From: Clostridiales bacterium
GTDB taxonomy: Bacteria; Bacillota; Clostridia; Christensenellales; CAG-138
Reading direction: 5' to 3'
Length of the DNA stretch: 64,000 nucleotides
NCBI GenBank assembly: GCA_009779405.1
Contig: WREI01000004.1
Span: 1 to 64,000, forward strand
Part shown: positions 1 through 64,000 of the stretch, one piece after another
Position numbering within the stretch: the stretch's first letter is position 1
Layout: the number at the start of each line of letters is the position of its first letter
Position numbers and translations under genes: made by a program
Notes under the pieces: generated by a model
The model's database searches: none
Told to the model about the DNA's origin: nothing
The model's input: the letters and a program-made list of their open reading frames with translations, nothing else

Positions 1-168
1 AACGAGGAATATGCGGCGAGATAGCAGACCAAAAGAGCAGCAACAGTGTGAAGGAAAGCCACGGGGCGCCGCCCCGCACCCCGCTGGGAGGTGCGACCTC
101 CCAGACCCTGCGGAGGGTGGGCAATTTAATTTGCAATTTGCATGGATGGACCGTTAGACAAAAAGCGC
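1..168. other. Upstream intergenic stretch with two perfect small palindromes
   Basis: No convincing gene is visible. The 67-codon ORF at 48-251 has low-complexity composition and no ribosome binding site. Two short hairpins stand out: GGGGCGCCGCCCC near 63-75 and a stem formed by CTGGGAGGT and ACCTCCCAG near 84-104. They may be the end of an upstream unit or a dispersed palindrome. Their role is unknown. Confidence 0.4.
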
Positions 169-197
169 TTGCCCCCGCGCGCGTGGCGTTATATAAT
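169..197 (+). promoter_or_regulatory. Likely sigma-A promoter of the small membrane protein pair
   Basis: TTGCCC at 169-174 is followed by a 17-bp spacer and a perfect TATAAT at 192-197. Transcription would begin near 204, leaving a leader of about 120 nt before the start at 322. Confidence 0.5.
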
Positions 198-321
198 CTT
201 AAAGATACAAGGGGACGAGACACACGAGACACAAGGGGACACCCCCCGTGAACGCAAGCAACACAAGAGTAGTTTCAGCTACAAATAGTAGCTCGCACTC
301 GGCTATTAGGAGGAAAAAGAA

Positions 322-672
322 ATGAACAACCGTACGAAGAGAAACAATATTACTATTATCATTATTGCGGTCATTTCTTCTGTATTCTTCCTATGCACAG
401 CCGTTTTAGTAATAACAAGAGTGAGTGATCACCAAGATGAGTATCTTTGTCGAAATCAAAAAGAAAAGGCGCAAGAGGAGACTCATACACGGGAAATAGA
501 AAAGCTGCAAAGACAGATTGATGACTTGCAAAGGCAGATTGACGAACTTAAAGAACAGTTACCCCCCTTGCCAACAGGCGCTCCATCTCCTTCTGGAGTT
601 GGAACGTCTTCGAGCGCAGGGAATACAAGGACAGTAGCTATTACTAAAAAAATCATTGCGTGTGCCTATTAG
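322..672 (+). CDS. Small single-pass membrane protein with coiled coil
   Basis: The protein has 116 residues. Basic residues 1-8 precede one hydrophobic helix at about residues 9-32 (IIIIAVISSVFFLCTAVLVI). A charged heptad-type coiled coil follows at about 50-80 (REIEKLQRQIDDLQRQIDEL), then a Pro/Ser/Gly-rich tail. The start follows AGGAGGAAAAAGAA. The N-terminal 35 residues and the ribosome binding site are nearly repeated in the next gene, so the two genes arose by tandem duplication. The region is clearly more AT-rich than most of the window. I do not recognise a family. The topology suggests a membrane-anchored protein that oligomerises through its coiled coil. Confidence 0.6.
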   Translation: MNNRTKRNNITIIIIAVISSVFFLCTAVLVITRVSDHQDEYLCRNQKEKAQEETHTREIEKLQRQIDDLQRQIDELKEQLPPLPTGAPSPSGVGTSSSAGNTRTVAITKKIIACAY

Positions 673-684
673 GAGGAAAAAGAA

Positions 685-1200
685 ATGAACCATCATGTAA
701 AAAAGAACGGTACTATCATCGTGGTGATTGCGGTCATTTCATCTGTATTCTTCCTATGCATGGCTGTTTTAATAATGACAAGAGTGAGTGATCACGATCA
801 CCAAGAAGATTATCTTAGATTGCTGGTTTTTGCCAATATGATAGTCATTATACTGGCTGGCGGTATCGCATTATATAAAACCGGCGGGATCATACTAACT
901 AAAAATGTTGACAAGGTAGTATTTAAAACCCCCATGGATGCGAAGCGGCGATGTATGAGTGGGATAGCAATGGGATTTTGGTTTCTGAACTTTACTTTAC
1001 TAGGGATATGCCACTTGTGGGTTTCTGACCCGAGTCCGTTTACAAAGATCGTTTCGATACTGATGATCCCCGCACCGATACTGTTTTTTATCATTACGCA
1101 CAGGTGGAATAAGAAGCTTGAAAAGCAAGTGGAAAAACAGTTGATTAGTGGTCAGGGAAATGCTGAGGTTTCCACTTCCGATAAATGCACAGGGGCATAG
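685..1200 (+). CDS. Small multi-pass membrane protein, paralogous N-terminus to the preceding gene
   Basis: The protein has 171 residues and four predicted membrane helices, at about residues 9-32, 47-65, 88-108 and 116-136, followed by a charged tail. Residues 1-35 match the preceding protein almost exactly, and the shared sequence begins upstream at TATTAGGAGGAAAAAGAAATGAAC, so the duplication includes the ribosome binding site. The two genes are 12 bp apart and must be co-transcribed. After the shared helix the proteins diverge completely: this one keeps further membrane spans, while the first one has a coiled coil. No known family is recognised and no function is claimed. Confidence 0.6.
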   Translation: MNHHVKKNGTIIVVIAVISSVFFLCMAVLIMTRVSDHDHQEDYLRLLVFANMIVIILAGGIALYKTGGIILTKNVDKVVFKTPMDAKRRCMSGIAMGFWFLNFTLLGICHLWVSDPSPFTKIVSILMIPAPILFFIITHRWNKKLEKQVEKQLISGQGNAEVSTSDKCTGA

Positions 1201-1331
1201 TTCACGAGGGGGCGTGTCAGGGGGACGCGTACCGCGACAAGGGACAGATTTGTTGATAGGCGGACATTCGAAGGGACACGCGGGAACGGCAGAGCGTTAC
1301 AAGACAGTCTCAAATTTAACTGCGAGCAAAG

Positions 1332-1364
1332 CAAAGGCTCCGTTTTTCGGAGCTTTTGTTTTTC
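1332..1364 (+). terminator. Intrinsic terminator after the membrane protein pair
   Basis: An 11-bp stem (CAAAGGCTCCG with CGGAGCTTTTG, one G-T wobble) closes a five-T loop and is followed directly by TTTTTC. It lies about 130 bp downstream of the second gene. The stretch between (1201-1331) shows no gene. Confidence 0.7.
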
Positions 1365-1469
1365 TGCCCCGTGATCAAGCAGAAAAACCTAAAAACAACG
1401 AGAGAAATGACGTCCACGAATCAGGGCTATCTGAACGTCTGCATAGCGGACGATTCGGATTGGGGCTTT

Positions 1470-1504
1470 GCAATGCGCAATGTTCAACGCGCAACGCGCA
1501 ATGG
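1470..1504. repeat. Five-unit heptanucleotide repeat (GCAAYGC type)
   Basis: Five consecutive 7-bp units read GCAATGC, GCAATGT, TCAACGC, GCAACGC, GCAATGG. The period and the mild divergence between units match the other heptad arms in this window, but no inverted partner is found nearby. It may be a solitary or decayed arm. Confidence 0.6.
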
Positions 1505-1522
1505 GCTTGAATGCCATAAAAT

Positions 1523-1649
1523 TGTAGGGGCGCGATATGGGTCGCCCCATTTAACGAAGTAATCGGGGACAGTTGCGCGAACCACTGAAGTATTGGGGCA
1601 GGAGCCCCAATACTTCCTTAATAGCAACGAGCCATATCGCGCCCCTACA
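1523..1649. repeat. 127-bp MITE-like element with perfect 18-bp terminal inverted repeats
   Basis: The ends are TGTAGGGGCGCGATATGG (1523-1540) and its exact reverse complement (1632-1649). The interior holds another hairpin built from AGTATTGGGGC and GCCCCAATACT. It is the largest and cleanest copy of the TGTAGGGG...CCCCTACA palindrome family found at many gene ends in this window. No coding capacity and no clear target duplication are seen. Confidence 0.65.
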
Positions 1650-1708
1650 TTATACCGTATTATGTGACTTTGTGATATAATAAATATAAACTTGCGAAAG
1701 GGGGCGCT

Positions 1709-2623
1709 ATGGATCAAATTATTTTCCCGCATATCCATCGCTTCCGCGCTACTGCGCTGGCGGGGATTTGCAAGAACGCGGGCAAGACTACGGTTTTGAA
1801 CCGGATTTTGCGCGAGGTGCCTGCGGACGAAACCCTTGCGCTCACGTCGATAGGCCGGGACGGGGAAACGTGGGACCTTGTGACGGGTACGCAAAAGCCC
1901 GGTATCTTTGTGCGGCAGGGTACGCTGCTGGCGACGGCGGCGGGGCTCTTGCGCCACTGCGATATCACGCGCGAAATTTTGGCGGCGACGGGCGTCGCAA
2001 CGCCCTTGGGCGAGGTGATCGTCCTGCGCGCGCTGAGCGACGGGCAGGTGCAGCTGGCGGGGCCCTCCGTCACGGAGCAATTGGTCTCGCTTTCGCAGTT
2101 GTTTTGGCGCTTCGGCGCGTCGCGCATCCTGATTGACGGCGCGGTGGGCCGCAAGAGCCTTTGTTCGCGCCGCGTGGCGGAAGCGACCGTCCTCTGCGCG
2201 GGCGCGTCTTTCGGCGGCATGGAAGCCACGCTTGCCGAGACGGCGCATATCTGCCGCATACTCCAAACGCCCGCGCTGCCCGGCGATCCGCCCGATACGC
2301 GGGAGAAATTTGTGCTCTGTGACAAGCAGCTTCATGTGCGCGGCGCGGTGACGGATCACTTCCTGCTGCCCCTGCTGCGCGGTTTGCCCGAGGGCGTCAC
2401 GGTCATCGCGCAGGACGCGAGCCGCCTGCTGCTCTCGGCGTCGGCCCTGCATAAATTGGAACTGCGCGGCGGCAGTTTGGCGGTGCGGGACGGCATCACC
2501 CTCGCGGCGGTGGCGGTGAACCCGTATTCGGCCTATGGCAGCAGCTTCGACGCGGCGGAATTCTTGCAGAAAATGACAGCAAGGGTGGATGTGCCTGTGA
2601 TAGATGTAGGCAGCAGGCAGTAG
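1709..2623 (+). CDS. kamB: KamB-like P-loop protein, lysine 5,6-aminomutase reactivation partner
   Basis: This 304-residue cytosolic protein has a Walker A motif (GICKNAGKTT, about residues 19-28). It lies directly upstream of a MutS-like ATPase. That pairing is characteristic of the kamB-kamC genes in lysine-fermentation clusters of clostridia and fusobacteria, where they are thought to reactivate or protect the B12-dependent lysine 5,6-aminomutase. Here the pair sits about 18 kb from kamD/kamE. AAAGGGGG precedes the start and a TATAAT lies at 1676-1681. The TAG stop lies inside a heptad repeat (2607-2627), so the last residues (VGSRQ) are encoded by repeat DNA. The assignment rests on context plus the P-loop; KamB itself is poorly characterised. 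Confidence 0.75.
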   Translation: MDQIIFPHIHRFRATALAGICKNAGKTTVLNRILREVPADETLALTSIGRDGETWDLVTGTQKPGIFVRQGTLLATAAGLLRHCDITREILAATGVATPLGEVIVLRALSDGQVQLAGPSVTEQLVSLSQLFWRFGASRILIDGAVGRKSLCSRRVAEATVLCAGASFGGMEATLAETAHICRILQTPALPGDPPDTREKFVLCDKQLHVRGAVTDHFLLPLLRGLPEGVTVIAQDASRLLLSASALHKLELRGGSLAVRDGITLAAVAVNPYSAYGSSFDAAEFLQKMTARVDVPVIDVGSRQ

Positions 2624-2691
2624 GCAGTAGTGCCTTGCATTCAAGCCATAAAGCTTCCACTCCCTCAAACCTACTGCCTACTGCCTACTGC
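2607..2691. repeat. Heptad-repeat element, GGCAGTA family, short core
   Basis: The left arm has three units (TAGGCAG, CAGGCAG, TAGGCAG) and the right arm three inverted units (CTACTGC x3). They flank a core of about 45 bp with no gene. The left arm overlaps the kamB 3' end and supplies its stop. The right arm ends 16 bp before the kamC start. This looks like a non-autonomous member of the heptad family. Confidence 0.75.
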
Positions 2692-2707
2692 CCAAGAAAG
2701 GAACACA

Positions 2708-4045
2708 ATGATAATCGACTACCCCCAGAAACAGCGCATAGGCTTCACATATGTATTGGATTTGCTTGCGCCCGCGTCCCCTTACGGGCGCGCGCTGTTG
2801 CGCAAGTTGCGCCCCTTTGCGCCGCGGGAGGTCGGGGCGCTGCAACGCGAGTTGGACGCTATCGAGGCCATACTGTCCCTCTCCCCTGCCTTGCTTGCGC
2901 AGATTGAAGAGCAGTTCGCGCAATTGCGGGATATACGCGGATCTCTTTCTCGTATAGGCGGGGCCTTGGATGAAGTGGATCTGTTTGAGATCAAATGCTA
3001 TCTGCTTATTTTGGACGCGCTTGGGCCCTTGTTTGCGCGCGCCGGATTTATCCTTGCGGAGACCCTGCCCGCTTTGGAGCTGCTCGACCCCGAGGGCAAC
3101 CGCGTCGCCAGCTTCGCCGTCAGTGAACGGTTCAGCCCTGCGCTGGCGGAGATTCGCGCCGAGAAACGGAATGCATTGCCCGACGCGCGCGCGGACATTA
3201 TCGAACGCGAACGGGCCGAGGAAGAACAAGTAATGGAGCGCCTGTCGGCAAAACTGCTGCCATGGAAAAATGCCCTCCAGCAAAACGCCGACAGCATAGC
3301 CCACATAGATCTGCGCATCCAAAAGGCCAAGCTCGCGCGGCAATATCACTGCGCCAAGCCTGCTATCGGCACCCATACCCTGCACTTTGCGGGCATGGTC
3401 AACCCGCAGATTGCAAACTTCACGCCCCTCCACATCTCCCTCGCGCCCGGCGCGACCGTGCTCACGGGTTATAACATGGGCGGCAAGAGCGTCACGCTGA
3501 AAACGCTGGCCCTCAATGTTCTGCTTATCCACTGCGGCTTCTATCCCTTCGCAGAGTCGGCAAGCTGTCCGCTCTTTGATCAGCTGTATCTGGTGTCGGA
3601 AGATTTGGAGGACGCAACCCGCAGTCTGTCGAGCTTTGGCGGCGAGGTGGTACGCCTGCGGGAGATTGCGGGCGGCGAGGGCTTTGCGCTCATCCTCCTG
3701 GACGAGCCCGCGCGGGGTACCAACCCCGCCGAGGGCGGCGCCATCGCGCGCGGCCTTTGCGCATACCTGAACGCGCAGAAAAATATCAGCGTGATCGCCA
3801 CGCACTATGAGGGCGTCGCGGCAAGGGCGAACGCGCATTACCGGGCGGCGGGCCTGCAAGATATCGATATAGAGACCCTGTGCAGGTTCCCCGAAGCGGA
3901 GCGCCCCGCGCAGATCGCCCGCCATATGGACTATGGCATAGCCCCCGTATCACCCGACCAGGCCCTCCCCGCCAACGCGCTGATGATCTGCCGCCTGCTG
4001 GGACTGGGCGAGGAACTGATGAGGTACATTATAAGCGAAACGTGA
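2708..4045 (+). CDS. kamC: KamC-like MutS-family ATPase
   Basis: This 445-residue protein has the C-terminal ATPase domain of MutS-type proteins: Walker A GYNMGGKSVTLK near residues 257-268 and Walker B ILLDEPARGTNPAEGG further on. It lacks the mismatch-recognition domain, and its helical first half resembles a core/lever region. MutS-like proteins beside KamB are a signature of lysine 5,6-aminomutase clusters and are thought to help exchange damaged cobalamin. The ATG at 2708 is preferred to the upstream ORF start because AAGAAAGG precedes it and the upstream codons are heptad-repeat DNA. It is 84 bp downstream of kamB and probably co-transcribed. Confidence 0.78.
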   Translation: MIIDYPQKQRIGFTYVLDLLAPASPYGRALLRKLRPFAPREVGALQRELDAIEAILSLSPALLAQIEEQFAQLRDIRGSLSRIGGALDEVDLFEIKCYLLILDALGPLFARAGFILAETLPALELLDPEGNRVASFAVSERFSPALAEIRAEKRNALPDARADIIERERAEEEQVMERLSAKLLPWKNALQQNADSIAHIDLRIQKAKLARQYHCAKPAIGTHTLHFAGMVNPQIANFTPLHISLAPGATVLTGYNMGGKSVTLKTLALNVLLIHCGFYPFAESASCPLFDQLYLVSEDLEDATRSLSSFGGEVVRLREIAGGEGFALILLDEPARGTNPAEGGAIARGLCAYLNAQKNISVIATHYEGVAARANAHYRAAGLQDIDIETLCRFPEAERPAQIARHMDYGIAPVSPDQALPANALMICRLLGLGEELMRYIISET

Positions 4046-4066
4046 AACTTCACGGCAAATCCCAAC

Positions 4067-4095
4067 TTCCTTTTTCCCCGTCTTTGCTATATAAT
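4067..4095 (+). promoter_or_regulatory. Possible promoter of the sugar-sensing operon
   Basis: A perfect TATAAT lies at 4090-4095, with a weak TTCCTT 17 bp upstream. The gene start at 4143 has a strong AAAGGAGG site. The -35 box is poor, so an activator or another start point is possible. Confidence 0.4.
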
Positions 4096-4142
4096 GAATC
4101 TGCGAGTGGGTTTGCATACCGTTCGCAAAGGAGGGGGCACAG

Positions 4143-5126
4143 ATGTTACGGCGACTGTTTATTGTCTGTATGGTTTGCCTGTTTTTTGCGTCGTTTGCCT
4201 GCGTGACTGCGCCGCAGGAAGCGGAAGCCAATCCGCAGGAGGAGCAAAAGACCATCGTTCTCGGCTTTTCACAGCTCGGTTCGGAAAGCGCCTGGCGCAA
4301 CGGCAACTCGCGCTCCATCCAGGAGGCGGCCGAGCGCTACGGCATCCAGCTCATGTTCAAGAATGCTTTACAGAAGCAGGAGAATCAAATCAAGGCCATC
4401 CGCTCGTTTATCGCCTATCAGGTGGACGTGATTGTGTTCGCGCCCATCGTCGAAGACGGTTGGGACAATGTGCTTGCCGAAGCAAAGGAGGCGGGCATCC
4501 CGGTGCTGCTCTGCGACCGCTATGTCAACGTTAAGGATGAATCGCTGTTCGCTGGTTTTATCGGCTCGGACTTTGTGGAAGAGGGCCGGCGTGCCGCGCA
4601 GTTTTTGCTGGACCGCACGCGCTATTTTGACGCCCCCGTGCGCATCGTCGAACTGACGGGCACCCCGGGCTCCTCACCCATGCAGGGCCGCGCGGAAGGA
4701 TTCAGGGAACTGCTGGCGAACAATCCGAAATATGAGATCGTGCAAACCATCTCCGGCGACTTCCTGCGCTCCAAGGGGAAGGAAAAGATGATCGAGTTGC
4801 TCCGAAGCGTGCCGAATATCGACGTCCTGTTTTCGCACAACGACAGTATGACGCTCGGCGCCATCGAGGCCATCGAGGAAGCGGGGCTCAGGCCCGGCAA
4901 GGATATCATCATTATCTCGGTGGACGGAGAACAGGCGGCGATTGACGCGATACGGGCGGGCAAGATCAACTGCGTCGTCGAATGTACGCCGCTGATGGGG
5001 GATCGCGTGATGGAACTGGCCATCCTGCTGGCCATGGGGCAGCCGATACCCCGCAAGACCTATAACATCGAGCGCGTTTTCACCGAGTACGACGATCTCA
5101 CGCTTGTGGGCGAGCGGGGTTACTGA
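4143..5126 (+). CDS. YtfQ-type periplasmic sugar-binding protein, probably a sensor partner
   Basis: This 327-residue exported protein has a hydrophobic signal segment at residues 3-20, with a Cys at 20 that could carry lipid although the lipobox is imperfect. The mature part is a type I periplasmic-binding fold. It closely follows E. coli YtfQ (galactofuranose binding): VLGFSQLGSESAWR, QKQENQIKAIRSF and APIVEDGWDNVL all have direct counterparts. It overlaps no transporter gene but sits 1 bp before a YesM-type kinase gene. In Firmicutes such binding proteins next to YesM kinases often act as extracellular sugar sensors. A furanose or pyranose ligand is likely, but its identity is inferred only from YtfQ. 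Confidence 0.82.
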   Translation: MLRRLFIVCMVCLFFASFACVTAPQEAEANPQEEQKTIVLGFSQLGSESAWRNGNSRSIQEAAERYGIQLMFKNALQKQENQIKAIRSFIAYQVDVIVFAPIVEDGWDNVLAEAKEAGIPVLLCDRYVNVKDESLFAGFIGSDFVEEGRRAAQFLLDRTRYFDAPVRIVELTGTPGSSPMQGRAEGFRELLANNPKYEIVQTISGDFLRSKGKEKMIELLRSVPNIDVLFSHNDSMTLGAIEAIEEAGLRPGKDIIIISVDGEQAAIDAIRAGKINCVVECTPLMGDRVMELAILLAMGQPIPRKTYNIERVFTEYDDLTLVGERGY

Positions 5127-5127
5127 T

Positions 5128-6603
5128 ATGACCGGCGGGAGCCTTGTCGAACGTTTCCGACGGCGCATGCTGCGCATGCACAGCATACGTTCGCGTATAC
5201 GCAATTCCATACTCATCATTATCGTGCTCATGCTCATTCCCTTTTTTATCAATATCGGCTTCTCGATCGCGCATACACAGCAATACGACCGCATCATCAC
5301 GAATGTCTCCGGTGTCGGGAACCTGAACAAGATCATTCAGGAGCGCATCCCCGACGAGATGTTCAATATCGTCGCGGGGAACAAGTCCTTTGAAGACGGC
5401 GAACAATACGTCATTCTGGAGGATATCAAGCTCCAGTTGGAGGAACTCCCCAGTCTTGCGCCCGGCAACACCAATTCCAAACAGCTGGTCGTCGCCAGCC
5501 GCGCGGTATCTCGGCTGGAAAGCTATATCGACGGTCTCGGCACGCAGATACGGGACGAACGGCCCGTGGAGGAATGGGAGGACACCCTCGAAGAGATACG
5601 CGGCGTCGCCGACCTCATTACCGACCTGCTGCAAGAGTATATACTGCTCGAAATCGAGGTCGCCTCGCAGATGAACAGTGCGATCCTCTCGTCGTGGCGG
5701 CTGACGATCGTGCTGGAAATACTCATTGCATTGTTCCTCTGCCTGTTCGCGGTGGCGACGCAGAGGGCCGTGACCAGGAGCATTTCACAGCCCATCTATT
5801 CGCTCGAGCGCTTTGCCGGACGGATAGCGCAGGGCGATCTGGCCGCGCGCACGGAATCGGCCAGAGTGCGGGAGTTAGAAAACCTGACGGCAAGCCTGAA
5901 CGTGATGGCCGAGAAATTGGGCATGCTCATGGAGGAGTCCATACGCGAACAGGAGAATCTGAAGAAGAGCGAGATGCGCATACTCCAGGCGCAGATCACG
6001 CCGCACTTCATCTACAACACGCTGGACGCGATTATGTGGCTCGCCCAGTCCAACCGCAACGACGAGGTAATCCACATCACGAAGGCCATGTCCACCTTCT
6101 TCCGCATCGCGCTCAGCCGCGGACACGACTGGATCAGCGTTTCACAGGAGATCGAACACGTGGAGAGCTATCTGATGGTGCAATATGTGCGCTATCGCGA
6201 TATCCTGACCTATTCGTTTGAGATCGACGAGCGTCTCAAAGACCAGCTGATGCTCAAGCTCGTCTTGCAGCCGCTGGTGGAAAACGCGATCTATCACGGG
6301 ATCAAGCTGATACGCCGCCCGGGGACCATCGTCGTGCGCGGTTGGCTCGAGGGCCAGCGCATGCATTTTTCGGTGACGGACAGCGGGATCGGCATACCCA
6401 AGGAGAAGCTTGAAGCCGTCCGCGCGCAACTCGGCGGCGAAGCGCCCGGCAGCGATGTGGAAGGCTATGGCCTGTATAACGTCGATAAGCGTCTCTGCCT
6501 GTATTATGACAGCGCGGCGGGGCTCTTCATCGAAAGCGAATATGAGAAGGGGACGACCGTATCGTTTTCCGTCCCCGTTCGGAATGAGGTCGTGCATGTA
6601 TAA
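5128..6603 (+). CDS. YesM-type sensor histidine kinase
   Basis: The protein has 491 residues. A first membrane helix (about residues 25-45) and a second (about 193-213) bracket an extracellular domain of about 145 residues. A HAMP linker follows, then a His_kinase domain with the phospho-accepting His in QAQITPHFIYNTLDA and an ATP-binding domain (VLQPLVENAIYHG; DSGIGIP). This order is that of the LytS/YesM family. The ATG at 5128 lies 1 bp after the preceding stop and is preferred to the in-frame TTG at 5104. It probably senses sugar through the adjacent YtfQ-type protein and phosphorylates the YesN-type regulator encoded next. Confidence 0.9.
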   Translation: MTGGSLVERFRRRMLRMHSIRSRIRNSILIIIVLMLIPFFINIGFSIAHTQQYDRIITNVSGVGNLNKIIQERIPDEMFNIVAGNKSFEDGEQYVILEDIKLQLEELPSLAPGNTNSKQLVVASRAVSRLESYIDGLGTQIRDERPVEEWEDTLEEIRGVADLITDLLQEYILLEIEVASQMNSAILSSWRLTIVLEILIALFLCLFAVATQRAVTRSISQPIYSLERFAGRIAQGDLAARTESARVRELENLTASLNVMAEKLGMLMEESIREQENLKKSEMRILQAQITPHFIYNTLDAIMWLAQSNRNDEVIHITKAMSTFFRIALSRGHDWISVSQEIEHVESYLMVQYVRYRDILTYSFEIDERLKDQLMLKLVLQPLVENAIYHGIKLIRRPGTIVVRGWLEGQRMHFSVTDSGIGIPKEKLEAVRAQLGGEAPGSDVEGYGLYNVDKRLCLYYDSAAGLFIESEYEKGTTVSFSVPVRNEVVHV

Positions 6604-8167
6604 GGTTTTCGTGGTGGATGACGAGGTTGTGGTGCGCGAATCCATACGCACGCAGATCGCATGGGAGGATACGCGCTTTACGCTCTCGGGGGAAGCGTCC
6701 GACGGGGAGATGGCGCTGTCACTGATCAAGGATATCCAGCCGGACATATTGCTCACCGATATCCGCATGCCCTTTATGGACGGCTTGCAGCTTGCGAAAA
6801 TCGTGAAGCAGACCATGCCCTGGATACGCGTTATCATCCTCTCGGGCCACGACGAGTTCTTTTACGCGCAAAAGGCCATCGGCATCGGCGTGCAGGCCTA
6901 TCTTTTAAAGCCGATCAGCGTTTCGGAGCTGTTGGACGCGCTCGAGAGCGCGGCGACCGCCATTGAGGGGGAGGCCAAGGCACGCAACAGTACGGCGTCG
7001 CTGCAGGCCATGCTCAAGAATACGACCTTCCTGAACGCGCAGCACCTCTTTACGGATATACTCACAGGCGGCGTGGCAAGCGGCGAAGTCATCGAGCGCG
7101 CGCTGGCGTTCGGCATTGCCCTGATTGCGCCGCGCTATATCGTCGTGCGCATCGAACTGTCGGGGCATAGCGGGGGCCAGCTGCTCCTCGCGCGGGAGAT
7201 ATTGCACAATCTGGCGGAGGCCGACGACGGGGTTTGGCTTTCGTTCGGCGGCGTGGAGCGGATCGCCGCCATCATCAAGGGCGGCTCGGATGAAGCGGTC
7301 GTCGAGCGGGCCTATTCCTTTGCGCAGGCCGTACAGCATGAGATCGCGAACAATACGGAGCTTGCGGCGAGCATCGGGATAGGCGGCAGCGTTTCGCATC
7401 TCCCGTCCATCCCCGAATCGTATACGCAGGCGGGCGAGATCTTCAAGCGACTGGGCAGCGCGATGGCGGGCAAAATCTACAGCATCAGCGACCTCTTGGA
7501 GATCGGCGCGTTTGTGCCGGAGAATGTTCCGAGGAAGGCTCAGCTGCGCTACGCGACCGAGACCGATATCCCCGCGATCATCGAGAAGCTGCTCGAACCG
7601 CTCGGGGAGCAGACTGTGCTTTCGGCGCTCTTCGCCGATTATCTGCTGATGGATATGCTGATCACCTGTGCCAAACTCCTCAAAGAGTTGCATTGCGACG
7701 CCGAAAGCGTCTTGCCCGAGACCAAAAATTTCAGCGCCCTCCCCTTCAAACGTTCCACGCGGGAGGAGCTCGACGCCGCGATGCGGAGCATACTCTCCCG
7801 CACCTTTGCCGCGCGGGACGCGCATGCCGGGATGAAATACGCGTCCCTGATCCGCAAGGCACAGGCGTATATCCACGAGAACTATGCCGACGCGAATATC
7901 TCCCTGCAATCGGTCGCGGCCCACGTCGCGCTTTCGAGCAACCATTTCTGCACGATCTTCGCGCAGGAAACCGGGCGAACCTTTATCGAATATCTGACGG
8001 GCGTGCGCATCGCGCAGGCCAAAGAGGGACTGGCCGACCTGTCCGTGCGCACGAGCGAGGTCGCCTACTCCGTGGGCTACAACGACCCGCGCTATTTCAG
8101 CTATATATTCAAGAAAAATACCGGCCTGACCCCCCGCGATTATCGCGCGCAATATGCGGCAAAATAG
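6596..8167 (+). CDS. YesN-type response regulator (REC + AraC HTH)
   Basis: The protein has 523 residues. The N-terminal receiver domain begins MYKVFVVDDEVVVRESI, with the acidic pair DD at 9-10, the phospho-acceptor in DILLTDIRMP and Lys in LLKPI. The middle region (about 150-400) is typical of long YesN proteins. The C-terminal 100 residues form an AraC-type double helix-turn-helix ending with VGYNDPRYFSYIFKKNTGLTPRDYR. The ATG at 6596 overlaps the kinase stop by 8 bp, so the genes are translationally coupled. Its likely target is the promoter of the transport genes that start at 8337. Confidence 0.92.
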   Translation: MYKVFVVDDEVVVRESIRTQIAWEDTRFTLSGEASDGEMALSLIKDIQPDILLTDIRMPFMDGLQLAKIVKQTMPWIRVIILSGHDEFFYAQKAIGIGVQAYLLKPISVSELLDALESAATAIEGEAKARNSTASLQAMLKNTTFLNAQHLFTDILTGGVASGEVIERALAFGIALIAPRYIVVRIELSGHSGGQLLLAREILHNLAEADDGVWLSFGGVERIAAIIKGGSDEAVVERAYSFAQAVQHEIANNTELAASIGIGGSVSHLPSIPESYTQAGEIFKRLGSAMAGKIYSISDLLEIGAFVPENVPRKAQLRYATETDIPAIIEKLLEPLGEQTVLSALFADYLLMDMLITCAKLLKELHCDAESVLPETKNFSALPFKRSTREELDAAMRSILSRTFAARDAHAGMKYASLIRKAQAYIHENYADANISLQSVAAHVALSSNHFCTIFAQETGRTFIEYLTGVRIAQAKEGLADLSVRTSEVAYSVGYNDPRYFSYIFKKNTGLTPRDYRAQYAAK

Positions 8168-8287
8168 TCCGACATATGTGCGTTTTTTTATCGTAAAAAT
8201 TTGCACTTTTGCGCACTGTAAAATGCAAGTAAAGAAAAAAGCAAACCTTTTGCTGTAACGCTTCTACGGCGGGAAAACAGACCGATA

Positions 8288-8296
8288 TGCTATACT
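8288..8296 (+). promoter_or_regulatory. Extended -10 promoter of the transport operon
   Basis: TGCTATACT forms an extended -10 element, and no good -35 box is visible. That architecture fits a promoter that needs an activator such as the YesN-type regulator encoded just upstream. The surrounding 8168-8336 interval is AT-rich and holds no gene. Confidence 0.45.
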
Positions 8297-8336
8297 GTTC
8301 CTGCGTATCCCCAAATAAAAAAACGGAGGAATGAAC

Positions 8337-10232
8337 ATGAAAAAAGCTTTGGCAATCGTTCTACTCACCATGCTGGTCTTCTCCCTTGTCGCCTGCAATC
8401 CCGCGGCAAATAAGACCGGAGACTTGATCAAGGTTGGCATTGTCAACCTGCCCCCCGAAGAGTCCGGCTATCGACAGGCCAATGTCGAAGATATGAACAC
8501 CGTGTTCTCCGTCGCAAACGGCTACGACATGAACCAGACCAACACCGGAGACAACAGTGAGCAGATCGCCGCCGCCGAGGGCTATATCCGCGATGGCGTC
8601 GACTATCTCCTCATCTCCGCCGCCAGTGCAACGGGCTGGGACGGCGTGCTCGCGTCCGCGAAGCAGGCGGGCGTGACCGTATTCCTGTTTGACCGTCTCA
8701 TCGAGACCGATGAGAGCAACTTCCAAGCCGCGCTGGTCTCCGATATGGCCACCGAGGGCAATGTCGCCGTGGATTGGCTGCTTGCGCAGGGGCTGGACGA
8801 GTACAACGTGATCCTGATCCGCGGTCAGCTCGGCTGTGCCGCCGAACTCGGACGCAGTGCCGCCGTTCTCGCCGCGCAGGACGCCGGGAAGCTCAACATC
8901 GTTGCGGACGGCACGGGCGGCGACTCCTGGAGCGGTGAAGAGGCCCGCAAGGTCGTCGAGGCCGCCATCCAGTCCGGTGTCGAGTTCAACGTCATCTACG
9001 CGCAGAACGACGGCATGGCCGACGGCGCCGTGCAGGCGCTGGACGCGGCGGGCATCAGCCACGGCAAGGGCGGCGACGTCATCATCATGGGCTTTGACTT
9101 CAACCGCTTCGCGCTCCGCAATGTCCAGGCCGGGATCTGGAACTTCGATATGCAATGCAACCCGCGCCAGGCCGCCAAGATCTCCGAGTGGATCAAGGCC
9201 GGGGAACCGTATCCCACCGGGATCGTGTTCCAGAATGAAATCGGCGTGGACTGCGACAGCATCACCGAAGATATCATCAAGAACATGGGCATCAACGAAG
9301 ACCCGGGCAAGCTCGGCGCGGAAGCGCCCGCCGAACTGATCAAGGTGGGCATCGTCAACCTGCCCCCTGAGGAATCCGGCTATCGGCAGGCCAACGTCGA
9401 AGATATGAACGCTGTATTCTCCATCGAGAACGGCTACGATATGAGCCAGACCAACACCGGAGACAACAGCGAGCAGATTGCCGCTGCCGAGGGCTATATC
9501 CGTGACGGCGTGGACTATCTCCTCATCTCCGCCGCCAACACAACGGGTTGGGACGGCGTACTCGCGTCCGCAAAGCAGGCGGGCGTCACGGTATTCCTGT
9601 TTGACCGTCTCATCGAGACCGACGAGAGCAATTACCAAGCCGCCCTGGTCTCCGATATGGCCACCGAGGGCAATATCGCCGTGGATTGGCTGCTGGAGCA
9701 GGGGCTGGACGAGTATAACGTGATCCTCATCCGCGGCCAGTTGGGCTCCGCCGCCGAACTGGGGCGCAGTGCCGCCGTTCTGGCCGCGCAGGAAGCCGGG
9801 AAGCTCAATATCGTCGCGGACGGCACGGGCGGCGACTCCTGGAGCGGTGAAGAGGCCCGCAAGGTCGTCGAGGCCGCTATCCAGTCCGGCGTTGCGTTCA
9901 ATGTCATCTATGCCCAGAACGACGGCATGGCGGACGGTGCCATGCAGGCGCTCGACGCCGCCGGGATCAGCCACGGCAAGGACGGCGATGTCATCATCAT
10001 GGGCTTTGACTTCAACCGCTTTGCGCTCCGCTATGTCCAAGCCGGGCTTTGGAATTTCAATATGCAGTGCAACCCGCGCCAGGCCGCCAAGATCTCCGAG
10101 TGGATCAAGGCCGGACTGCCCTTCCCCACCGGTATCGTCTTCCAGGATGAACTCGACGTAGACTTCCGCACCATCACCGAGGAGATCATCCTCAAGATGG
10201 GCATCAACGAGGACCCGGGCTTGCTCAGTTAG
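8337..10232 (+). CDS. Tandem-duplicated sugar-binding lipoprotein (two fused binding domains)
   Basis: The protein has 631 residues, about twice the usual length of an ABC sugar-binding protein. After a lipoprotein signal (SLVAC) it contains two near-identical type I binding domains of 304 residues each. The DNA repeats with an offset of 912 bp: LIKVGIVNLPPEESGYRQAN starts the first domain at 8424 and the second at 9336. Differences between copies are few and mostly conservative. The ATG at 8337 is chosen because GGAGGA at 8325-8330 abuts the earlier ATG at 8331 too closely. ABC ATPase and permease genes follow. The single polypeptide may offer two tethered binding sites to one transporter. 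Confidence 0.88.
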   Translation: MKKALAIVLLTMLVFSLVACNPAANKTGDLIKVGIVNLPPEESGYRQANVEDMNTVFSVANGYDMNQTNTGDNSEQIAAAEGYIRDGVDYLLISAASATGWDGVLASAKQAGVTVFLFDRLIETDESNFQAALVSDMATEGNVAVDWLLAQGLDEYNVILIRGQLGCAAELGRSAAVLAAQDAGKLNIVADGTGGDSWSGEEARKVVEAAIQSGVEFNVIYAQNDGMADGAVQALDAAGISHGKGGDVIIMGFDFNRFALRNVQAGIWNFDMQCNPRQAAKISEWIKAGEPYPTGIVFQNEIGVDCDSITEDIIKNMGINEDPGKLGAEAPAELIKVGIVNLPPEESGYRQANVEDMNAVFSIENGYDMSQTNTGDNSEQIAAAEGYIRDGVDYLLISAANTTGWDGVLASAKQAGVTVFLFDRLIETDESNYQAALVSDMATEGNIAVDWLLEQGLDEYNVILIRGQLGSAAELGRSAAVLAAQEAGKLNIVADGTGGDSWSGEEARKVVEAAIQSGVAFNVIYAQNDGMADGAMQALDAAGISHGKDGDVIIMGFDFNRFALRYVQAGLWNFNMQCNPRQAAKISEWIKAGLPFPTGIVFQDELDVDFRTITEEIILKMGINEDPGLLS

Positions 10233-10274
10233 TCTCATTTCATTCATCGTAAGCATGTTGTAACATGTTATAGC

Positions 10275-10322
10275 CTGTACGGTGCGGGGTTCGACCTTAG
10301 ATGTGATACTCGCACCGTACAG
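10275..10322 (+). promoter_or_regulatory. 12-bp stem-loop between binding-protein and ATPase genes
   Basis: CTGTACGGTGCG and CGCACCGTACAG form a perfect 12-bp stem with a 24-nt loop, and no T-run follows. Such intercistronic hairpins after binding-protein genes commonly stabilise the upstream mRNA so that binding protein is made in excess. That role is inferred here. A small inverted repeat, CATGTT/AACATG, lies just upstream. Confidence 0.55.
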
Positions 10323-10344
10323 TCCTATCTATAGGAGGTTCATA

Positions 10345-11856
10345 ATGCCGAATGACATTGTGTTGGAAATGCGGGGCATATGCAAGGCATTTCCCGGTGT
10401 ACGCGCCTTGCAAGACGTAGATTTCACACTCCGCAGGGGCGAGATCCATGCCCTGATGGGGGAGAATGGCGCGGGCAAATCCACTTTGATAAAAACGCTG
10501 ACCGGGGTCTATCAGAAGGATTCCGGCCAAATTGATATAGAGGGACGCAGAACGGCGTTTCGTTCGCCGCACGAGGCGCAGGCGAACGGCGTTGGCACGG
10601 TCTATCAGGAGATCATGCTCTGTCCCAACCTCAGCGTCGCCGAAAATATGTTTATCGGGCGGGAGAAGGGCGTATTTGTGTCTTGGCGCGAGATGAACAG
10701 GCGCGCGGGGATCATCCTGGACGGACTCAGCATTCCGGCGAGACCCACGCAACAACTGAGAAGCTGCTCGCTGGCGGTGCAGCAGATGATCGCCATCGCG
10801 CGGGCGGTCGATATGCAATGCAAGATCCTGATCCTCGACGAACCGACCTCCTCTCTCGATGAAGACGAGGTGCAGAAGCTGTTCGCGCTGATGCGCGAGC
10901 TGAAGGAGCGGGGCGTCGGGATTATCTTCGTGACGCACTTTCTCGACCAGGTGTATCAGGTCAGCGACCGCATCACGGTCCTGCGCAACGGCGAACTTGT
11001 GGGCGAATACGAGGCCGAAAAACTGCCGCAGGTGGAATTGGTCTCCAAGATGATGGGCAAGGAGTTAGGCGACGTCGAAAAGCTCAAGAACCTCAAGGAA
11101 GCCGCAGAGGACGGCGGCACGCCCGTGTTTGAGGCCGAGTCGCTCTCGAGCGCGGCGGGGGTGCGGCCCTATGACTTCCATATCCAAAAGGGCGAGGTCA
11201 ACGGGTTTACGGGCCTGCTCGGCTCGGGGCGCAGTGAAAGCGTCCGCGCCATTTTCGCGGCGGACAAGGTGACCGGGGGCAATGTGCGAATCAACGGCAA
11301 ACGGATCCGCATCCGAAAACCCAAGGATGCCATGAAGCGGGGCATCGGCTATCTGCCGGAGGACCGCAAGGGCGACGGGCTCATCGCCGACCTGTCGGTG
11401 CGGGAGAATATCGTCCTGGCACTCCAGACCATGCACGGGTTTTTCAGACCCTTTTCGCTCAAGAAGGCGCGGGCCTTTGCGGATGAATATATAGCCCTGC
11501 TGAACATCAAAACCCCGTCAAGCGACACGCCCGTCCACTCGCTCTCGGGCGGCAACCAGCAAAAAGTCATCCTGGCGCGCTGGCTGCTCATACACCCGGA
11601 ATACCTGATCCTCGACGAGCCGACCCGCGGCATCGACGTGGGGACCAAGGTCGAAATTCAAAGATTGGTGCTGAAACTCGCTTCCGAGGGGGTGAGCGTC
11701 ACGTTTATCTCGTCCGAGATCGAAGAGATGCTTCGCACCTGCTCCCGTCTCATCGTGATGCGCGACCGCAACATCGTCGGGGAGCTCAGCGGCGAGGATA
11801 TGACCCAGAGCAAGATCATGCACACCATTGCAGGGGAGGTAACGCAAAATGCCTGA
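10345..11856 (+). CDS. Sugar ABC transporter ATP-binding protein (YtfR/MglA type)
   Basis: The protein has 503 residues and two ABC domains. The first has Walker A GENGAGKST, signature-region LAVQQM and Walker B LILDEPTSS. The second has a degenerate Walker A (GLLGSGRSES), signature LSGGNQQK and Walker B LILDEPTRG. This duplicated form is typical of the carbohydrate uptake family that includes MglA, RbsA and YtfR. The ATG at 10345 follows AGGAGG and is preferred to the upstream ORF start. Its stop overlaps the next permease start by 8 bp. It energises uptake of the sugar captured by the duplicated binding protein. Confidence 0.9.
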   Translation: MPNDIVLEMRGICKAFPGVRALQDVDFTLRRGEIHALMGENGAGKSTLIKTLTGVYQKDSGQIDIEGRRTAFRSPHEAQANGVGTVYQEIMLCPNLSVAENMFIGREKGVFVSWREMNRRAGIILDGLSIPARPTQQLRSCSLAVQQMIAIARAVDMQCKILILDEPTSSLDEDEVQKLFALMRELKERGVGIIFVTHFLDQVYQVSDRITVLRNGELVGEYEAEKLPQVELVSKMMGKELGDVEKLKNLKEAAEDGGTPVFEAESLSSAAGVRPYDFHIQKGEVNGFTGLLGSGRSESVRAIFAADKVTGGNVRINGKRIRIRKPKDAMKRGIGYLPEDRKGDGLIADLSVRENIVLALQTMHGFFRPFSLKKARAFADEYIALLNIKTPSSDTPVHSLSGGNQQKVILARWLLIHPEYLILDEPTRGIDVGTKVEIQRLVLKLASEGVSVTFISSEIEEMLRTCSRLIVMRDRNIVGELSGEDMTQSKIMHTIAGEVTQNA

Positions 11857-12934
11857 GCCCACAAAGAGAAAATTCCGTCTCTCGTCATTCCCGCTCTTTC
11901 TCCCGCTGGTCGTGCTGCTCCTGCTCGTCGCCGTCAACATCGTCAGCGGCGGCTTCGGGTATTTCGCCATAGAACTCCGAAACGGCGTGATCTACGGACC
12001 CATCCCGAGCGTGCTGTACGGAGCCGCCGAGCTCGTCATCATCACGATCGGCATGTCGCTCGTGAACGCTTCCTCCCGCGGGCAGGATATCAGCGTCGGC
12101 GTGATCGGTGCCGTCACCTCCGCCGTCTTTGCCATGGTGCTTCGGGAATACCTCGCGCGCTCCCCCGGCAGCGCCGTAAGCTGGGGCGTCGTTCTGGCGG
12201 CCTTCTTCATAAGCTGCCTGACGGGCGCGCTCCTGGGGGCGTTCAACGGGACCCTGGTATCCGTCTTCAAGGTTCAGCCCATGGTCGCCACCTTGATACT
12301 CTTCACCGCAGGCAGGTCGCTCGCCTTTTTGATCGACGGGAAGGTCTCCCCGAACCTGCAATACCCCATCATCAAGCAAATCGGCTTCTCCCTGCCCGGA
12401 ATTCCCATTCAAACGCCCATACTCATCACGATCGCGTGTATCATTCTTTTCGCTGTTGTTTTTAAACTGACGAATCTCAAGCTCTACAGCCAGGCCGTCG
12501 GAATCAACGAAGAAGCGGCCCGCCTGAACGGGATCAACCCCGTCGCGGTGAAGCTGACGAGCTTTATCATACTCGGCGTCTGCTGCTCCATCGCGGGGTT
12601 TATCGCGGTCAGCAAGAGCGGTCGACACGACAGCGTAAACATCCTCAAGTTCATTGAGTTGGACGCGATACTGGCGGTGGCTCTCGGCGGAAACGCGCTC
12701 GGCGGCGGAAAGTTCAGCGTGAAGGGCGCGGTTATCGGCGCCTATACGATCGAAATCCTGAACCAGACCCTGTTGCGCCTGAAAGTCGGCGGCGAAGCCA
12801 TCAAACTGATGAAGGCGCTGTTTATCATCATCCTCATGGTGCTCGCCTCGCCTGTCGTGCAGGCCTACCTGACCAAACTTTTCACAAGACGGACCGCGGA
12901 GGAAACGATTGTGCCGACGAAGGAGGTGCTCTGA
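11849..12934 (+). CDS. Sugar ABC transporter permease (YtfT type)
   Basis: This 361-residue inner-membrane protein has about 8-10 hydrophobic helices and belongs to the BPD_transp_2 family (RbsC, YtfT). The segment AVALGGNALGGGKFSVKGAVIGAYTIEIL is a family landmark. It begins inside the ATPase gene and ends 1 bp before the second permease start, so the two permeases are probably made in equal amounts and form a heterodimer, as YtfT and YjfF do in E. coli. Confidence 0.88.
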   Translation: MPEPTKRKFRLSSFPLFLPLVVLLLLVAVNIVSGGFGYFAIELRNGVIYGPIPSVLYGAAELVIITIGMSLVNASSRGQDISVGVIGAVTSAVFAMVLREYLARSPGSAVSWGVVLAAFFISCLTGALLGAFNGTLVSVFKVQPMVATLILFTAGRSLAFLIDGKVSPNLQYPIIKQIGFSLPGIPIQTPILITIACIILFAVVFKLTNLKLYSQAVGINEEAARLNGINPVAVKLTSFIILGVCCSIAGFIAVSKSGRHDSVNILKFIELDAILAVALGGNALGGGKFSVKGAVIGAYTIEILNQTLLRLKVGGEAIKLMKALFIIILMVLASPVVQAYLTKLFTRRTAEETIVPTKEVL

Positions 12935-12935
12935 T

Positions 12936-13997
12936 ATGGAGAGAAGGAAACGCAGAGAATCTATCTCGAATTCCAACCTGCTCTTTCTCATCTCGCTGGT
13001 GATCTTTGTCGCGATGTATACCGTGGGGTTTTTCCGATTCCCCACCAGCTTCAGAAATTTACAGACCTTTGTCGACTTCTTCAACAACAACGCGCCGCTC
13101 ATCATCCTGACCTGCGGCATGAGCGTCGTGATGATAGGCGGCGGGATCGATATCTCGGTCGGCGGGGTGACGGGTCTCGTCACCATGTGTTGCGCCGTTT
13201 TCCTCAACGGCCGCGCGGGCAGCGTGGCGGGCTCCATCTTCCTGGCGCTGGGCATAGGCCTTGCTTTCGGCGCCCTGCAAGGCTTTTTGGTTTCATACCT
13301 CCATATTCAACCCTTTATTATTACGCTGGCCGGGATGTTCCTGGCAAACGGACTATTGACCGTTATTCACAAAGACCCGATCAACGCGGCTTTGCCCGCC
13401 TTTCTCAAGCTCCGTGAAGCGGATATCAAGATTCAGTGGCTCGGCACCGTAAATCGGCTCGGAAACTTTATTCCGCTGCGCATCAGCTATTGTATGATCA
13501 TTGCATTGGTTGTTGTGACTGTCATTGCGGTACTCATGAAATGGTCGCGCTTCGGGCGCAACCTCTACGCGACCGGGGGAAACAGCCAGAGCGCCCTGAT
13601 GCTGGGGATCAACGTGAAACGCACCAAGTTTTTCTCGTATGTCCTCTGCGGGCTGCTCTCGGGCGTTGCCGGGTATGTCTTCATCATGCAAACCGGGGCG
13701 GGCAATGTCGGCAACGCCAGCGGTTTTGAGATGAAGGCCATCGCGTCGTCGATCATCGGCGGGACCCTGCTGACGGGTGGCGTGGGCAACATGATAGGCT
13801 CCCCCATCGGCGCGTTGTCCCTGCTGGTGATCAACGAGATCATCCGAAGCGCCGGGATCAATTCCAACTACCAGGCGATCATCAGCGGACTTTTGCTCTG
13901 CGTGTTCATCGTCCTGCAAAGCTTAGTCGTCTGGATACGCGGTAAGGGCAGCCCGACCCTCCCCCCATGGTTGCAATTCAAGCGCGATTCGCGCTGA
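12936..13997 (+). CDS. Sugar ABC transporter permease (YjfF type)
   Basis: This 353-residue polytopic protein is paralogous to the preceding permease, with family landmarks GMSVVMIGGGIDISVGGVTGLV and SIIGGTLLTGGVGNMIGSPIGAL. The ATG at 12936 lies 1 bp after the previous stop and 9 bp after AGGAGG. The four-gene order of binding protein, ATPase and two permeases matches the galactofuranose system ytfQRT-yjfF, although the binding protein here is a fused double domain. Confidence 0.88.
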   Translation: MERRKRRESISNSNLLFLISLVIFVAMYTVGFFRFPTSFRNLQTFVDFFNNNAPLIILTCGMSVVMIGGGIDISVGGVTGLVTMCCAVFLNGRAGSVAGSIFLALGIGLAFGALQGFLVSYLHIQPFIITLAGMFLANGLLTVIHKDPINAALPAFLKLREADIKIQWLGTVNRLGNFIPLRISYCMIIALVVVTVIAVLMKWSRFGRNLYATGGNSQSALMLGINVKRTKFFSYVLCGLLSGVAGYVFIMQTGAGNVGNASGFEMKAIASSIIGGTLLTGGVGNMIGSPIGALSLLVINEIIRSAGINSNYQAIISGLLLCVFIVLQSLVVWIRGKGSPTLPPWLQFKRDSR

Positions 13998-14011
13998 GCT
14001 GAAGGAGTAAT

Positions 14012-14947
14012 ATGGCCGCCACTTTATGGAGTTCCCTCTCCGCCGTCCTGATCATCCTCGCGATGATCGCGCTGGGCTGGCTGTTCGGCAAAGCAGGCTG
14101 GATGCAGGCGGCGCACAAGGGCTTTGTCGTCAAGTTCCTGATCAACGCCGCCCTTCCCTGCCTGATTTTCGGCAATACCTTTGCGCATATCAGCGTCGAA
14201 CTCCTGCAAGGTGCGGGCAAGTTCATTTGGGTCGCCCTTGCGTGCATGTTCTTCTCGCCGGCACTGGCCTATGGGGTCGGCAAGCTGCTGAAAATACCGC
14301 ACAAGCGCTTCGGCGGCTTTGTGGCGATGGGCGGCTTCTCCAACGCCATGTTCGTCGGCTATCCCATGTGCCACGCGCTGTTCGGCGACGCGGGCGTGCC
14401 TTATGTGATCCTGTTTCATACGCTGAACGCGCTCCTGTTCTGGAGCATAGGCAGTTTTCTCATCCACCGCTCGGGCGACAGGGAAAAATTCAGCGTGAAG
14501 CAGGCCGCAAAGAATCTGCTCTCGCCCCCGCTCATCAGCATGTTTGCGTCCATCATACTCGTGCTTCTGGGCGTCAAACTCCCCGCCATATTAGCATCGC
14601 TCTTCGGCTATATGGGTTCCGCGGTCACCCCGCTGGCCCTGCTCTATACGGGCTTTATCATCTATGAAACGGGGCTCAAAAACATACGCATCGACAGGGG
14701 CCTGACAGCCGTGATGGTACTGCGTCTCGTCGTCGCGCCCCTCTGCATGCTGGGGTTGTGCATCGTGGCAGGCATCACGGGTATGGGCCGCGGCGTCTAT
14801 GTGATCGAAGCGGCGATGCCCGTAATGACGCAATCCGTGATCGTCTCCGCCTACGCGGGCGCGGATGAAAACTACAACGCCCTCGGGATGACGCTGACGA
14901 CGCTGGCCTGTTTGGTGCTGGTGCCGCTGCTGATGCTTATTGTGTAG
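14012..14947 (+). CDS. AEC-family carrier (auxin efflux/malate permease type)
   Basis: This 311-residue membrane protein has about ten helices and the AEC (Mem_trans) pattern: GWLFGKAGWMQ near the N-terminus, NAALPCLIFG in the first helix hairpin and a second homologous half. Family members move small organic anions or similar solutes, and the substrate cannot be read from sequence. It follows the sugar permease by 14 bp with AAGGAG before the start, so it is probably the last gene of the sugar operon. Its end overlaps the convergent Fe-S protein gene by 11 bp. Confidence 0.8.
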   Translation: MAATLWSSLSAVLIILAMIALGWLFGKAGWMQAAHKGFVVKFLINAALPCLIFGNTFAHISVELLQGAGKFIWVALACMFFSPALAYGVGKLLKIPHKRFGGFVAMGGFSNAMFVGYPMCHALFGDAGVPYVILFHTLNALLFWSIGSFLIHRSGDREKFSVKQAAKNLLSPPLISMFASIILVLLGVKLPAILASLFGYMGSAVTPLALLYTGFIIYETGLKNIRIDRGLTAVMVLRLVVAPLCMLGLCIVAGITGMGRGVYVIEAAMPVMTQSVIVSAYAGADENYNALGMTLTTLACLVLVPLLMLIV

Positions 14948-15611
14948 GAAGGCCAAATCGATAGGGGCATGCCGCGCGGCACGCGAAACATTGTATTTCC
15001 AGCTTTTTATTGATGATTTTGAAGAACCGTGCGCATTCTTTTTTTCCGAACGCGCCGGGCGTATCCAGCGCGCCCGAGGGGCAGGCCTGTACGCATTTGC
15101 CGCAGTTGTCGCAGGCCATATACTGCGCTTTTTCATCGGGCACAAGCGCCGCATCTGTCAGAACCGCGCTGAACCAAAGCAGATTTCCGTATCGGTCATT
15201 CGTAAGTAGATAGTTGCGGTTGATGCGCCCCAGACCCGCCAGTTCCGCTGCGTGCTTCAGCGATATATGGCCCCAGTGCTTGCCGTCGATGGTTCTGCCC
15301 CCTGAAGCGCTGATCGCCTTTGTTTGATACCCATCCGCTTGGATCCGTTTTACGACTTTCTTCGCAATCTCCGTCATATTCGTCAGCATGGCGTTGCGCA
15401 GTTCCGTATATGCGGGCGCTTGCATGGACAGCGCTTCCTTGGGAAAGGGCACGCCCAAAACGATCACGGAACGGCAGCCCTCCAATATATCGGAAGGCCT
15501 GAACCCATCCGGCGCGGGATGAAAATCATTCGCGTCAGCTATGCCGACTACAACTGCTCCGGCATCGATTCCGTATTGTTTTGCGGTGATATTGTCTATT
15601 TTGGTTTTCAT
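14937..15611 (-). CDS. QueG-like 4Fe-4S protein (short form)
   Basis: The 224-residue protein has an N-terminal region like the DUF1730 part of epoxyqueuosine reductase (CRSVIVLGVPFP) and an Fe-S motif CDNCGKCVQACPSGAL near the C-terminus, followed by CFACRAACPY. It is much shorter than true QueG (about 370 residues) and lacks the HEAT-repeat tail, so tRNA modification is doubtful. It more likely acts as a corrinoid-binding or electron-transfer reductase. The ATG at 15611 overlaps the radical SAM gene stop (ATGA), a sign of translational coupling. It is the last gene of the five-gene atoD operon. Confidence 0.72.
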   Translation of the reverse strand: MKTKIDNITAKQYGIDAGAVVVGIADANDFHPAPDGFRPSDILEGCRSVIVLGVPFPKEALSMQAPAYTELRNAMLTNMTEIAKKVVKRIQADGYQTKAISASGGRTIDGKHWGHISLKHAAELAGLGRINRNYLLTNDRYGNLLWFSAVLTDAALVPDEKAQYMACDNCGKCVQACPSGALDTPGAFGKKECARFFKIINKKLEIQCFACRAACPYRFGLPTQ

Positions 15612-16813
15612 ATGCATGCTCTCCGGTTTTGTGTTTGGAAGGGGCAGCTTATATCGCCTGCATAAAAATCGCCTGTTCGCCCCAGCATGACAGCCCTGCA
15701 GCCCAAGCAGCCGTTCAGAAATCCACAGGAAGCGCAGGGCTCCTTAATTTTATCTCCCGCGAAGCGAAACGCGGCCAGATTGGCGGAAGTATACCACAAT
15801 TCCTTTAAGCTGTTTGCCCTTTCTTTGAGGGGAATATGGCTGCAAGGGCGATAATACCCGTCCGCATCCATGGCAAGAAAGCGTCTGCCCGCCCCGCAGC
15901 CCGAGAAGAAACTCGTCCTGCCGTTGACATGGCAGAGCAGATTGGTAAAGGCCGAATCGACTTTGATTGAAATCCCCACCGTGCTTTTGACGGCGTCTTC
16001 GAGAAACAATTGCTTATCAGCCGACAGGCAGATGGCCGCATAACATTCCTTTGCCGAAGGCTTATATCGCAGTATGTTTATATTGTTTGCGTGCAGGCCT
16101 TTGGCTTTCTCCGTCAAAGCCGGAAAATCGTCAATATTATCCATCCGCGCTACCCAGTTGATCCCGAATGAGATTCCGGCCTCACCTGCAAGCCGGAGAG
16201 CGTTTATGGTATGCGCATACCCGTCCCGTGAACGCGAATGGATTTCTTCGCTGGAGCCGTTCAGCGAAAATTGCATATGATGCAGCCCGGCGTTCCTCAG
16301 CTCCGACAAAAAAGCCCGCGTAAGCCCAACGCCGCTTGTCGTGATGGAAACACCCATCCCACGCCCGCTGATTTCGGCAACGGCTGCAAGCAAATGGGGA
16401 TAGACGAGCGGTTCGCCCCCGCCGAGCGCAATTTGAAAAACGTGCATTTCATCGGCCTGCCGAATTGCATCGAGCAATACTGCAAACGCCAAATCCGTTT
16501 TGGCTTGTTCTTTATAGCATTGCGGACAGTTTAGCGGGCAGCGGGAAGTCAGTTCAATGTGGATGCTCTCCGGCGCGCAAAAAGAATTGGCGGGCGCCTT
16601 TTGCTTTGCCGCTTTTGCGATCGCCTCCCGAATCGTCGCTTTGGCGGCATCGCTTATAATACCAAGCCCTTTCAGTCTTTCGGAAAACCCGTTGTCCTCG
16701 CCGTCTGCCCAAGCGCGGAGGGCGTGCAATTCTTCGCCGGAAATATATGCGGTACGCGCAAGCGCCCCGTTCCATAGCAGCAGGGCGTTCTCCTCCGCGC
16801 GAACCCTATGCAT
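15608..16813 (-). CDS. Radical SAM/SPASM domain protein
   Basis: The protein has 401 residues. Residues 1-80 are a small helical domain. The radical SAM core begins with IELTSRCPLNCPQCYKEQ (CxxxCxxC cluster). The C-terminal SPASM-type region has many cysteines (CHVNG, GCGAG, PCSH, CASCGFLNGCLGC, CPF) that would bind auxiliary clusters. Relatives modify peptides or enzymes. No precursor peptide gene is obvious nearby. It overlaps the upstream unknown gene by 8 bp and the downstream Fe-S gene by 4 bp, so the three products should work together. Base composition is more AT-rich than the atoDA genes before it. Confidence 0.85.
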   Translation of the reverse strand: MHRVRAEENALLLWNGALARTAYISGEELHALRAWADGEDNGFSERLKGLGIISDAAKATIREAIAKAAKQKAPANSFCAPESIHIELTSRCPLNCPQCYKEQAKTDLAFAVLLDAIRQADEMHVFQIALGGGEPLVYPHLLAAVAEISGRGMGVSITTSGVGLTRAFLSELRNAGLHHMQFSLNGSSEEIHSRSRDGYAHTINALRLAGEAGISFGINWVARMDNIDDFPALTEKAKGLHANNINILRYKPSAKECYAAICLSADKQLFLEDAVKSTVGISIKVDSAFTNLLCHVNGRTSFFSGCGAGRRFLAMDADGYYRPCSHIPLKERANSLKELWYTSANLAAFRFAGDKIKEPCASCGFLNGCLGCRAVMLGRTGDFYAGDISCPFQTQNRRACI

Positions 16814-17969
16814 GATCCATCAGCTTGAGGAGCGTCAGAAAATACTTCTTCATGGAATAATGCACGCGGAATTCGCAAACGGGCTTATCCCCAACACGTG
16901 TAAACGCCAGATAGCCGGTAAAATACCCATCATGATGTGTCTGTTCAATCTTTGGCAGTGTTTTTTGCAGTAAGCGGACAATCTTCGGTCTGGCCGCGTA
17001 TTCTTCCGCTTTGGGCAGTATGATCTGTGCGGCGGTAACGCACACGGTGGTGAAGGTATCCGAACCCATTTCGAGCGCGCTGTCCACCAAGTCCGCATAT
17101 TCGTCAAAAGAAACAGGATGAAATTCCTTCTCCACATCCGCGAGGGCGGGGGCATGCGTTGCCAAATAATATCCGTCGGAATATTCGCAGTGCCACTTCC
17201 ACTTGGCATTATAGTAGGTCTTGTGCGAACGGACGATCTGATGTTCCGCCAATCTTTTAAGCATGTCTTTCGCACTGCACGTGAGCGGAATCTGTATCTT
17301 TTCGTACCAGTATATTGAATTCGCATAGGTGCAGCCGTCAGTCCAGCCGCCCTCACAATCCAATCCGCCCCAAGTGCCAAGCCCCGGAAAACGGTCCCGC
17401 AGATAATCGACGATGTACATGGCATACTCATAATAAAAGCTCGGGCCGACATTGATTCGAAAACAATACAGGCCTTGCTGCGCGGAGCGGATCAGTTCCA
17501 TGTTATTTACATAGCCTTCAATATCTTCCTCCATACGGCTTTCCGTTTTATCGGGCATGCGGATATACAGGCCCACCGTCATCTCGCCCCGTGTATAGTA
17601 ATTCTGGATAACGGGCCCGGTGCAGGGATGCTCTACTTTCCCGAACGCGTCTTCATGCGGTTCGCGGCGCTCGCTGATTGCATAAATTTTTGCGCGCAAT
17701 TCATCGGAAAGCTGTTCTATGTGCAGGCAGTTTATATCGATGCAGATATCCGGGAAGTTGCCCGCAAGCAGCAAGTCCCGGAGCGCGTCTATGCGCAGCG
17801 TATGCTGTTTATCTTTGAAATACGTAATCTGCGGCTCCATGCTTCCGCTGAATATGGGTATGGACAAAAAGCAGTCGACAAACTCCAGCAGCTGCACATT
17901 TTCCGGCAAAACGATATTGAAATCCGTATCGGAGCCATCGATTTCGAACCCGTCCCAGTAAACGAACAT
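16806..17969 (-). CDS. Protein of unknown function in the radical SAM operon
   Basis: The 387-residue protein is apparently soluble, rich in aromatic residues, Cys and charged residues, with no signal peptide. It starts MFVYWDGFEIDGSDTDFNIV and has an aromatic- and glycine-rich middle (GTWGGLDCEGGWTDGCTYANS) that might form a binding pocket. I do not recognise a family. It starts only 2 bp after the atoA stop and overlaps the radical SAM gene, so it is the first gene of a three-gene cassette attached to the acetoacetate CoA-transferase operon. It could be the substrate or partner of the radical SAM enzyme, but that is inference. Confidence 0.6.
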   Translation of the reverse strand: MFVYWDGFEIDGSDTDFNIVLPENVQLLEFVDCFLSIPIFSGSMEPQITYFKDKQHTLRIDALRDLLLAGNFPDICIDINCLHIEQLSDELRAKIYAISERREPHEDAFGKVEHPCTGPVIQNYYTRGEMTVGLYIRMPDKTESRMEEDIEGYVNNMELIRSAQQGLYCFRINVGPSFYYEYAMYIVDYLRDRFPGLGTWGGLDCEGGWTDGCTYANSIYWYEKIQIPLTCSAKDMLKRLAEHQIVRSHKTYYNAKWKWHCEYSDGYYLATHAPALADVEKEFHPVSFDEYADLVDSALEMGSDTFTTVCVTAAQIILPKAEEYAARPKIVRLLQKTLPKIEQTHHDGYFTGYLAFTRVGDKPVCEFRVHYSMKKYFLTLLKLMDHA

Positions 17970-17971
17970 AG

Positions 17972-18625
17972 CTATACCATCTCCCGCAGATCATCGGAGA
18001 TCAGCAACTCCGCCTCCGTCGCCTTGCGGATTTGCTCTATGGTGAACTCGGGATTATACTCCACCAATTGCAGGCCCTGCGGCGTCACCTGCATCACACC
18101 CATTTCGGTAATGATGAGGTCTACGCAGCGCACGGCGGTAAAGGGCAGGCGGCATTGTTTCAGGATTTTGGCCGCGCCGCGGGCCGTGTGCTCCATGGCG
18201 ACAATGACCTTTTTGGCGCCGACGACCAGATCCATCGCGCCGCCCATGCCGGGTACGCGCTTGCCGGGGATGATCCAGTTGGAAAGGTTGCCCTCCGCGT
18301 CCACCTCGAGCGCGCCGAGTATCGTGCAGTCCACATGCCCGCCGCGAATCAGGCCGAAGCTCGTGCAGGAATCGATATAGCAGCCGTCGGGGGCGACGGC
18401 GCTGGCCTGCCCGCCCGCATCGGTGACGTGCAGGGGGTCGGCAAGTTCGGGCGCGGGCTTGGGGCCGAGACCTATGATCCCGTTCTCGCTCTGTAATATC
18501 ACATGCGTACCCTCGGGCAGATAGGCGGGAACTAAGGTCGGCAGGCCTATGCCGAGGTTGACGACATCGCCGTCGTGCAATTCGCGCGCCGTGCGCCGGG
18601 CGATAAAGGCTTTCGCGTTTTCCAT
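17972..18625 (-). CDS. atoA: Acetoacetate CoA-transferase subunit B
   Basis: The 217-residue protein belongs to the CoA-transferase family I beta subunits. It carries the catalytic glutamate in SENGIIGLGP (SENG motif) near residue 50 and the N-terminal GDVVNLGIGLPTLVP. With AtoD it moves CoA between butyryl-CoA or acetyl-CoA and acetoacetate. That is the step that links the lysine-cleavage product to butyrate formation in lysine-fermenting clostridia. Its start overlaps the atoD stop, so the subunits are translationally coupled. Confidence 0.88.
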   Translation of the reverse strand: MENAKAFIARRTARELHDGDVVNLGIGLPTLVPAYLPEGTHVILQSENGIIGLGPKPAPELADPLHVTDAGGQASAVAPDGCYIDSCTSFGLIRGGHVDCTILGALEVDAEGNLSNWIIPGKRVPGMGGAMDLVVGAKKVIVAMEHTARGAAKILKQCRLPFTAVRCVDLIITEMGVMQVTPQGLQLVEYNPEFTIEQIRKATEAELLISDDLREMV

Positions 18626-19308
18626 TATTCCATACCCCCCACTACATAATCCACCAATATCCCGGGCGTCATCATGTTTTCCGGTTCGATTGCGCCGATT
18701 TCTACGATATGTTCCGCTTCGGCGATGACGATATCGGCGGCGGTGGCCATCGGCAGGTTGAAGTTGCGCGTCGTGCCTTTATACCAGATATTGCCCGCAC
18801 GGTCAATCGTATGGCCGCCGAGCAGCGCGAAGTCGGCGCGGATGGGTTTTTCCAACAGATAGTTTACGCCGTCGATCTCAATGACGCTGTGGACATGCGG
18901 CGCGTCCTGCACGATGGTACCATAGCCCGTCGGGGTCAGCACGCCGCCGAGGCCATAGCCGCCCGCGCGTATCATCTCGGCCAGCGAGCCCTGCGGGATC
19001 AACTCCACGAGGAGCGTGCCCTCGTTCATCTGCGCGGCCACCTCGGGGTTCAACCCCACGTGGGTCGCGATCAGTTTCTTCACTTGACGGTTATGGATCA
19101 GCTTGGCCACGCCGTAGAACTCGCTGCCGTCGGGTCCGTTCGGGCAGGCGCCGTCGTTACAAATCAGGGTCAAGCCGCCCGTGCCTATGCGCGCCAGCTC
19201 TGTCAACAGTCCGTGCGGCGAGCCGCAGCCCATAAAGCCGCCGACCATAATCGTTGCGCCCGCGGGGATCATGCGGGCTGCGTCTTCCATGGAAATAAAT
19301 TTCGGCAT
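18625..19308 (-). CDS. atoD: Acetoacetate CoA-transferase subunit A
   Basis: The 227-residue alpha subunit of a family I CoA-transferase has the glycine-rich GATIMVGGFMGCGSPHGLL near the N-terminus and LEKPIRADFALLGGHTIDRAGN in the middle, both usual for AtoD/ScoA. The start follows GGAGG. It leads a five-gene operon with atoA and three cassette genes. The proximity of kamDE and kamA supports the lysine-fermentation role over general ketone metabolism. Confidence 0.88.
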   Translation of the reverse strand: MPKFISMEDAARMIPAGATIMVGGFMGCGSPHGLLTELARIGTGGLTLICNDGACPNGPDGSEFYGVAKLIHNRQVKKLIATHVGLNPEVAAQMNEGTLLVELIPQGSLAEMIRAGGYGLGGVLTPTGYGTIVQDAPHVHSVIEIDGVNYLLEKPIRADFALLGGHTIDRAGNIWYKGTTRNFNLPMATAADIVIAEAEHIVEIGAIEPENMMTPGILVDYVVGGME

Positions 19309-19337
19309 TGGAACCTCCTCCGTGTTTTAGCAAGGCC

Positions 19338-19366
19338 AGCATAGCATTTTTTTACACCGCGCGCAA
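19338..19366 (-). promoter_or_regulatory. Promoter of the atoD operon
   Basis: On the minus strand, TTGCGC (19361-19366) and TATGCT (19338-19343) are separated by 17 bp. The start of atoD lies about 30 bp downstream, so the leader is short and no riboswitch fits. Confidence 0.55.
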
Positions 19367-19397
19367 GACTGCCGGGTTGGGAATTTATCGACACGCT

Positions 19398-19427
19398 CAA
19401 ACGGACAGCCTTGCGGCTGTCCGTTTG
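19398..19427 (-). terminator. Strong hairpin downstream of the DNRLRE protein gene
   Basis: AAACGGACAGCC and GGCTGTCCGTTT form a 12-bp stem with a 4-nt loop between the end of the secreted protein gene and the atoD promoter. The T-run is weak in either direction, so it is a likely but not certain terminator. Confidence 0.55.
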
Positions 19428-19454
19428 TGTCACATATGCGATTACACAAATCCC

Positions 19455-21602
19455 TTACGGTCTCTGCGGGGTGTAATAGAAGTTCTCTCTATCCCACAGA
19501 GCGGAATTGTAGCCGGTGATGATGCCGGGATAGGGGAACTTGTTGTAGCGAACATCCAAATAGATGTACTTGGCCGTCGGGCACAGGCTGAGCGAGGTGA
19601 GATAGTTATCGCTGCAATTGAGAGCTATCAAATTCACCAGACCCGAGACGCCCTGCAACGTATCTATGGTGTTGCGGCTGCAGTTGATTTCCTCCAACTT
19701 GGAGAGACCTGTGACGTTCAGTGCCTCGATATCGTTGCCGCTGCAATTCAGGTATACCAATTCGGAAAGCCCTCTGAGGTCGAGCGTATTCTTCAGCTTG
19801 GTCTTATTCCAGATGGTAACAGTTCTGCCCATATCGCTGCAGTTCAGATGGATGAGACGCCTGTCTTTAGCGGTATCCGTCCAAATCATATAGCGTGTCG
19901 TTTGACCGGCACCCAACTGATCCCACTCCGGCGGGATGGAGCTCCCGTCCGCCGGCGCCTTGGGCAGATGCCAGGCGTTATAATCGATCATCCAGTTGAT
20001 AACCGCGACGTCGCCCTTGTTGTATACGGGCGTCACCAGGTCGTACAGACCCGCCAGATAGCGCAGGATCAGCGCGGCGTCGAGAGCGGACACAATGCCG
20101 TCGCCGTTCACGTCGCCTACGATGCAGTTACAGGTGCCACCGGGTGTGGGCGTGGGGGTCGCGCCGACGGGCGTGGCCGTGGGGGCAGGGGTCACAGGCG
20201 TGGTCGAATATTCAATCACCAGCTCGGGTCTTTTCCCGGCCGCTGCGTCCGAGGAGAACCACCTGGTCTTCTGCGTTTTGGATGCTTCATCCGCTTCCTT
20301 CAGCACGAAGCCATGGTTGGGATTGGTTCCGTTCAGCCAGCTCTTGACCATTTCGGTCGCGTCAATCTTATACCAGGATCCGGTATCGAAGACCTGCTGG
20401 CCCGTCGCGCCTTCCGTTGTATACGGGAACTGGTCGCGGTTTTCCCAGGTGACGGTGCCGATTTTCGTGGCGGAGTACCAATCCGCCGTCGCGCGGTTCG
20501 CAATGACCTTCTTGGGGACTACGCCGTCACCGCTGCTGTTTCGCTGGAGACGGAGATAGGCGGCCGTGACCTGCGCGACAGGGGGAACCGTCGAACCCGT
20601 CAGATCGAAGCGGATATAGGCGCGCATGATGTTGGAGCCCGCCGTGCCGCCCGTCCAGAAGTTTTCGGCTGTGTTGTAATTACTATCGGGATACTGTTCG
20701 TCGATGTAGGTATCCTTCGTATCATCCGATCCGGTGATCATAACGGACGGATCGATGACGACGGGATACTGCGTATCGGGGGCCTGCAGGAAGTCCTTGT
20801 CCGCCGTCAGGGTGATTTGATAGCTTGTGGCCGATTTTTTGAGCGTATAGCTGACCGCTTCGGAATATTTGCCGTTTGCGTCCTCCATATAGAGCGGCGC
20901 AAGGACAAACACGGCTTCGCCCGCGCTGTTGCGGAACGCGATCGTGCCGCCCGCGTCATCGGCGGTCAGGGGCTTCCCCTCGGTGCACAGATCAAACTGG
21001 AATGTGTTTGGCGCGGCAGCCGATTTCAGAATGATATCCTCTTTCAGAGAATTCGTCCTGACCGTATAGGCAACGTCGACGCCCGGCTGCACCTCTTCAA
21101 AGATGACGGAGCGGTTGTCTGCGCGCAGTTCCTTATAATAGGCCTGCGCCGAAGCTTTCATGGCATCGGACTTCTGCACCGTCGCCTTGCTTGCGGCCTG
21201 CGGCATGCTGAAATGGAGCAGATACCCGTCCTTTTCCAATGTGACCGCGCGGTTGGCGCTCAACGTATCCGCAAAATAGCTCTTCCAGGCGTTCGCGGTG
21301 TTGCTGTAGCGATAGCCGCTCTTGCTTGCTGCCGAAATGCTGTTGTCGATATCTTTCAGCAGGCCGTCCGTACCCCTGTAATGGATATCCTCGGCATAGG
21401 CGACATAGCGGTAGGTTCCGTCGGACAGGCGATAGGTCTTGCTGTTCGCTGTGCGAAGCGACGGGATTTCCACTTCCGGCACCTCGCGCTTGGCATCGGG
21501 ATCCGCGCCCGAAGCCGCAAGGGCCAGGCCGGATGTCAGAAGCATCCCCAACACCAAACAGATCACGATCAGCAGACGACCGAATTGGGAGGATTTTTTC
21601 AT
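19455..21602 (-). CDS. Secreted DNRLRE-domain protein with dockerin-like module and leucine-rich tail
   Basis: The protein has 715 residues from the ATG at 21602. A signal peptide (residues 1-30, LLIVICLVLGMLLTSGLALAA) precedes a large beta-rich region. A DNRLRE domain follows (starts near DTKDTYIDEQYPDSNYNTA, ends KRPELVIEYS), then a Pro/Thr linker (TPAPTATPVGATPTPTPGG). A dockerin-like repeat is next (GDVNGDGIVSALDAALILRYLAG), then about five short leucine-rich repeats containing LNCS. DNRLRE domains are found on bacterial surface and secreted proteins. The dockerin-like repeat could bind a cohesin, but none is encoded in this window. The upstream 18 codons of the longer ORF are unlikely because they lack a signal-peptide layout. 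Confidence 0.75.
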   Translation of the reverse strand: MKKSSQFGRLLIVICLVLGMLLTSGLALAASGADPDAKREVPEVEIPSLRTANSKTYRLSDGTYRYVAYAEDIHYRGTDGLLKDIDNSISAASKSGYRYSNTANAWKSYFADTLSANRAVTLEKDGYLLHFSMPQAASKATVQKSDAMKASAQAYYKELRADNRSVIFEEVQPGVDVAYTVRTNSLKEDIILKSAAAPNTFQFDLCTEGKPLTADDAGGTIAFRNSAGEAVFVLAPLYMEDANGKYSEAVSYTLKKSATSYQITLTADKDFLQAPDTQYPVVIDPSVMITGSDDTKDTYIDEQYPDSNYNTAENFWTGGTAGSNIMRAYIRFDLTGSTVPPVAQVTAAYLRLQRNSSGDGVVPKKVIANRATADWYSATKIGTVTWENRDQFPYTTEGATGQQVFDTGSWYKIDATEMVKSWLNGTNPNHGFVLKEADEASKTQKTRWFSSDAAAGKRPELVIEYSTTPVTPAPTATPVGATPTPTPGGTCNCIVGDVNGDGIVSALDAALILRYLAGLYDLVTPVYNKGDVAVINWMIDYNAWHLPKAPADGSSIPPEWDQLGAGQTTRYMIWTDTAKDRRLIHLNCSDMGRTVTIWNKTKLKNTLDLRGLSELVYLNCSGNDIEALNVTGLSKLEEINCSRNTIDTLQGVSGLVNLIALNCSDNYLTSLSLCPTAKYIYLDVRYNKFPYPGIITGYNSALWDRENFYYTPQRP

Positions 21603-21759
21603 GGATGGCTTACCTCTTTTCACATTTTTTTGCGTGCAACACATGGTGCACGGCATAAATAGTGCCGTAAGGTTAGCATAACAGGAGGGATCTTCGCAAG
21701 TGAATTTTCAGAATGTCGAACACGTTTACTATTTATTTACAAGCCGTTCGCATAATTTC

Positions 21760-22548
21760 TTATTTTGCGCCACTACGTCGCGCCAATTCCGTTGCGAAAA
21801 ACGTCGCCACATCTTCGGCGAACTTGCCGACGCCGAAGCCCGCGTCATAGCCCAGCTCCTTCGCCAGTTCGTGGCCGATGCGTGCGCCGCCGCAGATGAC
21901 GATATAGTTTTGCCGCTCACCCTCCGCTTCCAACAGCTCTATCAGCCCGGTCAGGTTTGAGATATGGATATCCTTTTGCGTCACGGTCTGCGAGACGAGG
22001 AGCACGTCCGCTTTCAATTCGCGCGCGCGGAGCAAGAGCTCCTCGTTCGGCACCTGACTGCCGAGGTTATGCGCTTCGATCATCTCATAGCGCTCCAGCC
22101 CGTAATGCCCCGCGAAGCCCTTGCGGTTCATGATCGCGTCGATGCCGACCGTGTGCGCGTCCGTACCCGTGCTCGCGCCCACGACGACGACCTTGCGGCC
22201 TATGTGCTCGCGGATATAGGCGTTGACGGCCTCCATATCCATGGTCTTCTCCTGCACGGTGACGACCTGTATGGCGTTATAATCCACGCTGTGCGCGACG
22301 CCGCCATAGACGACATAGAAGGTGAAGCTGCTGTCGAGCGGCGCGTGGTGGGCGACGTTCGGGTCGGCTATGCCCATCTTGCGCGCCAGCTGTTTAGCCG
22401 CTTCCGCGCCGCGCTCATCGTCCGCGACGGGCAAAGTGAAACTAAGCTGCACTTTGCCGTCGTTCATCGTGTCGCCATAGGGGCGCAGTTTGCTTAAATC
22501 CAGCAAGGTATCGAAGGCGGTTTTGTTCAGATTATAGTTCCCGCTCAT
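21760..22548 (-). CDS. kamE: Lysine 5,6-aminomutase beta subunit
   Basis: The 262-residue cobalamin-binding subunit matches the usual length. The Rossmann B12-binding domain carries TDAHTVGIDAIMNRKG: His132 is the expected lower axial cobalt ligand and Lys143, eleven residues later, the lysine that forms the Schiff base with PLP. That is the same spacing as His133/Lys144 in the characterised enzyme. DVLLVSQTVTQKD follows as in the family. With KamD it migrates the amino group of beta-lysine or D-lysine from C6 to C5. The start overlaps the kamD stop by 4 bp. It is the last gene of the lysine operon. Confidence 0.93.
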   Translation of the reverse strand: MSGNYNLNKTAFDTLLDLSKLRPYGDTMNDGKVQLSFTLPVADDERGAEAAKQLARKMGIADPNVAHHAPLDSSFTFYVVYGGVAHSVDYNAIQVVTVQEKTMDMEAVNAYIREHIGRKVVVVGASTGTDAHTVGIDAIMNRKGFAGHYGLERYEMIEAHNLGSQVPNEELLLRARELKADVLLVSQTVTQKDIHISNLTGLIELLEAEGERQNYIVICGGARIGHELAKELGYDAGFGVGKFAEDVATFFATELARRSGAK

Positions 22549-24104
22549 TGGGCAACGCCTCCTTTCATGAGGTCAACAAACGGATTGCGGTATTGCGGTG
22601 CTTTGCGCACCACGCCCGACAGCCCCTTACCGCCGTCGCGGGGGCGCTTGATATCGGCGAACACGCCCGCTTCCAGCGCCGCGAACAGCCCGCGCCGTTC
22701 AATCTCGGCCAGCAGAGCCGCCGCCTTCTCCAACACTTCTGCGGCGCGCACCTGTACCCTGCCGCCCTCGCGGAAGCTGATTTCCTCGCCCAAGTGGCGC
22801 ATCGTGCGCTCGATATAGCGCGCGTTCTCAATGGCCAGCGCGCGGTCGGAGAGAAAGGGCGTATGCACGGCCTCGGTCAGCATACCCAGCAGGTGTATCT
22901 TCTGCCCCGTGAGCACGGTCACCGCGTTAAACAGCGCGTCCTGCACATGCCCGCGGAAGATATTGCCCGTCATAAACTTGGTCGGCGGCATATATTTCAG
23001 CGGCGCATCGGGGAAAATCTCCCGCGCCATCTGCGCCTGCGCCAGCTCCATCAGAAAACCGTCCTCGACGTCCGGATCTATCTCAAACGCATGCCCCAGA
23101 CCCTGCTGCTGTGGGGCCAGCCCTGCAAGCAACGCAAACTGCTCGTTCAGGAACTGCGAGGCCAGCACGGTATGCGCTTCCTCCACGGCGTCGGCGGTCG
23201 TCAGATAATTGTCCTCGCCCGTGTTGATGATCACGCCCGCGAAGGAGTTGATCACCCGCGAAAAATACTGGTCGATGATCGTGCGCTGCATATTGATATC
23301 GCGGAAGAGTATGCCGTAGAGCGCGTCGTTCAGCATCATATCCAAGCGCTCGAGCGCGCCCATCGCGGCGATCTCGGGCATGCAGAGCCCCGAGCAATAG
23401 TTGCAAAGGCGTATATAGCGCTTCTCCTGCGCGCCCACCTCGTCCAGCGCGGCGCGCATCAGGCGGAAATTCTCCTGCGTGGCATAGGTGCCGCCGAAAC
23501 CCTCGGTCGTCGCGCCATATGGTACATAGTCCAATAAACTTTGCCCCGTCGTGCGGATCACGGCGATCACGTCCGCGCCCTGCACCGCCGCGGCTCGTGC
23601 CTGTATGATGTCCTGATATATATCGCCCGTCGCGACGATGACATAGATATACGGCGCGTCCTTGTCGCCGTATTCGGCGAGACAGGCGCGTCGCGCGGCG
23701 GCGTTTGCGCGTATGCGCTCCGCCGTTTCCCTTGCTATGTTTGCGGCGGCGGCGTGGGCGGTCTCCACATCGCGAATCTCCACGCGGGACAGGTCTAAGC
23801 GCCCCGCGGCGAGTTCCTCAGCGATCTGCTGTGGGGTCAGACCCGTTTCTATCATCGCCGCGCCCAATAGCAGGGCCGTGCCCATGGGCAGCAGGCCCTT
23901 CTCGTGCAGATGTTCCACCACCACATTGGGCAGCGGCACCTCGAACGCGTTCACGCCGTCCACGCCCAACAGACGGCAGACGGCCCGCTCCACGGTGACG
24001 GTCGTATGCCGGTCGATAAAGCTTTGCGTATCGGCGGCGACCCGGGCGGCGCTTTGGCGGGCCTTGTTTACTGTGTTTTGGTTTAGGTTTAGTTTGGTTA
24101 ACAT
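22545..24104 (-). CDS. kamD: Lysine 5,6-aminomutase alpha subunit
   Basis: The 519-residue protein matches the length of characterised KamD (about 516). It forms the TIM-barrel part that binds PLP phosphate, adenosyl and substrate. Features seen include YVPYGATTEGFGGTYATQENFRLMR, CNYCSGLCMPEIA and FNAVTVLTGQKIHLLGMLTEA. It acts with KamE in B12- and PLP-dependent radical amino-group migration. Its start lies 6 bp after the stop of a short HicB-like remnant and about 250 bp from kamA. Confidence 0.93.
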   Translation of the reverse strand: MLTKLNLNQNTVNKARQSAARVAADTQSFIDRHTTVTVERAVCRLLGVDGVNAFEVPLPNVVVEHLHEKGLLPMGTALLLGAAMIETGLTPQQIAEELAAGRLDLSRVEIRDVETAHAAAANIARETAERIRANAAARRACLAEYGDKDAPYIYVIVATGDIYQDIIQARAAAVQGADVIAVIRTTGQSLLDYVPYGATTEGFGGTYATQENFRLMRAALDEVGAQEKRYIRLCNYCSGLCMPEIAAMGALERLDMMLNDALYGILFRDINMQRTIIDQYFSRVINSFAGVIINTGEDNYLTTADAVEEAHTVLASQFLNEQFALLAGLAPQQQGLGHAFEIDPDVEDGFLMELAQAQMAREIFPDAPLKYMPPTKFMTGNIFRGHVQDALFNAVTVLTGQKIHLLGMLTEAVHTPFLSDRALAIENARYIERTMRHLGEEISFREGGRVQVRAAEVLEKAAALLAEIERRGLFAALEAGVFADIKRPRDGGKGLSGVVRKAPQYRNPFVDLMKGGVAQ

Positions 24105-24109
24105 GATGA

Positions 24110-24202
24110 CTACATCCCCAATTCCACCTTGATGGCGTTTTGCAGCAGCTTGGATGCGTTGATGCCCTTACGCTCCACTTCCGTATCCATCCACTGCGGT
24201 TT
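24110..24202 (-). pseudogene. Remnant resembling the C-terminus of a HicB-type antitoxin
   Basis: One frame between kamA and kamD reads KPQWMDTEVERKGINASKLL and continues to a TAG stop at 24110. This resembles the C-terminal ribbon-helix-helix part of HicB-like antitoxins (W...A...GIN.S..LQ.A). A stop codon lies immediately upstream, so only about 30 codons remain. A 26-codon ORF starting at 24190 is possible but has no ribosome binding site. It suggests an older toxin-antitoxin insertion replaced by palindromic repeats. Confidence 0.35.
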
Positions 24203-24269
24203 TCATGTGGCTCCTTGGTTTTTTGATATTTGCGGTAATGTGCTTGCCCGTTGTTGCTTGTGTTCCGGG

Positions 24270-24371
24270 AGGGCGCGATATATCGCGCCCCTACGAATCT
24301 GAGCGTTCATTTGTAGGGACATCCCTTGCAAATTCTCGCAACAGCGTCGCGAGAATTCATTTGCCCCTACG
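24270..24371. repeat. Two adjacent GTAGGGG-family palindromes at the kamA 3' end
   Basis: The first copy is the compact palindrome GGGCGCGATATATCGCGCCC followed by CTACG (24271-24294). The second runs from TGTAGGGAC (24312) to GCCCCTACG (24371), with an inner hairpin of AATTCTCGC and GCGAGAATT. The second copy overlaps the last codons of kamA, so the C-terminal RRGK is encoded by repeat DNA. Confidence 0.65.
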
Positions 24372-25592
24372 TTTCCGCACCAAATCCTCAGGCTCCAGCG
24401 CCAGCTGCTGTCCGGCCAGCAGACCCGCCACGCCAAGGGCGGGTTTGTTGTGTCTGCCGCCGCAGGCATCGCAGTCACAGCTTTCCGCATATGCTTCCGG
24501 TTCCGTATAGGCCGCGATCACGCCCTCGAAATTGCGAAGGACGACGCGCTTGCCGCCCTGCGAAATCAGATAATTGGGCATCACGGGGATCTTGCCGCCG
24601 CCGCCGGGCGCGTCCACCACAAAGGTCGGTACGCAGAAGCCCGAGGTATGCCCGCGCAAGCCCTCGATGATCTCAATCCCCTTCGCGACGGGCGTGCGGA
24701 AATGCTCCAGCCCCCGCGCGAGGTCGCACTGATAAATGTAATAGGGCCGCACGCGCATCTTCACCAGTTCGTGCACCAATTTGCGCATCACGTGCACACA
24801 GTCGTTCACGCCCGCCAGCAGGACGCTCTGGTTGCCCAGCGGTATGCCCGCGTCGGCCAGCATGGCGCAGGCGTGCGCCGCCTCGGGCGTGATCTCACAG
24901 GGGTGGTTGAAATGCGTGTTCAGCCAAACGGGGTGGTATTTTTTCAGCATACTGCAGAGTTCGGGCGTCACGCGCTGGGGCATCACCACGGGTATGCGCG
25001 AGCCGATCCGAACGATCTCCACGTGCGGAATCTCGCGCAGGCGCTGCAAGATACTCTCCAGCCTGCTGTCGCTGAGCGTCAGCACATCCCCGCCCGAGAG
25101 CAGCACGTCCCGCACCTCGGGATGCTGCTTTATGTATTCTATCTGCTGATCCAATATCGCCGCGGGCGTGGTGCTGTCCGTGGCCCCCGCAAAGCGGCGG
25201 CGCGTGCAGTGGCGGCAATACATGGCGCACTGGTCGGTGACCAGCATCAGCACGCGGTCGGGATAGCGGTGGGTCAGGCGCGGCGCGGGCGCGTCCCCGT
25301 CCTCATGCAGCGGATCGGCCAAATCGTGCGCCGCCACATCCAATTCGCGCGCCGTGGGGATTGCCTGCTTGCGCACCGGATCGTTCGGATTCTCCAAATC
25401 AATCAGGGACAGATAATAGGGCGTGATAGCCATACGCAGGCTCTGCAAACACTGTGCCACGCCTAATTCCTCGGCAGGGGAGAGCTGCACATAGCGTTTC
25501 AACTCCGCCAAAGCTTCGACGCGGTGCGTCAGCTGCCACTTCCAGTCGTTCCATTGGGATTCCGGGATGTCGGTGAAGATTGTTCGGTTCAT
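24357..25592 (-). CDS. kamA: L-lysine 2,3-aminomutase
   Basis: The 411-residue radical SAM/PLP enzyme is close to the 416 residues of the clostridial enzyme. The cluster motif is CAMYCRHCTRRRFAG (CxxxCxxC), with DVLLSGGDVLTLSD and the PLP-region VPTFVVDAPGGGGKIPVMPNY also present. A C-terminal Cys cluster (CDCDACGG) may help hold the dimer or bind zinc. It converts L-lysine to L-beta-lysine, the first step of the pathway. The ATG at 25592 is chosen because AAAGGAGCC precedes it. The upstream 18 codons lie in a palindromic repeat. Confidence 0.95.
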   Translation of the reverse strand: MNRTIFTDIPESQWNDWKWQLTHRVEALAELKRYVQLSPAEELGVAQCLQSLRMAITPYYLSLIDLENPNDPVRKQAIPTARELDVAAHDLADPLHEDGDAPAPRLTHRYPDRVLMLVTDQCAMYCRHCTRRRFAGATDSTTPAAILDQQIEYIKQHPEVRDVLLSGGDVLTLSDSRLESILQRLREIPHVEIVRIGSRIPVVMPQRVTPELCSMLKKYHPVWLNTHFNHPCEITPEAAHACAMLADAGIPLGNQSVLLAGVNDCVHVMRKLVHELVKMRVRPYYIYQCDLARGLEHFRTPVAKGIEIIEGLRGHTSGFCVPTFVVDAPGGGGKIPVMPNYLISQGGKRVVLRNFEGVIAAYTEPEAYAESCDCDACGGRHNKPALGVAGLLAGQQLALEPEDLVRKRRGK

Positions 25593-25614
25593 AGGTGGCT
25601 CCTTTATTGAATTC

Positions 25615-25710
25615 GTAGGGGCGCAATACATTGCGCCCTGTAACACATTAAATCTGCCCCATCCGGTGCAGTTCTGATTCCACCAGGGCGCGATATATCG
25701 CGCCCCTACA
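25615..25710. repeat. GTAGGGG-family inverted-repeat element between kdd and kamA
   Basis: The 96-bp element begins GTAGGGGCGCAATACATTGC and ends GCGATATATCGCGCCCCTAC, each end being itself a small palindrome. It sits 3 bp after the kdd stop and fills most of the kdd-kamA gap. In the transcript it would fold into two or three hairpins. Confidence 0.65.
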
Positions 25711-25712
25711 AA

Positions 25713-26753
25713 TTAAATGTATTTAGCGTTGAACAACTCGCGAATCTTCTCGCTCTCACGCAATTCATGCAAGGTAATCTCGGCGTGATCCCTGGTATAC
25801 CCGTTGCCGACGATCATCGTCACATCCTTGCCCACGCCCTCGGCGCCCAGCGCGGCACGCGTGAAGCTCGTCGCCATCGAGAAGAAATAGACCAGCCCCC
25901 CGTCGCGCACGGGCAGTATGGCCGACATTTCGCAGACCTCGACGTTTACACAGCTGATCGATATATCATATTCCGCGCCGCCGTTCGCCAGCAGCGCTTT
26001 TTCGAGCAGGTCGACGGGCCTGGTCGCGTCCGCAACGATATAGTGATGGCATACGCCCAGGGCCAGCAACTCCTCGCCCTGCACCGCGCGGCGTATCATG
26101 GCGACGACATTGCCCGTTGGCCCCACGCGCTTCATCGCTTCATAGCAGCAGAGTATGCCGCTCTTGCCGCCCGCGCCGAGTATCAGCACGCTGTCGCCCG
26201 GCTTCACCAATTTCGCGGTCTGCGCGGGCGCACCCGCCACGTCCAGCGCGGCCAAAGCGAGGGCTTCGCTCATATCGTCGGGCAGCTTCGCATAGATCGC
26301 GCTCTCGAACAGCACGGCTTTCGCATCCACGTCCACGCGGTCGATATCCATATGGATCTGCTTGATCTTCTCGATCTTCAGCGGCGTCATAGAGAGCGAG
26401 ACCAACGATGCGATCTTGTCTCCCACCTTCAGATCCCGGCCCGCCAGATCCTCGCCGATATAGGCCACGCGGCCTATAAACATGCCGCCGCTGCCCGTCA
26501 CGGGGTTCTGCATCTTCCCGCGCTCCCCGACGATGCCCAGAATCATCTCCGCAATCCTCTCGGGGTCGCCGCCGCAGGCCCCCTTGATCTGCGTAAAGCT
26601 CGCTGAATCCACGTTCAGCGAAATCACATCGCAGATGATCTCGTTGGAGTAGTGCTTCTCCATATCATTGTCGATCACCTGCGCTGCCTGCGTCAGCACG
26701 CCCTGGGGCGCGATTACGCGGTGGATGCCGTATTTGTTGCCTTTTTGTGTCAT
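25713..26753 (-). CDS. kdd: L-erythro-3,5-diaminohexanoate dehydrogenase
   Basis: The 346-residue protein has the start and length typical of Kdd (MTQKGNKYGIHRVIAPQGVLTQAAQ). A Rossmann-like nucleotide-binding region is seen at SVLILGAGGKSGILCCYEAMKRVG. It oxidatively deaminates 3,5-diaminohexanoate to 5-amino-3-oxohexanoate using NAD+. The genes before and after it (kce, kamA) make the assignment firm. An IVP-bearing heptad element separates it from kce, so its transcript passes through that element. Confidence 0.92.
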   Translation of the reverse strand: MTQKGNKYGIHRVIAPQGVLTQAAQVIDNDMEKHYSNEIICDVISLNVDSASFTQIKGACGGDPERIAEMILGIVGERGKMQNPVTGSGGMFIGRVAYIGEDLAGRDLKVGDKIASLVSLSMTPLKIEKIKQIHMDIDRVDVDAKAVLFESAIYAKLPDDMSEALALAALDVAGAPAQTAKLVKPGDSVLILGAGGKSGILCCYEAMKRVGPTGNVVAMIRRAVQGEELLALGVCHHYIVADATRPVDLLEKALLANGGAEYDISISCVNVEVCEMSAILPVRDGGLVYFFSMATSFTRAALGAEGVGKDVTMIVGNGYTRDHAEITLHELRESEKIRELFNAKYI

Positions 26754-26770
26754 GGTGGTTCTCCTTTTCA

Positions 26771-27319
26771 GTTAAGAGTTAATAGTGAAGAGTGAAGAGT
26801 TTTGGTTGAAATGCCGTTGGCATTTCTTATCATTGTATTTCTTCACTTCCGCGTGCGATTGTCTTTGTTGCGGAGTTCAGCATTTTAAGCAATTCTTCGC
26901 AATCACCCCATATGGATTCATATTCTTTTTTTGCCAAATATCCCGTCTCATAAAGTAACTCAATCCAATATAGCGTTTCGGCACATTCTTTCAGTGCAAT
27001 ACGAAGCTTACTGTGAAAGTCCTTGCGGCTGATAGCATAGCTGCTTTCCGCAGCGTTCGCGCCAATGCTTGTTCCGCTTCGCAACAACTGCTTGGAAAGC
27101 ACATACTCCTTCTTTTCCTCACAGAGAAATCTATACAAATTCACGATTCTCACAGCGAATCGTTTGCTCTTATATTTTACTGTTTTCTCATCAATCATCA
27201 TCGCTTACTCCTAATCTTTATCGCGTTAAGAGTGAATAGTTGTAGTAGAAATTCCTTCTAATATTATATGGGGAATCGCTTGCGATTCCTACCGCAACTC
27301 TTAACTCTTCACTCTTAAC
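26771..27319. mobile_element. Heptad-repeat element carrying a four-helix-bundle gene, inside the lysine operon
   Basis: The left arm has units GTTAAGA, GTTAATA, GTGAAGA, GTGAAGA (26771-26798). A direct copy of the arm (GTTAAGA, GTGAATA) recurs at 27225-27238. An inverted arm (AACTCTT, AACTCTT, CACTCTT) lies at 27296-27316. Small palindromic cores are present: GAAATGCCGTTGGCATTTC next to the left arm and GGGAATCGCTTGCGATTCC next to the right arm. The gene at 26830-27201 fills the interior. The whole fits between the kdd start and the kce stop. No target duplication is evident. Confidence 0.6.
26830..27201 (-). CDS. Four-helix-bundle protein, 23S rRNA intervening-sequence (IVP/S23) family
   Basis: The 123-residue protein is strongly helical and matches the small four-helix-bundle family (23S_rRNA_IVP, also related to the Avd accessory protein of diversity-generating retroelements). 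Landmarks are FAVRIVNLYRFLCEEKKEY, LLRSGTSIGANAAES, KDFHSKLRIALKECAETLYW and a C-terminal helix. Its paralogue lies at 54891-55262. The start follows TAGGAGT. It is lower in GC than the lysine genes on both sides and lies within heptad arms. It is probably cargo or an effector of the repeat element. Its biochemical role is unknown. Confidence 0.85.
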   Translation of the reverse strand: MMIDEKTVKYKSKRFAVRIVNLYRFLCEEKKEYVLSKQLLRSGTSIGANAAESSYAISRKDFHSKLRIALKECAETLYWIELLYETGYLAKKEYESIWGDCEELLKMLNSATKTIARGSEEIQ

Positions 27320-27326
27320 CCTACGC

Positions 27327-28142
27327 TCACATCCCCAAAATCTCCCGCGCTTCTGCCGGGGTCGCAATCCCGCGCCCCAGCTCCTTTGCGATTCGAACGG
27401 CCTTGGCGACCAGCTCGCCGTTGCTCTTGGCCAGTACGCCCTTCTCCAAATAGATGTTATCCTCAAAGCCCACGCGCACGTGCCCGCCCATCAGGATGGC
27501 CATGGTCGCCATGGGGAATTGCGCGCGGCCCACGCCCGCCGCCGTCCAAGTGCTGTTTGGCGGTATGCTGCCCGCCATAAACACGAGGTCGCGCGGCGTT
27601 GCCGCGATGCCGCCGTTCACGCCCATCACAAAATCAAAGTGCATGGGATCGGCGATATAGCCCCTGCGGTGCAGGCGCAGAGCCATATCGATCATGCCCT
27701 TGTCGAAGACCTCCAGCTCGGGCTTGATACCCCGCGCTGTCATCTTCCGGGCAAACTCAATGATCGTATTTTCGGTGTTGACGAAAATATCGTCCCCGCC
27801 GAAATTGCAGGTGCCGCAGTCCAGGGTCGCCATCTCCGGGTTCAATGTGATGGGCTGCAAGCGCTCTTCGTTGCTCATACCCACGGCCCCGCCCGTGCTC
27901 GTCTGGATAATCACATCCGGGCAAACTTCGCGAATCGCGGCAATGCACGCGGCAAAGCGCGCCGCGCTCTGGGTGGGCGTGCCGTCGTCCTCGCGCACAT
28001 GCAAGTGTATAATCGCCGCGCCCGCGTCAACGGCGCTCTTGGCTTCCCGCGCAATCTCGGCCACCGTATACGGCACCGCCGGGTTGTGTTCCTTCGTGAC
28101 TTCCGCCCCGCAAATGCAGGCGGTGATGATGAGTTTTTCCAT
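27327..28142 (-). CDS. kce: 3-keto-5-aminohexanoate cleavage enzyme
   Basis: The 271-residue TIM-barrel zinc enzyme belongs to the BKACE family. Visible landmarks are the start MEKLIITACICGAEVTKEHNP, the metal-binding GAAIIHLHVRE (HxH), ITLNPEMATLDCGTCNFG and GGHVRVGFEDNIYL. It condenses 5-amino-3-oxohexanoate with acetyl-CoA to give acetoacetate and 3-aminobutyryl-CoA. The ATG at 28142 follows AAAGGAG. A heptad element lies immediately upstream and another begins 7 bp after the stop. Confidence 0.94.
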   Translation of the reverse strand: MEKLIITACICGAEVTKEHNPAVPYTVAEIAREAKSAVDAGAAIIHLHVREDDGTPTQSAARFAACIAAIREVCPDVIIQTSTGGAVGMSNEERLQPITLNPEMATLDCGTCNFGGDDIFVNTENTIIEFARKMTARGIKPELEVFDKGMIDMALRLHRRGYIADPMHFDFVMGVNGGIAATPRDLVFMAGSIPPNSTWTAAGVGRAQFPMATMAILMGGHVRVGFEDNIYLEKGVLAKSNGELVAKAVRIAKELGRGIATPAEAREILGM

Positions 28143-28160
28143 GGGAGCTCCTTTCATTAA

Positions 28161-28250
28161 GAGGAAGGTGGAAAGAGGAAAGGGGAAAGTTAAGGCATTT
28201 CCATGTTCCCTGCCCACTCTATCTTTCCTCTTTCATCTTTCCACTTTCCT
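28161..28250. repeat. Heptad-repeat element, GAGGAAA family, between kal and kce
   Basis: The left arm reads GAGGAAG, GTGGAAA, GAGGAAA, GGGGAAA. The right arm reads ATCTTTC, CTCTTTC, ATCTTTC, CACTTTC, i.e. the inverted word. The core is about 32 bp without a gene. The right arm overlaps the kal 3' end: the last residues (KVER) and the TGA stop of kal are heptad DNA. Confidence 0.75.
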
Positions 28251-28622
28251 CTGCTTTGCTTTCGGCACCACACAAGTCCCACTTGCCCGGCATACGACAA
28301 TCGGTTCCGCCAGTACATCGCAGGCGGAGTCGCTGATGTCCGGGCGCGGGGCGATCACTTTACGCGCCTCGAAAATCATTTTGCGGGACGTGTTGCCGAT
28401 TTCGATGATCTCGCCCGTCGCTTCGATGTAGTCCCCCGCATAGACGGGCGCGAGGAATTCGACCATATCATAGGCGCGGAACAGGCCCTCGTCGCCGTCG
28501 TGGCGAATGAGGAGCTCGGTCGCGACGTCCCCGAACAGTGCGAGCATGCGCGCCCCGTCCACCAGATTCCCGCCGTAATGCGCGTCGTGCGCGCTCATGC
28601 GCAGGCGTATGGTTGCTTGCAT
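28233..28622 (-). CDS. kal: 3-aminobutyryl-CoA ammonia-lyase
   Basis: The 129-residue hotdog-fold protein is similar in length to known Kal. It begins [27 protein letters not shown], with [22 protein letters not shown] in the middle. It eliminates ammonia from 3-aminobutyryl-CoA to give crotonyl-CoA. The ATG at 28622 follows GGAGGT and is preferred to the 86-codon extension, which is the riboswitch leader. It is the first gene of the lysine operon. Its C-terminal tail is encoded by a heptad repeat arm. Confidence 0.9.
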
Positions 28623-28641
28623 AATGTTACCTCCGTAAAAT

Positions 28642-28679
28642 AATAAAAACGCGCCATTCGGAAACATTCCAAATAGCGC
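28642..28679 (-). terminator. Intrinsic terminator of the lysine riboswitch
   Basis: On the minus strand GCGCTATTTGGAA and TTCCGAATGGCGC form a 13-bp stem (two G-T wobbles) with a TGT loop, followed by GTTTTTATT. It ends 7 nt before the kal ribosome binding site. Its 5' strand includes CTATTT, which is also the 3' strand of riboswitch helix P1, so the two helices exclude each other. Confidence 0.85.
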
Positions 28680-28830
28680 AATGCGATTTTCGCATACAGT
28701 GACGGCGCACTGAGCCCCGCCCCCAAGGCAAGGCGCAGGGCAATGCCACCTCCCTTTCGGCGACGAACACATTCCGCGCAATGCCTGCCCGCATAATGCC
28801 GCGCGTACCTTGCCCCTCGCTCCTCTATTT
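28671..28830 (-). promoter_or_regulatory. Lysine riboswitch (L-box), predicted ON switch for lysine catabolism
   Basis: The leader read on the minus strand begins AAATAGAGGAGCGAGGGGCA and continues AGGTACGC. This follows the conserved L-box start seen before Bacillus lysC (ATAGAGGTGCGAACTTCAAGAGTA). Further conserved parts follow in order: GTCGCCGAAAGGG, a hairpin from AAGGGAGG and CCTTGCCTT (P3), GGGCG...CGCC (P4), GTCACTG, and ATGCGA-AAA-TCGCAT (P5). The final CTATTT pairs with AAATAG to close P1. Because CTATTT is also needed by the terminator, lysine binding should stop termination and turn the operon on. Family membership is by eye and not by covariance search. Confidence 0.8.
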
Positions 28831-28851
28831 TTGTATTTGATTGTGTAACCT

Positions 28852-28880
28852 ATTTTAGTTTTTTGTATTGCGTTTGTCAA
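28852..28880 (-). promoter_or_regulatory. Strong sigma-A promoter of the lysine operon
   Basis: On the minus strand a perfect TTGACA (28875-28880), a 17-bp spacer and TAAAAT (28852-28857) lie just upstream of the riboswitch. Transcription should start near 28845, giving a leader of about 220 nt before kal. Confidence 0.82.
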
Positions 28881-28950
28881 GGGGGAATCAATAAAAGGAC
28901 GCTCTCACGTTGCTTGTTTGTATGGCCACAACCCTGCGTCTACACTGCAA

Positions 28951-29481
28951 TCATGCCTTTTCCGCCCGTTTCCCCCGCTTCAATGGCAGCATCTCTAATT
29001 TGCGAACCAGCAACTCTCGGAAAGCATCCAAATCCACCTCGCTTTCAAAGCAGCGTTTGGGAAAGATGTGGACGAAATCCTGGCCGTCCACCAGCAGAAA
29101 CGCCGCGGGCGTTTCGTGCGCTTTTGCGAAAAACGCCCATGCGTATTCGCTTCGCGTGTCTTTGCTCTGCGTCTCAATCTGCTCGTCGTGGAAGGTATAG
29201 ACAATCCTGTTGCGTTTGCGGTATGCTTTTTGATAGTTGCCTAAAGGGAAGAGATAAACTGCGCCCAAGAAGAAAAGGACGATGAACAGCTGGGAGTATG
29301 CGCGAGAAAAATCAAACATCCTATCGATAGGGAGAAGATATAAGATCCCTATAAGGAGATGGAGGGGACATATAATATATATCCATATAGCCACCCATTT
29401 TTGAAAATGAATCAACCAATACGATATAGCCCTGCCCACCTCTTTATCCGCACACTTAACCTTCACTTTTATTTCCCGCAT
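28951..29481 (-). CDS. YcxB-like membrane protein
   Basis: The 176-residue protein has two membrane helices at about residues 25-48 and 60-80, close to the N-terminus. A cytosolic C-terminal domain (TFHDEQIETQSKDTRSEYAWAF ... FVHIFPKRCF) matches the pattern of the YcxB-like domain. The function of this family is unknown. It is lower in GC than the kam genes and ends about 70 bp before the lysine operon promoter, so it is a separate unit that reads toward that promoter. It starts near a palindromic repeat at 29512. Confidence 0.6.
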   Translation of the reverse strand: MREIKVKVKCADKEVGRAISYWLIHFQKWVAIWIYIICPLHLLIGILYLLPIDRMFDFSRAYSQLFIVLFFLGAVYLFPLGNYQKAYRKRNRIVYTFHDEQIETQSKDTRSEYAWAFFAKAHETPAAFLLVDGQDFVHIFPKRCFESEVDLDAFRELLVRKLEMLPLKRGKRAEKA

Positions 29482-29511
29482 CTGCAAACCCCTTTCTATT
29501 ATGTATTCCGG

Positions 29512-29556
29512 CAGGGCGCGATATATCGGCGCCCGGGCGATGCGATCGTCCCTACG
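29512..29556. repeat. GTAGGGG-family palindrome supplying the stop of the threonine synthase-like gene
   Basis: GCAGGGCGCGATATATCGGC is followed by an inner GCGATGCGATCGT hairpin and TCCCTACG. On the minus strand the end reads CGTAGGGACG, and its TAG (29552-29554) is the in-frame stop of the neighbouring gene. Confidence 0.6.
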
Positions 29557-30802
29557 ATTGAACCCGCCCGCTCCGCTCCAACGCCTCCAAGCTTGGCTCG
29601 CAGAGGAACGGCTCCCCCGCCGCCCGCAAAGCGTTGGCCACGTCCTTCAAGCCGCTGCCTGTGGAGATAACGGTGACGCTTTCGTTGCTGCGTATGATGC
29701 CGGTTTCTATCGCGCGCGCCACGCCTGCGGCCGCAGTGACGCCCGCGGGTTCGCCGAATACGCCCTCGGCGGCACCCAGCAGGCGCATGGTGGCGAGGAT
29801 ATCTTCGTCCGTGACGGCGAGCCATGTGCCGCCGCTGTTTGCTACTGCCCGCTGTGCCTTGACCGGGTTGCGCGGCACGCCGACGGCTATGCTGTCCGCG
29901 ATTGTGTTTTCGGGCGTGGGTACCAGCGGGCCGCCCTTGGCATCCACAAAGGGGCAGCAGCCCGTGGACTGGACGCCGAGTATTTTGGGGATGCGCTCGA
30001 TCATGCCCAGCTGTAACAAATCATAGAAGCCGTTATAGACCCCGCCGATGGTGCAGCCGTCGCCCACGGAAACGGCCACCCAGTCGGTGGGCGCAAAATG
30101 CAATTGCTCGGCGATCTCCAGCGCGACGGTCTTCTTGCCCTCGGTCAGTATGGGATTGATGCCCGCGTTGCGGTTATAGAAGCCCCATTTTTCGATGGCG
30201 GCCTTGGACAGCTCGAAGGTTTGGCGATAGTCGCCCGCGACGGAGATGACATTCGCGCCGAAGATCAGCAACTGCGCGACCTTGCCCTGCGGCGCACGCT
30301 GCGGCACAAAGATCACGGTCTTCAGGCCCATGCGCGCGGCGTTCCCCGCCAGAGAGCTGGCGGCATTGCCCGTGGAAGAGCAGCTGATCGTATCATAGCC
30401 CAGCTCCAAGGCTTTGGCGACGGCTACGCCGCTGGCGCGGTCCTTCAATGACGCGGTGGGGTTTATGCCGTCGTCTTTGATATAGAGTGTCCGCAAACCC
30501 AGCCTTTCGCCCAAGCGCAAAGACTTATACAGCGGCGACCAGCCGATGCGCAGAAAATCCGAAAGCCCTTCCGCCCCTCCTGCGGAGGGGCTGCGCAGTG
30601 GCATAAGCGGCGCATAACGCCACATGCTGTTGTCCCGATTCCCCGTCAAACGCTCGCGGCTGAAATGCTTTTTCACCACGCCATAATCATAGACTATATC
30701 CAAAATCCCCGTCTCCCCGCAGTGGGGGCAGGTCATTAATTCGGGCAGGGGTGGGAATTCTGCGTTGCAGAGGGTACAATGATAACCGAGTATATGATTC
30801 AT
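29552..30802 (-). CDS. Threonine synthase-like PLP enzyme
   Basis: The 416-residue protein has an N-terminal zinc ribbon (CTLCNAEF...CPHCGETG). The PLP lysine is in NPTASLKDRASG, and SSTGNAASSLAGNAAR and a glycine-rich VGDGCTIGGVYNG phosphate loop follow. This is the threonine synthase family, which also contains OrtB (2-amino-4-ketopentanoate thiolase beta subunit). No OrtA partner is seen, so threonine synthase is preferred. An insertion-like PLRSPSAGGAEGLSDF is encoded by a short palindrome (AGCCCCTCCGCAGGAGGGGC) in frame. The TAG stop comes from a palindromic repeat. The ATG at 30802 is preceded by GGAGC. Confidence 0.8.
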   Translation of the reverse strand: MNHILGYHCTLCNAEFPPLPELMTCPHCGETGILDIVYDYGVVKKHFSRERLTGNRDNSMWRYAPLMPLRSPSAGGAEGLSDFLRIGWSPLYKSLRLGERLGLRTLYIKDDGINPTASLKDRASGVAVAKALELGYDTISCSSTGNAASSLAGNAARMGLKTVIFVPQRAPQGKVAQLLIFGANVISVAGDYRQTFELSKAAIEKWGFYNRNAGINPILTEGKKTVALEIAEQLHFAPTDWVAVSVGDGCTIGGVYNGFYDLLQLGMIERIPKILGVQSTGCCPFVDAKGGPLVPTPENTIADSIAVGVPRNPVKAQRAVANSGGTWLAVTDEDILATMRLLGAAEGVFGEPAGVTAAAGVARAIETGIIRSNESVTVISTGSGLKDVANALRAAGEPFLCEPSLEALERSGRVQS

Positions 30803-30821
30803 ACGAAGCTCCTTTTTATTT

Positions 30822-30894
30822 GAGTGGAAAGTGAAGGTAATTCGGGAATCGCTTGCGATTCCTACCGCAACTCCACACTTCACACTCCACACTC
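30822..30894. repeat. Heptad-repeat element with GTGGAGT-type arms and shared palindromic core
   Basis: The left arm is GAGTGGA, AAGTGAA. The core contains GGGAATCGCTTGCGATTCC followed by TACCGC. The right arm is AACTCCA, CACTTCA, CACTCCA, CACTC. The core and the TACCGCAACTC junction are identical to those in the element at 27225-27319, although the heptad words of the arms differ. It sits 20 bp upstream of the threonine synthase-like start. Confidence 0.75.
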
Positions 30895-30939
30895 GCGCGG
30901 GCGGATAATATCCACCTCTACGGTTCGTTGGTATTCGCG

Positions 30940-30964
30940 CGGGCGAGGCATGTCTCGCCCCTAC
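30940..30964. repeat. Short GTAGGGG-family palindrome at the M23 gene end
   Basis: GGGCGAGGCATGTCTCGCCC is followed by CTACGA, a compact copy that ends 3 bp beyond the stop of the minus-strand peptidase-like gene. Confidence 0.55.
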
Positions 30965-30966
30965 GA

Positions 30967-32109
30967 TTATAAATAGTACACCGGATTATACGGCACGCCG
31001 TCCACTAACACTTCGTAGTGCATAAACGATTCCCTGCCGTAGGAGGCGGGGCCGAGAAATGCTATGATTTCGCCGCGCTTGACGCGCTGGTACAGCACCA
31101 CTTTGACGCTATGGCAGAGGGCCAGGCGCGAGACAAAGCCCGAGTCGCCGTGCTGTATTTCGATCACCATCCCGTAATCGCCGCGCGGGCCGCACCAGAT
31201 GACGGTGCCGTCCTCCGGCGCGAGTATGGGCGCGCCGGGCGCGCCATAGACGTCGAGCCCATACTGCATAACGCCGCCGTGAAAGCCGAACAGGGTGCGG
31301 GTCTTGGGCGAAGCGACGGGATAGCGCAGATCCATGCCGCGCGGCAGGGGTTTGCCACGCGGACCCTCTTCCCGCTGGGGGGTCGCGTTGCCGGAGCCGA
31401 CGAAAGTGCCTATGCGCACACTGCGCGGCTCCGCTTCGCCCACGAGGAAGCGGTTGCTCTCCTGCACGCTAATCTCCACGCCGCCGTGATAGCTGATCTC
31501 CGAAAACACCAGTTCGCGGCGCCCCGCGCCGAAGCTCTCCACGATGCGCGCGCCGCGCGGCAGCTGCGGCATGTTGCGCACCGTTTCGGCGCCCACCTCG
31601 CCCACAAAGGTTTGTGCGCGGTGCACGGTTTTTATCACCGGGATCAGGGAGGGATCCGCCTGCAACTTCTGCAATGCTTCTTCCGGCGAAAACAGCGGGT
31701 ATTTGCCGCTCGCGGGCAGCAGCAGCACGGGCGTATCCACATGCGCCGACAGAAGCCGCTCGTTGGCCTGCAAGTCATACGCGACGCCGTAATAATAGCT
31801 CTGTATGATCTCTTCCGCCATCTCCATGCTCGGCAGGGCAAAGATGCCGCGCCCGTCGACCACCACATCCACGCTGTCCGCCGTGATCGCATATACCCGG
31901 GCGACGCTCCCGCCATAGGACGCGGGCGCCGGGATCGCTTGCGGCGTGGCGGCGGGCGCGATGGTCGCGACCGGCAGCGCGGGCATTGCAAGGTGCGGCA
32001 GCGCCGTCATATCGATATAGACGCCCCATATCCAAGCGATGCAAAGCGCGGTCAGGGCCACGCCCACCGAAAGGAAAGCCAGTTTGATTGTCAAAGACTT
32101 TTTTCTCAT
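30967..32109 (-). CDS. Membrane-anchored LytM/M23-like protein with degenerate metal site
   Basis: The 380-residue protein has an N-terminal membrane anchor (residues 10-32) and a Pro/Ala-rich stretch. The middle region contains a G5-like segment (RRELVFSEISYHGGVEISVQ). The C-terminal M23 domain begins near DLRYPVASPKTRTLFG. The usual first zinc motif HxxxD reads QYGLD, and the usual HxH reads LCH, while the last HYE is kept. Loss of ligands suggests a non-catalytic scaffold, like SpoIIQ in sporulating bacilli, but identity with SpoIIQ is not claimed. It stands alone on the minus strand. Confidence 0.75.
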   Translation of the reverse strand: MRKKSLTIKLAFLSVGVALTALCIAWIWGVYIDMTALPHLAMPALPVATIAPAATPQAIPAPASYGGSVARVYAITADSVDVVVDGRGIFALPSMEMAEEIIQSYYYGVAYDLQANERLLSAHVDTPVLLLPASGKYPLFSPEEALQKLQADPSLIPVIKTVHRAQTFVGEVGAETVRNMPQLPRGARIVESFGAGRRELVFSEISYHGGVEISVQESNRFLVGEAEPRSVRIGTFVGSGNATPQREEGPRGKPLPRGMDLRYPVASPKTRTLFGFHGGVMQYGLDVYGAPGAPILAPEDGTVIWCGPRGDYGMVIEIQHGDSGFVSRLALCHSVKVVLYQRVKRGEIIAFLGPASYGRESFMHYEVLVDGVPYNPVYYL

Positions 32110-32159
32110 GCCTGTATTTTATATGAAACGCGGGGAAAAGGGAAGATGGAACGGCAAAA

Positions 32160-32300
32160 TTATGATTGCGATGCGGATTCCGCGTCTTCCTCCATATGGA
32201 TATACATATCCTCGGTTCTTTGCTGTGCTTCCTTCAACAATTCAATCGCCTCTGTGACAGCTTGAAACAGAGTAAAATACAGTTCTTCATAGCCTTGCAT
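32160..32300 (-). CDS. Small protein divergent from an XRE regulator
   Basis: The 46-residue helical protein begins MQGYEELYFTLFQAVTEAIE. The ATG at 32300 follows GGAGGG with a 5-nt spacer and is preferred to upstream in-frame starts. Similar short proteins with YFxLFNxVTxAIE are common in Firmicutes next to XRE-type regulators. The divergent arrangement with shared operators suggests that the regulator controls both. The function is unknown. Confidence 0.65.
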   Translation of the reverse strand: MQGYEELYFTLFQAVTEAIELLKEAQQRTEDMYIHMEEDAESASQS

Positions 32301-32315
32301 AAAAGCCCTCCGTAT

Positions 32316-32384
32316 GTTCATCTTTAGAACATAGTGTAACATGCGCACGCTGTAGAATCAAGCTGCAATGTGCAACTTTAGAAC
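32316..32384. promoter_or_regulatory. Divergent control region with repeated CTTTAGAAC boxes
   Basis: CTTTAGAAC occurs at 32322-32330 and again at 32376-32384. The first copy is part of an interrupted dyad, GTTC-N7-GAAC (32316-32330). The boxes flank the intergenic core between the small protein and the XRE regulator and are candidate operators for it. Confidence 0.5.
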
Positions 32385-32402
32385 TTAATCGCGGAGTCAG
32401 CT

Positions 32403-32645
32403 ATGAAAATCTATTGGCATGAAGGCAAAAAGAACAGCATCGGAGAGAATGTCCGCAGGTTTCGCAGGGAAGCAAAGCTCACGCAAAAGGGGCTTTCGGA
32501 ACAGTTGCAGCTGGCCGGATACGAATTCGACCGACTCACCATCGGACGGATCGAATCGGGCAACCGCTTTGTTGCCGATTATGAGGTAAAGGCCTTGGCC
32601 GAGGTACTGCATGTAAAGATGGAGACTCTGTTCGACAATATCTGA
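32403..32645 (+). CDS. XRE-family HTH regulator
   Basis: The 80-residue protein is essentially one HTH_3 domain: NVRRFRREAKLTQKGLSEQL for the first helices, then FDRLTIGRIESGNRF for the recognition helix and turn. GGAG precedes the start. It has no sensor domain and probably represses its own promoter and that of the divergent small protein through the CTTTAGAAC boxes. It is not accompanied by phage genes. Confidence 0.85.
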   Translation: MKIYWHEGKKNSIGENVRRFRREAKLTQKGLSEQLQLAGYEFDRLTIGRIESGNRFVADYEVKALAEVLHVKMETLFDNI

Positions 32646-32655
32646 AGAGCTTCTT

Positions 32656-33948
32656 TTAATGCGGTTCTGTACCAAACGCCGACACCACCCGCACATAGCG
32701 CCGCAGCGCGTATTCGCCGTCGTGCGCTTCGCCTTCGATCAGCTGTGACATATCCGCGCCCTGCGCCACGCGCAAGACACCCGCGCGCCACAGGGTTTGC
32801 GTCAGCGCCGCCCGCTCCGCTTCGGCGCAGAGCAGGCCCGCCGTTTGCAAATGGCCCTTGCGCGGTTTCAGGGTCTCCAAAATCTTGGCGCGGGGCAGCC
32901 GCTTCACAGCACAGTTTCCGTAGGGGATCGAAGCTTCCAAGGCGTCGTCCTCACAGGCCAGCAGGGCGTGTTGCGCACCTGTGAATACGCGGCAGGGTTT
33001 GCGGCAGGCTTGCAGGGTCTGCGTATAGGTCAACAGCCCCGTCTGCGCCCGTATGGCGAGGGGGAGCTCCTCCCCACTCTCGCGGCGGCACTGTTCGAGG
33101 ATAGGCAGAAAGCGTTTGCAGAACACGTAGATTTCGTCCATCGAATCGGTATTCAAATAGATCACCTGACAGGAACTGCAGAGCAGCTGGTTGGTTCGCA
33201 CGATATGCGCCGCCAGGGCTATAAGCAGCTCGTCCCGCATGCCATCGGTCGTGATATAGGCAAAGCTGCATTTGTGGCCCCACTCGATCAGCTTTGTGTT
33301 CGGCTTTGCCATGCGCCGCAGGGCCGAAACGGCGGCGTCCCCGCCCCAGACGACGACTGCATCCGCGCTATCGACCAAGGTCTGCATGGCCGTCTCGTCC
33401 TGAGAGCTGTAATCGAAGAGATAGATATACTCTGCAAGACGGGGCTCGATGCGCAGGAGCTCGAGCAGTATCATCGCCGTCAGTCCGTCGTCCCCGCCCG
33501 GCACTTTTACGATATTGATGTTCCCCGTTAAAAGCCCTTCGATGATACTGTAAAAAGCCAGCCCGTATTGGTTGCCCGCGGCGATATGCAGGAGCACGCC
33601 CAAGGGCATGCGCGTTTCGCGTATATGTAAGCCCTCCGTCTCGCGGCATTCGCCGGAAGGGAGCCCGACCAGTTCTTTTTCCACGCGTTTGCGCAGGGCG
33701 TCCCGCTGCAGCAGGGCCTTGGCTTCTTGCAAATAGATGCACGCCATATCCTCCGAAATGCCCAACTGCGCCAGCAGCGGGATATGTTGTTCGCCAACGC
33801 TGTCCGCCAAAGCCTGGCAGGCGTCCCATACGATTTCCGGGGGCAGCGGCTCTTTGCGCAGGGTTTCCAAGAGCATCCCGCCCAGCGCGTCCAGTACGGC
33901 GTCGCGTTCCTGCGCGGATAATACCAATTTGCCGTGGATCAGATTCAT
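32656..33948 (-). CDS. luxC: LuxC-type acyl-CoA reductase
   Basis: The 430-residue protein belongs to the LuxC family of fatty-acid reductases. Seen are HIAAGNQYGLAFYSIIEGLLTGNINIVKVPGGD (nucleotide and acyl region), the catalytic Cys in NQLLCSSCQVIYL and IEWGHKCSFAYI. LuxC reduces an acyl group delivered by LuxE to the aldehyde with NADPH. The start overlaps the luxE stop (ATGA). No luciferase (luxAB) or acyl-ACP thioesterase (luxD) gene is present, so light emission is not expected. The aldehyde may feed a lipid or surface metabolite. Confidence 0.85.
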   Translation of the reverse strand: MNLIHGKLVLSAQERDAVLDALGGMLLETLRKEPLPPEIVWDACQALADSVGEQHIPLLAQLGISEDMACIYLQEAKALLQRDALRKRVEKELVGLPSGECRETEGLHIRETRMPLGVLLHIAAGNQYGLAFYSIIEGLLTGNINIVKVPGGDDGLTAMILLELLRIEPRLAEYIYLFDYSSQDETAMQTLVDSADAVVVWGGDAAVSALRRMAKPNTKLIEWGHKCSFAYITTDGMRDELLIALAAHIVRTNQLLCSSCQVIYLNTDSMDEIYVFCKRFLPILEQCRRESGEELPLAIRAQTGLLTYTQTLQACRKPCRVFTGAQHALLACEDDALEASIPYGNCAVKRLPRAKILETLKPRKGHLQTAGLLCAEAERAALTQTLWRAGVLRVAQGADMSQLIEGEAHDGEYALRRYVRVVSAFGTEPH

Positions 33949-35060
33949 AGGCCCTCCAATATGCGGCCCGCGCCCGCCGCGCAGGTCTGGATGCCCGATA
34001 GGCCCGCCCGGCCCAGAATCTCAAACCAGGGCGCGGGGTTGCCGCAGGGGCAGCTTTGCCCTTCGTGCAGGATGGCGAGGTCGTCGGTCATAATGCTGAC
34101 TAAGGGCATGGATTTCAGAATCGGCGTGAGCAGGTTCAGCAGGCCCGGCTCGCCATAGCCCACGGGTTCCATCGTTCGGACGTCGCGGATTAGGACACGG
34201 CTGTAGATCGGCACATGGAAATGGTGGTGGATGCAGTCGAAATAGGGTACATTGTGCTCCACCACGCCGAAGAATTCGCGGAAGCGCGTGTCGGGTATGC
34301 CCAGATGCGCCTCCGCCAGGCGGTATAATTCCGTCTTCTCCACCCGTTGCGCCGCGAACTGTTTCCAGCCGCCGCCGAGGAAGACCATGGAGCCACGCGG
34401 CAGGGTCAGCTTTACGTTTTCCTGTTCCAGCTTTTGCAGCAGGAAGTAGAAATAGGCCGGAAAGCCTATGATGCGCACGGGCGCAGAGCTGTGGCTGTAG
34501 CGCAACAGCGCGCGCGATACGCCCTCGATATTCAGCTCGTAGGCCCCGCCCCGATCCGCCAGCGCATACTCCCTGTGCAGCGCAGGCGCGAGGAAGGTCG
34601 CGGCGTGCGCGGTGCGCACCGCGCCCATCTTGTTGTGCTTGGCGGGCTGATAGCCCAGGATCAGATAGTTCGCGGGGCGCAGGGAGAGCAATTCGTGGCG
34701 CCGCAACAGGCGCCAGAGCATCGTTGCACCCATGCCGAGCGCGCCCACGTCAAAGCCCACCGCCACGGGCTTGCCCGAGGTGCCGGAGCTTGTGGATTGC
34801 AGGCGCAATTTCTTCGGCGGGATGGAAAGCAGCGCGCCCTGCTTCAAATAGAGCGTGGGAATGGGCGGCAGGCGGCCCAAATCCGCGTAGCTTTGCAGTG
34901 TATCGGGATGGAAGCCCCGGCAGTCGAGTATTTCTCTATACTCTTTACAGTTTGCATAGTGCCAAGACGCGTTCTCCCGAATCGCGCGCAGAAACAGCAC
35001 GTCCGTGCCGCCGTGGTCGTAAACCTGACTGTGGCGGAACAGTTTTTTGACGGTGTTCAT
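33945..35060 (-). CDS. luxE: LuxE-type acyl-protein synthetase
   Basis: The 371-residue protein belongs to the ANL-related LuxE family. The phosphate-binding motif is STSSGTSGKPVAVGFD, with FFGVVEHNVPYFDC and a C-terminal MTDDLAILHEGQSCPCGNPAPWFEILGR. It activates a fatty acid with ATP and holds it as a thioester for LuxC. It is the middle gene of a three-gene operon with a GNAT enzyme upstream and luxC downstream. The tight coupling with luxC supports a working reductase complex. The acyl substrate is unknown. Confidence 0.85.
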   Translation of the reverse strand: MNTVKKLFRHSQVYDHGGTDVLFLRAIRENASWHYANCKEYREILDCRGFHPDTLQSYADLGRLPPIPTLYLKQGALLSIPPKKLRLQSTSSGTSGKPVAVGFDVGALGMGATMLWRLLRRHELLSLRPANYLILGYQPAKHNKMGAVRTAHAATFLAPALHREYALADRGGAYELNIEGVSRALLRYSHSSAPVRIIGFPAYFYFLLQKLEQENVKLTLPRGSMVFLGGGWKQFAAQRVEKTELYRLAEAHLGIPDTRFREFFGVVEHNVPYFDCIHHHFHVPIYSRVLIRDVRTMEPVGYGEPGLLNLLTPILKSMPLVSIMTDDLAILHEGQSCPCGNPAPWFEILGRAGLSGIQTCAAGAGRILEGL

Positions 35061-35071
35061 CCGAACCCTCC

Positions 35072-35518
35072 TTACAAGTCAAAGCGATACACGCACTTTT
35101 GGCGGTCGCCGTCGGCGTACATATCGTTATCCGGCGGCAAATCGACGACGTTTACAAAGCTGCCGCCCGCATATTCGCAGCTGCGGCGCGATGCGGCGTT
35201 GTCGGGATTGCAGGTGATATACAGGTAGGGCATGCCGTGCCTGCGCGCCAGTTCAAACAGGAGCAGGCAGGCCTTGGCAGCATAATGGTAGCCCCTGTGC
35301 GGCGCATATATCGTGTAGCCGATATGCCCGCCGTAATACAAGCCCTCCGTATACCCGATGCGCAGGTCGCAGAAGCCCAACTCCGCCGCGTCGGACGCGC
35401 GGCAGACGGTGAAATGGTACGCAGGTACCCAACCGCGTTCGGGGTTGGCGGCTGCCGTTCGGTCGAGACGCAGGAAGATTTCGTCTGTCCGCAGATTGTC
35501 GGTGTTGAGAAATGGCAT
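35072..35518 (-). CDS. GNAT-family N-acetyltransferase
   Basis: The 148-residue protein has the RimJ/RimL-like GNAT pattern: a central GHIGYTIYAPHRGYHYAAKACLLLFELA (acetyl-CoA loop region R/GxGxG/A variant) and the C-terminal ITCNPDNAASRRSCEYAGGSF. It lies 11 bp upstream of luxE on the same strand, so it may acylate or acetylate a product of the LuxCE pathway. The substrate cannot be read from sequence. Confidence 0.8.
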   Translation of the reverse strand: MPFLNTDNLRTDEIFLRLDRTAAANPERGWVPAYHFTVCRASDAAELGFCDLRIGYTEGLYYGGHIGYTIYAPHRGYHYAAKACLLLFELARRHGMPYLYITCNPDNAASRRSCEYAGGSFVNVVDLPPDNDMYADGDRQKCVYRFDL

Positions 35519-35662
35519 GGTTTATCTGTTCCTATTGTTTTCTATAACCGCGCGCGGGGCACGATCTTATTATTTTATATGAAAGAAGTAAAAAAGGAAA
35601 GGGGGAACATAATCGTTATCATCCGTCCGGCATCTGACGACGGATATCCACCATACAAACCC

Positions 35663-35714
35663 TTGACAGGCGCAGACTATCGTGATAGTATAGCGCCAGA
35701 CTATCGGAGTAGTC
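35663..35714 (+). promoter_or_regulatory. blaI promoter with two operator dyads
   Basis: TTGACA (35663-35668), a 17-bp spacer and TAGTAT (35686-35691) form the promoter. Two dyads overlap or follow the -10 box: ACTATC-GT-GATAGT (35676-35689) and GACTA-N6-TAGTC (35699-35714). The second ends directly against the AGGAGG of blaI. This placement is typical of BlaI/MecI autorepression. Confidence 0.75.
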
Positions 35715-35725
35715 AGGAGGTAATC

Positions 35726-36079
35726 ATGGACAAACTTTACGACGCCGAACTGCGGCTGATGGAGATCGTTTGGGAGCGGGAGCCGATTTCGGCCAAGGAT
35801 ATCAGCATCGCCGCCGCCGCGCTTTGCGACTGGAACAAAAACACGACCTATACCGTGATCAAGCGGCTGATTGAGAAGGGCGTGTTGCGCCGGGAGGAAC
35901 CGGGTTTCATTTGCCACTCCGTCCTCAAACGGGACGAAATACAGAGAGCCGAAACCAAAACCCTGATTGAAAGGCTGTTCGGTGGCTCCAAGCAGGCCTT
36001 TTTCGCCGCGTTTGCCGATGAAGCGCTCTCCGCCGGGGAAGTCGCGGCACTGCGGGCGCTGATTGAGCGGGCCGAATAA
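35726..36079 (+). CDS. blaI: BlaI/MecI-family repressor
   Basis: The 117-residue winged-helix repressor begins MDKLYDAELRLMEIVWEREPISAKDI and contains NKNTTYTVIKRLIEKGVLRREE, a BlaI landmark. It binds the dyads just upstream and would be released when the neighbouring M56 protease cleaves it. The ATG at 35726 follows AGGAGG. The long upstream ORF extension crosses the operators and is not coding. Its stop overlaps the M56 start (TAATG). Confidence 0.9.
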   Translation: MDKLYDAELRLMEIVWEREPISAKDISIAAAALCDWNKNTTYTVIKRLIEKGVLRREEPGFICHSVLKRDEIQRAETKTLIERLFGGSKQAFFAAFADEALSAGEVAALRALIERAE

Positions 36080-36999
36080 TGGACAGGATTTTCTATTGGG
36101 TTCTGAACGCCAGCATACTCGGCGCCGCCGCCGGGCTGATTGTGCTGCTTCTGCGCCTCATCCGCGCCCTGCCGCGCTTGGGGGTCTATCTGCTCTGGCT
36201 GCTGCCCCTCATTCGCCTTTGGATACCCGTGGGCCTGTCCAACAAATACAGCCTGCTGAGCCTGCTCTCCCGCGTTGCGACGAAGACCATCGTCGTTTGG
36301 GAACCGGTGCCGGGCCTGCCGCAGTGGACGGTCACCAACTCCATACAGGCCGCCCAAAGCTACCGCCCCCTCGTATACAAAACCGACCTCCTGGCGGGCA
36401 TCTTCCGCGTCGCGGGCGCGGTCTGGGCCATTGTCGCGGCGGCGGCCCTGCTCTGCGCCGTGCTGCTCTATATCTTCACAAAATCCGCTCTGAAAGACGC
36501 GCAACATGTGGAGGGGAACATCTATCGCTCCGACCGGGTTCTGACCCCGGCTGTATACGGCATCCTCCGCCCGAAAATCATTTTGCCCGCAACCCTTGCG
36601 GACGCGGATCTGCCCTATATCCTCGCGCATGAGCGCATCCATATCCGCCGTTGCGACAACCTTTGGCGCGTGATCGCGATCGTCACCGCCTGCCTGCACT
36701 GGTTCAACCCGTTAGCCTGGGTCTTCCTCAAATATTTCTTCGCCGATATGGAATTGGCCTGCGACGCGGGCGTGCTGAAAAAGCTGCCCGACGCGGAACG
36801 AAAGGCCTTCGCCGCCACCCTCCTCTCCTGCGCCGCCGGAAAGACCTATTACGCTTCTGCCTTTGGCGGCGCAAAGACGAGGCTGCGGATTGAGAACATC
36901 CTGTCCTACAAAAAACTGAGCGTAGCGTCCGCCATCTGCTTCGCGGCGCTGCTGGTCGCCATAGCCGTCACCATCATCACCAATGCCACAGGAGGATAA
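36079..36999 (+). CDS. M56 (BlaR1/MecR1-type) membrane metalloprotease without sensor domain
   Basis: The 306-residue protein has membrane helices near residues 8-28, 32-50 and 112-135 and a zinc protease motif ILAHERIHIRRCDNLWR (HExxH), followed by FFADMELACDAGVL. It resembles the protease half of BlaR1 but has no penicillin-binding sensor domain, so it must be triggered by another signal. Its partner repressor is encoded upstream. The lipoprotein and membrane protein encoded downstream are candidates for signal input or for the regulated output. Confidence 0.85.
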   Translation: MDRIFYWVLNASILGAAAGLIVLLLRLIRALPRLGVYLLWLLPLIRLWIPVGLSNKYSLLSLLSRVATKTIVVWEPVPGLPQWTVTNSIQAAQSYRPLVYKTDLLAGIFRVAGAVWAIVAAAALLCAVLLYIFTKSALKDAQHVEGNIYRSDRVLTPAVYGILRPKIILPATLADADLPYILAHERIHIRRCDNLWRVIAIVTACLHWFNPLAWVFLKYFFADMELACDAGVLKKLPDAERKAFAATLLSCAAGKTYYASAFGGAKTRLRIENILSYKKLSVASAICFAALLVAIAVTIITNATGG

Positions 37000-37003
37000 A
37001 CCG

Positions 37004-38164
37004 ATGAAAAAAACAATCTGTATCATACTTTGCACAGCGCTTGTTTGCCTTGCGTTCGCGAGCTGCAAGGCGGATAAAAACGACCCCTTCACCCTGCACG
37101 AAACGCCACAGATCTATGTGCTGGAGGGCGAAGACGCCTTTATGTACATGCCATTCGTCACACTCTACGAGAACGGCAACGCGCAGTTGTCCCAGCCCAT
37201 GATCAGCAGTCTTGCCCTGTTTGATATGGGACGCTATGAGGTGAACGGCGACAAACTGACCGTAACCCACGGCAGCGGGGCGAGCTGCACGTTTGCCGTC
37301 TCCGACGGCGGGGATACTCTGACCCTGATCGCGACAAACCTAATGTTCACACAAACCGGCTTGGTCTATACCTATCGCGCAAACGGCATGAAAAACAGCG
37401 AAACAACGGAGGGCGAAGCCCTGACCCTCGAAATCCTGCGGAATTTGGCCCAAAAGGCGCCAAACCTGACGGTCGCTGATTTTGAGGGCTATGCGCATGT
37501 CCACGTGAATGGCGACCCGGATATCCACCTATTCGATATCGGCGGCGAATATACATTGACGGTCGTGCTGGACGCGGACGGCTATACAAGCTGCACAATC
37601 ATGCGCAACGCGAGCGGCGAACGCTTTCCCCTGCATCTGAACGGGTCAACGGGGCTGGTTTTCGACGCCTTTCTCGGGATTACCGAAATCGCGCAATATG
37701 AGACGCGGGAGTGGCTGGATTATTTTATGGACAATGATATGCCGTGGAATGACCGCCGCGAACTGACCCTGCCCGAGTTTCCGGGTGTTGTCTTTACATG
37801 GACAGTGGTGGAACTATATGCCAACGGCGAAGCACTTTTTGGGGGCTGGCCCGTCTGGAACGTATTTCTGGCGGATCTGACCAACGACGGCAAGCCCGAA
37901 TTCTGTGCGACCGTTAGCTATGGCTTCGGCATGATCGATGAACGGGTGATTGTCTATGATTACGCGGAGGGCAAACTATACATGTTGGAAGACCGCGGGA
38001 CCTACAATTATCGGTTGTATATCGATGACGGGCAGATGCTGATAGGCGAAGGGAAACTCGTGATCACGCGCACCGATTATAGGGACAACCTCTATTTACG
38101 TGACGATGTTTCAGCCGTAACCACTGAATTGCGCATTGTAAACGGCGAGATTTTCAGGCCATAA
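37004..38164 (+). CDS. Lipoprotein of unknown function in the BlaI/M56 operon
   Basis: The 386-residue protein starts with a lipoprotein-like signal (TALVCLAFASCKADK) and is otherwise extracellular and beta-rich. The last 120 residues (LTNDGKPEFCATVSYGFGMIDERVIVYDY) look like a repeat also found in other M56-linked exported proteins. Start at 37004 follows AGGAGGATAAACCG. It could sense cell-wall stress for the M56 protease. I do not recognise a named family. Confidence 0.65.
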   Translation: MKKTICIILCTALVCLAFASCKADKNDPFTLHETPQIYVLEGEDAFMYMPFVTLYENGNAQLSQPMISSLALFDMGRYEVNGDKLTVTHGSGASCTFAVSDGGDTLTLIATNLMFTQTGLVYTYRANGMKNSETTEGEALTLEILRNLAQKAPNLTVADFEGYAHVHVNGDPDIHLFDIGGEYTLTVVLDADGYTSCTIMRNASGERFPLHLNGSTGLVFDAFLGITEIAQYETREWLDYFMDNDMPWNDRRELTLPEFPGVVFTWTVVELYANGEALFGGWPVWNVFLADLTNDGKPEFCATVSYGFGMIDERVIVYDYAEGKLYMLEDRGTYNYRLYIDDGQMLIGEGKLVITRTDYRDNLYLRDDVSAVTTELRIVNGEIFRP

Positions 38165-38183
38165 TAGAGAATCAGGAGACCCC

Positions 38184-39167
38184 ATGAAAGAACACTTCAC
38201 AAGCAAGCAATTCTATTTCCTGTCACTCGGCAGCATCCTGTTATTGTGCTTCTATCCACTTTGGATGGGTGTACAGATTCTGTCGGCATACATCCGCGAC
38301 GGCTATGTGCATGCGACGGACTACCCCAAATACGTAATCCCCTATACGCCCATTGCCATCGCACTGATTCTGGCGGTCGCGCTGCTGCCCCTCGCGGTGA
38401 AGCTCTGCAAACGCCTTGCGCTGCCTGTGATCTCCGTCTTCGGCGTGGGCATGTTTTTGCTGACGGAAATGCTCTTTGAGCAAGTCACCGTATTCAGCCT
38501 GCAGGAAGGCGCGGCGAATATCGGCTCCTTTCAGGCCTTCCTCTGCATCGCGACGCCGCAGGTGATGCAGACCATCGAATTTCGCGAAACGATAGGCGAA
38601 GCGCTCGCCGCGCGCTATAGCCCCGTCTTCAAACTGCATTTTTATCTGATCGCGATCCTCATCGTGCTCGCGGTGATCGGCGTCGTCCACGGTTTCGGGA
38701 AGATGATACGTGAGCAGAATTATGAAAAAAGAAAGCCCCTCTTATTGCAAAGCGCAGCGGTGACCGCCTTCATAGGTCTCTGCATCTTCGCCTGCTTCAC
38801 GGCCTTCTATCGCACGGGCGAGATTACAGTCGCGCCCGTCTCCGCGTGGCTGATGGGCATATTCTTTATCGTCTTCGGCCTGACCGCGGGCGTATACACG
38901 GGCAGCCTGCTCTATTTCAAAAAACCCCTGTTCTCCCGCGCCCTCCCCGCCCTGGTTGCCGCCGCCACCACCATCCTCATGTACATAGGCGAACTCGTCA
39001 TGATGGGCGGCGAGCTCTTCCGCTTCGGCAGCGGCCCCTTCTTCGCCTCGATAGGTGCCTGTGCCTTTGCACCGATGGATTGGGTGGTTGTTCTTTTGTC
39101 GGGGGTGATTACGTATTTGCTGCTGTTTTTAGTGCGGCACCCTACATTACAATTCGCATGCAAATAA
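38184..39167 (+). CDS. Integral membrane protein of unknown function
   Basis: The 327-residue protein has about seven to eight hydrophobic helices (first FYFLSLGSILLLCFYPLWMG; last WVVVLLSGVITYLLLFLV) and short loops. It is the last gene of the BlaI/M56 group, 19 bp after the lipoprotein with CAGGAG before the start. No transporter or enzyme motif is recognised. Confidence 0.6.
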   Translation: MKEHFTSKQFYFLSLGSILLLCFYPLWMGVQILSAYIRDGYVHATDYPKYVIPYTPIAIALILAVALLPLAVKLCKRLALPVISVFGVGMFLLTEMLFEQVTVFSLQEGAANIGSFQAFLCIATPQVMQTIEFRETIGEALAARYSPVFKLHFYLIAILIVLAVIGVVHGFGKMIREQNYEKRKPLLLQSAAVTAFIGLCIFACFTAFYRTGEITVAPVSAWLMGIFFIVFGLTAGVYTGSLLYFKKPLFSRALPALVAAATTILMYIGELVMMGGELFRFGSGPFFASIGACAFAPMDWVVVLLSGVITYLLLFLVRHPTLQFACK

Positions 39168-39218
39168 AAACACCCGGGAAGCAGTTGCTCCCCGGATGCC
39201 AAAAGTTCCCCCGGCGTT

Positions 39219-39623
39219 TTATGCCGCCCGCCTGTGGTTCTGGAATGCGCCGATCAGATAAACCGCGGGCAGCGCCAGGCCGAGAGTCCAGCCCAAAAAG
39301 TCAAAGCGGCGGGTCCATATGCAGGTGAGCACATTCCCGGCGACCGAGAGGAGGACGACGATGATGCCGAGCGCGATGCAGGTCATGGCCTTCTCGGGCC
39401 TGGCCGCGTTTTTCGCGCCGGCGATGCCCGCCACCAACTGCATCACGGCGCCGACCGTAGACAGCAGGGCGGCCAGGGTCAGCATCCAGGACGCGACGCG
39501 CAGCGTGGCGGCCAAGAGACCCACGCCCGCCACGGCGATAATGCCGACTATAATGGCGATCGCGCCGCCGATGATCATTAAAATGCCGGTCACCTTGAGC
39601 AGCATATTGGTTTTCGTTTCCAT
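39219..39623 (-). CDS. Four-helix membrane protein, DUF4064-like
   Basis: The protein has about 134 residues with four membrane helices: VTGILMIIGGAIAIIVGIIAVAG, VASWMLTLAALLSTVGAVMQLVAGIAG, ALGIIVVLLSVAGNVLTCIW and LGLALPAVYLIGAF. Small proteins of this layout are common and uncharacterised in Firmicutes. The start is uncertain between 39632 and 39623; GGAG lies 11 nt from the second. It ends in a shared GC-rich hairpin region (39175-39205) that probably terminates both convergent units. Confidence 0.55.
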   Translation of the reverse strand: METKTNMLLKVTGILMIIGGAIAIIVGIIAVAGVGLLAATLRVASWMLTLAALLSTVGAVMQLVAGIAGAKNAARPEKAMTCIALGIIVVLLSVAGNVLTCIWTRRFDFLGWTLGLALPAVYLIGAFQNHRRAA

Positions 39624-39713
39624 AGATTCCATATCTCCATATCTCTGATTTTGTTTATACGGAGACAGTTTGCGCAAAATATCCGTTTTTATTCGGCGCT
39701 GCCGCGTATACTA

Positions 39714-39748
39714 TTGACAGAACCACAAGCGTACACTATCATGTACGC
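39714..39748 (+). promoter_or_regulatory. Promoter and operator of the YefM/YoeB unit
   Basis: A perfect TTGACA (39714-39719), 17-bp spacer and TATCAT (39737-39742) are seen. The inverted repeat GCGTAC-N8-GTACGC (39729-39748) spans the -10 box and is the expected binding site for the YefM-YoeB complex, which autoregulates its promoter. Confidence 0.75.
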
Positions 39749-39764
39749 AAAGGAGGTGGCGTTT

Positions 39765-40013
39765 ATGGTAAACACAAACATCACGAATTTCAGAAAAAAT
39801 ATCTTTGGGATATTGGAGCAGACCATCAAATACAATGAGCCGGTGAATATCAGCACAAAGGACGGCAATGCCGTTGTGCTGAGCGAGGAAGATTACAACG
39901 GCTTGATGGTAACGCTTCAAATCTGCAGCGTACCCGGCATGAAAGAAAAGATCGTTGAGGGCCTGCACACGCCCATAGCGGACTGTCTTTCCGAGGACGA
40001 GGCAGATTGGTGA
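39765..40013 (+). CDS. yefM: YefM/Phd-family antitoxin
   Basis: The 82-residue antitoxin begins MVNTNITNFRKNIFGILEQTIK. It has the usual Phd/YefM N-terminal DNA-binding fold (VNISTKDGNAVVLSEEDYNGL) and an acidic C-terminal tail that would wrap the toxin. AAGGAGGTG precedes the start. It neutralises the YoeB RNase encoded next and represses the operon. Confidence 0.9.
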   Translation: MVNTNITNFRKNIFGILEQTIKYNEPVNISTKDGNAVVLSEEDYNGLMVTLQICSVPGMKEKIVEGLHTPIADCLSEDEADW

Positions 40014-40279
40014 TGTATAACATTGTCTATACCAAGAGGGCGGCGGCGGATATTCCCAAGCTGAAATCCGCCAAGTTAGACAGCAAGGCGAGAGCGCTGA
40101 TCGATCTGATCCGCACGGCCCCGTACCAAAATCCGCCGCCCCATGAAAAACTTGTGGGCGACTTGCAGGGCGCATATTCCCGTCGGATTAATATCAAGCA
40201 TCGCTTAGTTTATGAGGTTATGGAGGAAACAAAGACCGTCAAGATACTCAGCCTTTGGACGCATTATGAAAACATGTAA
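40013..40279 (+). CDS. yoeB: YoeB-type mRNA interferase toxin
   Basis: The 88-residue RelE-superfamily toxin has the YoeB C-terminal motif SRRINIKHRLVYEV followed by LSLWTHYENM. YoeB cuts mRNA in the ribosome. The ATG overlaps the antitoxin stop (TGATG), giving tight coupling. The glutamate, arginine and histidine positions expected for catalysis appear conserved, so the toxin is probably functional. Confidence 0.9.
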   Translation: MYNIVYTKRAAADIPKLKSAKLDSKARALIDLIRTAPYQNPPPHEKLVGDLQGAYSRRINIKHRLVYEVMEETKTVKILSLWTHYENM

Positions 40280-40352
40280 TCGTTTTCCGTTGACATTGCG
40301 CAAAAACTCTGTTAGAGTTTCGGACAAGAACAAATAGAAAATGGGGCGAAAT

Positions 40353-41117
40353 ATGGAGACGATTATTTGCGAAAAATGCGGATACGTTTTTGACGCGCGC
40401 GACAGGTTCTGCGAAGCATGCGGGGCTATTCGAAAGACGGCGGCGGCGCGCGAAATGCCCGCCCCTCCCCCTCCCGCCCCGGCGAGAGCCTGCAAAAACT
40501 GCAATACCCCCTTGGGAGACGAGGACAATTTCTGCATCGCGTGCGGAACCCCCGCGGGCGCGCCGTCCCAAGGGCAAGGCGAGGATAGCCCCCGGCCCTT
40601 TTGGGAGATAAGCGGTTCGATGTTGCGTAAGTTTTGGTATCTGATTCCGATTGCGGTGATCGTGATCGCGCTGGTTCTCATCCTCATCTTCTCGCGAAAG
40701 GGCAGCAACAATCCTTCCACGACCCCCGAAGCAGGCACGCCCGAACCGACGGCGGCAATAAGCGAGCCCGCAACCCTTCCGCCCGCGACGCCCGTACCCG
40801 TTACGCCCGCGCCCGCCACGCCCGAACCGGTCAACGAATTGGAACAACTCGTGTTGGAGGGAGAGAACAGGCTCTATACGCGCGAGGAACTGATCGGAAA
40901 GAGCGCGTATGAGCTCTCCATACTCCGCAACGGCATGTTTGCCCTCTCGGGCAAAATCTTTTCGAGGAACAAGGAAGTCAAAGCGTTTTTCGAAGCCTGC
41001 GACTGGTACACTCCCTACTCGGAGGATGACGGGAAAGTCCGGGCAAAATTCAACACATTCCAGAAAGCAAATGTCGATTTGATTTTAGCATTGGAAAGAG
41101 AATTGGGGTATCGATAA
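40353..41117 (+). CDS. Double zinc-ribbon membrane protein with YARHG domain
   Basis: The 254-residue protein has two zinc ribbons (CEKCGYVF...CEACGAI and CKNCNTPL...CIACGTP). One membrane helix (YLIPIAVIVIALVLILIF) and a Pro/Thr linker follow, then an extracytoplasmic YARHG domain (LYTREELIGKSAYELSILRNGMFA). YARHG domains are thought to bind the cell envelope or ligands outside. The ATG at 40353 is preferred over 40341 because GGGG lies 6 nt upstream. Zinc-ribbon plus YARHG proteins are common, uncharacterised Firmicute membrane proteins. Confidence 0.75.
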   Translation: METIICEKCGYVFDARDRFCEACGAIRKTAAAREMPAPPPPAPARACKNCNTPLGDEDNFCIACGTPAGAPSQGQGEDSPRPFWEISGSMLRKFWYLIPIAVIVIALVLILIFSRKGSNNPSTTPEAGTPEPTAAISEPATLPPATPVPVTPAPATPEPVNELEQLVLEGENRLYTREELIGKSAYELSILRNGMFALSGKIFSRNKEVKAFFEACDWYTPYSEDDGKVRAKFNTFQKANVDLILALERELGYR

Positions 41118-41124
41118 GGCGCGA

Positions 41125-41152
41125 ACCGGGCGGATACTATCCGCCCCTACAA
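41125..41152. repeat. Short GTAGGGG-family palindrome (GGGCGGATACTATCCGCCC)
   Basis: This compact copy has the same sequence class as the one inside cysS and ends CCCCTACAAAG. It lies just after the stop of the YARHG protein gene. Confidence 0.55.
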
Positions 41153-41195
41153 AGCTCCACGTACCAACATAGAAAAAACCCACCAGCTTTAATCC

Positions 41196-41329
41196 ATGAT
41201 TTCCGGCGGCGTGTACGCCGGAAATCATACCTATCATGCGGCTGTGCGCGACAGATGAAAGTCTGAGTGCACAGCCGCATGGGAAACCCGCCGCAGCGAT
41301 CCGTGACGACAAGCGAAGCTTGCCGTCAC
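41196..41329. other. Array of three consecutive perfect hairpins
   Basis: Three stems follow one another between convergent genes: ATGATTTCCGGCG/CGCCGGAAATCAT (41196-41228), ATGCGGCTGTGC/GCACAGCCGCAT (41237-41280, with an inner CAGA/TCTG), and GTGACGACAAGC/GCTTGCCGTCAC (41303-41329, one mismatch). No long T-run follows any of them. The array may terminate both genes, be a structured RNA or be an end of a former mobile element. Confidence 0.5.
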
Positions 41330-41332
41330 GCC

Positions 41333-42133
41333 CTATTGCATTGCCGCCCCGCAATACTCACAGCGCCCTGCCGCATCCGGCACGCAGGTCGCGCCGCAAG
41401 CGGGGCAGGCCCGCGCCACCTTCGGCGCGTTGGCGGCGGCGATGTTTTGGCGCACCGCCTGCCGTACCTGTATGAGCGCCTGTTTGATCTCCTCACCGAG
41501 CGCTTCGCATTCGCGATACTCGACATTCTGCCGCGGGTCATGACTGCCGCCGCCACCGGATTGCAGTCTGAACCCGCCGATGGCTATGCTGCCCGACGGC
41601 GTGTAAGTGGGCTTCACTTCAATAGAACTGCTGTTGATGCGGAAGCGTATCTCGTCAAACCAGGGACTGCTCACGTGAATCACGGCATAAAAATCGTATG
41701 AATACGTATAGCGGGGCGGGTTGTAGCTCACCATTTTGCCCTCCGCGTCCTTGCGCTTCTCCTCGGACTTGCTCTCCTGCACGTCGATATTGCAACCGGT
41801 GACCTGCGAAAAGTCCAGCACATCGGGATTCTCATCCTGCCAGCGCCGCGCGCCGGAGACAACAAACTTGCCGGCGTCCTCGTCTAACAGCACCTTTGTC
41901 CCCAGCCCCAGGCTGCGGGTAACGCGAAACCCCGAGACCGCGCTCTTGTTCTCCTCGCGATAGGCGAGCTGCGCTTTGATGTCCGCCAGAGTGCTCCTCC
42001 GCCGATCGCTGAACCATGGCGAGAGGAGCTTTGCGCAGTCCTTGCACATATTGCCGTCGTCCAATTTGCGGTTGCCCAAGAGTCCTATCTTGTCTCCGCA
42101 GATGTCACAGAATTTCTTGTCAAACAGCCCCAT
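41333..42133 (-). CDS. DUF4428-type zinc-binding protein with C-terminal zinc ribbon
   Basis: The 266-residue protein starts MGLFDKKFCDICGDKIGLLGNRKLDDGNMCKDC, the DUF4428 pattern. A middle beta-rich region follows (TYSYDFYAVIHVSSPWFDEIRFRIN), and a second zinc ribbon closes the protein (CPACGATCVPDAAGRCEYCGAAM). The start at 42133 is 8 nt after AAGGAG. The function is unknown. Such proteins are abundant in gut Firmicutes and are probably cytosolic. Confidence 0.75.
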   Translation of the reverse strand: MGLFDKKFCDICGDKIGLLGNRKLDDGNMCKDCAKLLSPWFSDRRRSTLADIKAQLAYREENKSAVSGFRVTRSLGLGTKVLLDEDAGKFVVSGARRWQDENPDVLDFSQVTGCNIDVQESKSEEKRKDAEGKMVSYNPPRYTYSYDFYAVIHVSSPWFDEIRFRINSSSIEVKPTYTPSGSIAIGGFRLQSGGGGSHDPRQNVEYRECEALGEEIKQALIQVRQAVRQNIAAANAPKVARACPACGATCVPDAAGRCEYCGAAMQ

Positions 42134-42233
42134 TTTCGTCACTCCTTAATATGATTTGCGACAGCTTGCCGCTATCCTAATAATATACGAATTCATTACC
42201 ATAATGCAAGCCTTTTACATGCATGTGTTAATT

Positions 42234-42285
42234 TGTAGGGGCGCGATATGGGCGTCTCCCACGGGAGACGCCGCGCCCATGCCAG
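42234..42285. repeat. GTAGGGG-family palindrome upstream of the YdcF-like gene
   Basis: TGTAGGGGCGCGATATGG at the left end matches the 18-bp terminus of the 1523-1649 element. An inner hairpin, GGCGTCTCCC/GGGAGACGCC, follows. The right terminus is shortened (GCGCCCATG). Confidence 0.6.
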
Positions 42286-42315
42286 AGTATTTGATACCCC
42301 GAAAGGACCCACCCC

Positions 42316-43086
42316 ATGAAATTCCTCCGCATCCTCCTCATCCTCGCCGGGCTTGCGCTCGTTGCCGACACGATCTTTGTCTTCACCAGATCCAACTTCA
42401 ATCTGGGCGTCATCCTGCCCGCCTTTTTCGGGCTGCCGCTTCTGGCGCTCGGACTCTTCCTCCCCAAAATGACGCGGGGCTTCGGCGCGCTGATGAAGTG
42501 GGCGATGACGGGCGGGCTCTGCCTTGCGCTGGTGATTTTGACGGTTTGCGGCATCTTGATGATCTCGGCCGTACGCGATGAAGATACGGTCGAAGCGGAC
42601 GCGCTGATCGTGCTGGGCGCGGGCCTGCGCTTTGGCGACCGTATCTCCTTCGTATTGAGGTCGCGCTTGGATGTGGCGGCGGACTATCTGATAGAACACC
42701 CGGACTGTATCGTCGTTGTCTCGGGTGGACAGGGCCCCGATGAAACGGTCACGGAGGCCTTCGCCATGGAGAAATATCTGGTTGAGGTCAGGGGCATCGC
42801 GCCCGAGCGCATCATACAAGAGGACAGGGCGACCAGCACGGCCGAAAACTTCGCCTTTTCCATAGAAGTGCTTAACGCGCACTACGGGGAGGACGCGGCG
42901 TCCCTGCGTCTCGCCTATGTGACCACGGGTTTCCACGTATACCGCGCCGGGCGCGTAGCCAACGGCATAGGTCTGCCCATGCCCGGTCTCGCTTCCCGCG
43001 ACTATCCCTACATCGCCTTCAACAATTTCCTGCGCGAGAGTGTCGGGATCTGCGTGTATGCGCTGCGAGGGGAGTTTGCGGGGTAG
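42316..43086 (+). CDS. YdcF-family (DUF218) membrane protein
   Basis: The 256-residue protein has three or four N-terminal helices and then the DUF218 domain: ALIVLGAGLRFGDRIS, VVVSGGQGPDETVTEAFAMEKYL, EDRATSTAENFAFS and YVTTGFHVYRA. SanA/YdcF proteins are linked to cell-envelope integrity and may bind nucleotides. The final TAG stop (43084-43086) is formed by the GTAGGGG end of the following repeat (GGG TAG GGG), so the gene was probably trimmed or closed by the repeat. Confidence 0.8.
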   Translation: MKFLRILLILAGLALVADTIFVFTRSNFNLGVILPAFFGLPLLALGLFLPKMTRGFGALMKWAMTGGLCLALVILTVCGILMISAVRDEDTVEADALIVLGAGLRFGDRISFVLRSRLDVAADYLIEHPDCIVVVSGGQGPDETVTEAFAMEKYLVEVRGIAPERIIQEDRATSTAENFAFSIEVLNAHYGEDAASLRLAYVTTGFHVYRAGRVANGIGLPMPGLASRDYPYIAFNNFLRESVGICVYALRGEFAG

Positions 43087-43177
43087 GGGTGCGATATTAA
43101 GCGGCTCCGCAGGAGACGCGGCGCCTATGATGGAGCATATGAAACCCGGTGCAGGGCGCGATATATCGCGCCCCTAC
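43083..43177. repeat. GTAGGGG-family element giving stop codons to both flanking genes
   Basis: The element runs from GTAGGGGTGCGATATT to GCGATATATCGCGCCCCTAC, with an inner CGGCTCCGCAGGAGACG segment. The left GTAG supplies the TAG of the plus-strand YdcF-like gene. The right CTAC supplies the TAG of the minus-strand Spo0A-like gene. Confidence 0.7.
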
Positions 43178-43869
43178 CTCTCCGGCAACACATGCAGCAA
43201 AAATAAGCGTATCCGCTCCGCCACCGCGTATAGAAACGCGGCGTTCGTCGGCGCGTCCGCTCTCTCCTCGCGGCTGTATCCGAAGAAGGCACGCTGTACG
43301 CTTACATCGCCGTCCTTCCACGCACAGAAGACGGAATGGTTCACACATTTCTCGGCCATGCGCGGCGTGCTGGCACCCACCTTAGCCAGAGCGGGATAGA
43401 TATCCTGGGATAGATGCAGGGGCGCGCTGTCCGCTTGCAGGAGCATCTCAATGGCGATGCGTATATACATAAAGCCCAATTGCCGCTCGGGTACCGACAG
43501 TTCGCGCAGCACATGCGCAATCATTGCGTCCAATTGCAGCGGTTGGGCGGCATCTATCCCGCACATGCGCTTGAGACGAAAGAGGGCGCGCTCCCAGTCA
43601 GGTTCCCCGTGCATCACATCCTGCGCCCAAAAACAGAGCGGGCTCGGGGGCAAGTCCGGCGGCGCGATATAGAGCACGGAACTGCCCGAGTTCGCGAGAC
43701 AGGCCTGTTCACGCTCGGTAGCCGCGTGGAAGAACACAACCGCGTCCGCATCATTGGCATTGCTGAGCTCGGTCTCCGTCAACAGCACGCAGTTGCCGTC
43801 CCGCGCGCATGCGGCGGCAAACTCCGCCCGAAGGGCGTCGCTTGCACCGCACAGGAGTATGTGCAACAT
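43174..43869 (-). CDS. Spo0A-like protein with receiver domain lacking the phosphorylation site
   Basis: The 231-residue protein has a Spo0A-type DNA-binding domain in its C-terminal half: IAHVLRELSVPERQLGFMYIRIAIEMLL, DIYPALAKVGASTPRMAEKCVNHSVFCAWKDG and RAFFGYSREERADAPTNAAF. The N-terminal 95 residues are a receiver-like fold without the acidic pair or acceptor Asp. It therefore cannot be controlled by phosphorelay and may act as a constitutive or ligand-tuned regulator. It lies immediately downstream of a second Spo0A-like gene on the same strand. The start at 43869 follows GGAGGACACAAT. Confidence 0.8.
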   Translation of the reverse strand: MLHILLCGASDALRAEFAAACARDGNCVLLTETELSNANDADAVVFFHAATEREQACLANSGSSVLYIAPPDLPPSPLCFWAQDVMHGEPDWERALFRLKRMCGIDAAQPLQLDAMIAHVLRELSVPERQLGFMYIRIAIEMLLQADSAPLHLSQDIYPALAKVGASTPRMAEKCVNHSVFCAWKDGDVSVQRAFFGYSREERADAPTNAAFLYAVAERIRLFLLHVLPER

Positions 43870-43895
43870 ATTGTGTCCTCCCTTTATTTGAATCC

Positions 43896-43927
43896 GTAAG
43901 GGCGCAATATATTGCACCCCTACCCTA
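43896..43927. repeat. GTAGGGG-family palindrome between the two Spo0A-like genes
   Basis: GTAAGGGCGCAATATATTGC is followed by ACCCCTACCCTAC. The last CTAC gives the TAG stop of the upstream Spo0A-like gene. Confidence 0.55.
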
Positions 43928-44686
43928 CGATTGCTCCCGCATCTTCGCCCGCACATGCGCCGCCACGGTGAAAATATACGCAGAATTACTGGGGACGTCG
44001 CGCGCCGCGTCCACGGTATAGCCGAAATGCGCCTGGAGACATCCGATATCCGCAAAGATCCAGGAGCTCGCGATGGCATGGCGCATGCCGCGCTCCACAA
44101 CGGCGACCGAGCAGCCGCATTTTTCCGCGACGGCGGGATAGATATCGCCCATCACCCGCAATTTCGTGAGGTTATCCGCCGCGCAGACCATTTTGACCGC
44201 TTCCAGCAGAAAGCGATAACCCTGCAAGTGCGGCGATACGCCCAGATTTTGCAGCAGCTTTGCGGCCACCCGCTCCGTCTTGCGCGCGTTCACCGACGGC
44301 GCGGGCGTGGCACCCGACTGCAGCGCCGTGATCTGCGATATATGTGAGAGCAGTACGGCGGGCGCGATGGGGCGGACGAAGAAATAGGTCACGATGCCCT
44401 TGGTGAAGCGCAGAAACTGCGGCGTGACATAGTTCGTAAGCGCGAAGAGCAGCGGCGATTTTTCAAAATCCGCGTTCTCGAAGAACTCCAGCACAGACAG
44501 GGGATCCGCGCCCGGCAGTGCCAGATCCAACAGCATAATATCCGGCATGGCGGCACAGAGACGCGCAAAACCGGCGTTCAAATCCGTAAGGACAGAGAAC
44601 CCCGTAACAGTCGGAAGAGCGGCGGCACTGGTTGTGAGTCCCTCCAGCAACGCGGCATCGGCAGAGAGAACGGTGACTTTTAACAT
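43925..44686 (-). CDS. Spo0A-like response regulator with atypical receiver
   Basis: The 253-residue protein has a receiver domain (MLKVTVLSADAALLEGL; DIMLLDLALPGADP with a possible acceptor Asp) and a Spo0A C-terminal DNA-binding domain (KLLQNLGVSPHLQGYRFLLEAVKMV; GDIYPAVAEKCGCSVAVVERGMRHAI; FGYTVDAARDVPSNSAY). The acidic pocket has only one Asp, and the conserved Lys is replaced by Arg (FFVRPIAP), so phosphorylation is uncertain. True Spo0A genes usually stand beside spoIVB, which is absent here, so this is a divergent paralogue and not the master regulator. Confidence 0.82.
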   Translation of the reverse strand: MLKVTVLSADAALLEGLTTSAAALPTVTGFSVLTDLNAGFARLCAAMPDIMLLDLALPGADPLSVLEFFENADFEKSPLLFALTNYVTPQFLRFTKGIVTYFFVRPIAPAVLLSHISQITALQSGATPAPSVNARKTERVAAKLLQNLGVSPHLQGYRFLLEAVKMVCAADNLTKLRVMGDIYPAVAEKCGCSVAVVERGMRHAIASSWIFADIGCLQAHFGYTVDAARDVPSNSAYIFTVAAHVRAKMREQS

Positions 44687-44937
44687 AAGATTCCTAATGG
44701 GAACAAATTGTGATTGCAATATGAAAATTATAATAGTATATTAGCAGAAGCGACACGAATATTCAATGGATTTGCAACATTTCTTTTATTCTTTTTTCGC
44801 GCCTTTTTTACATCCGTAAGTCTATTATTATATGAAAAGTTAACACACGGAAAAATTTCCATGAATAAATCACGAACAGTCGCGTGAAAACTGGAATTTT
44901 CATGCAAGCTACAGTATCATAGAGCATGTGAAACTAT

Positions 44938-44957
44938 CCGACAAAGGAGATTGTCGG
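44938..44957. promoter_or_regulatory. 0A-box-like inverted repeat upstream of the SH3 protein gene
   Basis: CCGACAA and TTGTCGG form a dyad. Read on the minus strand the left part is TTTGTCGGA, one base from the Spo0A box TTTGTCRAA. It lies in the 300-bp AT-rich gap between the Spo0A-like gene and the SH3 protein gene. That gap shows no other gene. It could be a binding site for the neighbouring regulators. Confidence 0.35.
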
Positions 44958-44984
44958 CACGCAGACTATTAAGGAGGCGCGGGA

Positions 44985-45818
44985 ATGGCGAAAAAACGCT
45001 ATCGCGTGACAACGCAGGGATATTTGGTGCTATCCGTTCTATTGGTCATCATAATCGCCATACTGCTGATTGCGATTTTTTCCTGCGCGCCGCAAGATAG
45101 GGGAGACGCCTTGGAGACGCCGGGTCCGACCCTTCCCACGCAGGCGCCGCCGGATCCGACGCAGGATCCGTACGCTGACTTAGAGGACACGCCCGACCCG
45201 TACGGGCAGGGTACACCGGGGATGGACATCCCCTCCATGACCAATACACCGCCGGCGCCCGAGGTGACGAATACGCCCATGCCCACAGTGCCGAGCGGCG
45301 TGATGACCACGCCCTCCGCCGATATGATGAACAAGGCGACGGGCGGCGAGCTGAGCAAGGGCGATGTGAACATGCGCCAGGGTCCCGGCACGGAATATGC
45401 CGTCGTGAAAAAAGGACTGAAAAAGGGAACGAGCCTGACCATCTATACCGAAGTGAACGGCTGGTACTTTTTGAAGCTCAACTCGGACAACACCTATGGG
45501 TATATCCGCAAAGATATGGTGAAGCTGAACGGGCAGCTGGGCGCGGCGGCAACGCCGGAGCCGGAAGCTCCCCCGAACACGGTGCGGGGCACCCTGAACT
45601 CCACGGTCGTATTGCGCAGCGCGCCGACCACAGCGGACGACAGCAACAAGATCAAGGAATTTTATGCGGGCCAAGTCGTGTATATCGAATATAAAGAAAC
45701 CGGATCAGACGGCAAGGTGTTCTACTATCTGACCGTGGCAGGCACGAGCTATAAGGGCTATATGTGGGCCACTCTGATCAAGGTAAACGGCACCGTGCCG
45801 GATAAGACGCCGGATTAA
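44985..45818 (+). CDS. Membrane-anchored protein with two bacterial SH3 domains
   Basis: The 277-residue protein has one N-terminal helix (residues 13-33, LVLSVLLVIIIAILLIAIFSC) and a long Pro/Thr-rich spacer (about 40-115). Two SH3b domains follow: DVNMRQGPGTEYAVVKKGLKKGTSLTIY...GWYFLKLNSDNTYGYIRKDMV and a second with VVLRSAPTTADDSNKIKEF...YKGYMWATLIKVNG. SH3b domains bind peptidoglycan, so the protein probably sits on the outer face of the membrane at the wall. AAGGAGGCG precedes the start. Confidence 0.8.
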   Translation: MAKKRYRVTTQGYLVLSVLLVIIIAILLIAIFSCAPQDRGDALETPGPTLPTQAPPDPTQDPYADLEDTPDPYGQGTPGMDIPSMTNTPPAPEVTNTPMPTVPSGVMTTPSADMMNKATGGELSKGDVNMRQGPGTEYAVVKKGLKKGTSLTIYTEVNGWYFLKLNSDNTYGYIRKDMVKLNGQLGAAATPEPEAPPNTVRGTLNSTVVLRSAPTTADDSNKIKEFYAGQVVYIEYKETGSDGKVFYYLTVAGTSYKGYMWATLIKVNGTVPDKTPD

Positions 45819-45872
45819 TTGCAGGGGCTCATTGACCGTCCGTAATTGCTCGTTTTCCGCATCTCAGACGCG

Positions 45873-45892
45873 CAATGCGCGCCCCTACACCC
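45873..45892. repeat. Short GTAGGGG-family palindrome fragment
   Basis: GCGCAATGCGCGCCCCTACA is a partial copy near the start of the IS630 remnant. Confidence 0.4.
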
Positions 45893-45958
45893 CCGTCCCA
45901 TCCAAATCCTGACACGGAACTCAAGACATGATATGCTCCAAAGAAAACCGACGGGGAC

Positions 45959-46890
45959 ATGCCACAATGGAAGACAATGTTATCTTTTTGGATGAGGATC
46001 CGCGCCGGGTATTGCATCGTTTTTACAGCGCAAGAAGCGCGAGACCCGCCTGTACCTGCCAAAGTAACCGGCGACGTCGAGGCGCGCATCATTGCGCTGG
46101 CATACAGTGAACCGCCGAAGGGGTATGCAAGGTGGTCGATCCGCGTTTTGGCGAAGAAAAGCGTGGAGCTGGGCATGATGGACAGTCTTTCGCGCATGAC
46201 GGTCAGCCGTCTTTTATAAAAACGGAATATAAGTCTCATTTGAGGAAGATGTTGTGCATACCGCCCAAGCAGAATGCCAAGTTTGTTGCCCGCATGAAGG
46301 ATGTTTTGGCGGTATATGAGCGGCCATACGATGCGGACTGCCCCGTTGTCTGCATGGATGAGAAGCCCTATCAGCTTCTGGATGCGCGGCGCGAACCCAT
46401 CCCCATGAGCGAAAACAATCATATTGAGAGGTATGATTGCGAATACGAACGGAAGGGGACCTGCTCGATTTTCATGTTCACCGAGGCGTTGGCGGGGTGG
46501 CGGCACACGGTGGCGCTCCCGCAGCGGATGCGCAAGGACTGGGCGAATCAAATACAGTGGTTGCTGGACAAGCAATATCCAACCGAAGAGAAGGTGGTGT
46601 TAGCGGTGGACAATCTCAACACGCATGCCATTTCTTCGCTTTATGAAACATTTGCGCCGGAGGAAGCGTTCCGCCTGTCGCAGCGGCTGGAAATCCACTT
46701 CACCCCGAAGCACGGATCCTGGCTGAACATTGCGGAGCTGGAGTTGTCGGCCCTATCGATTCAATGTCTCGGTCGGCGGCGCATCCCGACGATTGCGCAA
46801 CTGAACGAAGAGCTGGCCGCATGGGGCACAAACCGAATCACCGCACAAAAGGGAGTGAACTGGCAATTCACCAACGCGGACGCAAGGTGA
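45959..46890 (+). pseudogene. IS630-family transposase, 5'-truncated and frameshifted
   Basis: The first frame encodes VTGDVEARIIALAYSEPPKGYARWSIRVLAKKSVELG, typical of the IS630 N-terminal half, and stops at 46219. A -1 frame continues with RKMLCIPPKQNAKFVARMKDVL, CMDEKPYQLL (first catalytic D), VLAVDNLNTH (second D) and HFTPKHGSWLNIAELELS (E). The first part of the helix-turn-helix is missing. The shift lies at CGTCTTTTATAAAAACG, which is not a good slippery site, so this is decay and not programmed frameshifting. No terminal inverted repeats were found. Confidence 0.85.
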
Positions 46891-46970
46891 AGATTTAGAT
46901 GGGACGGGGCGCTACTGAGGTTGCACTTCGTTCACTCATGCATTTGGCATGTTTTTATTTGCAAAAAATA

Positions 46971-47000
46971 TTGACAAGCGCCGTCCGCATACTGTATCAT
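46971..47000 (+). promoter_or_regulatory. Promoter of the tRNA cluster
   Basis: TTGACA (46971-46976), an 18-bp spacer and TATCAT (46995-47000) lie 30 bp upstream of tRNA-Pro. The preceding AT-rich stretch from 46900 holds no gene. Confidence 0.65.
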
Positions 47001-47029
47001 ATGGCAGTCGCGCATGCGATTGTGCGTGT

Positions 47030-47106
47030 CGGGGTGTAGCGCAGACCGGTAGCGCACGTGCTTTGGGAGCATGGGGTCGAAGGTTCAAATCCTTTCACCC
47101 CGACCA
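47030..47106 (+). tRNA. tRNA-Pro (TGG anticodon)
   Basis: The acceptor stem CGGGGTG pairs with CACCCCG, and the anticodon arm CGTGC-TTTGGGA-GCATG has anticodon TGG. The T arm carries GGTTCAAAT and the encoded CCA end is present. The cloverleaf is complete. Confidence 0.93.
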
Positions 47107-47279
47107 CGTCGGAGCGGACTCCGCTACGTTCGCGGCGATTTATTGCATAAATCACCGCTCATACGCTCTGTCGCTCCTCCTTTGCCGAAAAAAGTCACGG
47201 CAAGTCGAAAGGCTTCGCTTGCAAGCGCGCTCTCGCCTTTCTTTGTTGCCTACCAACTTTTTTCGGGAACTACGCAGAC

Positions 47280-47354
47280 GGCCCCTTGGTCAAGCGGTTA
47301 AGACATCGCCCTTTCACGGCGGTAACAGGAGTTCGATTCTCCTAGGGGTCACCA
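47280..47354 (+). tRNA. tRNA-Glu (TTC anticodon)
   Basis: The acceptor stem GGCCCCT pairs with AGGGGTC (one G-T pair). The anticodon loop CTTTCAC has anticodon TTC, the T arm has AGTTCGATT and CCA is encoded. The 173 bp before it (47107-47279) contain small hairpins but no gene. Confidence 0.92.
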
Positions 47355-47403
47355 AGCGCGTATCACCCGGTAAGTCTCCGATTTGCCGGGTGCGCTTTTC
47401 GGA

Positions 47404-47512
47404 GTTAAAAGTGAATAGTTAAGAGTGAAGAGTTATGGTTGAAGTTTTATTATAGAAATCCCGCAGGAATTTCCACCGCAACTCTTAACTATTCACTATT
47501 CACTCTTAACTC
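47404..47512. repeat. Heptad-repeat element, GTTAAGA family, between tRNA genes
   Basis: The left arm has GTTAAAA, GTGAATA, GTTAAGA, GTGAAGA. The right arm has AACTCTT, AACTATT, CACTATT, CACTCTT. The core between them includes the palindrome GAAATCCCGCAGGAATTTC followed by CACCGC. The arrangement matches the arms and core hairpins of the IVP-bearing element at 26771 but without a gene. It sits between tRNA-Glu and the CAT-anticodon tRNA and would be part of the tRNA precursor. Confidence 0.8.
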
Positions 47513-47519
47513 CCCACGA

Positions 47520-47596
47520 GGGCCCTTAGCTCAGTTGGTTAGAGCACTCGACTCATAATCGAGTAGTCCCGGGTTCAAGTCCCTGAGGGCCCACCA
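47520..47596 (+). tRNA. tRNA with CAT anticodon (Ile2 or elongator Met)
   Basis: The acceptor stem GGGCCCT pairs with AGGGCCC, and the D arm contains AGCTCAGTTGGTTAGAGC. The anticodon loop is CTCATAA and CCA is encoded. The loop resembles tRNA-Ile2, whose C is changed to lysidine, more than initiator or elongator Met loops, but the sequence alone does not settle it. Confidence 0.88.
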
Positions 47597-47602
47597 TACA
47601 AC

Positions 47603-47642
47603 AAAATCCCCATAGGGCAATAAGCCCGCCGGGGATTTTTTG
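47603..47642 (+). terminator. Intrinsic terminator of the tRNA cluster
   Basis: AAAATCCCC and GGGGATTTT form the stem, with an inner GGGC/GCCC hairpin, followed by TTTTTTG. A run of nine G's follows at about 47649. Confidence 0.8.
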
Positions 47643-47661
47643 TTTCATATGGGGGGGGGTA

Positions 47662-48342
47662 TTACTTCCCGTCTTCCTTGTCGAACTCGAACGCCGCGCT
47701 GGGCATACCGGAGGATCTCTTCGTGGCTTCCGCCTGTGCTTCGCGCCGCTTTTCCTTGTCCGTCATCACCTGGATCATAACAAAGATGCCGGCCAGGATA
47801 ACCAGTGACGCCATCATCATGCCCAGATTGACGCCTTGCAGCAGTTCAGGCGTGAGGAAGGAGAGCTTTTCGTTCTTGGTGAAGATTCTCTCGTTATAGG
47901 GCGGCTCCGGGGTGGCTTCCGGTGCTGTCGCCGCGGGCATGCAGAGACTGCCCAGACCCATGTCCTCGACGGGCTGCGGCGTGGCATCCGGGTCGGGGGT
48001 CGCGTCGGGGTCGGGGGTCGGCGACGCGAGGATCTCGGTTATCTGCTCGGCGGTGAATTCATACGCCTCGCCCGCCGGGTGGATGATGCCCGTCTTCTCA
48101 TCCGTATAGGGCTCCTTAAAGGTATAGCGGGCGTCATAGAGGAAGCCCGGCATAACGGAGATCGCGAATTGCAGCAGCATCAGGACGGCGAGCGTGAGAT
48201 AGAGCGCGCGCAGGATCTTTTTGAAGCTCGCCTGGAATTTTTCCTTGATGTGTTCCGCCTGAAAGAGACGGCCCTTGCCGCGTATGGCGCCGGCGAGGAC
48301 ATACAGGCCTATGACGAGCAGGAGTATGGGGAGTAGGTTCAT
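47662..48342 (-). CDS. Two-helix membrane protein of unknown function
   Basis: The 226-residue protein has membrane helices at about residues 4-20, 45-65 and 172-193 and a Pro/Asp/Thr-rich extracytoplasmic loop (SPTPDPDATPDPDATPQP). It ends with a charged cytosolic tail. AAAGGAGAT precedes the start. A heptad element lies just upstream. I do not recognise a family. Confidence 0.6.
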   Translation of the reverse strand: MNLLPILLLVIGLYVLAGAIRGKGRLFQAEHIKEKFQASFKKILRALYLTLAVLMLLQFAISVMPGFLYDARYTFKEPYTDEKTGIIHPAGEAYEFTAEQITEILASPTPDPDATPDPDATPQPVEDMGLGSLCMPAATAPEATPEPPYNERIFTKNEKLSFLTPELLQGVNLGMMMASLVILAGIFVMIQVMTDKEKRREAQAEATKRSSGMPSAAFEFDKEDGK

Positions 48343-48389
48343 GGTGATCTCCTTTGATTGATTTTTATGTAATGCGATGGTGCGAGGGC

Positions 48390-48548
48390 AAGTAATAATG
48401 CAGAATGCAGAGAAACTTCATACAATGAACATGCGTTAGGATGATTATACCAACTGTCTTTGCCCGGAACTTCTCTCTGTCCTCTGCATTATTACCTGTT
48501 ATCTCTCAAACCCCTCTCTGCCTTCTGCATTCTTACTTATTACTTCTC
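48390..48548. repeat. Heptad-repeat element, AAGTAAT/AATGCAG family, after cysS
   Basis: The left arm reads AAGTAAT, AATGCAG, AATGCAG (48390-48410). Two inverted arms follow: CTCTCTG, TCCTCTG, CATTATT, ACCTGTT, ATCTCTC (48473-48507) and CTCTCTG, CCTTCTG, CATTCTT, ACTTATT, ACTTCTC (48514-48548). The last arm overlaps the cysS 3' end, so the cysS stop TAA and its final residues (RSNK) are heptad DNA. The core holds no gene. Confidence 0.75.
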
Positions 48549-49930
48549 TTCAGCTTCGACCCTTGCGGCGCATCTTCCACCGCATAGCCCAGCCCTTTCA
48601 GTTCGCTGCGGATGGCGTCGGCGCGCGCCCAGTTTTTGGCCTGCTTGGCGGCTTTGCGCTCTTCCAAAAGCGCGAGGGCGGCGGCGGGGAATTCCTCCGC
48701 GGCGCTTTGCAGCAGGCCGAGGACATTGCAGAGCTCGCCGAAGATGGCTTTGGTCTCGGTCAGGGCTGCAACACTGCGGGGCTCGGAGACAAAGATGTTG
48801 ATGGCGTGCGCCATTTCAAAGAGCACGCCGAGGGCGGCGGCGCTGTTCAGGTCGTCGTCCATTTCGTCGACGAAGCGAGCGCGGAGGGTGTTCAAATCAG
48901 AAAGAAACACTGTTTCCGACGGGCGGATGGTATCCGCCCCTACGGGTGCGTCCGCAAGGCGGGTCTGCGCGGTTTGCAGGCGGGCGAGCGCCGCCTTCGC
49001 CTGATCCATATTGTCCGTGCTGTAATTGATGGGGTTGCGGTAGTGCACGCTGTGCATAAACAGGCGCACGACTTCGGGGGCATAGAATTTCAGGATTTCG
49101 CGCATCGTGAAGAAATTGCCCTTGGATTTACTCATCTTCTCGCTGTCGATGTTGATATAACCGTTGTGCATCCAGTAGCGCGCGAAGGGGCGGCCCGTAT
49201 AAGCCTCGCTCTGGGCGATTTCGTTCTCGTGGTGGGGGAAAATGAGGTCCTGCCCACCCGCGTGGATGTCGAAGCTCTCGCCCAGATAGCGCATGCTCAT
49301 GGCGGAGCATTCGATGTGCCAGCCGGGCCTTCCCATGCCCCAGGGGCTGTCCCAAGCGGGCTCGCCGGGCTTTTGCGCTTTCCACAACGCGAAGTCCAGC
49401 GGGTCGCGCTTGTCCTCGGTGCTGTCCACGCGCGCGCCGTTCTCCAAGTCGTCGATGTTCTGCCCCGAAAGCTTGCCATAGGCGGGATAGCTGCGCACGT
49501 CAAAATATACGTCGCCACCTTCGGTTGCATAGGCGTGGCCCTTTGCGATCAGGCCCTCGATGAGCGTGATAATCTCGGCGATATGATCCGTGGCGCGCGG
49601 GTTCTGCGTGGCGCGGCGTATGCCCAGCGCGTCCGCGTCGCGGTAAAACTCGGCGATGAAGCGCTCGCCCAATTCGGCGACCGTGATGCCCTCGCGATTA
49701 GCGCGCTGTATCATCTTGTCGTCGATATCGGTGAAATTCAGGATATAGGTCACGCGGTTCCCGCGAAACTCCAGGTATCGCCGCAGAGTGTCGAACACGA
49801 TCAAGGGGCGGGCATTGCCCAGATGAAAATAATCATAGACCGTGGAACCGCAAGCATACATGCGAATCTCGCCGGGGACGCCGGGAATGAGCTCCTCTTT
49901 TTTTCGGGTTTGGGTGTTGTAAACGCGCAT
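48533..49930 (-). CDS. cysS: Cysteinyl-tRNA synthetase
   Basis: The 465-residue class I synthetase has the HIGH-type motif YFHLGNARPLIVFD, a zinc site including YACGST, GWHIECSAM and HAGGQDLIFPHHENE, and the KMSKS loop EKMSKSKGNFF. It charges tRNA-Cys. Two oddities are present: an in-frame palindromic repeat encodes APVGADTIRPSE between the catalytic core and the C-terminal helices, and the stop codon lies in a heptad repeat. Both insertions lie at tolerant positions, so the enzyme should be active. Confidence 0.95.
   Translation of the reverse strand: MRVYNTQTRKKEELIPGVPGEIRMYACGSTVYDYFHLGNARPLIVFDTLRRYLEFRGNRVTYILNFTDIDDKMIQRANREGITVAELGERFIAEFYRDADALGIRRATQNPRATDHIAEIITLIEGLIAKGHAYATEGGDVYFDVRSYPAYGKLSGQNIDDLENGARVDSTEDKRDPLDFALWKAQKPGEPAWDSPWGMGRPGWHIECSAMSMRYLGESFDIHAGGQDLIFPHHENEIAQSEAYTGRPFARYWMHNGYINIDSEKMSKSKGNFFTMREILKFYAPEVVRLFMHSVHYRNPINYSTDNMDQAKAALARLQTAQTRLADAPVGADTIRPSETVFLSDLNTLRARFVDEMDDDLNSAAALGVLFEMAHAINIFVSEPRSVAALTETKAIFGELCNVLGLLQSAAEEFPAAALALLEERKAAKQAKNWARADAIRSELKGLGYAVEDAPQGSKLKRSNK
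48919..48941. repeat. GTAGGGG-family palindrome in frame inside cysS
   Basis: GGGCGGATGGTATCCGCCCC followed by TACG matches the intergenic copy at 41125-41152 almost exactly. In cysS it is read as part of PVGADTIRPSE, between the anticodon-arm-side helices, without disturbing the frame. Confidence 0.7.
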
Positions 49931-49960
49931 GGGTTGTTCCTATCATAGTATATCGAGTGT

Positions 49961-49989
49961 AGGATATGCTGTTTTGGGGCGTTTGTCAA
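49961..49989 (-). promoter_or_regulatory. Promoter of cysS
   Basis: On the minus strand a perfect TTGACA (49984-49989), 17-bp spacer and TATCCT (49961-49966) lie about 30 bp from the start codon. The leader is too short for a T-box. Confidence 0.65.
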
Positions 49990-50019
49990 TCGGGTTGTGT
50001 GGGAGTTTGCAGGAAGTTC

Positions 50020-51108
50020 TCAGTTAAGCAGATCTTTTTCATGTATCGTTCGGAGTATGTTTCCGTCTATGTCGATTTCGGCTAAGCACATATAGAACGA
50101 ACCTCCACTGTTTTTGACAAAAATGCGTCCTTCTTCGCATTGAATAATCTCAAGGTGGCTGCCTGTCCCCACTTGTTCCACAGATAGAATCGCTTTGTTC
50201 TCATTTTCATTCATTCTATACAGCGTTCTTCCTCCAAAAGAACCATCCGCTACATACAGGATATAGCCACCAAAGAAATTGAAACTCCCTACAAACGTGT
50301 CGCAAACAAGCTCTCTGTCGTATGTTTTACAATTCAACCTGTACAATTTATGATTATCTGCCCTATCTACGTAATACAAGTACCCATTGTTGAACAATAC
50401 AGTTCCTTGGTAGAACAATCCGCCCACGCTGCAATCAAACTCAATAACCTCTTTTGTTTTCATATCATAGGAAGCAAGCGTATGTTGCAAAGATCCGGGG
50501 ATCAGTTGGTCAATAAACTCATACCATATCTTTCCATCATAGACGGCGAATCGTAAGAAGTTAAAAACTTTATGATCATTGAGCTTGGCCACTTGCACAA
50601 GGTTTTTGCCATTGTAGTCCATCCTGTAAATCACGGGGCATCCCACATCATCCTCGCCGCTGAAATAGATATATTTTTCCGAGAAGAATGGATTATAGGC
50701 CATCTCATTGATTAAAGTAATCGTTTTGCCTTTGACTCTGTATAGTCCTCCCCATCGTCCATAAATGGCTCCGTTGCGCGAATGGTAACCGACAAAACCC
50801 TCTAAACCAGGAACTTCCATGGCTCTTCCTGTACCGTTGTAATATCTGATTGCGGACGAAGTGCTCTCTCCATTCAGTATATCATAGTAGTAATAGAACC
50901 CTTTGGAACACAAAAGGATTTGCTTGGAGCTGCAAGACCCACGCCATTCAACCGTTTCCGTCAGCTCAATCTCCGAAAGCGGGCGGAGTGTTGTTTGGAT
51001 TTGCGTGATTTTGGAGGTGAATTCCTTGCTTGCGGAGGGCGGGGTTGTGTTGCAGGCCGTCAGGAAAGCCAGCAGAAGGCAGATAAGGCAGGTTCTGGCG
51101 TGTTTCAT
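50020..51108 (-). CDS. DUF5050-like lipoprotein (probable beta-propeller)
   Basis: The 362-residue lipoprotein has a good lipobox (LAFLTAC at the signal end). The rest is beta-rich with repeated units such as GRWGGLYRVKGKTITLINE, VIYRMDYNGKNLVQVAKLND and NGYLYYVDRADNHKLYRLN. This resembles the DUF5050 propeller-like repeats found in Firmicute lipoproteins. It is more AT-rich than neighbouring genes. The function is unknown; a surface sensor or scaffold is possible. Confidence 0.7.
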   Translation of the reverse strand: MKHARTCLICLLLAFLTACNTTPPSASKEFTSKITQIQTTLRPLSEIELTETVEWRGSCSSKQILLCSKGFYYYYDILNGESTSSAIRYYNGTGRAMEVPGLEGFVGYHSRNGAIYGRWGGLYRVKGKTITLINEMAYNPFFSEKYIYFSGEDDVGCPVIYRMDYNGKNLVQVAKLNDHKVFNFLRFAVYDGKIWYEFIDQLIPGSLQHTLASYDMKTKEVIEFDCSVGGLFYQGTVLFNNGYLYYVDRADNHKLYRLNCKTYDRELVCDTFVGSFNFFGGYILYVADGSFGGRTLYRMNENENKAILSVEQVGTGSHLEIIQCEEGRIFVKNSGGSFYMCLAEIDIDGNILRTIHEKDLLN

Positions 51109-51179
51109 GGATGGCTCCTTTGGTTCGGGTTCGCGGGTGGGTTCGCCAGCTCCGACGCAATCTTTTCTCTTGCTCGGAA

Positions 51180-51223
51180 GGGCACGATATTAGGCGGCTC
51201 CATAGGAGACGCGGCGCCCCTAC
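51180..51223. repeat. GTAGGGG-family palindrome giving the stop of the DUF885-like gene
   Basis: GGGCACGATATTAGGCGG is followed by CTCCATAGGAG and CGGCGCCCCTAC. On the minus strand GCCGTAGGGG provides the in-frame TAG stop of the lipoprotein gene. Confidence 0.55.
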
Positions 51224-52827
51224 GGCGGCCCCAGAATTCCGGGCAGAGGGGTGCCTGTCTCCTCTAAGGCTATGATTTGCGCGTAGCCTATGGCGTAGCG
51301 GAGAAAGTGGAGGGGGTTGTCCAAGGCCATTGCGTAGAGGAAATCTGTGTAGATTTCCATCTCGCGTTCGGCCAGGTAGGCGCGCAGGGCGTTGGCGTCA
51401 TAGTTGAATGCATTGACCAGAATGCTTGCAATCGCGCCGCAGATGTCCTCATAGCGTTCGAAATAGAAGGCCATCAGATAGACGTCCTTATCCGTCTCGC
51501 CCAAGTGGGCGGTTGCGGCCTGCGCGGTCGCCAGCGCCCGGCCTTCCCAAACTGCGGCGAAGGAGAGGGTCTTTTGGAAGAGGGGGATATCGGGGTTTTC
51601 CATGGCGCCGATATAATCCGCCGCGTGGGCGCTCTCGTGTGCCCAAAGCAGGCTGCTTGCACTGCCGCTCTCGCGCAGGGCGAAATGGCCCGCGGGCGCG
51701 TCTATGGTGCCGGGGATATAGAGCAGCGCGGGCAGCGTGTCGTGCGCGCCCGCAAAGCGCAGGACTGCGTCCGACGCCGGGGGTCTGCCCGCCGACAGCG
51801 GCGGCGGAATGGGTATCGAGGGGTGCAGGATGTACAGGCCTTCCAATCCGAAATACAGCAACTCCGCCCTCGCTTCCAACAGCTCCAATGCGACCGCGGG
51901 AGAGATTTGCGCGCCCGCTTCCCGCGCCAGCGCGCGGGCAAACCACGCGTCCGCGCCGGATCCGCTCTGCTTGCCCTCCCGGCAGAGCGGCGCAAGCGCG
52001 CGCAAAACCTGCGCCAAATCTTGATAGGCGGGAATATAGGCGTCGCGCAAAAGTGCCGCGTGGCGTTCCGTCAGCTCCGTTACTTTTTCCTCCGAAAGCG
52101 AAAGTGCCGCCAGATCTGCGGAAAAGCTGTCTTGCAGGGAGGAGAGCACAGGCTCGGATATAAGCGTTTCGCACTCCGATAAAACGAGTTCCAGCGCGGG
52201 CGCGGTCATAAACAGCCCCTCCGTCGCGCGCGTCTGCGCCCATTCGGCGGCCTGCGCGAAATAGCGGGGCAAGTCGGCCAGCAGGGTCAAGTATAGCTCT
52301 GCGTCCGCCGCATCGCGGAGAACATAGTGTAAAAAATAGGCCGGAATTTCGCAGTGCAGCCCGGTCTGCGGCGAGAACGGCTCATAATAGAGCCAATCGC
52401 CCGCCTCCTGCTCCTCCGCTTCCAACCAGGCCAGCGCCGCTTCCGCCGCCGCCTGTTTCTGCGCGGACAGACCGTCGGGGAGGGCATATAAACTTTCGAT
52501 ATGCGTTTGGCACTCCGCGGCATAACGGGTCGCCGCCGTCTCGGAGAGATCGCCCAGGGTTTGCGGCACCAAGGTCCTGTCTATGCCATAGGCCGCAGGC
52601 TCCGCCAAGAGCGCGCGCAGTCGCCGCGCGTCGCGCGTGGCCGCCCAAAGGAAGAGCGTGGCATCCAATGCATCAAAGTCCTCCTCCCCCGTCCCCGGCG
52701 GCGCGGGGGTGGTGGCTGTTGCCGTGCTGAACGGCTGTGCGGTCGCCTGCGGCGGTTCGGGTGCTTGTCCGCAGGCGGAGAGGATTAAAATTGCTATCAA
52801 TACAAAGGGAAGACTTGATTTTCTCAT
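51220..52827 (-). CDS. DUF885-like lipoprotein with HESAH motif
   Basis: The 535-residue lipoprotein (lipobox LILSAC) is mostly helical. The region YLTLLADLPRYFAQAAEWAQTRATEGLFM fits the DUF885 family of peptidase-like proteins. The expected HExxxGH zinc motif appears here as WAHESAHAADY (HExxH), with a downstream IVY-rich helix, so metallopeptidase activity is possible. It starts 4 bp after the dnaB stop and is likely co-transcribed with dnaB. Its stop is supplied by a palindromic repeat. Confidence 0.65.
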   Translation of the reverse strand: MRKSSLPFVLIAILILSACGQAPEPPQATAQPFSTATATTPAPPGTGEEDFDALDATLFLWAATRDARRLRALLAEPAAYGIDRTLVPQTLGDLSETAATRYAAECQTHIESLYALPDGLSAQKQAAAEAALAWLEAEEQEAGDWLYYEPFSPQTGLHCEIPAYFLHYVLRDAADAELYLTLLADLPRYFAQAAEWAQTRATEGLFMTAPALELVLSECETLISEPVLSSLQDSFSADLAALSLSEEKVTELTERHAALLRDAYIPAYQDLAQVLRALAPLCREGKQSGSGADAWFARALAREAGAQISPAVALELLEARAELLYFGLEGLYILHPSIPIPPPLSAGRPPASDAVLRFAGAHDTLPALLYIPGTIDAPAGHFALRESGSASSLLWAHESAHAADYIGAMENPDIPLFQKTLSFAAVWEGRALATAQAATAHLGETDKDVYLMAFYFERYEDICGAIASILVNAFNYDANALRAYLAEREMEIYTDFLYAMALDNPLHFLRYAIGYAQIIALEETGTPLPGILGPP

Positions 52828-52831
52828 GCCC

Positions 52832-54205
52832 TTACTCCTTCTTCCAATTCACAAACCTCGTATATTCTCCCTTGAAGACCAGCATGACTTTGCCTATCTC
52901 GCCGTGGCGGTACTTGCCGATGATCAGCTCGGCCTCGTCGTTCGCCGCGGGGTTGTAGACCTGTTCGCGATAGAGCAGGAGCACCATATCGGCGTCCTGC
53001 TCGATGCTGCCGCTCTCGCGCAGGTCGGAGACCTGGGGCCGTTTTTCCGCGCGCTTCTCCACGTCGCGGTTCAACTGGGAGAGCAGGAGTATGGGTACAT
53101 TCAACTCGCGGGCCAGCAGCTTCATCATGCGGGTCATATCCGAAATTTCCTGCTGGCGGTTGTCGTTTTTGCGGCCACTCTGCCCCGTGCCGCTCATCAA
53201 CTGCATATAGTCGATGACGACCAGATCGAGCCCGTGCCGCACTTTCAGGCGGCGGCACTTGCTGCGTATGCTTGCGACGGTCGCGCCGCCCGAGTCGTCG
53301 ATAAAGAGCTTGGCGTTTTCTATGGGCGCGGCGGCCTCCAAGAGACTTGCCAGTTCCTGTTGGGAGATGGTTCCGTTCTTTACTCTCTCGGAATTGATGG
53401 CGGCGGCGGCGCAGAGCATGCGCTGCATCAGCTGCTCGCGGCTCATTTCCAAGCAAAAGAAAGCCACGCTGCGCTTATCGTGCACAGCGGCATGGTGGGC
53501 GATATTGAGCGCGAGCGTCGTCTTGCCCATGGCCGGGCGCGCGGCGAGTATGATCAGGTCCGAGGGTTGCAGACCGTTGGTACTGCGGTTCAAGTCCGTA
53601 AAACCCGTATCCACACCCGTCAGCTTGCCCTTGTTCGCCATGAGGTTGCCGATGCGCTCCAGCGTCGGGAACACGACATCCGAAGCGGGCAGCAGGCTCT
53701 CCTCCGACTTGCGCATGGACAGCGCATAAATGCGCCGCTCGGCCTCGTTGAGCGAATCCTCCACGTCCTTCTCGTCGCTGTAGCCGTCGCGCATCATCTC
53801 GCTGCCCGCGCGGATGATACCGCGCTGCAAGGCCCGCTCCTCGACGATGCGGATATAGTGCCGCACGTTCTCCGCCGTAGGCACGGCCAGATAGAGCTCC
53901 GCCAGATAGGCATCGCCGCCCGCGATATCGAGCTTGCCGTAGCGCGCCAACTCCTCGCGCAATGTGACCATATCGACCGCATGCCCCGCCTGATGAATCT
54001 GCAGCATGGCTGTAAAGATCTCGCGGTGCGCGCCGACATAGAAATCCTCGGCGCGCAGGCTCTCCGCCGCTTCCTCCAATGCTTCGCGCGAAGACAGCGC
54101 CGCGCCCAGCACCGACTGCTCCGCGGCATGGCTGTGGGGAGAAGGGGTTTGGGGGGCAGGGGTGGGTTCGGAGGGGAGGTAGTTGTCTTGGGGATATGAT
54201 TCCAT
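52832..54205 (-). CDS. dnaB: Replicative DNA helicase
   Basis: The 457-residue DnaB (DnaC in Bacillus naming) has the N-terminal domain (SPHSHAAEQSVLGAALSS), Walker A ARPAMGKTTLALN, Walker B LVVIDYMQLM and the C-terminal LSQLNRDVEKRAEKRPQVSDLRESGSIEQDAD. It unwinds DNA at the fork. The ATG at 54205 is chosen because the upstream 32 codons of the ORF are heptad-repeat DNA. Gene order yybS-gdpP-rplI-dnaB is the conserved Bacillus/Clostridia arrangement. Confidence 0.95.
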   Translation of the reverse strand: MESYPQDNYLPSEPTPAPQTPSPHSHAAEQSVLGAALSSREALEEAAESLRAEDFYVGAHREIFTAMLQIHQAGHAVDMVTLREELARYGKLDIAGGDAYLAELYLAVPTAENVRHYIRIVEERALQRGIIRAGSEMMRDGYSDEKDVEDSLNEAERRIYALSMRKSEESLLPASDVVFPTLERIGNLMANKGKLTGVDTGFTDLNRSTNGLQPSDLIILAARPAMGKTTLALNIAHHAAVHDKRSVAFFCLEMSREQLMQRMLCAAAAINSERVKNGTISQQELASLLEAAAPIENAKLFIDDSGGATVASIRSKCRRLKVRHGLDLVVIDYMQLMSGTGQSGRKNDNRQQEISDMTRMMKLLARELNVPILLLSQLNRDVEKRAEKRPQVSDLRESGSIEQDADMVLLLYREQVYNPAANDEAELIIGKYRHGEIGKVMLVFKGEYTRFVNWKKE

Positions 54206-54217
54206 GTTGACCTCGCT

Positions 54218-54381
54218 AAGTAATAGGTAATAATGCAGAAGGCAGAGAGGAGTTGAGAAGTAACAGGTAATAATGCAGAAGGCAGAGAAGGTTCTTTGCA
54301 AAGACGTTGGTGCGATTTTGCTTGTTCCAACTCATGCTTCCTGGATGCAGTTTCTCTGCATTCTGCATTATTACTTATTAC
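54218..54381. repeat. Heptad-repeat element, AAGTAAT/AATGCAG family, between rplI and dnaB
   Basis: Two direct left arms (AAGTAAT, AGGTAAT, AATGCAG, AAGGCAG at 54218-54245, and AAGTAAC, AGGTAAT, AATGCAG, AAGGCAG at 54258-54285) and one inverted right arm (CTCTGCA, TTCTGCA, TTATTAC, TTATTAC at 54354-54381) flank a core of about 65 bp without a gene. The right arm contains the rplI stop codon TAA. Confidence 0.8.
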
Positions 54382-54821
54382 TTCGCAATAACTCTCACCG
54401 TCACCACCGCACTCACGCCCTCAAAGAGGGCGATTCTCGCGCTGTATTCGCCGATAGCACGCACGGGATCCATGCGTATGTTCTTCTTATCGACGTCGAC
54501 GCCCTTCTGCACTTTCAGCGCCGCGGCGACCTCCTTGTTTCCCACGGTGCCGAACATCTTGCCGTTCTCGCCCACGTTGGCCTGAATCGTCACCTGCGCG
54601 CGGTCGAGCGCCTTGGCCGCATCGCGTGCGGCGATGCCCGCCTGGAATTTGCGGTGCTGGGCCGCGCTCTTCTGAATGTTCATGGCGTTGATGCTTGCCG
54701 CGTCCGCGGGGCTGGCCATCTTGCGCGGCAGCAGGAAGTTGCGGGCATAGCCCTCCGCCACGTCCACGATCTCGCCCTTCTTCCCCGTGCCCTTGATGTC
54801 TTGTTCGAGTAATACCTTCAT
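54378..54821 (-). CDS. rplI: Ribosomal protein L9
   Basis: The 147-residue L9 begins MKVLLEQDIKGTGKKGEIVDVAEGYARNFLLPRKMA, the family signature, followed by the long central helix and the C-terminal rRNA-binding domain. It binds 23S rRNA at the base of the L1 stalk. Its stop TAA is the first codon of a heptad repeat arm (GCG AAG TAA TAA). An IVP-bearing element separates it from gdpP upstream. Confidence 0.96.
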   Translation of the reverse strand: MKVLLEQDIKGTGKKGEIVDVAEGYARNFLLPRKMASPADAASINAMNIQKSAAQHRKFQAGIAARDAAKALDRAQVTIQANVGENGKMFGTVGNKEVAAALKVQKGVDVDKKNIRMDPVRAIGEYSARIALFEGVSAVVTVRVIAK

Positions 54822-54853
54822 GATTTGCTCCTCCTTGTTTGCTTGGGTATGTG

Positions 54854-55307
54854 AAGTAATAAGTAATAATGCAGAATGCAGAGAGGGGTTCTATTTCTCG
54901 TCTGTCTTCTCTTGTCTGCTTTTTGAGGTTTTGATGATTGCGGTTAAAATCTTTTTTAGCTCCACGCAATCTGCCATAATGTTTTCTCCTTGGTTTTTTG
55001 TTAAGTATTCGGTCTTCTGTAATAAAAGCAACCAGTATTCTGTTTCGCTTGCTTCCTTATAGGCAATATACATCTTCGATAAAAAATCTTTGTTCGATTG
55101 CCCGTTGAATGCCTCGTGCGCGTTCGCGCCTATGCTTGTTCCGCTGCGCAACAATTGCTTTGACATGATATATTCCTTTTTCTCCTGGCAAAGGAATTGA
55201 TAGAGCCGAACGATCCGAACGGCAAAGGCCATGGATTTTATCAAAATCGCACTGTCTTTCAAGTCTCATTCCCCTCTCTGCATTCTGCATTATTACCTAT
55301 TACCTCT
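54854..55307. mobile_element. Compact heptad-repeat element with a four-helix-bundle gene as its core
   Basis: The left arm reads AAGTAAT, AAGTAAT, AATGCAG, AATGCAG (54854-54881). The inverted right arm reads CTCTCTG, CATTCTG, CATTATT, ACCTATT, ACCTCTC (55274-55308). The IVP-type gene at 54891-55262 fills nearly all the space between them, about 10 bp from each arm. The same arm words occur without a gene at 48390 and 54218. The right arm also holds the gdpP stop codon. The element interrupts the conserved gdpP-rplI junction. Confidence 0.7.
54891..55262 (-). CDS. Four-helix-bundle protein, IVP/S23 family, inside a heptad element
   Basis: The 123-residue helical protein is clearly paralogous to the one at 26830-27201: FAVRIVRLYQFLCQEKKEY, LLRSGTSIGANAHEA, NKDFLSKMYIAYKEASETEYW and a KTEYLTK turn all align. 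The start appears to be TTG at 55262; the GAGAGGGG ribosome binding site is the end of the heptad arm itself. In other bacteria, IVP genes lie inside intervening sequences of 23S rRNA bounded by inverted repeats, an analogous layout. The biochemical role is unknown. Confidence 0.85.
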   Translation of the reverse strand: MKDSAILIKSMAFAVRIVRLYQFLCQEKKEYIMSKQLLRSGTSIGANAHEAFNGQSNKDFLSKMYIAYKEASETEYWLLLLQKTEYLTKNQGENIMADCVELKKILTAIIKTSKSRQEKTDEK

Positions 55308-57234
55308 CCTCCCCGCTCTCCTCATACTCCTCGATGCTCTTCAGCAGCGCAAGCTTTGCTTCCGCGATGTTTTGGCCCCGCATCTGCGCGCCGGCCATGT
55401 TGAGGTGGCCGCCGCCGCCCAGGCGTTCCAATATGATTTGGACGTTTATCCCGCCGTAGCTTCGGCCGGAGATGGCGACGGCGTTGCTCTCATAGCCGAG
55501 GACGAAGGCCGCCTTGACGCCGCGTATGTCGAGCAGGGCGTCCGCCGCGCGCGCGGCCAATATCTTGGTATCCGCCACTTCGCCGCAGTCGGAGACCGCG
55601 ATGCCGCTGTCGCGCACATAGGCGCGCCGCACCACCTCGCCGCAGGCCAGGTAACCGTCCAGATCGTATTGGAACATGAGTTTGACCGTTGCGAGGTCGG
55701 CGCCGTTGCGGCGCAGATAGCCTGCGGCCTCGAACGTGCGCCCGCCCGTGTTGAACGCGAACTGTTTGGTATCGACCGTGATGCCCGCCAAGAGCGCGCT
55801 GCATGTGAAGGCCGTGGGGCGCAGGGTCTCGTCGAAATATTGCATAACCTCGGTCACCATCTCGGAGGCCGAGGAAGCGCGGGACTCGGTATAATAGAGT
55901 GTCGCGCCCTCGATAAAGTCCGCGCTGCGGCGGTGGTGGTCTATGATCGCGATATGCTTGCTGCGCCCGATAAATTCCGGCGCGACCGTCGTGTTCGCGC
56001 GCTGGGTGTCCACGACCACGAGCACGGAGTTGCCGCGCAGGAGCGACGCCGCCTGTTCGGGCGTTTTCAAAAGCCGACGCGACAGGCCCTCGCGCTCCAT
56101 ATGTTCCAGCGCATCGGAGATCGTGGGGTTGGGGCCGTCGAGTATGATGCTGACCCGCTTGCCGACGTGCATTGCGCAGGCGGCTATGCCGAGCGCCGCG
56201 CCGATGCAGTCCATATCGGAATATTTATGGCCCATGATAAAGACGTCGCCGCCGTTCTCAAAGAGCTGGTGCAGGGCGCGGGCGAACTGGCGCGCGCGCA
56301 CGCGGGAGCGGTTGCTGTCCAACTGGCGCTTGCCGCCATAGAAACGATAGTCCGCGCCCGCCTTGACGACCGCCTGGTCGCCGCCGCGGCCCAATGCCAG
56401 CTCCATGGCCGAGCGCGCGGCCTCCTCGCTGTCGGACAATTGGTTCGCCACGCCCACGGCGATGGATAAGGATAAGAATCCACCGCTGCCCGTTTCGATT
56501 TTCCGCGCTTCCTGCAACACCGTGAATTTCTCGGCTTCCAATTCTTCCAACTGCTTGGCGGCGATGGCGCAGAAATATTTGCCCGTTGCGATGCGCCGAT
56601 ATATGCCCCCCAAGCGCGCGCAGAGCTCGGCGACCAAGCGCTCCGCCTGCGCGAGTACGGCGGTGCTTGCGATCTGGGTGTCGCCCGACAGCTCCTCGAA
56701 ATTATCGACATAGATGAGCATGCAATAGGGCATCTGCTCGGTATAAAGCCGCTGGTAATGCACGGCTTCCGTGCGGTCTAACCAATATTGGAAGACGAGC
56801 CGCGTCTTCGCCGAGGGGCGCTGGAGCGGCATCTGCATAACCTGATAGGTCGCGCCGTGGTGGTTCAACTGCTGTGCCAGTGCCGTACCCGTCAGGAAAT
56901 TCGGCAGCACGGCTTGGATGTTCTTGCCCATAAACAGCTCCGCCATGGCCTTGTTGCGCCAGAGCACGCGGCCCGAATCCTGCATGATCAGCGCGGGGAC
57001 GGAGACATCGTTTATGATGCGCCGCGCCGCGTCCCTATTTTCGGCGGCGACGCGGTTCATCAGGCGCTCCTGTTTGACGTTCACATGGCGCAGGCGAAGG
57101 AAGACATAGAGCATGCAGAGCAGGCTCAGCCCCGCCGCGCCCAGCCCCCAATAGAGCTGCCAATAGGCAAGCGCGCCGGAGATGGCCAGCAGCAGGATGA
57201 ACAGGACGGAGATAACGCCGCGGTAATTCTTCAT
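55300..57234 (-). CDS. gdpP: Cyclic-di-AMP phosphodiesterase GdpP
   Basis: The 644-residue protein has two N-terminal helices, a PAS-like domain (ALIMQDSGRVLWRNKAMAELF), a degenerate GGDEF domain (FEELSGDTQIASTAVLAQAE) and the DHH/DHHA1 phosphoesterase: GHKYSDMDCIGAALGIA (DxDxxGA), VVVDTQRAN, IIDHHRR and the C-terminal GGGGHLNMAG. It hydrolyses c-di-AMP. Its TAA stop lies in the right arm of the neighbouring heptad element. Its start overlaps yybS by 4 bp. Confidence 0.94.
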   Translation of the reverse strand: MKNYRGVISVLFILLLAISGALAYWQLYWGLGAAGLSLLCMLYVFLRLRHVNVKQERLMNRVAAENRDAARRIINDVSVPALIMQDSGRVLWRNKAMAELFMGKNIQAVLPNFLTGTALAQQLNHHGATYQVMQMPLQRPSAKTRLVFQYWLDRTEAVHYQRLYTEQMPYCMLIYVDNFEELSGDTQIASTAVLAQAERLVAELCARLGGIYRRIATGKYFCAIAAKQLEELEAEKFTVLQEARKIETGSGGFLSLSIAVGVANQLSDSEEAARSAMELALGRGGDQAVVKAGADYRFYGGKRQLDSNRSRVRARQFARALHQLFENGGDVFIMGHKYSDMDCIGAALGIAACAMHVGKRVSIILDGPNPTISDALEHMEREGLSRRLLKTPEQAASLLRGNSVLVVVDTQRANTTVAPEFIGRSKHIAIIDHHRRSADFIEGATLYYTESRASSASEMVTEVMQYFDETLRPTAFTCSALLAGITVDTKQFAFNTGGRTFEAAGYLRRNGADLATVKLMFQYDLDGYLACGEVVRRAYVRDSGIAVSDCGEVADTKILAARAADALLDIRGVKAAFVLGYESNAVAISGRSYGGINVQIILERLGGGGHLNMAGAQMRGQNIAEAKLALLKSIEEYEESGEER

Positions 57235-58199
57235 GATGGATCTCCCTTCGGGGGCTCAATGGGCCGTCTCGAACTGCCGAGTATGGCCAAAAATGAGAGT
57301 AAATACAGCACGAAACTCGGAAGGAGCGCGAGACCGACGCAGAATACGACAAAGAGCCAGCGCTTTTTGTCTGTCATATGCCAGAGCATGGACAGGCCCA
57401 CGAGACCAGTGGGCAGGAGGAAGAGCAATTGCGCGATGCCGATAAAGGCGGTCGCGCCATCCAGCTCGAGGAACATCAGAATGACGGATACGACCAACAG
57501 ACCCAGCAGCGCGTGCAGGATGGGCCGCGGGCAGCGCCAGGTTCCGAATTTGTGCAAGGGGCAGAGCTCTGCCCGTTTTTTGCGCCCGTTCAGCGCATGC
57601 ATAAACAGAGTGTTGCTCAGCGCACAGAGCGCGGCGACGGCATAGAGGACGGGCAGGAGCAATTGCACCAGCTCCTTGGCCGGGGGTAGTGCGCTTAGGT
57701 ACTCCCGATAAAATCTTGCGTTTGCGGGATCGAAAAGGATCAGTTGGCCGAGACCCTCGCGCGCCCAGGACAGCATGCGCTCCGCCCAAGGGGTGACGTG
57801 GCCATACATGCCGCCGCCCGCAATCATGGAGGGCAGGCAGACCACGCCGAAGAAGACGGCAAAGAAGATGATGCTCCCGTAAAAGGTGCAGAGGAAGTTG
57901 CCGAAGCGGTATTTTTGCAATGCGTACAGAGCTAAGGTGGGGATCAGAACGAGAAGCAGCGGGTAAATGCTCTCCACCAAATACAGACAGCGCGCCGCGC
58001 CCGCGCCCAGCGCAAGGACGGCAAAGAGCAGCAGCGACCAAGCCTTCGTCCGATACGCCGCAAAGACGAGTATGGCGGGAACCAGAAGCAGCGCGGGCAA
58101 AAACAGCGCGCCCGCCACCGCGGCCAAACAGCCCCAAAACAGCCAAATCCACGCAGGCGGCGCCGCGGGCGTCTCCCGTTTTTCGATAATCTCTTCCAT
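57231..58199 (-). CDS. yybS: YybS-like DUF2232 membrane protein
   Basis: The 322-residue protein has about eight membrane helices and occupies the yybS position, directly upstream of and overlapping gdpP, as in Bacillus. DUF2232 features such as GLSMLWHMTDKKRWL in the last third and paired hydrophobic helices fit. The biochemical role of YybS is unknown. It starts the yybS-gdpP-[element]-rplI-dnaB-lipoprotein operon. Confidence 0.8.
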   Translation of the reverse strand: MEEIIEKRETPAAPPAWIWLFWGCLAAVAGALFLPALLLVPAILVFAAYRTKAWSLLLFAVLALGAGAARCLYLVESIYPLLLVLIPTLALYALQKYRFGNFLCTFYGSIIFFAVFFGVVCLPSMIAGGGMYGHVTPWAERMLSWAREGLGQLILFDPANARFYREYLSALPPAKELVQLLLPVLYAVAALCALSNTLFMHALNGRKKRAELCPLHKFGTWRCPRPILHALLGLLVVSVILMFLELDGATAFIGIAQLLFLLPTGLVGLSMLWHMTDKKRWLFVVFCVGLALLPSFVLYLLSFLAILGSSRRPIEPPKGDPS

Positions 58200-58297
58200 G
58201 AGGACATTGTATATAGTTTTGCGGGAGAAGTCAAATCAGTTCTCCACGCCAAACGCATGAATGATCAATCATGAACGAAATGAGGGGTTTATAAACC

Positions 58298-58387
58298 GTA
58301 GGGGCAATATATCGCCCTGATGGAGTACATGAATGATGTTTCAGGGCGAATCGCAATTCGCCCTGCGCGACTGTATCGCGCCCCTAC
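58298..58387. repeat. GTAGGGG-family inverted-repeat element
   Basis: The 90-bp element begins GTAGGGGCAATATATCGCCC and ends GTATCGCGCCCCTAC, with an inner palindrome AGGGCGAATCGCAATTCGCCCT. It fills the gap (58200-58466) between yybS and the CHAP protein gene. No gene is seen there. Confidence 0.65.
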
Positions 58388-58424
58388 AGGGTTAAGCGCC
58401 CTGTTTATTCGTTCGTTTGGCGTG

Positions 58425-58452
58425 AAAAAACGCCCCCGCGCGTGAGGCGTCC
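58425..58452 (-). terminator. Terminator of the CHAP protein gene
   Basis: On the minus strand GACGCC and GGGCGT form a GC-rich stem followed by TTTTTT. Confidence 0.6.
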
Positions 58453-58466
58453 TTGTTGGGAATTGC

Positions 58467-60308
58467 TTAGAGTACGGTGATGATATTGGCCAACCAGCGC
58501 AGTATCTTTGCGGCGTCCTCGGCGGTGATTGCAGCGCGGTTGGGGGCGCCCGGCGTCACGTCCGTTACCTCGGCGTTGATTGCCCCCCGGTCGCTGAGCT
58601 CCGACAGGCCCGCGAGGAAGCGCAGGATGGCCGCCGCGTCGGCGGCGTCGACGTATCCGCTCACGTCCGCGTCTCCGCGCAGGGGCACCGGCCCGACGGC
58701 GTTTTCAAATTCGCAGATGAAGCCGAAATACCGGTAATTCTCGACGTCGTGCCAGCCCCTTCCGACTTCTGCGCTCAGCCAGCCAAAGTTCTGGTATCCA
58801 AACGTATTGGAAGGTTCGGGCGCGGGTTCAAGTGTGCACCAATTTGCATACGAAAACGGTTCTCCCGTTATCCAACGCCATTCTCCCTCACTTTCTTCAT
58901 CGGTCAATCCAATATAGTATCCAATCATGGGATCTTCCGGCAGTTTCGTCTTTGTGACCATCTGCGCCACGGCGGCTTGTTCCTCCGCAGAGGTAATCGT
59001 CGCCAAATGGCCGCCTATGCTTTCGCAGTATGCCTTGGCATCCTTCCATGTCAGCTGCTGCTCGAAAAGGTGGTATTCGTTGTTGCCATAACTTGCAATT
59101 TGCGAGGGCGCGAACGCGGAAGCGTCAATTTCTACGATAAGGCCACTCTTGGGGGTTGCAATACACCCGTTTGCAAAATCATTCATAAGCCCGTCGGACT
59201 TATAGATTCCGCCAAAATCTTCTGTTCCCCAACCGGTGCCGTCGGTGTTATCCGGCTGACCGGGGCGCCAAGGCCTGTAGGCATCGGTCTCTCCCGTGCT
59301 CCACCAATACCACTTCCCTTCGCTGCCCGAATCCGTCGCATCCGTCCAATACCATTCCTTGCTTCCGTAGGCCATCAAATTGACGAGTTGCTGCCATTCC
59401 GCAACATTGTTGATGGTGACCAAGTGGCCGCCCGTTGCGCTGGCGAGGCTCCTTGCATGCCCTATGTCCATACTGAGGTCATACAAGGAATAGATGTGGT
59501 CGTTATAGACGATGGTTTTCTTGGGAATATAGTCCGCTTTCACGACATTGATTATAAAATGGGCCGCGTCGGAGATTCCTCCCGGACCGTGCGATTTCAT
59601 GTAGAAATCATACCGGCCCGGTTCCGCAAGGTTGAAGTTGTAATACGTTCCGCTCGTCCACCCACTATTGAACAGAGCCGCTTGGTACCAAATTTCATAA
59701 GAGAAAACGGTTGTATTCGCCGGCATGTTCCAAGTTAGAACGGTAAGCTCCCCCAAGATAAGATTGGACGTCCCCGTAACGGTGGGCTTGGCGGGAGGGG
59801 GGACAGCATTTGCGAAGTTCGGGCGAATATACGCGCTGATATTGGATGTGCTTTTCGTATAGGTTCTGGCCGCGACCTGTGACCAGTTGCACTCCACTGT
59901 CGTCAAACTGCTTCCGTTCACTGCGACGACTATGCCCACATGCCCGTATTCCCCCGCACCGCCCTGATATGCGTTCATCACAAACACATCGCCCGGGGCG
60001 GGATTGGAATAAACGCGCTGCCATCCGCTTGGGAGTGCGTTCGTCAAATAATCCTTCCCGTTTCCCGCGACGGGGGAAACACCCAGATAGCTGTAATATG
60101 CCTTCGTCAGGTCTACGCATTGGCACCCATATACGCCGTCAAAATCCACGGCCCAGCCCTCCGCCGCGCGGGCGTTTGCCCACGCAACGCCCTCCGCCTG
60201 CGTTTTGCTTGTCGCCAAAGCCGTTTGGGGGTTTATCAGCATAAATCCCAAGGAAAACAATGCCGCAATCAGCAGGCAGGCAAGCTTTTTCAAATGAAAC
60301 TTCTTCAT
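58467..60308 (-). CDS. Secreted CHAP amidase with two C-type lectin domains and dockerin-like end
   Basis: The protein has 613 residues from the ATG at 60308. A signal peptide (LACLLIAALFSLGFMLINPQTALA) precedes a CHAP domain with catalytic Cys in YGCQCVDLTKAYY and His in GEYGHVGIVV. An FN3-like domain follows (PPPAKPTVTGTSNLILGELT), then two C-type lectin-like domains (ATGGHLVTINNVAEWQQLV; ESIGGHLATITSAEEQAAVA). The protein ends in a dockerin-like pair (RGDADVSGYVDAADAAAILR; AAITAEDAAKILRWLANI). It probably cuts peptidoglycan or a related amide while bound to surface glycans. A short TTTGTCGAC-type box lies upstream at about 60376. Confidence 0.82.
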   Translation of the reverse strand: MKKFHLKKLACLLIAALFSLGFMLINPQTALATSKTQAEGVAWANARAAEGWAVDFDGVYGCQCVDLTKAYYSYLGVSPVAGNGKDYLTNALPSGWQRVYSNPAPGDVFVMNAYQGGAGEYGHVGIVVAVNGSSLTTVECNWSQVAARTYTKSTSNISAYIRPNFANAVPPPAKPTVTGTSNLILGELTVLTWNMPANTTVFSYEIWYQAALFNSGWTSGTYYNFNLAEPGRYDFYMKSHGPGGISDAAHFIINVVKADYIPKKTIVYNDHIYSLYDLSMDIGHARSLASATGGHLVTINNVAEWQQLVNLMAYGSKEWYWTDATDSGSEGKWYWWSTGETDAYRPWRPGQPDNTDGTGWGTEDFGGIYKSDGLMNDFANGCIATPKSGLIVEIDASAFAPSQIASYGNNEYHLFEQQLTWKDAKAYCESIGGHLATITSAEEQAAVAQMVTKTKLPEDPMIGYYIGLTDEESEGEWRWITGEPFSYANWCTLEPAPEPSNTFGYQNFGWLSAEVGRGWHDVENYRYFGFICEFENAVGPVPLRGDADVSGYVDAADAAAILRFLAGLSELSDRGAINAEVTDVTPGAPNRAAITAEDAAKILRWLANIITVL

Positions 60309-60433
60309 AAAATGTTTTCTCCCTAAATTATTTGGAACGCGGCTTCGCAAAGGTACACATAAACGAAGTCCGTCATTTGTCGACGAGAAACGACAATATG
60401 GGCTGTTTTTGGTATGAATTACTGTGAATTGTG

Positions 60434-60462
60434 TTGACTTAGCGCGGCTATGCCACTATAAT
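60434..60462 (+). promoter_or_regulatory. Orphan promoter aimed at an immediate terminator
   Basis: TTGACT (60434-60439), a 17-bp spacer and a perfect TATAAT (60457-60462) face the plus direction, where no gene begins. A terminator starts only about 8-15 bp after the expected start point. Confidence 0.55.
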
Positions 60463-60476
60463 TCTCTATAATAAGC

Positions 60477-61120
<644 letters not shown>

Positions 61121-61146
61121 TCACTCCTTTTTCTCTGTATTGTATG

Positions 61147-61188
61147 TAAAAAACAGCGTTTCCCCAGTTGGAAAAACGCTGTTTTTTA
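61147..61188. terminator. Bidirectional terminator between lepA and the recombinase gene
   Basis: AAAAAACAGCGTTT and AAACGCTGTTTTTT form a strong stem flanked by A- and T-runs. It should stop lepA transcription and also act on the other strand. Confidence 0.8.
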
Positions 61189-61204
61189 TGATATTACGAA
61201 CTAC

Positions 61205-63007
61205 CTACCCATCAATCCGCAGCACGCTCATAAACGCGTCGCTCGGCACGGACACGCTACCTACCTGGCGCATACGTTTCTTGCCCTCTTTCTGCTTTTC
61301 CAAGAGCTTTTTTTTGCGGGTGATGTCGCCGCCGTAGCATTTTGCCAGGACGTCTTTGCGGACGGCGCGGACGGTTTCGCGGGCGATGATTTTGCTGCCG
61401 ATGGCCGCCTGCACGGGGATTTCAAACTGCTGGCGGGGGATGACGTCGCGCAGTTTTTCGGCGACGGCGCGGCCCTTGGCATAGGCCCTGTCCTTGTGCA
61501 CGATGATGGAGAGCGCGTCGCAGATATCGCCGTTGAGCAGGAAGTCCAGCTTGACGAGGTCGCTCTTTTGGTAGCCCGAGAGTTCGTAGTCGAAGGAAGC
61601 ATAGCCGCGGCTGCGGCTTTTTAACTGGTCGAAGAAATCATAGATGATCTCGTTCAGCGGCAGGATATAGTGCAGGGTTACGCGGTCGCTGCTGGGATAG
61701 ACCATATCCTTATACTCGCCGCGCTTGTTTGTGCAGAGCTCCATAATCGGGCCGACATAGGTCGTGGGCGTCATAATCGTCGCCTTGACGACCGGCTCCT
61801 CCATAAACTGGATCTCCGTGACGGGCGGGAGGTTGCTGGGGTTGTCGATCAGATCCTCCGTGTCGTCGGTCTTGTGCACGCGGTAGATGACCGAGGGCGA
61901 GGTGGTGATGAGGTCGAGGTCGAACTCGCGCTCCAAGCGCTCCGTGATGATCTCCATATGCAGCAGACCCAAAAAGCCGCAGCGGAAGCCATAGCCCAGC
62001 GCGGCGGAGGTCTCCTTTTCATAGTGAAGGGAGGCGTCGTTCAATTGCAGCTTGTCGAGCGACTCGCGCAGGTCGTCATAGTGCGCGCCGTCCGCCGGAT
62101 AGATGCCGCAGAAGACCATGCTGTTGGCCTGCTTATAGCCTGGCAGCGGTTTGGCGGCAGGGCGATCGGCGTCCGTCCAGGTGTCGCCCACCTTGGTATC
62201 GGCCACGCTCTTGATGCTCGCGGCGATATAGCCCACGTCCCCGGCGCGCAGGGTGTCCACGGGGCGCAGGGTGGGGGAAAACACGCCCACCTCGGTCACG
62301 TCGAAGGTTCGGCCTGTGGCCATCGAGAGGATGCGGCTGCCCGCGCGGACGGCGCCGTCAAACACGCGCACATAGGAGAGCGCGCCCTTATAGTTGTCAT
62401 AGATGCAGTCGAAAATCAGGGCCGTCAGCGGGGCGTCCGCATCGCCTGTCGGCGGCGGCACCAGATCGACGATCTGGGCCAGCACCTCCTCGATGCCGAT
62501 GCCGTTCTTGGCGGAGATGCGCGGGGCCGTATCGGCGGGCAGGCCGATAACGTCCTCGATCTCGGCGGCCACGCGCTCGGCGTCGGCGGAGATAAGGTCG
62601 ATCTTGTTGATGACGGGCATAATCTCGAGACCGCCGTCCAGCGCGAGATAGACGTTGGCCAAGGTCTGGGCCTCGATGCCCTGCGTGGCGTCGACGACGA
62701 GCACCGCGCCCTCGCAGGCGGCCAGCGCGCGCGAGACCTCATAGGTGAAGTCCACGTGTCCGGGCGTGTCGATCAGGTTGAACGCGTATTGTTGCCCGTC
62801 CGTATGCGTATACTGCATGCGCACGGCGGAGGCCTTGATGGTGATGCCGCGCTCGCGCTCAATGTCCATGGAGTCGAGCAATTGCTCGGCCATATCGCGC
62901 TGCTGCACGGTATCGGTCAGCTCGATCATGCGGTCGGCCAGCGTGCTCTTGCCGTGGTCTATATGTGCGATGATGCAAAAATTGCGGATGTAGTTTTGGT
63001 CGTGCAT
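61205..63007 (-). CDS. lepA: Elongation factor 4 (LepA)
   Basis: The 600-residue translational GTPase has P-loop [12 protein letters not shown], switch motif [17 protein letters not shown] and NKIDL. The LepA-specific C-terminal domain contains [21 protein letters not shown]. It acts on the ribosome to allow back-translocation or to help elongation under stress. The length matches the family (about 600). The upstream RCC1 gene ends 16 bp before its start. Confidence 0.97.
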
Positions 63008-63023
63008 GTTACCTCGTGTTGTT

Positions 63024-64000
63024 TCAGTTTTCTTTGAGATTCAGGAAGCCTATGCCGTTTTCGCCGAGGACTTGGACGGGGGTGGCGCTGTCGTTGTATG
63101 TTCCATCACCGAGTTGGCCCTTTTCGTTGTATCCCCAAGTCCAAACCGTGCCGTCGGATTTCAGGGCAACTGCGTGGAGGAATCCCGCCGCGATTGCTGT
63201 TACACCGCTTAAGCCCTCCACTTGCACAGGGGTAATTTGCTTGTCGTATTCTCCGTCTTCGCGCTGATTGCCCTTACTCGCCCCCCACATCCAAACCGTG
63301 CCATCGGATTTTAGGACTAACGTAAAAGTGTTCCCTGCAGCGATTGCTACAACCTTACTCAAATTCTGTACAAGCACTGGGGTTTGGCTATTGGTGAATG
63401 TTCCATCTCCGAGTTGGCCAAAAAAATTATTCCCCCAGGTCCAAACCGTGCCATCGGATTTGAGAGCAACCGTATGGCTGACTCCCGTAGCGACTGCCAC
63501 AACGTTGTTTAGATTTTGCACTTGCGCGGGGGTATGGCGATCAGCGCCTGCACTCTCGCCAAGCTGTACGCCAGTATGCCTCCCCCACTCCCAAACCGTA
63601 CCATCGGATTTGAGGGCAACCGTATGATCGCCATCCGCTGCAATCGCCGTCACGCGATTAAGGTTCCGCACCTGCACAGGTGTAGTGCGATTATCGGTAC
63701 TGCCATCGCCAAGCTGACCATATTCACTATGCCCCCAAGCCCAAACCTTACCGTTGGTTTTTAGGGCTACTGTATACCTGTGCCCTGCGGCAATTGCTGT
63801 TACGTTGCTTAACCCTATTACTTGTTCCGGGCCGGCGTAAGCTTCTATAAGTCGATCAAACGGATCGCCGGATTTTTCATTGCCGAGTTGACCATCCCGA
63901 TAGTTCCCCCAAGTCCAAACCGTGCCATCGGATTTGAGAGCAACAGTATGGCGATCCCCTGCCGAGACTGCCACAACGCCGCTTATATCATTCGCTTGCA
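63024..64000 (-). CDS. RCC1-repeat protein (partial, runs off the window)
   Basis: The visible 325 codons encode at least six RCC1-type beta-propeller repeats of about 50 residues, each with the core [14 protein letters not shown] and GQLGDG. The frame stays open to the window edge ([14 protein letters not shown]), so the start is outside and the M at 63974 is internal. RCC1-like propellers in bacteria are often secreted or surface proteins, and some have coding repeats that recombine. The near-identical DNA units suggest recent expansion. The gene ends 16 bp before lepA. Confidence 0.85.

What the first reader, a model, noticed from the sequence alone, without database searches (positions are those of the whole stretch)
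28642..28880. Lysine riboswitch arranged as an ON switch for lysine degradation
Seen: a strong promoter, an L-box-like leader with conserved segments in the right order, and a terminator whose 5' strand contains the P1 3' strand (CTATTT). Known: L-boxes before biosynthetic and transport genes usually turn expression off with lysine; I recall comparative work noting L-boxes before lysine catabolic genes in a few species. Inferred: here lysine stabilises P1, blocks the terminator and induces kal-kce-kdd-kamA-kamDE. No antiterminator helix is needed, so the switch would be very compact.
Basis: partly seen in the sequence, partly recalled or inferred. Interest (0 to 1): 0.82.

Follow-up and report, generated by a model that had tools for sequence, protein, structure and literature searches.

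The report
Lysine-ON riboswitch for lysine fermentation
An uncultured gut-type Clostridia genome carries an RNA lysine sensor placed so that lysine should switch on its own fermentation genes; the arrangement was already predicted in other bacteria, but close relatives carry a doubled version of the switch that seems undescribed.

Summary
RF00168 matches 28835..28666 (-), 52.8 bits against a gathering score of 30, between a near-consensus promoter and the kal start codon. The 3' strand of P1 (CTATTT) lies inside the 5' arm of a strong terminator, so the lysine-bound aptamer and the terminator exclude each other: an ON switch. Downstream are kal, kce, a four-helix-bundle gene, kdd, kamA, kamD and kamE, the lysine-to-butyrate fermentation set. 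The same overlap occurs in 57 of 61 kal leaders of the GTDB family, but in 2 of 37 L-boxes before other genes (lysA, lysC, dapA and transporters among those examined). The kind is already described: ON L-boxes with this logic and L-boxes before kal/kce are in the literature, as predictions. I found no experimental test.

The unexpected part lies in relatives. In 27 of 82 kal leaders (0.2 expected by shuffling) a second copy of the strand that closes the aptamer follows the first terminator, and in 22 it starts a second terminator. One aptamer then faces two terminators. A distant family has the same design before kdd. The window has the simple single form. How the doubled form works is unknown; I found no description of it.

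The parts
28852..28880 (-). promoter: -35 TTGACA (28880-28875), 17-nt spacer, -10 TAAAAT (28857-28852); start of transcription expected near 28845
   Evidence: consensus scan, 11 of 12; the start site is inferred
28666..28835 (-). lysine riboswitch aptamer (L-box, RF00168)
   Evidence: cmscan 52.8 bits, gathering score 30
28825..28830 (-). P1 5' strand AAATAG
   Evidence: RF00168 alignment, coordinates
28671..28676 (-). P1 3' strand CTATTT, shared with the terminator 5' arm
28681..28696 (-). P5 hairpin TATGCGAAAATCGCAT; its conserved C-G pair appears replaced by A-U
   Evidence: pair replacement read from the sequence
28785..28790 (-). L2 loop GGGCAG, complementary to L3 (kissing loops, 6 bp with one G-U)
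   Evidence: sequence; loop placement, coordinates
28738..28743 (-). L3 loop TTGCCC
   Evidence: sequence
28651..28679 (-). intrinsic terminator hairpin, 11-bp core stem, dG -17.7 kcal/mol
28637..28650 (-). U-rich tract of the terminator (GTTTTTATTATTTT)
28626..28636 (-). ribosome binding site ACGGAGGTAAC, outside the terminator stem
   Evidence: sequence
28233..28622 (-). kal, 3-aminobutyryl-CoA ammonia lyase
   Evidence: NF052388 203 bits, cut-off 160
27327..28142 (-). kce, 3-keto-5-aminohexanoate cleavage enzyme
   Evidence: NF052387 456 bits, cut-off 382
26830..27201 (-). four-helix-bundle / 23S rRNA IVP-like protein inside the operon
   Evidence: TIGR02436, PF05635
25713..26753 (-). kdd, 3,5-diaminohexanoate dehydrogenase
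   Evidence: NF052381 262 bits, cut-off 200
24357..25646 (-). kamA, lysine 2,3-aminomutase (ORF limits; probable start at 25592)
   Evidence: TIGR03820 610 bits, cut-off 525
22545..24104 (-). kamD, lysine 5,6-aminomutase alpha subunit
   Evidence: NF052384 896 bits, cut-off 600
21760..22548 (-). kamE, lysine 5,6-aminomutase beta subunit
   Evidence: NF052385 393 bits, cut-off 280

Best explanation
The element is a lysine riboswitch that works as a transcriptional ON switch for the lysine fermentation operon. Without lysine, the segment GCGCTATTTGG pairs with CCGAATGGCGC just downstream and transcription ends about 20-30 nt before the kal start codon. With lysine, the five-helix aptamer closes and P1 (AAATAG/CTATTT) is held long enough to keep CTATTT out of the terminator; the polymerase passes the U tract and kal-kce-(IVP)-kdd-kamA-kamD-kamE is made. 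P1 is itself the antiterminator; no further helix is needed. Shown by computation: aptamer identity, overlap of P1 and terminator, its conservation, gene identities. Inferred: lysine binding, direction of the response, start site, operon-wide read-through, and that the choice is kinetic (the terminator fold is 12 kcal/mol better than the P1 fold before any ligand energy).
For: RF00168 hit. Promoter, terminator and ribosome binding site in order. Mutually exclusive strands; terminator fold -84.5 against P1 fold -72.4 kcal/mol. 61 of 68 kal genes of the family that pass the family cut-off have an L-box 43-302 nt upstream. P1 3' strand lies in a terminator 5' arm in 57/61 kal leaders but 2/37 other L-boxes, Fisher p 1e-19, not corrected for relatedness. 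P1 3' strand varies in step with P1 5' strand, 256 of 282 pairs, best of 2000 shuffles 248. Where checked, the 37 other L-boxes precede biosynthesis or transport genes: lysA, lysC, dapA, an NhaC-type antiporter and an amino-acid binding protein confirmed by HMM. Operon identity. The window's nearest kal relatives L142, L155 and L159 also have the L-box and the same overlap by inspection.
Against: No measurement of lysine binding or of termination exists here. The aptamer score is one of the lowest in the family. P1 has only six pairs, one of them G-C, so holding the terminator off may be inefficient. The operon contains a foreign-looking IVP gene, so read-through to kamE is not proven.
Confidence: 0.88

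Rival explanations
1. Ordinary OFF switch: lysine promotes termination, as in lysC leaders, through an antiterminator not recognised here.
For: Most studied L-boxes are OFF switches; OFF is the rule for biosynthesis and transport genes (PMC11477304).
Against: The P1 3' strand is itself the terminator 5' arm, so a closed aptamer removes the terminator. The arrangement is shared by 57/61 kal leaders and nearly absent from other L-boxes. Repressing lysine degradation by lysine makes no physiological sense.
Confidence: 0.04
2. Decayed riboswitch: the aptamer no longer binds lysine and the terminator works as a constitutive attenuator.
For: Low covariance score (52.8 bits) compared with most relatives.
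Against: Differs at only 2 of 26 highly conserved columns, both in P5 where pairing is kept; kissing-loop complementarity and P1 kept.
Confidence: 0.06
3. Control of translation rather than transcription: the hairpin hides the ribosome binding site.
For: The hairpin lies close to the ribosome binding site.
Against: GGAGG follows the U tract and is outside the stem; the U tract immediately after the stem is the hallmark of an intrinsic terminator and is present in nearly all relatives.
Confidence: 0.02

Closest known systems
Predicted ON lysine riboswitches, attributed to Rodionov et al. 2003 by Barrick and Breaker 2007 (PMC2258182)
   Same: Ligand binding buries part of the terminator stem in an alternative pairing; no separate antiterminator; the paper names lysine beside adenine and glycine ON switches.
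   Different: Only the organism; the original 2003 paper is not in the library, so its examples were not compared.
L-boxes before kal/kce in Clostridium sticklandii, Fusobacterium nucleatum and Thermoanaerobacter (Mukherjee et al. 2017, PMC5584792)
   Same: Same aptamer family, same first gene or genes, same proposed sign (positive).
   Different: Here one operon carries the set kal, kce, kdd, kamA, kamD, kamE with an IVP gene inserted; different lineage.
B. subtilis lysC / E. coli lysC L-boxes
   Same: Aptamer family.
   Different: OFF logic and biosynthetic gene, as described in PMC11477304 and PMC5584792.
Adenine pbuE-type and glycine gcvT-type ON switches
   Same: Works like them: P1 competes directly with the terminator (own knowledge; PMC2258182 groups them).
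   Different: Different aptamer and ligand; resemblance of mechanism only.
Partially tandem T-boxes (mentioned as of unknown mode of action in PMC7583486)
   Same: Loose parallel to the doubled leaders found in relatives: part of a switch is duplicated.
   Different: tRNA-binding family, unrelated aptamer; details not compared.

Membership tests
Lysine riboswitch (RF00168) | covariance-model score above the gathering threshold over the whole model | tested here: met
   52.8 against 30 bits, positions 1-182
Lysine riboswitch (RF00168) | conserved junction (AGAGG, GCCGA, CTG, G.GCT) and L2-L3 kissing loops | tested here: met
   24 of 26 columns at least 95% conserved are kept, the two changes lie in P5 with pairing kept; GGGCAG/TTGCCC in the loops
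Lysine riboswitch (RF00168) | selective binding of lysine | not testable with these tools
   needs in-line probing or SHAPE
Transcriptional ON riboswitch (P1-terminator competition) | P1 3' strand inside the 5' arm of an intrinsic terminator | tested here: met
   6 of 6 P1 nt paired in the terminator; 57/61 kal leaders against 2/37 others
Transcriptional ON riboswitch (P1-terminator competition) | ligand raises read-through | not testable with these tools
   single-round transcription needed
Lysine fermentation operon (kal-kce-kdd-kamADE) | equivalog-level matches for each enzyme | tested here: met
   NF052388, NF052387, NF052381, TIGR03820, NF052384, NF052385 all above cut-off

The most novel reading that the evidence does not exclude
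The window's switch is the simple form of a group in which many relatives use one lysine aptamer with two closing strands and two terminators. After the first terminator a second copy of [P5 3' strand - J5/1 - P1 3' strand] appears and, in most, starts a second terminator. The aptamer can in principle be closed by either copy; closed by copy 2, it would hold the first terminator hairpin inside P5. The same aptamer would thus be read twice during one transcription run, lowering leak and demanding that lysine be present at both decisions. Support: 27 of 82 kal leaders against 0.2 expected; copy 2 pairs with the leader's own P5 5' strand at 4-5 of 5 positions, with two-sided changes (C-G, G-C at one position; A-U, G-C at another); a distant family has the same design before kdd. 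Not excluded: T2 is an unregulated extra terminator left by duplication, or the first terminator's freed 3' arm acts as antiterminator for the second.
Probability: 0.5. Interest if true: 0.68.

Novelty: new member of a known kind. Interest (0 to 1): 0.45.

Why it matters
Natural lysine-ON switches have been predicted since 2003, but I found no experimental test in the library. This locus gives a very compact one (terminator directly on P1) with a clear physiological target, and the family supplies about 60 natural variants with a built-in control group of L-boxes before biosynthesis and transport genes. The doubled leaders of relatives would, if functional, be a way to read one aptamer twice; none of the tandem architectures shown in Figure 1 of a 2022 survey (PMC9481103) is of this kind.

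Tried and rejected
OFF-switch reading: rejected because P1 and terminator share a strand. Translational reading: rejected because the ribosome binding site is free. Picking only the most stable terminator per leader understated the overlap (50/61), because some leaders have a second terminator; testing all terminators gave 57/61. A motif search for doubled closing strands in 399 genomes of the phylum found three hits, of which one (L223) is a real L-box and the other two matched only by sequence and were not pursued; 297 genomes of the order gave nine, seven of them kal leaders of the window's own family. A regular expression for kal L-boxes missed several true ones that Rfam found (L142, L155, L154, L196, L197, L209, L220), so 'none' labels in the tree are partly wrong. 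That tree has few columns and cannot count origins of the doubled form (11 changes, only 2 forced). Energies of the alternative doubled states do not favour one order of events. Rodionov 2003 is not held in the library and is cited second-hand. No L-box was found near kal in the Bacteroidales, Lutibacter, Spirochaetes and Marinitoga loci scanned with Rfam, nor in 27 of the 29 best phylum-wide kal loci.

Full report
CHECK OF THE OBSERVATION. On the - strand, RF00168 matches 28835..28666 over its whole length with 52.8 bits (gathering score 30; E 5.5e-11 for the window). It is the only L-box of the 2.5 Mb assembly. A promoter TTGACA-17-TAAAAT lies at 28880..28852. The hairpin GCGCTATTTGG-AATGTTT-CCGAATGGCGC (28679..28651, -17.7 kcal/mol) is followed by GTTTTTATTATTTT, then ACGGAGGTAAC and the kal ATG at 28622. 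P1 is AAATAG (28830..28825) with CTATTT (28676..28671); all six 3' nucleotides are paired in the terminator.

IS THE APTAMER INTACT? The score is among the lowest in the family. Among 26 columns at least 95% conserved in 92 family aptamers, the window departs at two. Both are in P5; reading the sequence, a C-G pair has become A-U, so pairing is kept. In the RF00168 alignment the L2 loop holds GGGCAG and the L3 loop TTGCCC, so the long-range loop contact is possible. I take it as functional in all likelihood.

THE GENES. kal (NF052388), kce (NF052387), a four-helix-bundle/IVP gene (TIGR02436), kdd (NF052381), kamA (TIGR03820), kamD (NF052384), kamE (NF052385), all on the - strand, the enzymes above their curated cut-offs. 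This is the known lysine fermentation pathway to butyrate and acetate.

MECHANISM. Folding the transcript up to the U tract gives -84.5 kcal/mol with the terminator and -72.4 with P1 forced. The apo default is termination, and lysine must act while RNA is being made. Since the P1 3' strand is the terminator's 5' arm, any closed aptamer is antiterminating: an ON switch. The ribosome binding site is not hidden.

COMPARATIVE TEST. In 101 genomes of the same GTDB family, RF00168 was found in 78 and kal above its cut-off in 68; 61 of those 68 kal genes have an L-box 43-302 nt upstream. Contig lengths suggest that this family includes MAGs deposited as 'Christensenella sp.' or 'Clostridia bacterium' (inference). 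Asking whether any terminator uses at least four nucleotides of the P1 3' strand in its 5' arm gave 57 of 61 kal leaders against 2 of 37 other L-boxes (Fisher p 1e-19, relatedness not corrected). Of the other L-boxes, five representatives were identified by HMM as lysA, lysC, dapA, an NhaC-type antiporter and an amino-acid binding protein; the remaining ORFs look alike by eye where readable. In 47 distinct combinations of P1 5' strand, P1 3' strand and terminator partner, P1 is paired in 256 of 282 cells (best of 2000 re-dealings 248). The terminator is paired in 245, but that number is inflated because hairpins were selected for pairing. Outside the family, L-boxes before kal occur in one other family of the phylum sample (L080, L076) and in named genomes such as Clostridium ihumii, C. 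senegalense, C. cadaveris, Eubacterium ramulus, Dethiosulfatibacter aminovorans and a Mycoplasmatota strain. In some Clostridium leaders the hairpin on P1 lacks a clear U tract and a separate terminator follows, so their logic may differ.

WHAT IS ALREADY KNOWN. PMC2258182 states that certain lysine riboswitches with ON logic bury pieces of terminator stems on ligand binding, citing Rodionov 2003. PMC5584792 reports L-boxes before kal/kce in C. sticklandii, F. nucleatum and Thermoanaerobacter, 'positively regulated'. My searches of the held library found no experiment on such a switch; the library lacks most subscription journals.

THE UNEXPECTED PART. In many relatives the first terminator is followed by a second copy of the aptamer's closing strand. 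Example, G020:C73: copy 1 GATGG|AGAG|CTATTG, terminator 1, then copy 2 GATGG|AGCG|CTATTG, which starts terminator 2. With a strict definition (J5/1 motif, at least 4 of 5 pairs with the leader's own P5 5' strand, at least 4 P1 pairs) 27 of 82 kal leaders have copy 2; 300 dinucleotide shuffles gave a mean of 0.19 and a maximum of 2. By a hairpin scan 22 of the 27 have a second terminator; several of one genus (g21) and one other have lost it or nearly so. P5 5' strands TCATC, TCGTC, TCATG and TCATT meet copy-2 strands GATGG/GGTGG, GACGG (once GATGA), CATGA/CGTGA (or AATGA/AATGG, 4 of 5) and GATGA: two-sided changes at two positions. Part of this agreement could be inherited from copy 1 at duplication. 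For two genomes (G082, G078) Infernal itself closed the aptamer with copy 2, giving hits of 224 and 230 nt with terminator 1 inside P5. A motif search found the design in a distant family: L223 has two L-boxes (78.7 and 87.5 bits), the second with two closing strands (TATGA|TGCG|CTATTC, then TATGA|AGCG|CTATTC), before a kdd-like gene identified by eye.

HOW THE DOUBLED FORM MIGHT WORK. (a) The aptamer is closed again by copy 2 while copy 1 sits in hairpin 1, so lysine is checked twice. (b) When copy 1 is held by lysine, the freed 3' arm of terminator 1 pairs with copy 2 and blocks terminator 2; the pairing is 7-11 bp in some leaders (g21, L147, L149, L192, L217) but only about 5 bp of the CTAT segment in others (genus g14). 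(c) Terminator 2 is an unregulated relic. Conservation of the P5 3' part in copy 2 argues for (a) over (c), but energies do not settle it. The tandem architectures shown in PMC9481103 do not include one aptamer with two expression platforms made in this way; partially tandem T-boxes are a loose parallel.

VERDICT. Observation confirmed, interpretation supported, known kind. The added value is the clean within-family contrast and the doubled leaders of relatives.

Noticed in passing
G020:C73, G086:C25, G089:C23, G013:C43, G034:C5, G052:C46, G074:C9, G064:C11, G036:C6, G040:C155, L144, L146, L147, L149, L151, L192, L213, L217 and others: Doubled closing strand (P5 3' strand + J5/1 + P1 3' strand), in most followed by a second terminator, after a single lysine aptamer upstream of kal.
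   Followed up: partly
L223 1230-1412 and 1493-1674: Two lysine riboswitches in a row before a kdd-like gene; the second one also has a doubled closing strand.
   Followed up: partly
L153 2638-2812 and 3409-3584; L154 (Eubacterium ramulus) 2614-2788 and 3444-3620: Two L-boxes in one lysine-fermentation locus, one before kal and one just after it.
   Followed up: no
window 26830-27201 (-): A four-helix-bundle / 23S rRNA intervening-sequence-type protein gene sits inside the lysine fermentation operon between kce and kdd.
   Followed up: no
L152, L161, L164, L171, L180: Clostridium kal leaders: the hairpin that uses the P1 3' strand lacks a clear U tract and a separate terminator follows, so the switching logic may differ.
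   Followed up: no
window 32656-35060 (-): Two adjacent ORFs that look by eye like an acyl-CoA reductase (LuxC-like) and an acyl-protein synthetase (LuxE-like) pair.
   Followed up: no

Follow-up and report, generated by a model that had tools for sequence, protein, structure and literature searches.

Heptad-armed hairpin repeats with matched inverted arms in a Clostridiales genome

The window analyzed here comprises 64,000 nucleotides of a Clostridiales bacterium (assembly GCA_009779405.1, contig WREI01000004.1, positions 1 to 64,000). By eye, positions 25713-28835 hold a lysine fermentation-like gene cluster, with a lysine riboswitch at 28666-28835, and successive gaps of this lysine-degradation-like cluster are occupied by three repeat elements beginning at 26770 and 27222 (main family) and at 28159 (AGAGGAA family); a further copy, at 30822, lies upstream of a gene that by eye resembles threonine synthase. 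Rfam, applied to the window at gathering score, returned only tRNAs and the lysine riboswitch, and no family for the elements. The elements and related features are:

30822..30894, no strand: heptad-armed hairpin element, partly decayed, the copy singled out by the initial annotation; left arm 30822-30836 (AGTGGAA AGTGAAG), hairpin GGAATCGC-TT-GCGATTCC at 30845-30862, junction TACCGCAACT at 30863-30872, right arm to 30894 (complement of AGTGTGG/AGTGTGA words)
About 27222/27225 to 27319, no strand: second copy; left arm 27225-27237, junction AGTTGTAGTAG, degenerate hairpin 1, hairpin 2 at 27272-27289, TACCGCAACT at 27290-27299, right arm to 27319
47402..47512, no strand: third copy, between tRNA-Glu and tRNA-Met; left arm AGTTAAA AGTGAAT AGTTAAG AGTGAAG, junction AGTTATGGT, hairpin GAAATCCCGCAGGAATTTC, then CACCGCAACT, right arm of four words
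26770..26830, no strand: half element that has lost its right arm but keeps the left one, junction AGTTTTGGTTG and hairpin AAATGCC..GGCATTT
28159..28252, no strand: element whose arms belong to a separate word family (AGAGGAA/AGTGGAA) and whose core also differs
2606..2695, no strand: element with arms of a further word family, AGTAGGC, each of about three units
1470..1503, no strand: CAATGCG-family heptad arm without a right partner, adjoining a GTAG-tagged palindrome pair
48391..48537, no strand: element of the AGTAATA/ATGCAGA family
1518-1690 and 30893-30962: second REP family, adjoining the CAATGCG heptad arm and the 30822 element

The initial annotation had claimed that the 30822 and 27263 sites carry the same core and that a third element carries an analogous one. 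Both statements hold: positions 30844-30873 and 27271-27300 share one identical 30-mer, GGGAATCGCTTGCGATTCCTACCGCAACTC, and the analogous core GAAATCCCGCAGGAATTTCCACCGCAACTC occupies 47455-47484. There are three exact occurrences of the 10-mer ACCGCAACTC in the window and 30 in the genome, against three there for the pattern read backwards. All three copies bear heptad arrays, as expected from the description of their arms as amplified 7-bp words; those at 27222 and 47402 are built of AGTTAAG/AGTGAAG/AGTGAAT. The related idea that inverted arms have matching words survives at the level of word family, but not in the 30822 element itself, the arms of which are mismatched. As single-stranded DNA, the 30822 copy folds better than 200 of 200 shuffles (z -3.8). 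Compared with full copies elsewhere, all three are decayed: in the 30822 copy hairpin 1 is missing and the left arm is short, hairpin 1 of the 27222 copy is broken, and the 47402 copy lacks hairpin 1. Thus the fixed core first described is real, but its single hairpin belongs to a decayed form, the full form having two.

Full copies of the main family have the layout (AGTKAAK)3-4, AGTTGYGGTA, hairpin, AATTAAATT, hairpin, TACCRCAACT, inverted heptads, the three to four words of an arm being mostly AGTTAAG, AGTGAAG and AGTGAAT, repeated in inverted form on the far side. The spacer between hairpins 1 and 2 is A+T-rich and AATTAAATT-like, and the hairpins fall into few types (GGAATCGC..GCGATTCC, AAATNCC..GGNATTT and AAACAGC..GCTGTTT). 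Folded as single-stranded DNA, a full copy forms one long stem bearing the two hairpins (z -9.5 against shuffles). Of 25 copies chosen by strict criteria, most show the REPIN-like arrangement GGTA(G)-hairpin ... hairpin-(C)TACC, an inverted hairpin pair with a GTAG/GGAG-type foot tag; tag variants among elements include GGTGA, GGTAA and GGCAG, and across elements the core holds from zero to three REP-like hairpins, whose foot bears a GTAG-like tag. Double changes clearly preserve pairing in the core stems: with the flanking stem letters set by the search pattern, the variable position of AAATNCC/GGNATTT is GC in 19 cases, TA in 16, AT in 8 and CG in one, against four others (two of them G-T), and the sister species gives AT 17, TA 15, GC 2 and TG 1. 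Heptad arms nearly always adjoin the hairpins, and the hairpin pair is not, as in a REPIN, a replicative unit free of conserved outer arms: by score, five of 77 REP-like hairpin sites were without both arms, and four of those five visibly lie between arms. Coreless inverted arms (L070:19827, L241 and L048:813) and chimeric copies (L047:18134 and L279:1265) also occur. Separately, a third hairpin module, CCGTGCCGATGTATCGGCACGG with close variants, was seen inserted beside one junction of main-family elements at L049:4007, L056:12252, L101:8365 and 11595, L047:12711 and L060:17706.

The genome of the window is a fragmented assembly of 2.5 Mb in 116 contigs, of which 1.18 Mb was sampled as stretches. 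Inverted arms of period 7, complementary arms being required for the count, define 82 elements in this sample; the same 1.18 Mb yielded one at period 5, one at period 6, and none at periods 8-12 or in shuffled sequence. The sister species (G001) holds 48 elements in 0.46 Mb. Like MITEs, the elements are short, non-coding and bounded by terminal inverted repeats, with many dispersed copies in both samples; they also share with heptameric simple sequence repeats (STRR) intergenic tandem 7-bp units in low number, most copies having 2-4 units per arm. An assembly artefact was ruled out, since copies are spread over many contigs and a complete chromosome of 5,512,510 bases likewise carries inverted heptad arms.

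At least seven arm word families are present in the genome of the window, where AGTKAAK is accompanied by AGTGTGG, AGTAGGC, AGAGGAA/AGTGGAA, CAATGCG, AGTAATA+ATGCAGA, CAGGGGA and AGTTCTC. In nearly every element the left and right arms come from one word family. AGTKAAK or AGTGTGG arms stand around the same core hairpins, and the two arms of an element tend to share a class (45 AA/AA, 3 TG/TG and 1 mixed; P = 0.0002). Because the count of 82 elements had needed complementarity, pairing was tested again with none demanded, taking heptad runs up to 300 bases apart and allowing at most one word difference: adjacent runs were inverted copies of one word in 27 of 36 cases, where random pairing predicts 12%, and in 23 of 38 cases in the sister species, where it predicts 6.5%. 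The AAAACNGC core hairpins of the sister species lie within arms of five families (CAAACTA/CAATGTA, AATAAGG, AGTTGAG, AGTTGAC and CAATGCG), with left and right arms matching. These data support a core type with exchangeable, matched arms, and with two arm types here and five families there, the modular unit first proposed stands. In the CAAACTA/CAATGTA family of the sister species, several copies at different loci carry identical arm strings around different hairpins, as expected if copies were dispersed. Two other sites in that species, L275:4100-4260 and 6885-7014, show heptad arms around a GTCATTCTGAGC..GCTCAGGATGACA inverted repeat. Sequences like this inverted repeat are known from other phyla.

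Within a word family the arms behave differently. The initial annotation had proposed tabulating arm words for compensatory changes between left and right, and had named independently varying arms as evidence against its model. At word level no compensation appears in the main family: across 45 elements, equal-rank words on opposite arms agree no more than shuffled or permuted ones, and 84% of arm bases pair within an element, compared with 83% for arms taken from different elements. Word-by-word compensation is rejected for this family, and independent variation is found within it, but the word family is common to both arms. Compensatory change is thus present in part: core stems covary, and arms match only at word-family level. 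The doubt that simple slippage alone would suffice was justified. Neighbouring words in an arm, with 35 identical against 45 +/- 5.6 expected, are slightly less alike than chance, and do not form the slippage-type array, with adjacent units alike, of STRRs; from this and the period controls, simple microsatellite slippage as sole cause is rejected.

The elements occupy 34 tandem, 17 convergent and 5 divergent gaps, with a deficit of the last (P = 0.003). Genes that run towards an element typically end close to it, their stop codon being no more than ~12 bases from the outer edge of the arm. Open reading frames were called mechanically, and 22 elements lie inside or overlap a called frame, many of these being start-side extensions of frames.

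AGTKAAK arrays are nearly confined to the genus among its relatives, with 188 matches in the genome of the window, 13 in the sister species and 0-3 in other relatives. Sequence from another 20 genera of the family, 0.29 Mb in total, contained no inverted heptad arms where ~20 were expected, which indicates a patchy spread. A class-wide search for arm plus junction gave 89 matches in the genome of the window and, elsewhere, about the level of the reversed control, so that the exact combination is species- or genus-specific. The array itself is far more widely distributed: among 84,980 species, more than 117 stretches, from many phyla, contain an exact 24-base AGTKAAK array, with 0.1 expected by chance. 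Of 80 such loci, 15 have an inverted partner within 300 bases facing inward and one has a partner facing outward; in the genome of the window the inward polarity is 43:0. Some class members carry arrays of the reversed word as well, implying that heptad arrays generally, and not one word, are common. In IMG/VR viral contigs (loci L319-L398), AGTKAAK arrays were present in at least 120 stretches, a count that includes any host flanks of proviruses, with three inward pairs and no outward ones. The complete 5.51 Mb chromosome of genome G219 (L259-L270), in stretches mostly picked for AGTKAAK arrays, held 14 inverted heptad-armed pairs with long cores in 240 kb, and this genome has 13-15 matches to the RAYT model.

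The reading that we favour, at about even odds, is that these are genus-specific, non-autonomous repeats of REPIN/MITE type with heptad arrays as their terminal inverted repeats. Each unit is bounded by terminal inverted repeats of three to four tandem heptads; inside these come a conserved junction, in this species AGTTGYGGTA, and then the core of REP-like hairpins. Whole units may spread by way of a folded single-stranded intermediate, in which arms and junction would pair into a stem with the core hairpins on top, cutting in trans being provided by a hairpin-recognising nuclease. Arm families would have diverged and reassorted with cores through recombination or template switching between copies, and the heptad words within an arm would afterwards have drifted independently. 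The mobility of the elements is itself something that we infer. This reading draws on the abundance of elements in the genus against their absence from the 20 other genera, on REP-like hairpins being almost never armless, on covarying stems, chimeric copies and identical dispersed arm strings, and on a gap placement that resembles that of REPs. The left-right arm strings tested in the genome of the window, all distinct (34 of 34), speak against it, since a recent copying burst would not give them. So do the results on transposases and on RAYT given below. No empty site, target duplication or strain polymorphism was found with one genome per species, a sister ~75% identical and fuzzy arm edges.

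Alternatively, the inverted arms may arise locally and repeatedly, by nascent-strand fold-back and template switching, with slippage by seven, perhaps dictated by the polymerase footprint, setting the period and hairpin cores being later insertions or by-products. Coreless inverted arms exist, same-word heptad arrays surround unrelated cores in many phyla, each sister-species locus can carry its own word, and a polymerase-footprint account of heptamer abundance is cited in PMC4692102. We nevertheless consider this origin unlikely: adjacent arm words are not more alike than chance, REP-like hairpins are hardly ever armless, arm strings and junctions recur at many loci, and the word-by-word agreement between arms that fold-back predicts fails in the main family.

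Selection for a bidirectional 3'-end device, in which inward arms would supply stops in several frames and the folded RNA would end or protect transcripts on both sides, would account for other features. Stops of incoming genes lie close to the outer arm edge in most cases, divergent gaps are avoided, AGTKAAK arms point inward both here and, by locus, across phyla, and repeated words shift frame since seven is 1 modulo 3. Main-family arms offer a stop in every frame in 31 of 68 cases when read inward and in 3 of 68 when read outward, compared with 18% in shuffled sequence. Yet the CAATGCG, AGAGGAA, CAGGGGA and CAAACTA families share the architecture with few or no stop codons, and neutral insertion into a compact genome would also place elements at gene ends, leaving this explanation quite improbable. 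A three-frame stop cassette as universal cause of heptads was rejected, as it fits only AGTTAAG-type words.

A recurring lexicon (AGTGAAT, AGTTAAG, CAATGCG, AGTTGAC and others) with inward polarity is found in Firmicutes, Bacteroidetes, Planctomycetes, Acidobacteria and Cyanobacteria around unrelated cores. An unknown, widespread process that builds or maintains inverted heptad arms of fixed polarity around hairpins is on these grounds conceivable, though decidedly doubtful; with lexicon and polarity shared but cores unrelated, a dedicated protein reading a 7-base step would be needed.

The genome of the window and the sister species both have RAYT-like genes, and a GTAG-like foot tag with an inverted hairpin pair is as in REPINs (PMC3116915, PMC3733652); the elements might thus be classical REPINs moved by the RAYT proteins of the window's genome, with heptad arms as hitch-hiking flanks. 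We observed in addition a second, classical REP family of GTAGGGGCG..CGCCC palindromes, with RAYT-like genes beside or between them:

L056:100-160, 169-684 and 680-710 (G000 C9): second REP family and RAYT sites
L451:2225-2793 (G000 C83): second REP family and RAYT site

The palindromes flanking the C9 and C83 genes are GTAGGGGCG, not the hairpins of the heptad elements, and the flanks examined of the C62 and C60 RAYT-like genes held no AGTKAAK arm or matching hairpin; a cognate RAYT flanked by the same palindrome, as in REPINs, was not among them. Among 291 class members there was no clear association of RAYT with AGTKAAK arrays (15/22 against 142/269, P = 0.12). With the REP-like hairpins not found armless, and with neither adjacency nor co-occurrence lending support to RAYT as mobiliser, the link is weak and this reading very unlikely. 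An autonomous element between distant matching arms gained no support either: such arms were listed for ~1.6 Mb from two genomes, and the three pairs inspected enclose host genes and no transposase.

In cyanobacteria, small hairpin repeats (SDR) are reportedly embedded in tandem heptamers (STRR), as described by Mazel in 1990 and Elhai in 2008; those heptamers are said to form direct arrays, whereas here inverted arms flank the hairpins. The Xanthomonas GGGAATC arrays of Rehm et al. 2015 (PMC4692102), of about four units, are likewise intergenic tandem heptads in inverted pairs (70 and 75 convergent cases in two genomes), but they have one word type per genome and are read as G-quadruplexes, and no conserved junction, REP-like hairpin core or exchange of word families, all present here, is reported for them. 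The TAACTGA repeats (MacGregor 2015, PMC4679880) and the heptanucleotide elements of Geobacter (PMC2700814) are also dispersed, intergenic heptad arrays of few units; in the available parts of these reports almost all are direct repeats and no core hairpins are described, as opposed to the inverted arms and hairpins found here. With REPINs, BIMEs and GTAG-tagged REPs (PMC3116915, PMC3733652) our elements share the inverted hairpin pair, the foot tag, compensatory stem changes and an intergenic location mainly in tandem and convergent gaps; unlike REPINs, they have obligatory outer heptad arms and two hairpins of different stem sequence, and a RAYT with matching flanks was not found. Bacterial heptad repeats are described as over-represented, with no consensus on the cause (PMC4692102), and their origin, whether by insertion of armed units or by local fold-back growth, becomes testable among strains of one genus, word families serving as a tag for tracing recombination among such repeats. 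The closest precedents are the inverted heptad pairs of Xanthomonas, the heptads around cyanobacterial SDRs, and REPINs. Heptad repeats and hairpin repeats are each known, and REP-like hairpins have usually been treated apart from heptads; the elements reported here unite the two, with heptad arms as exchangeable ends, in a modular combination that appears to be undescribed.
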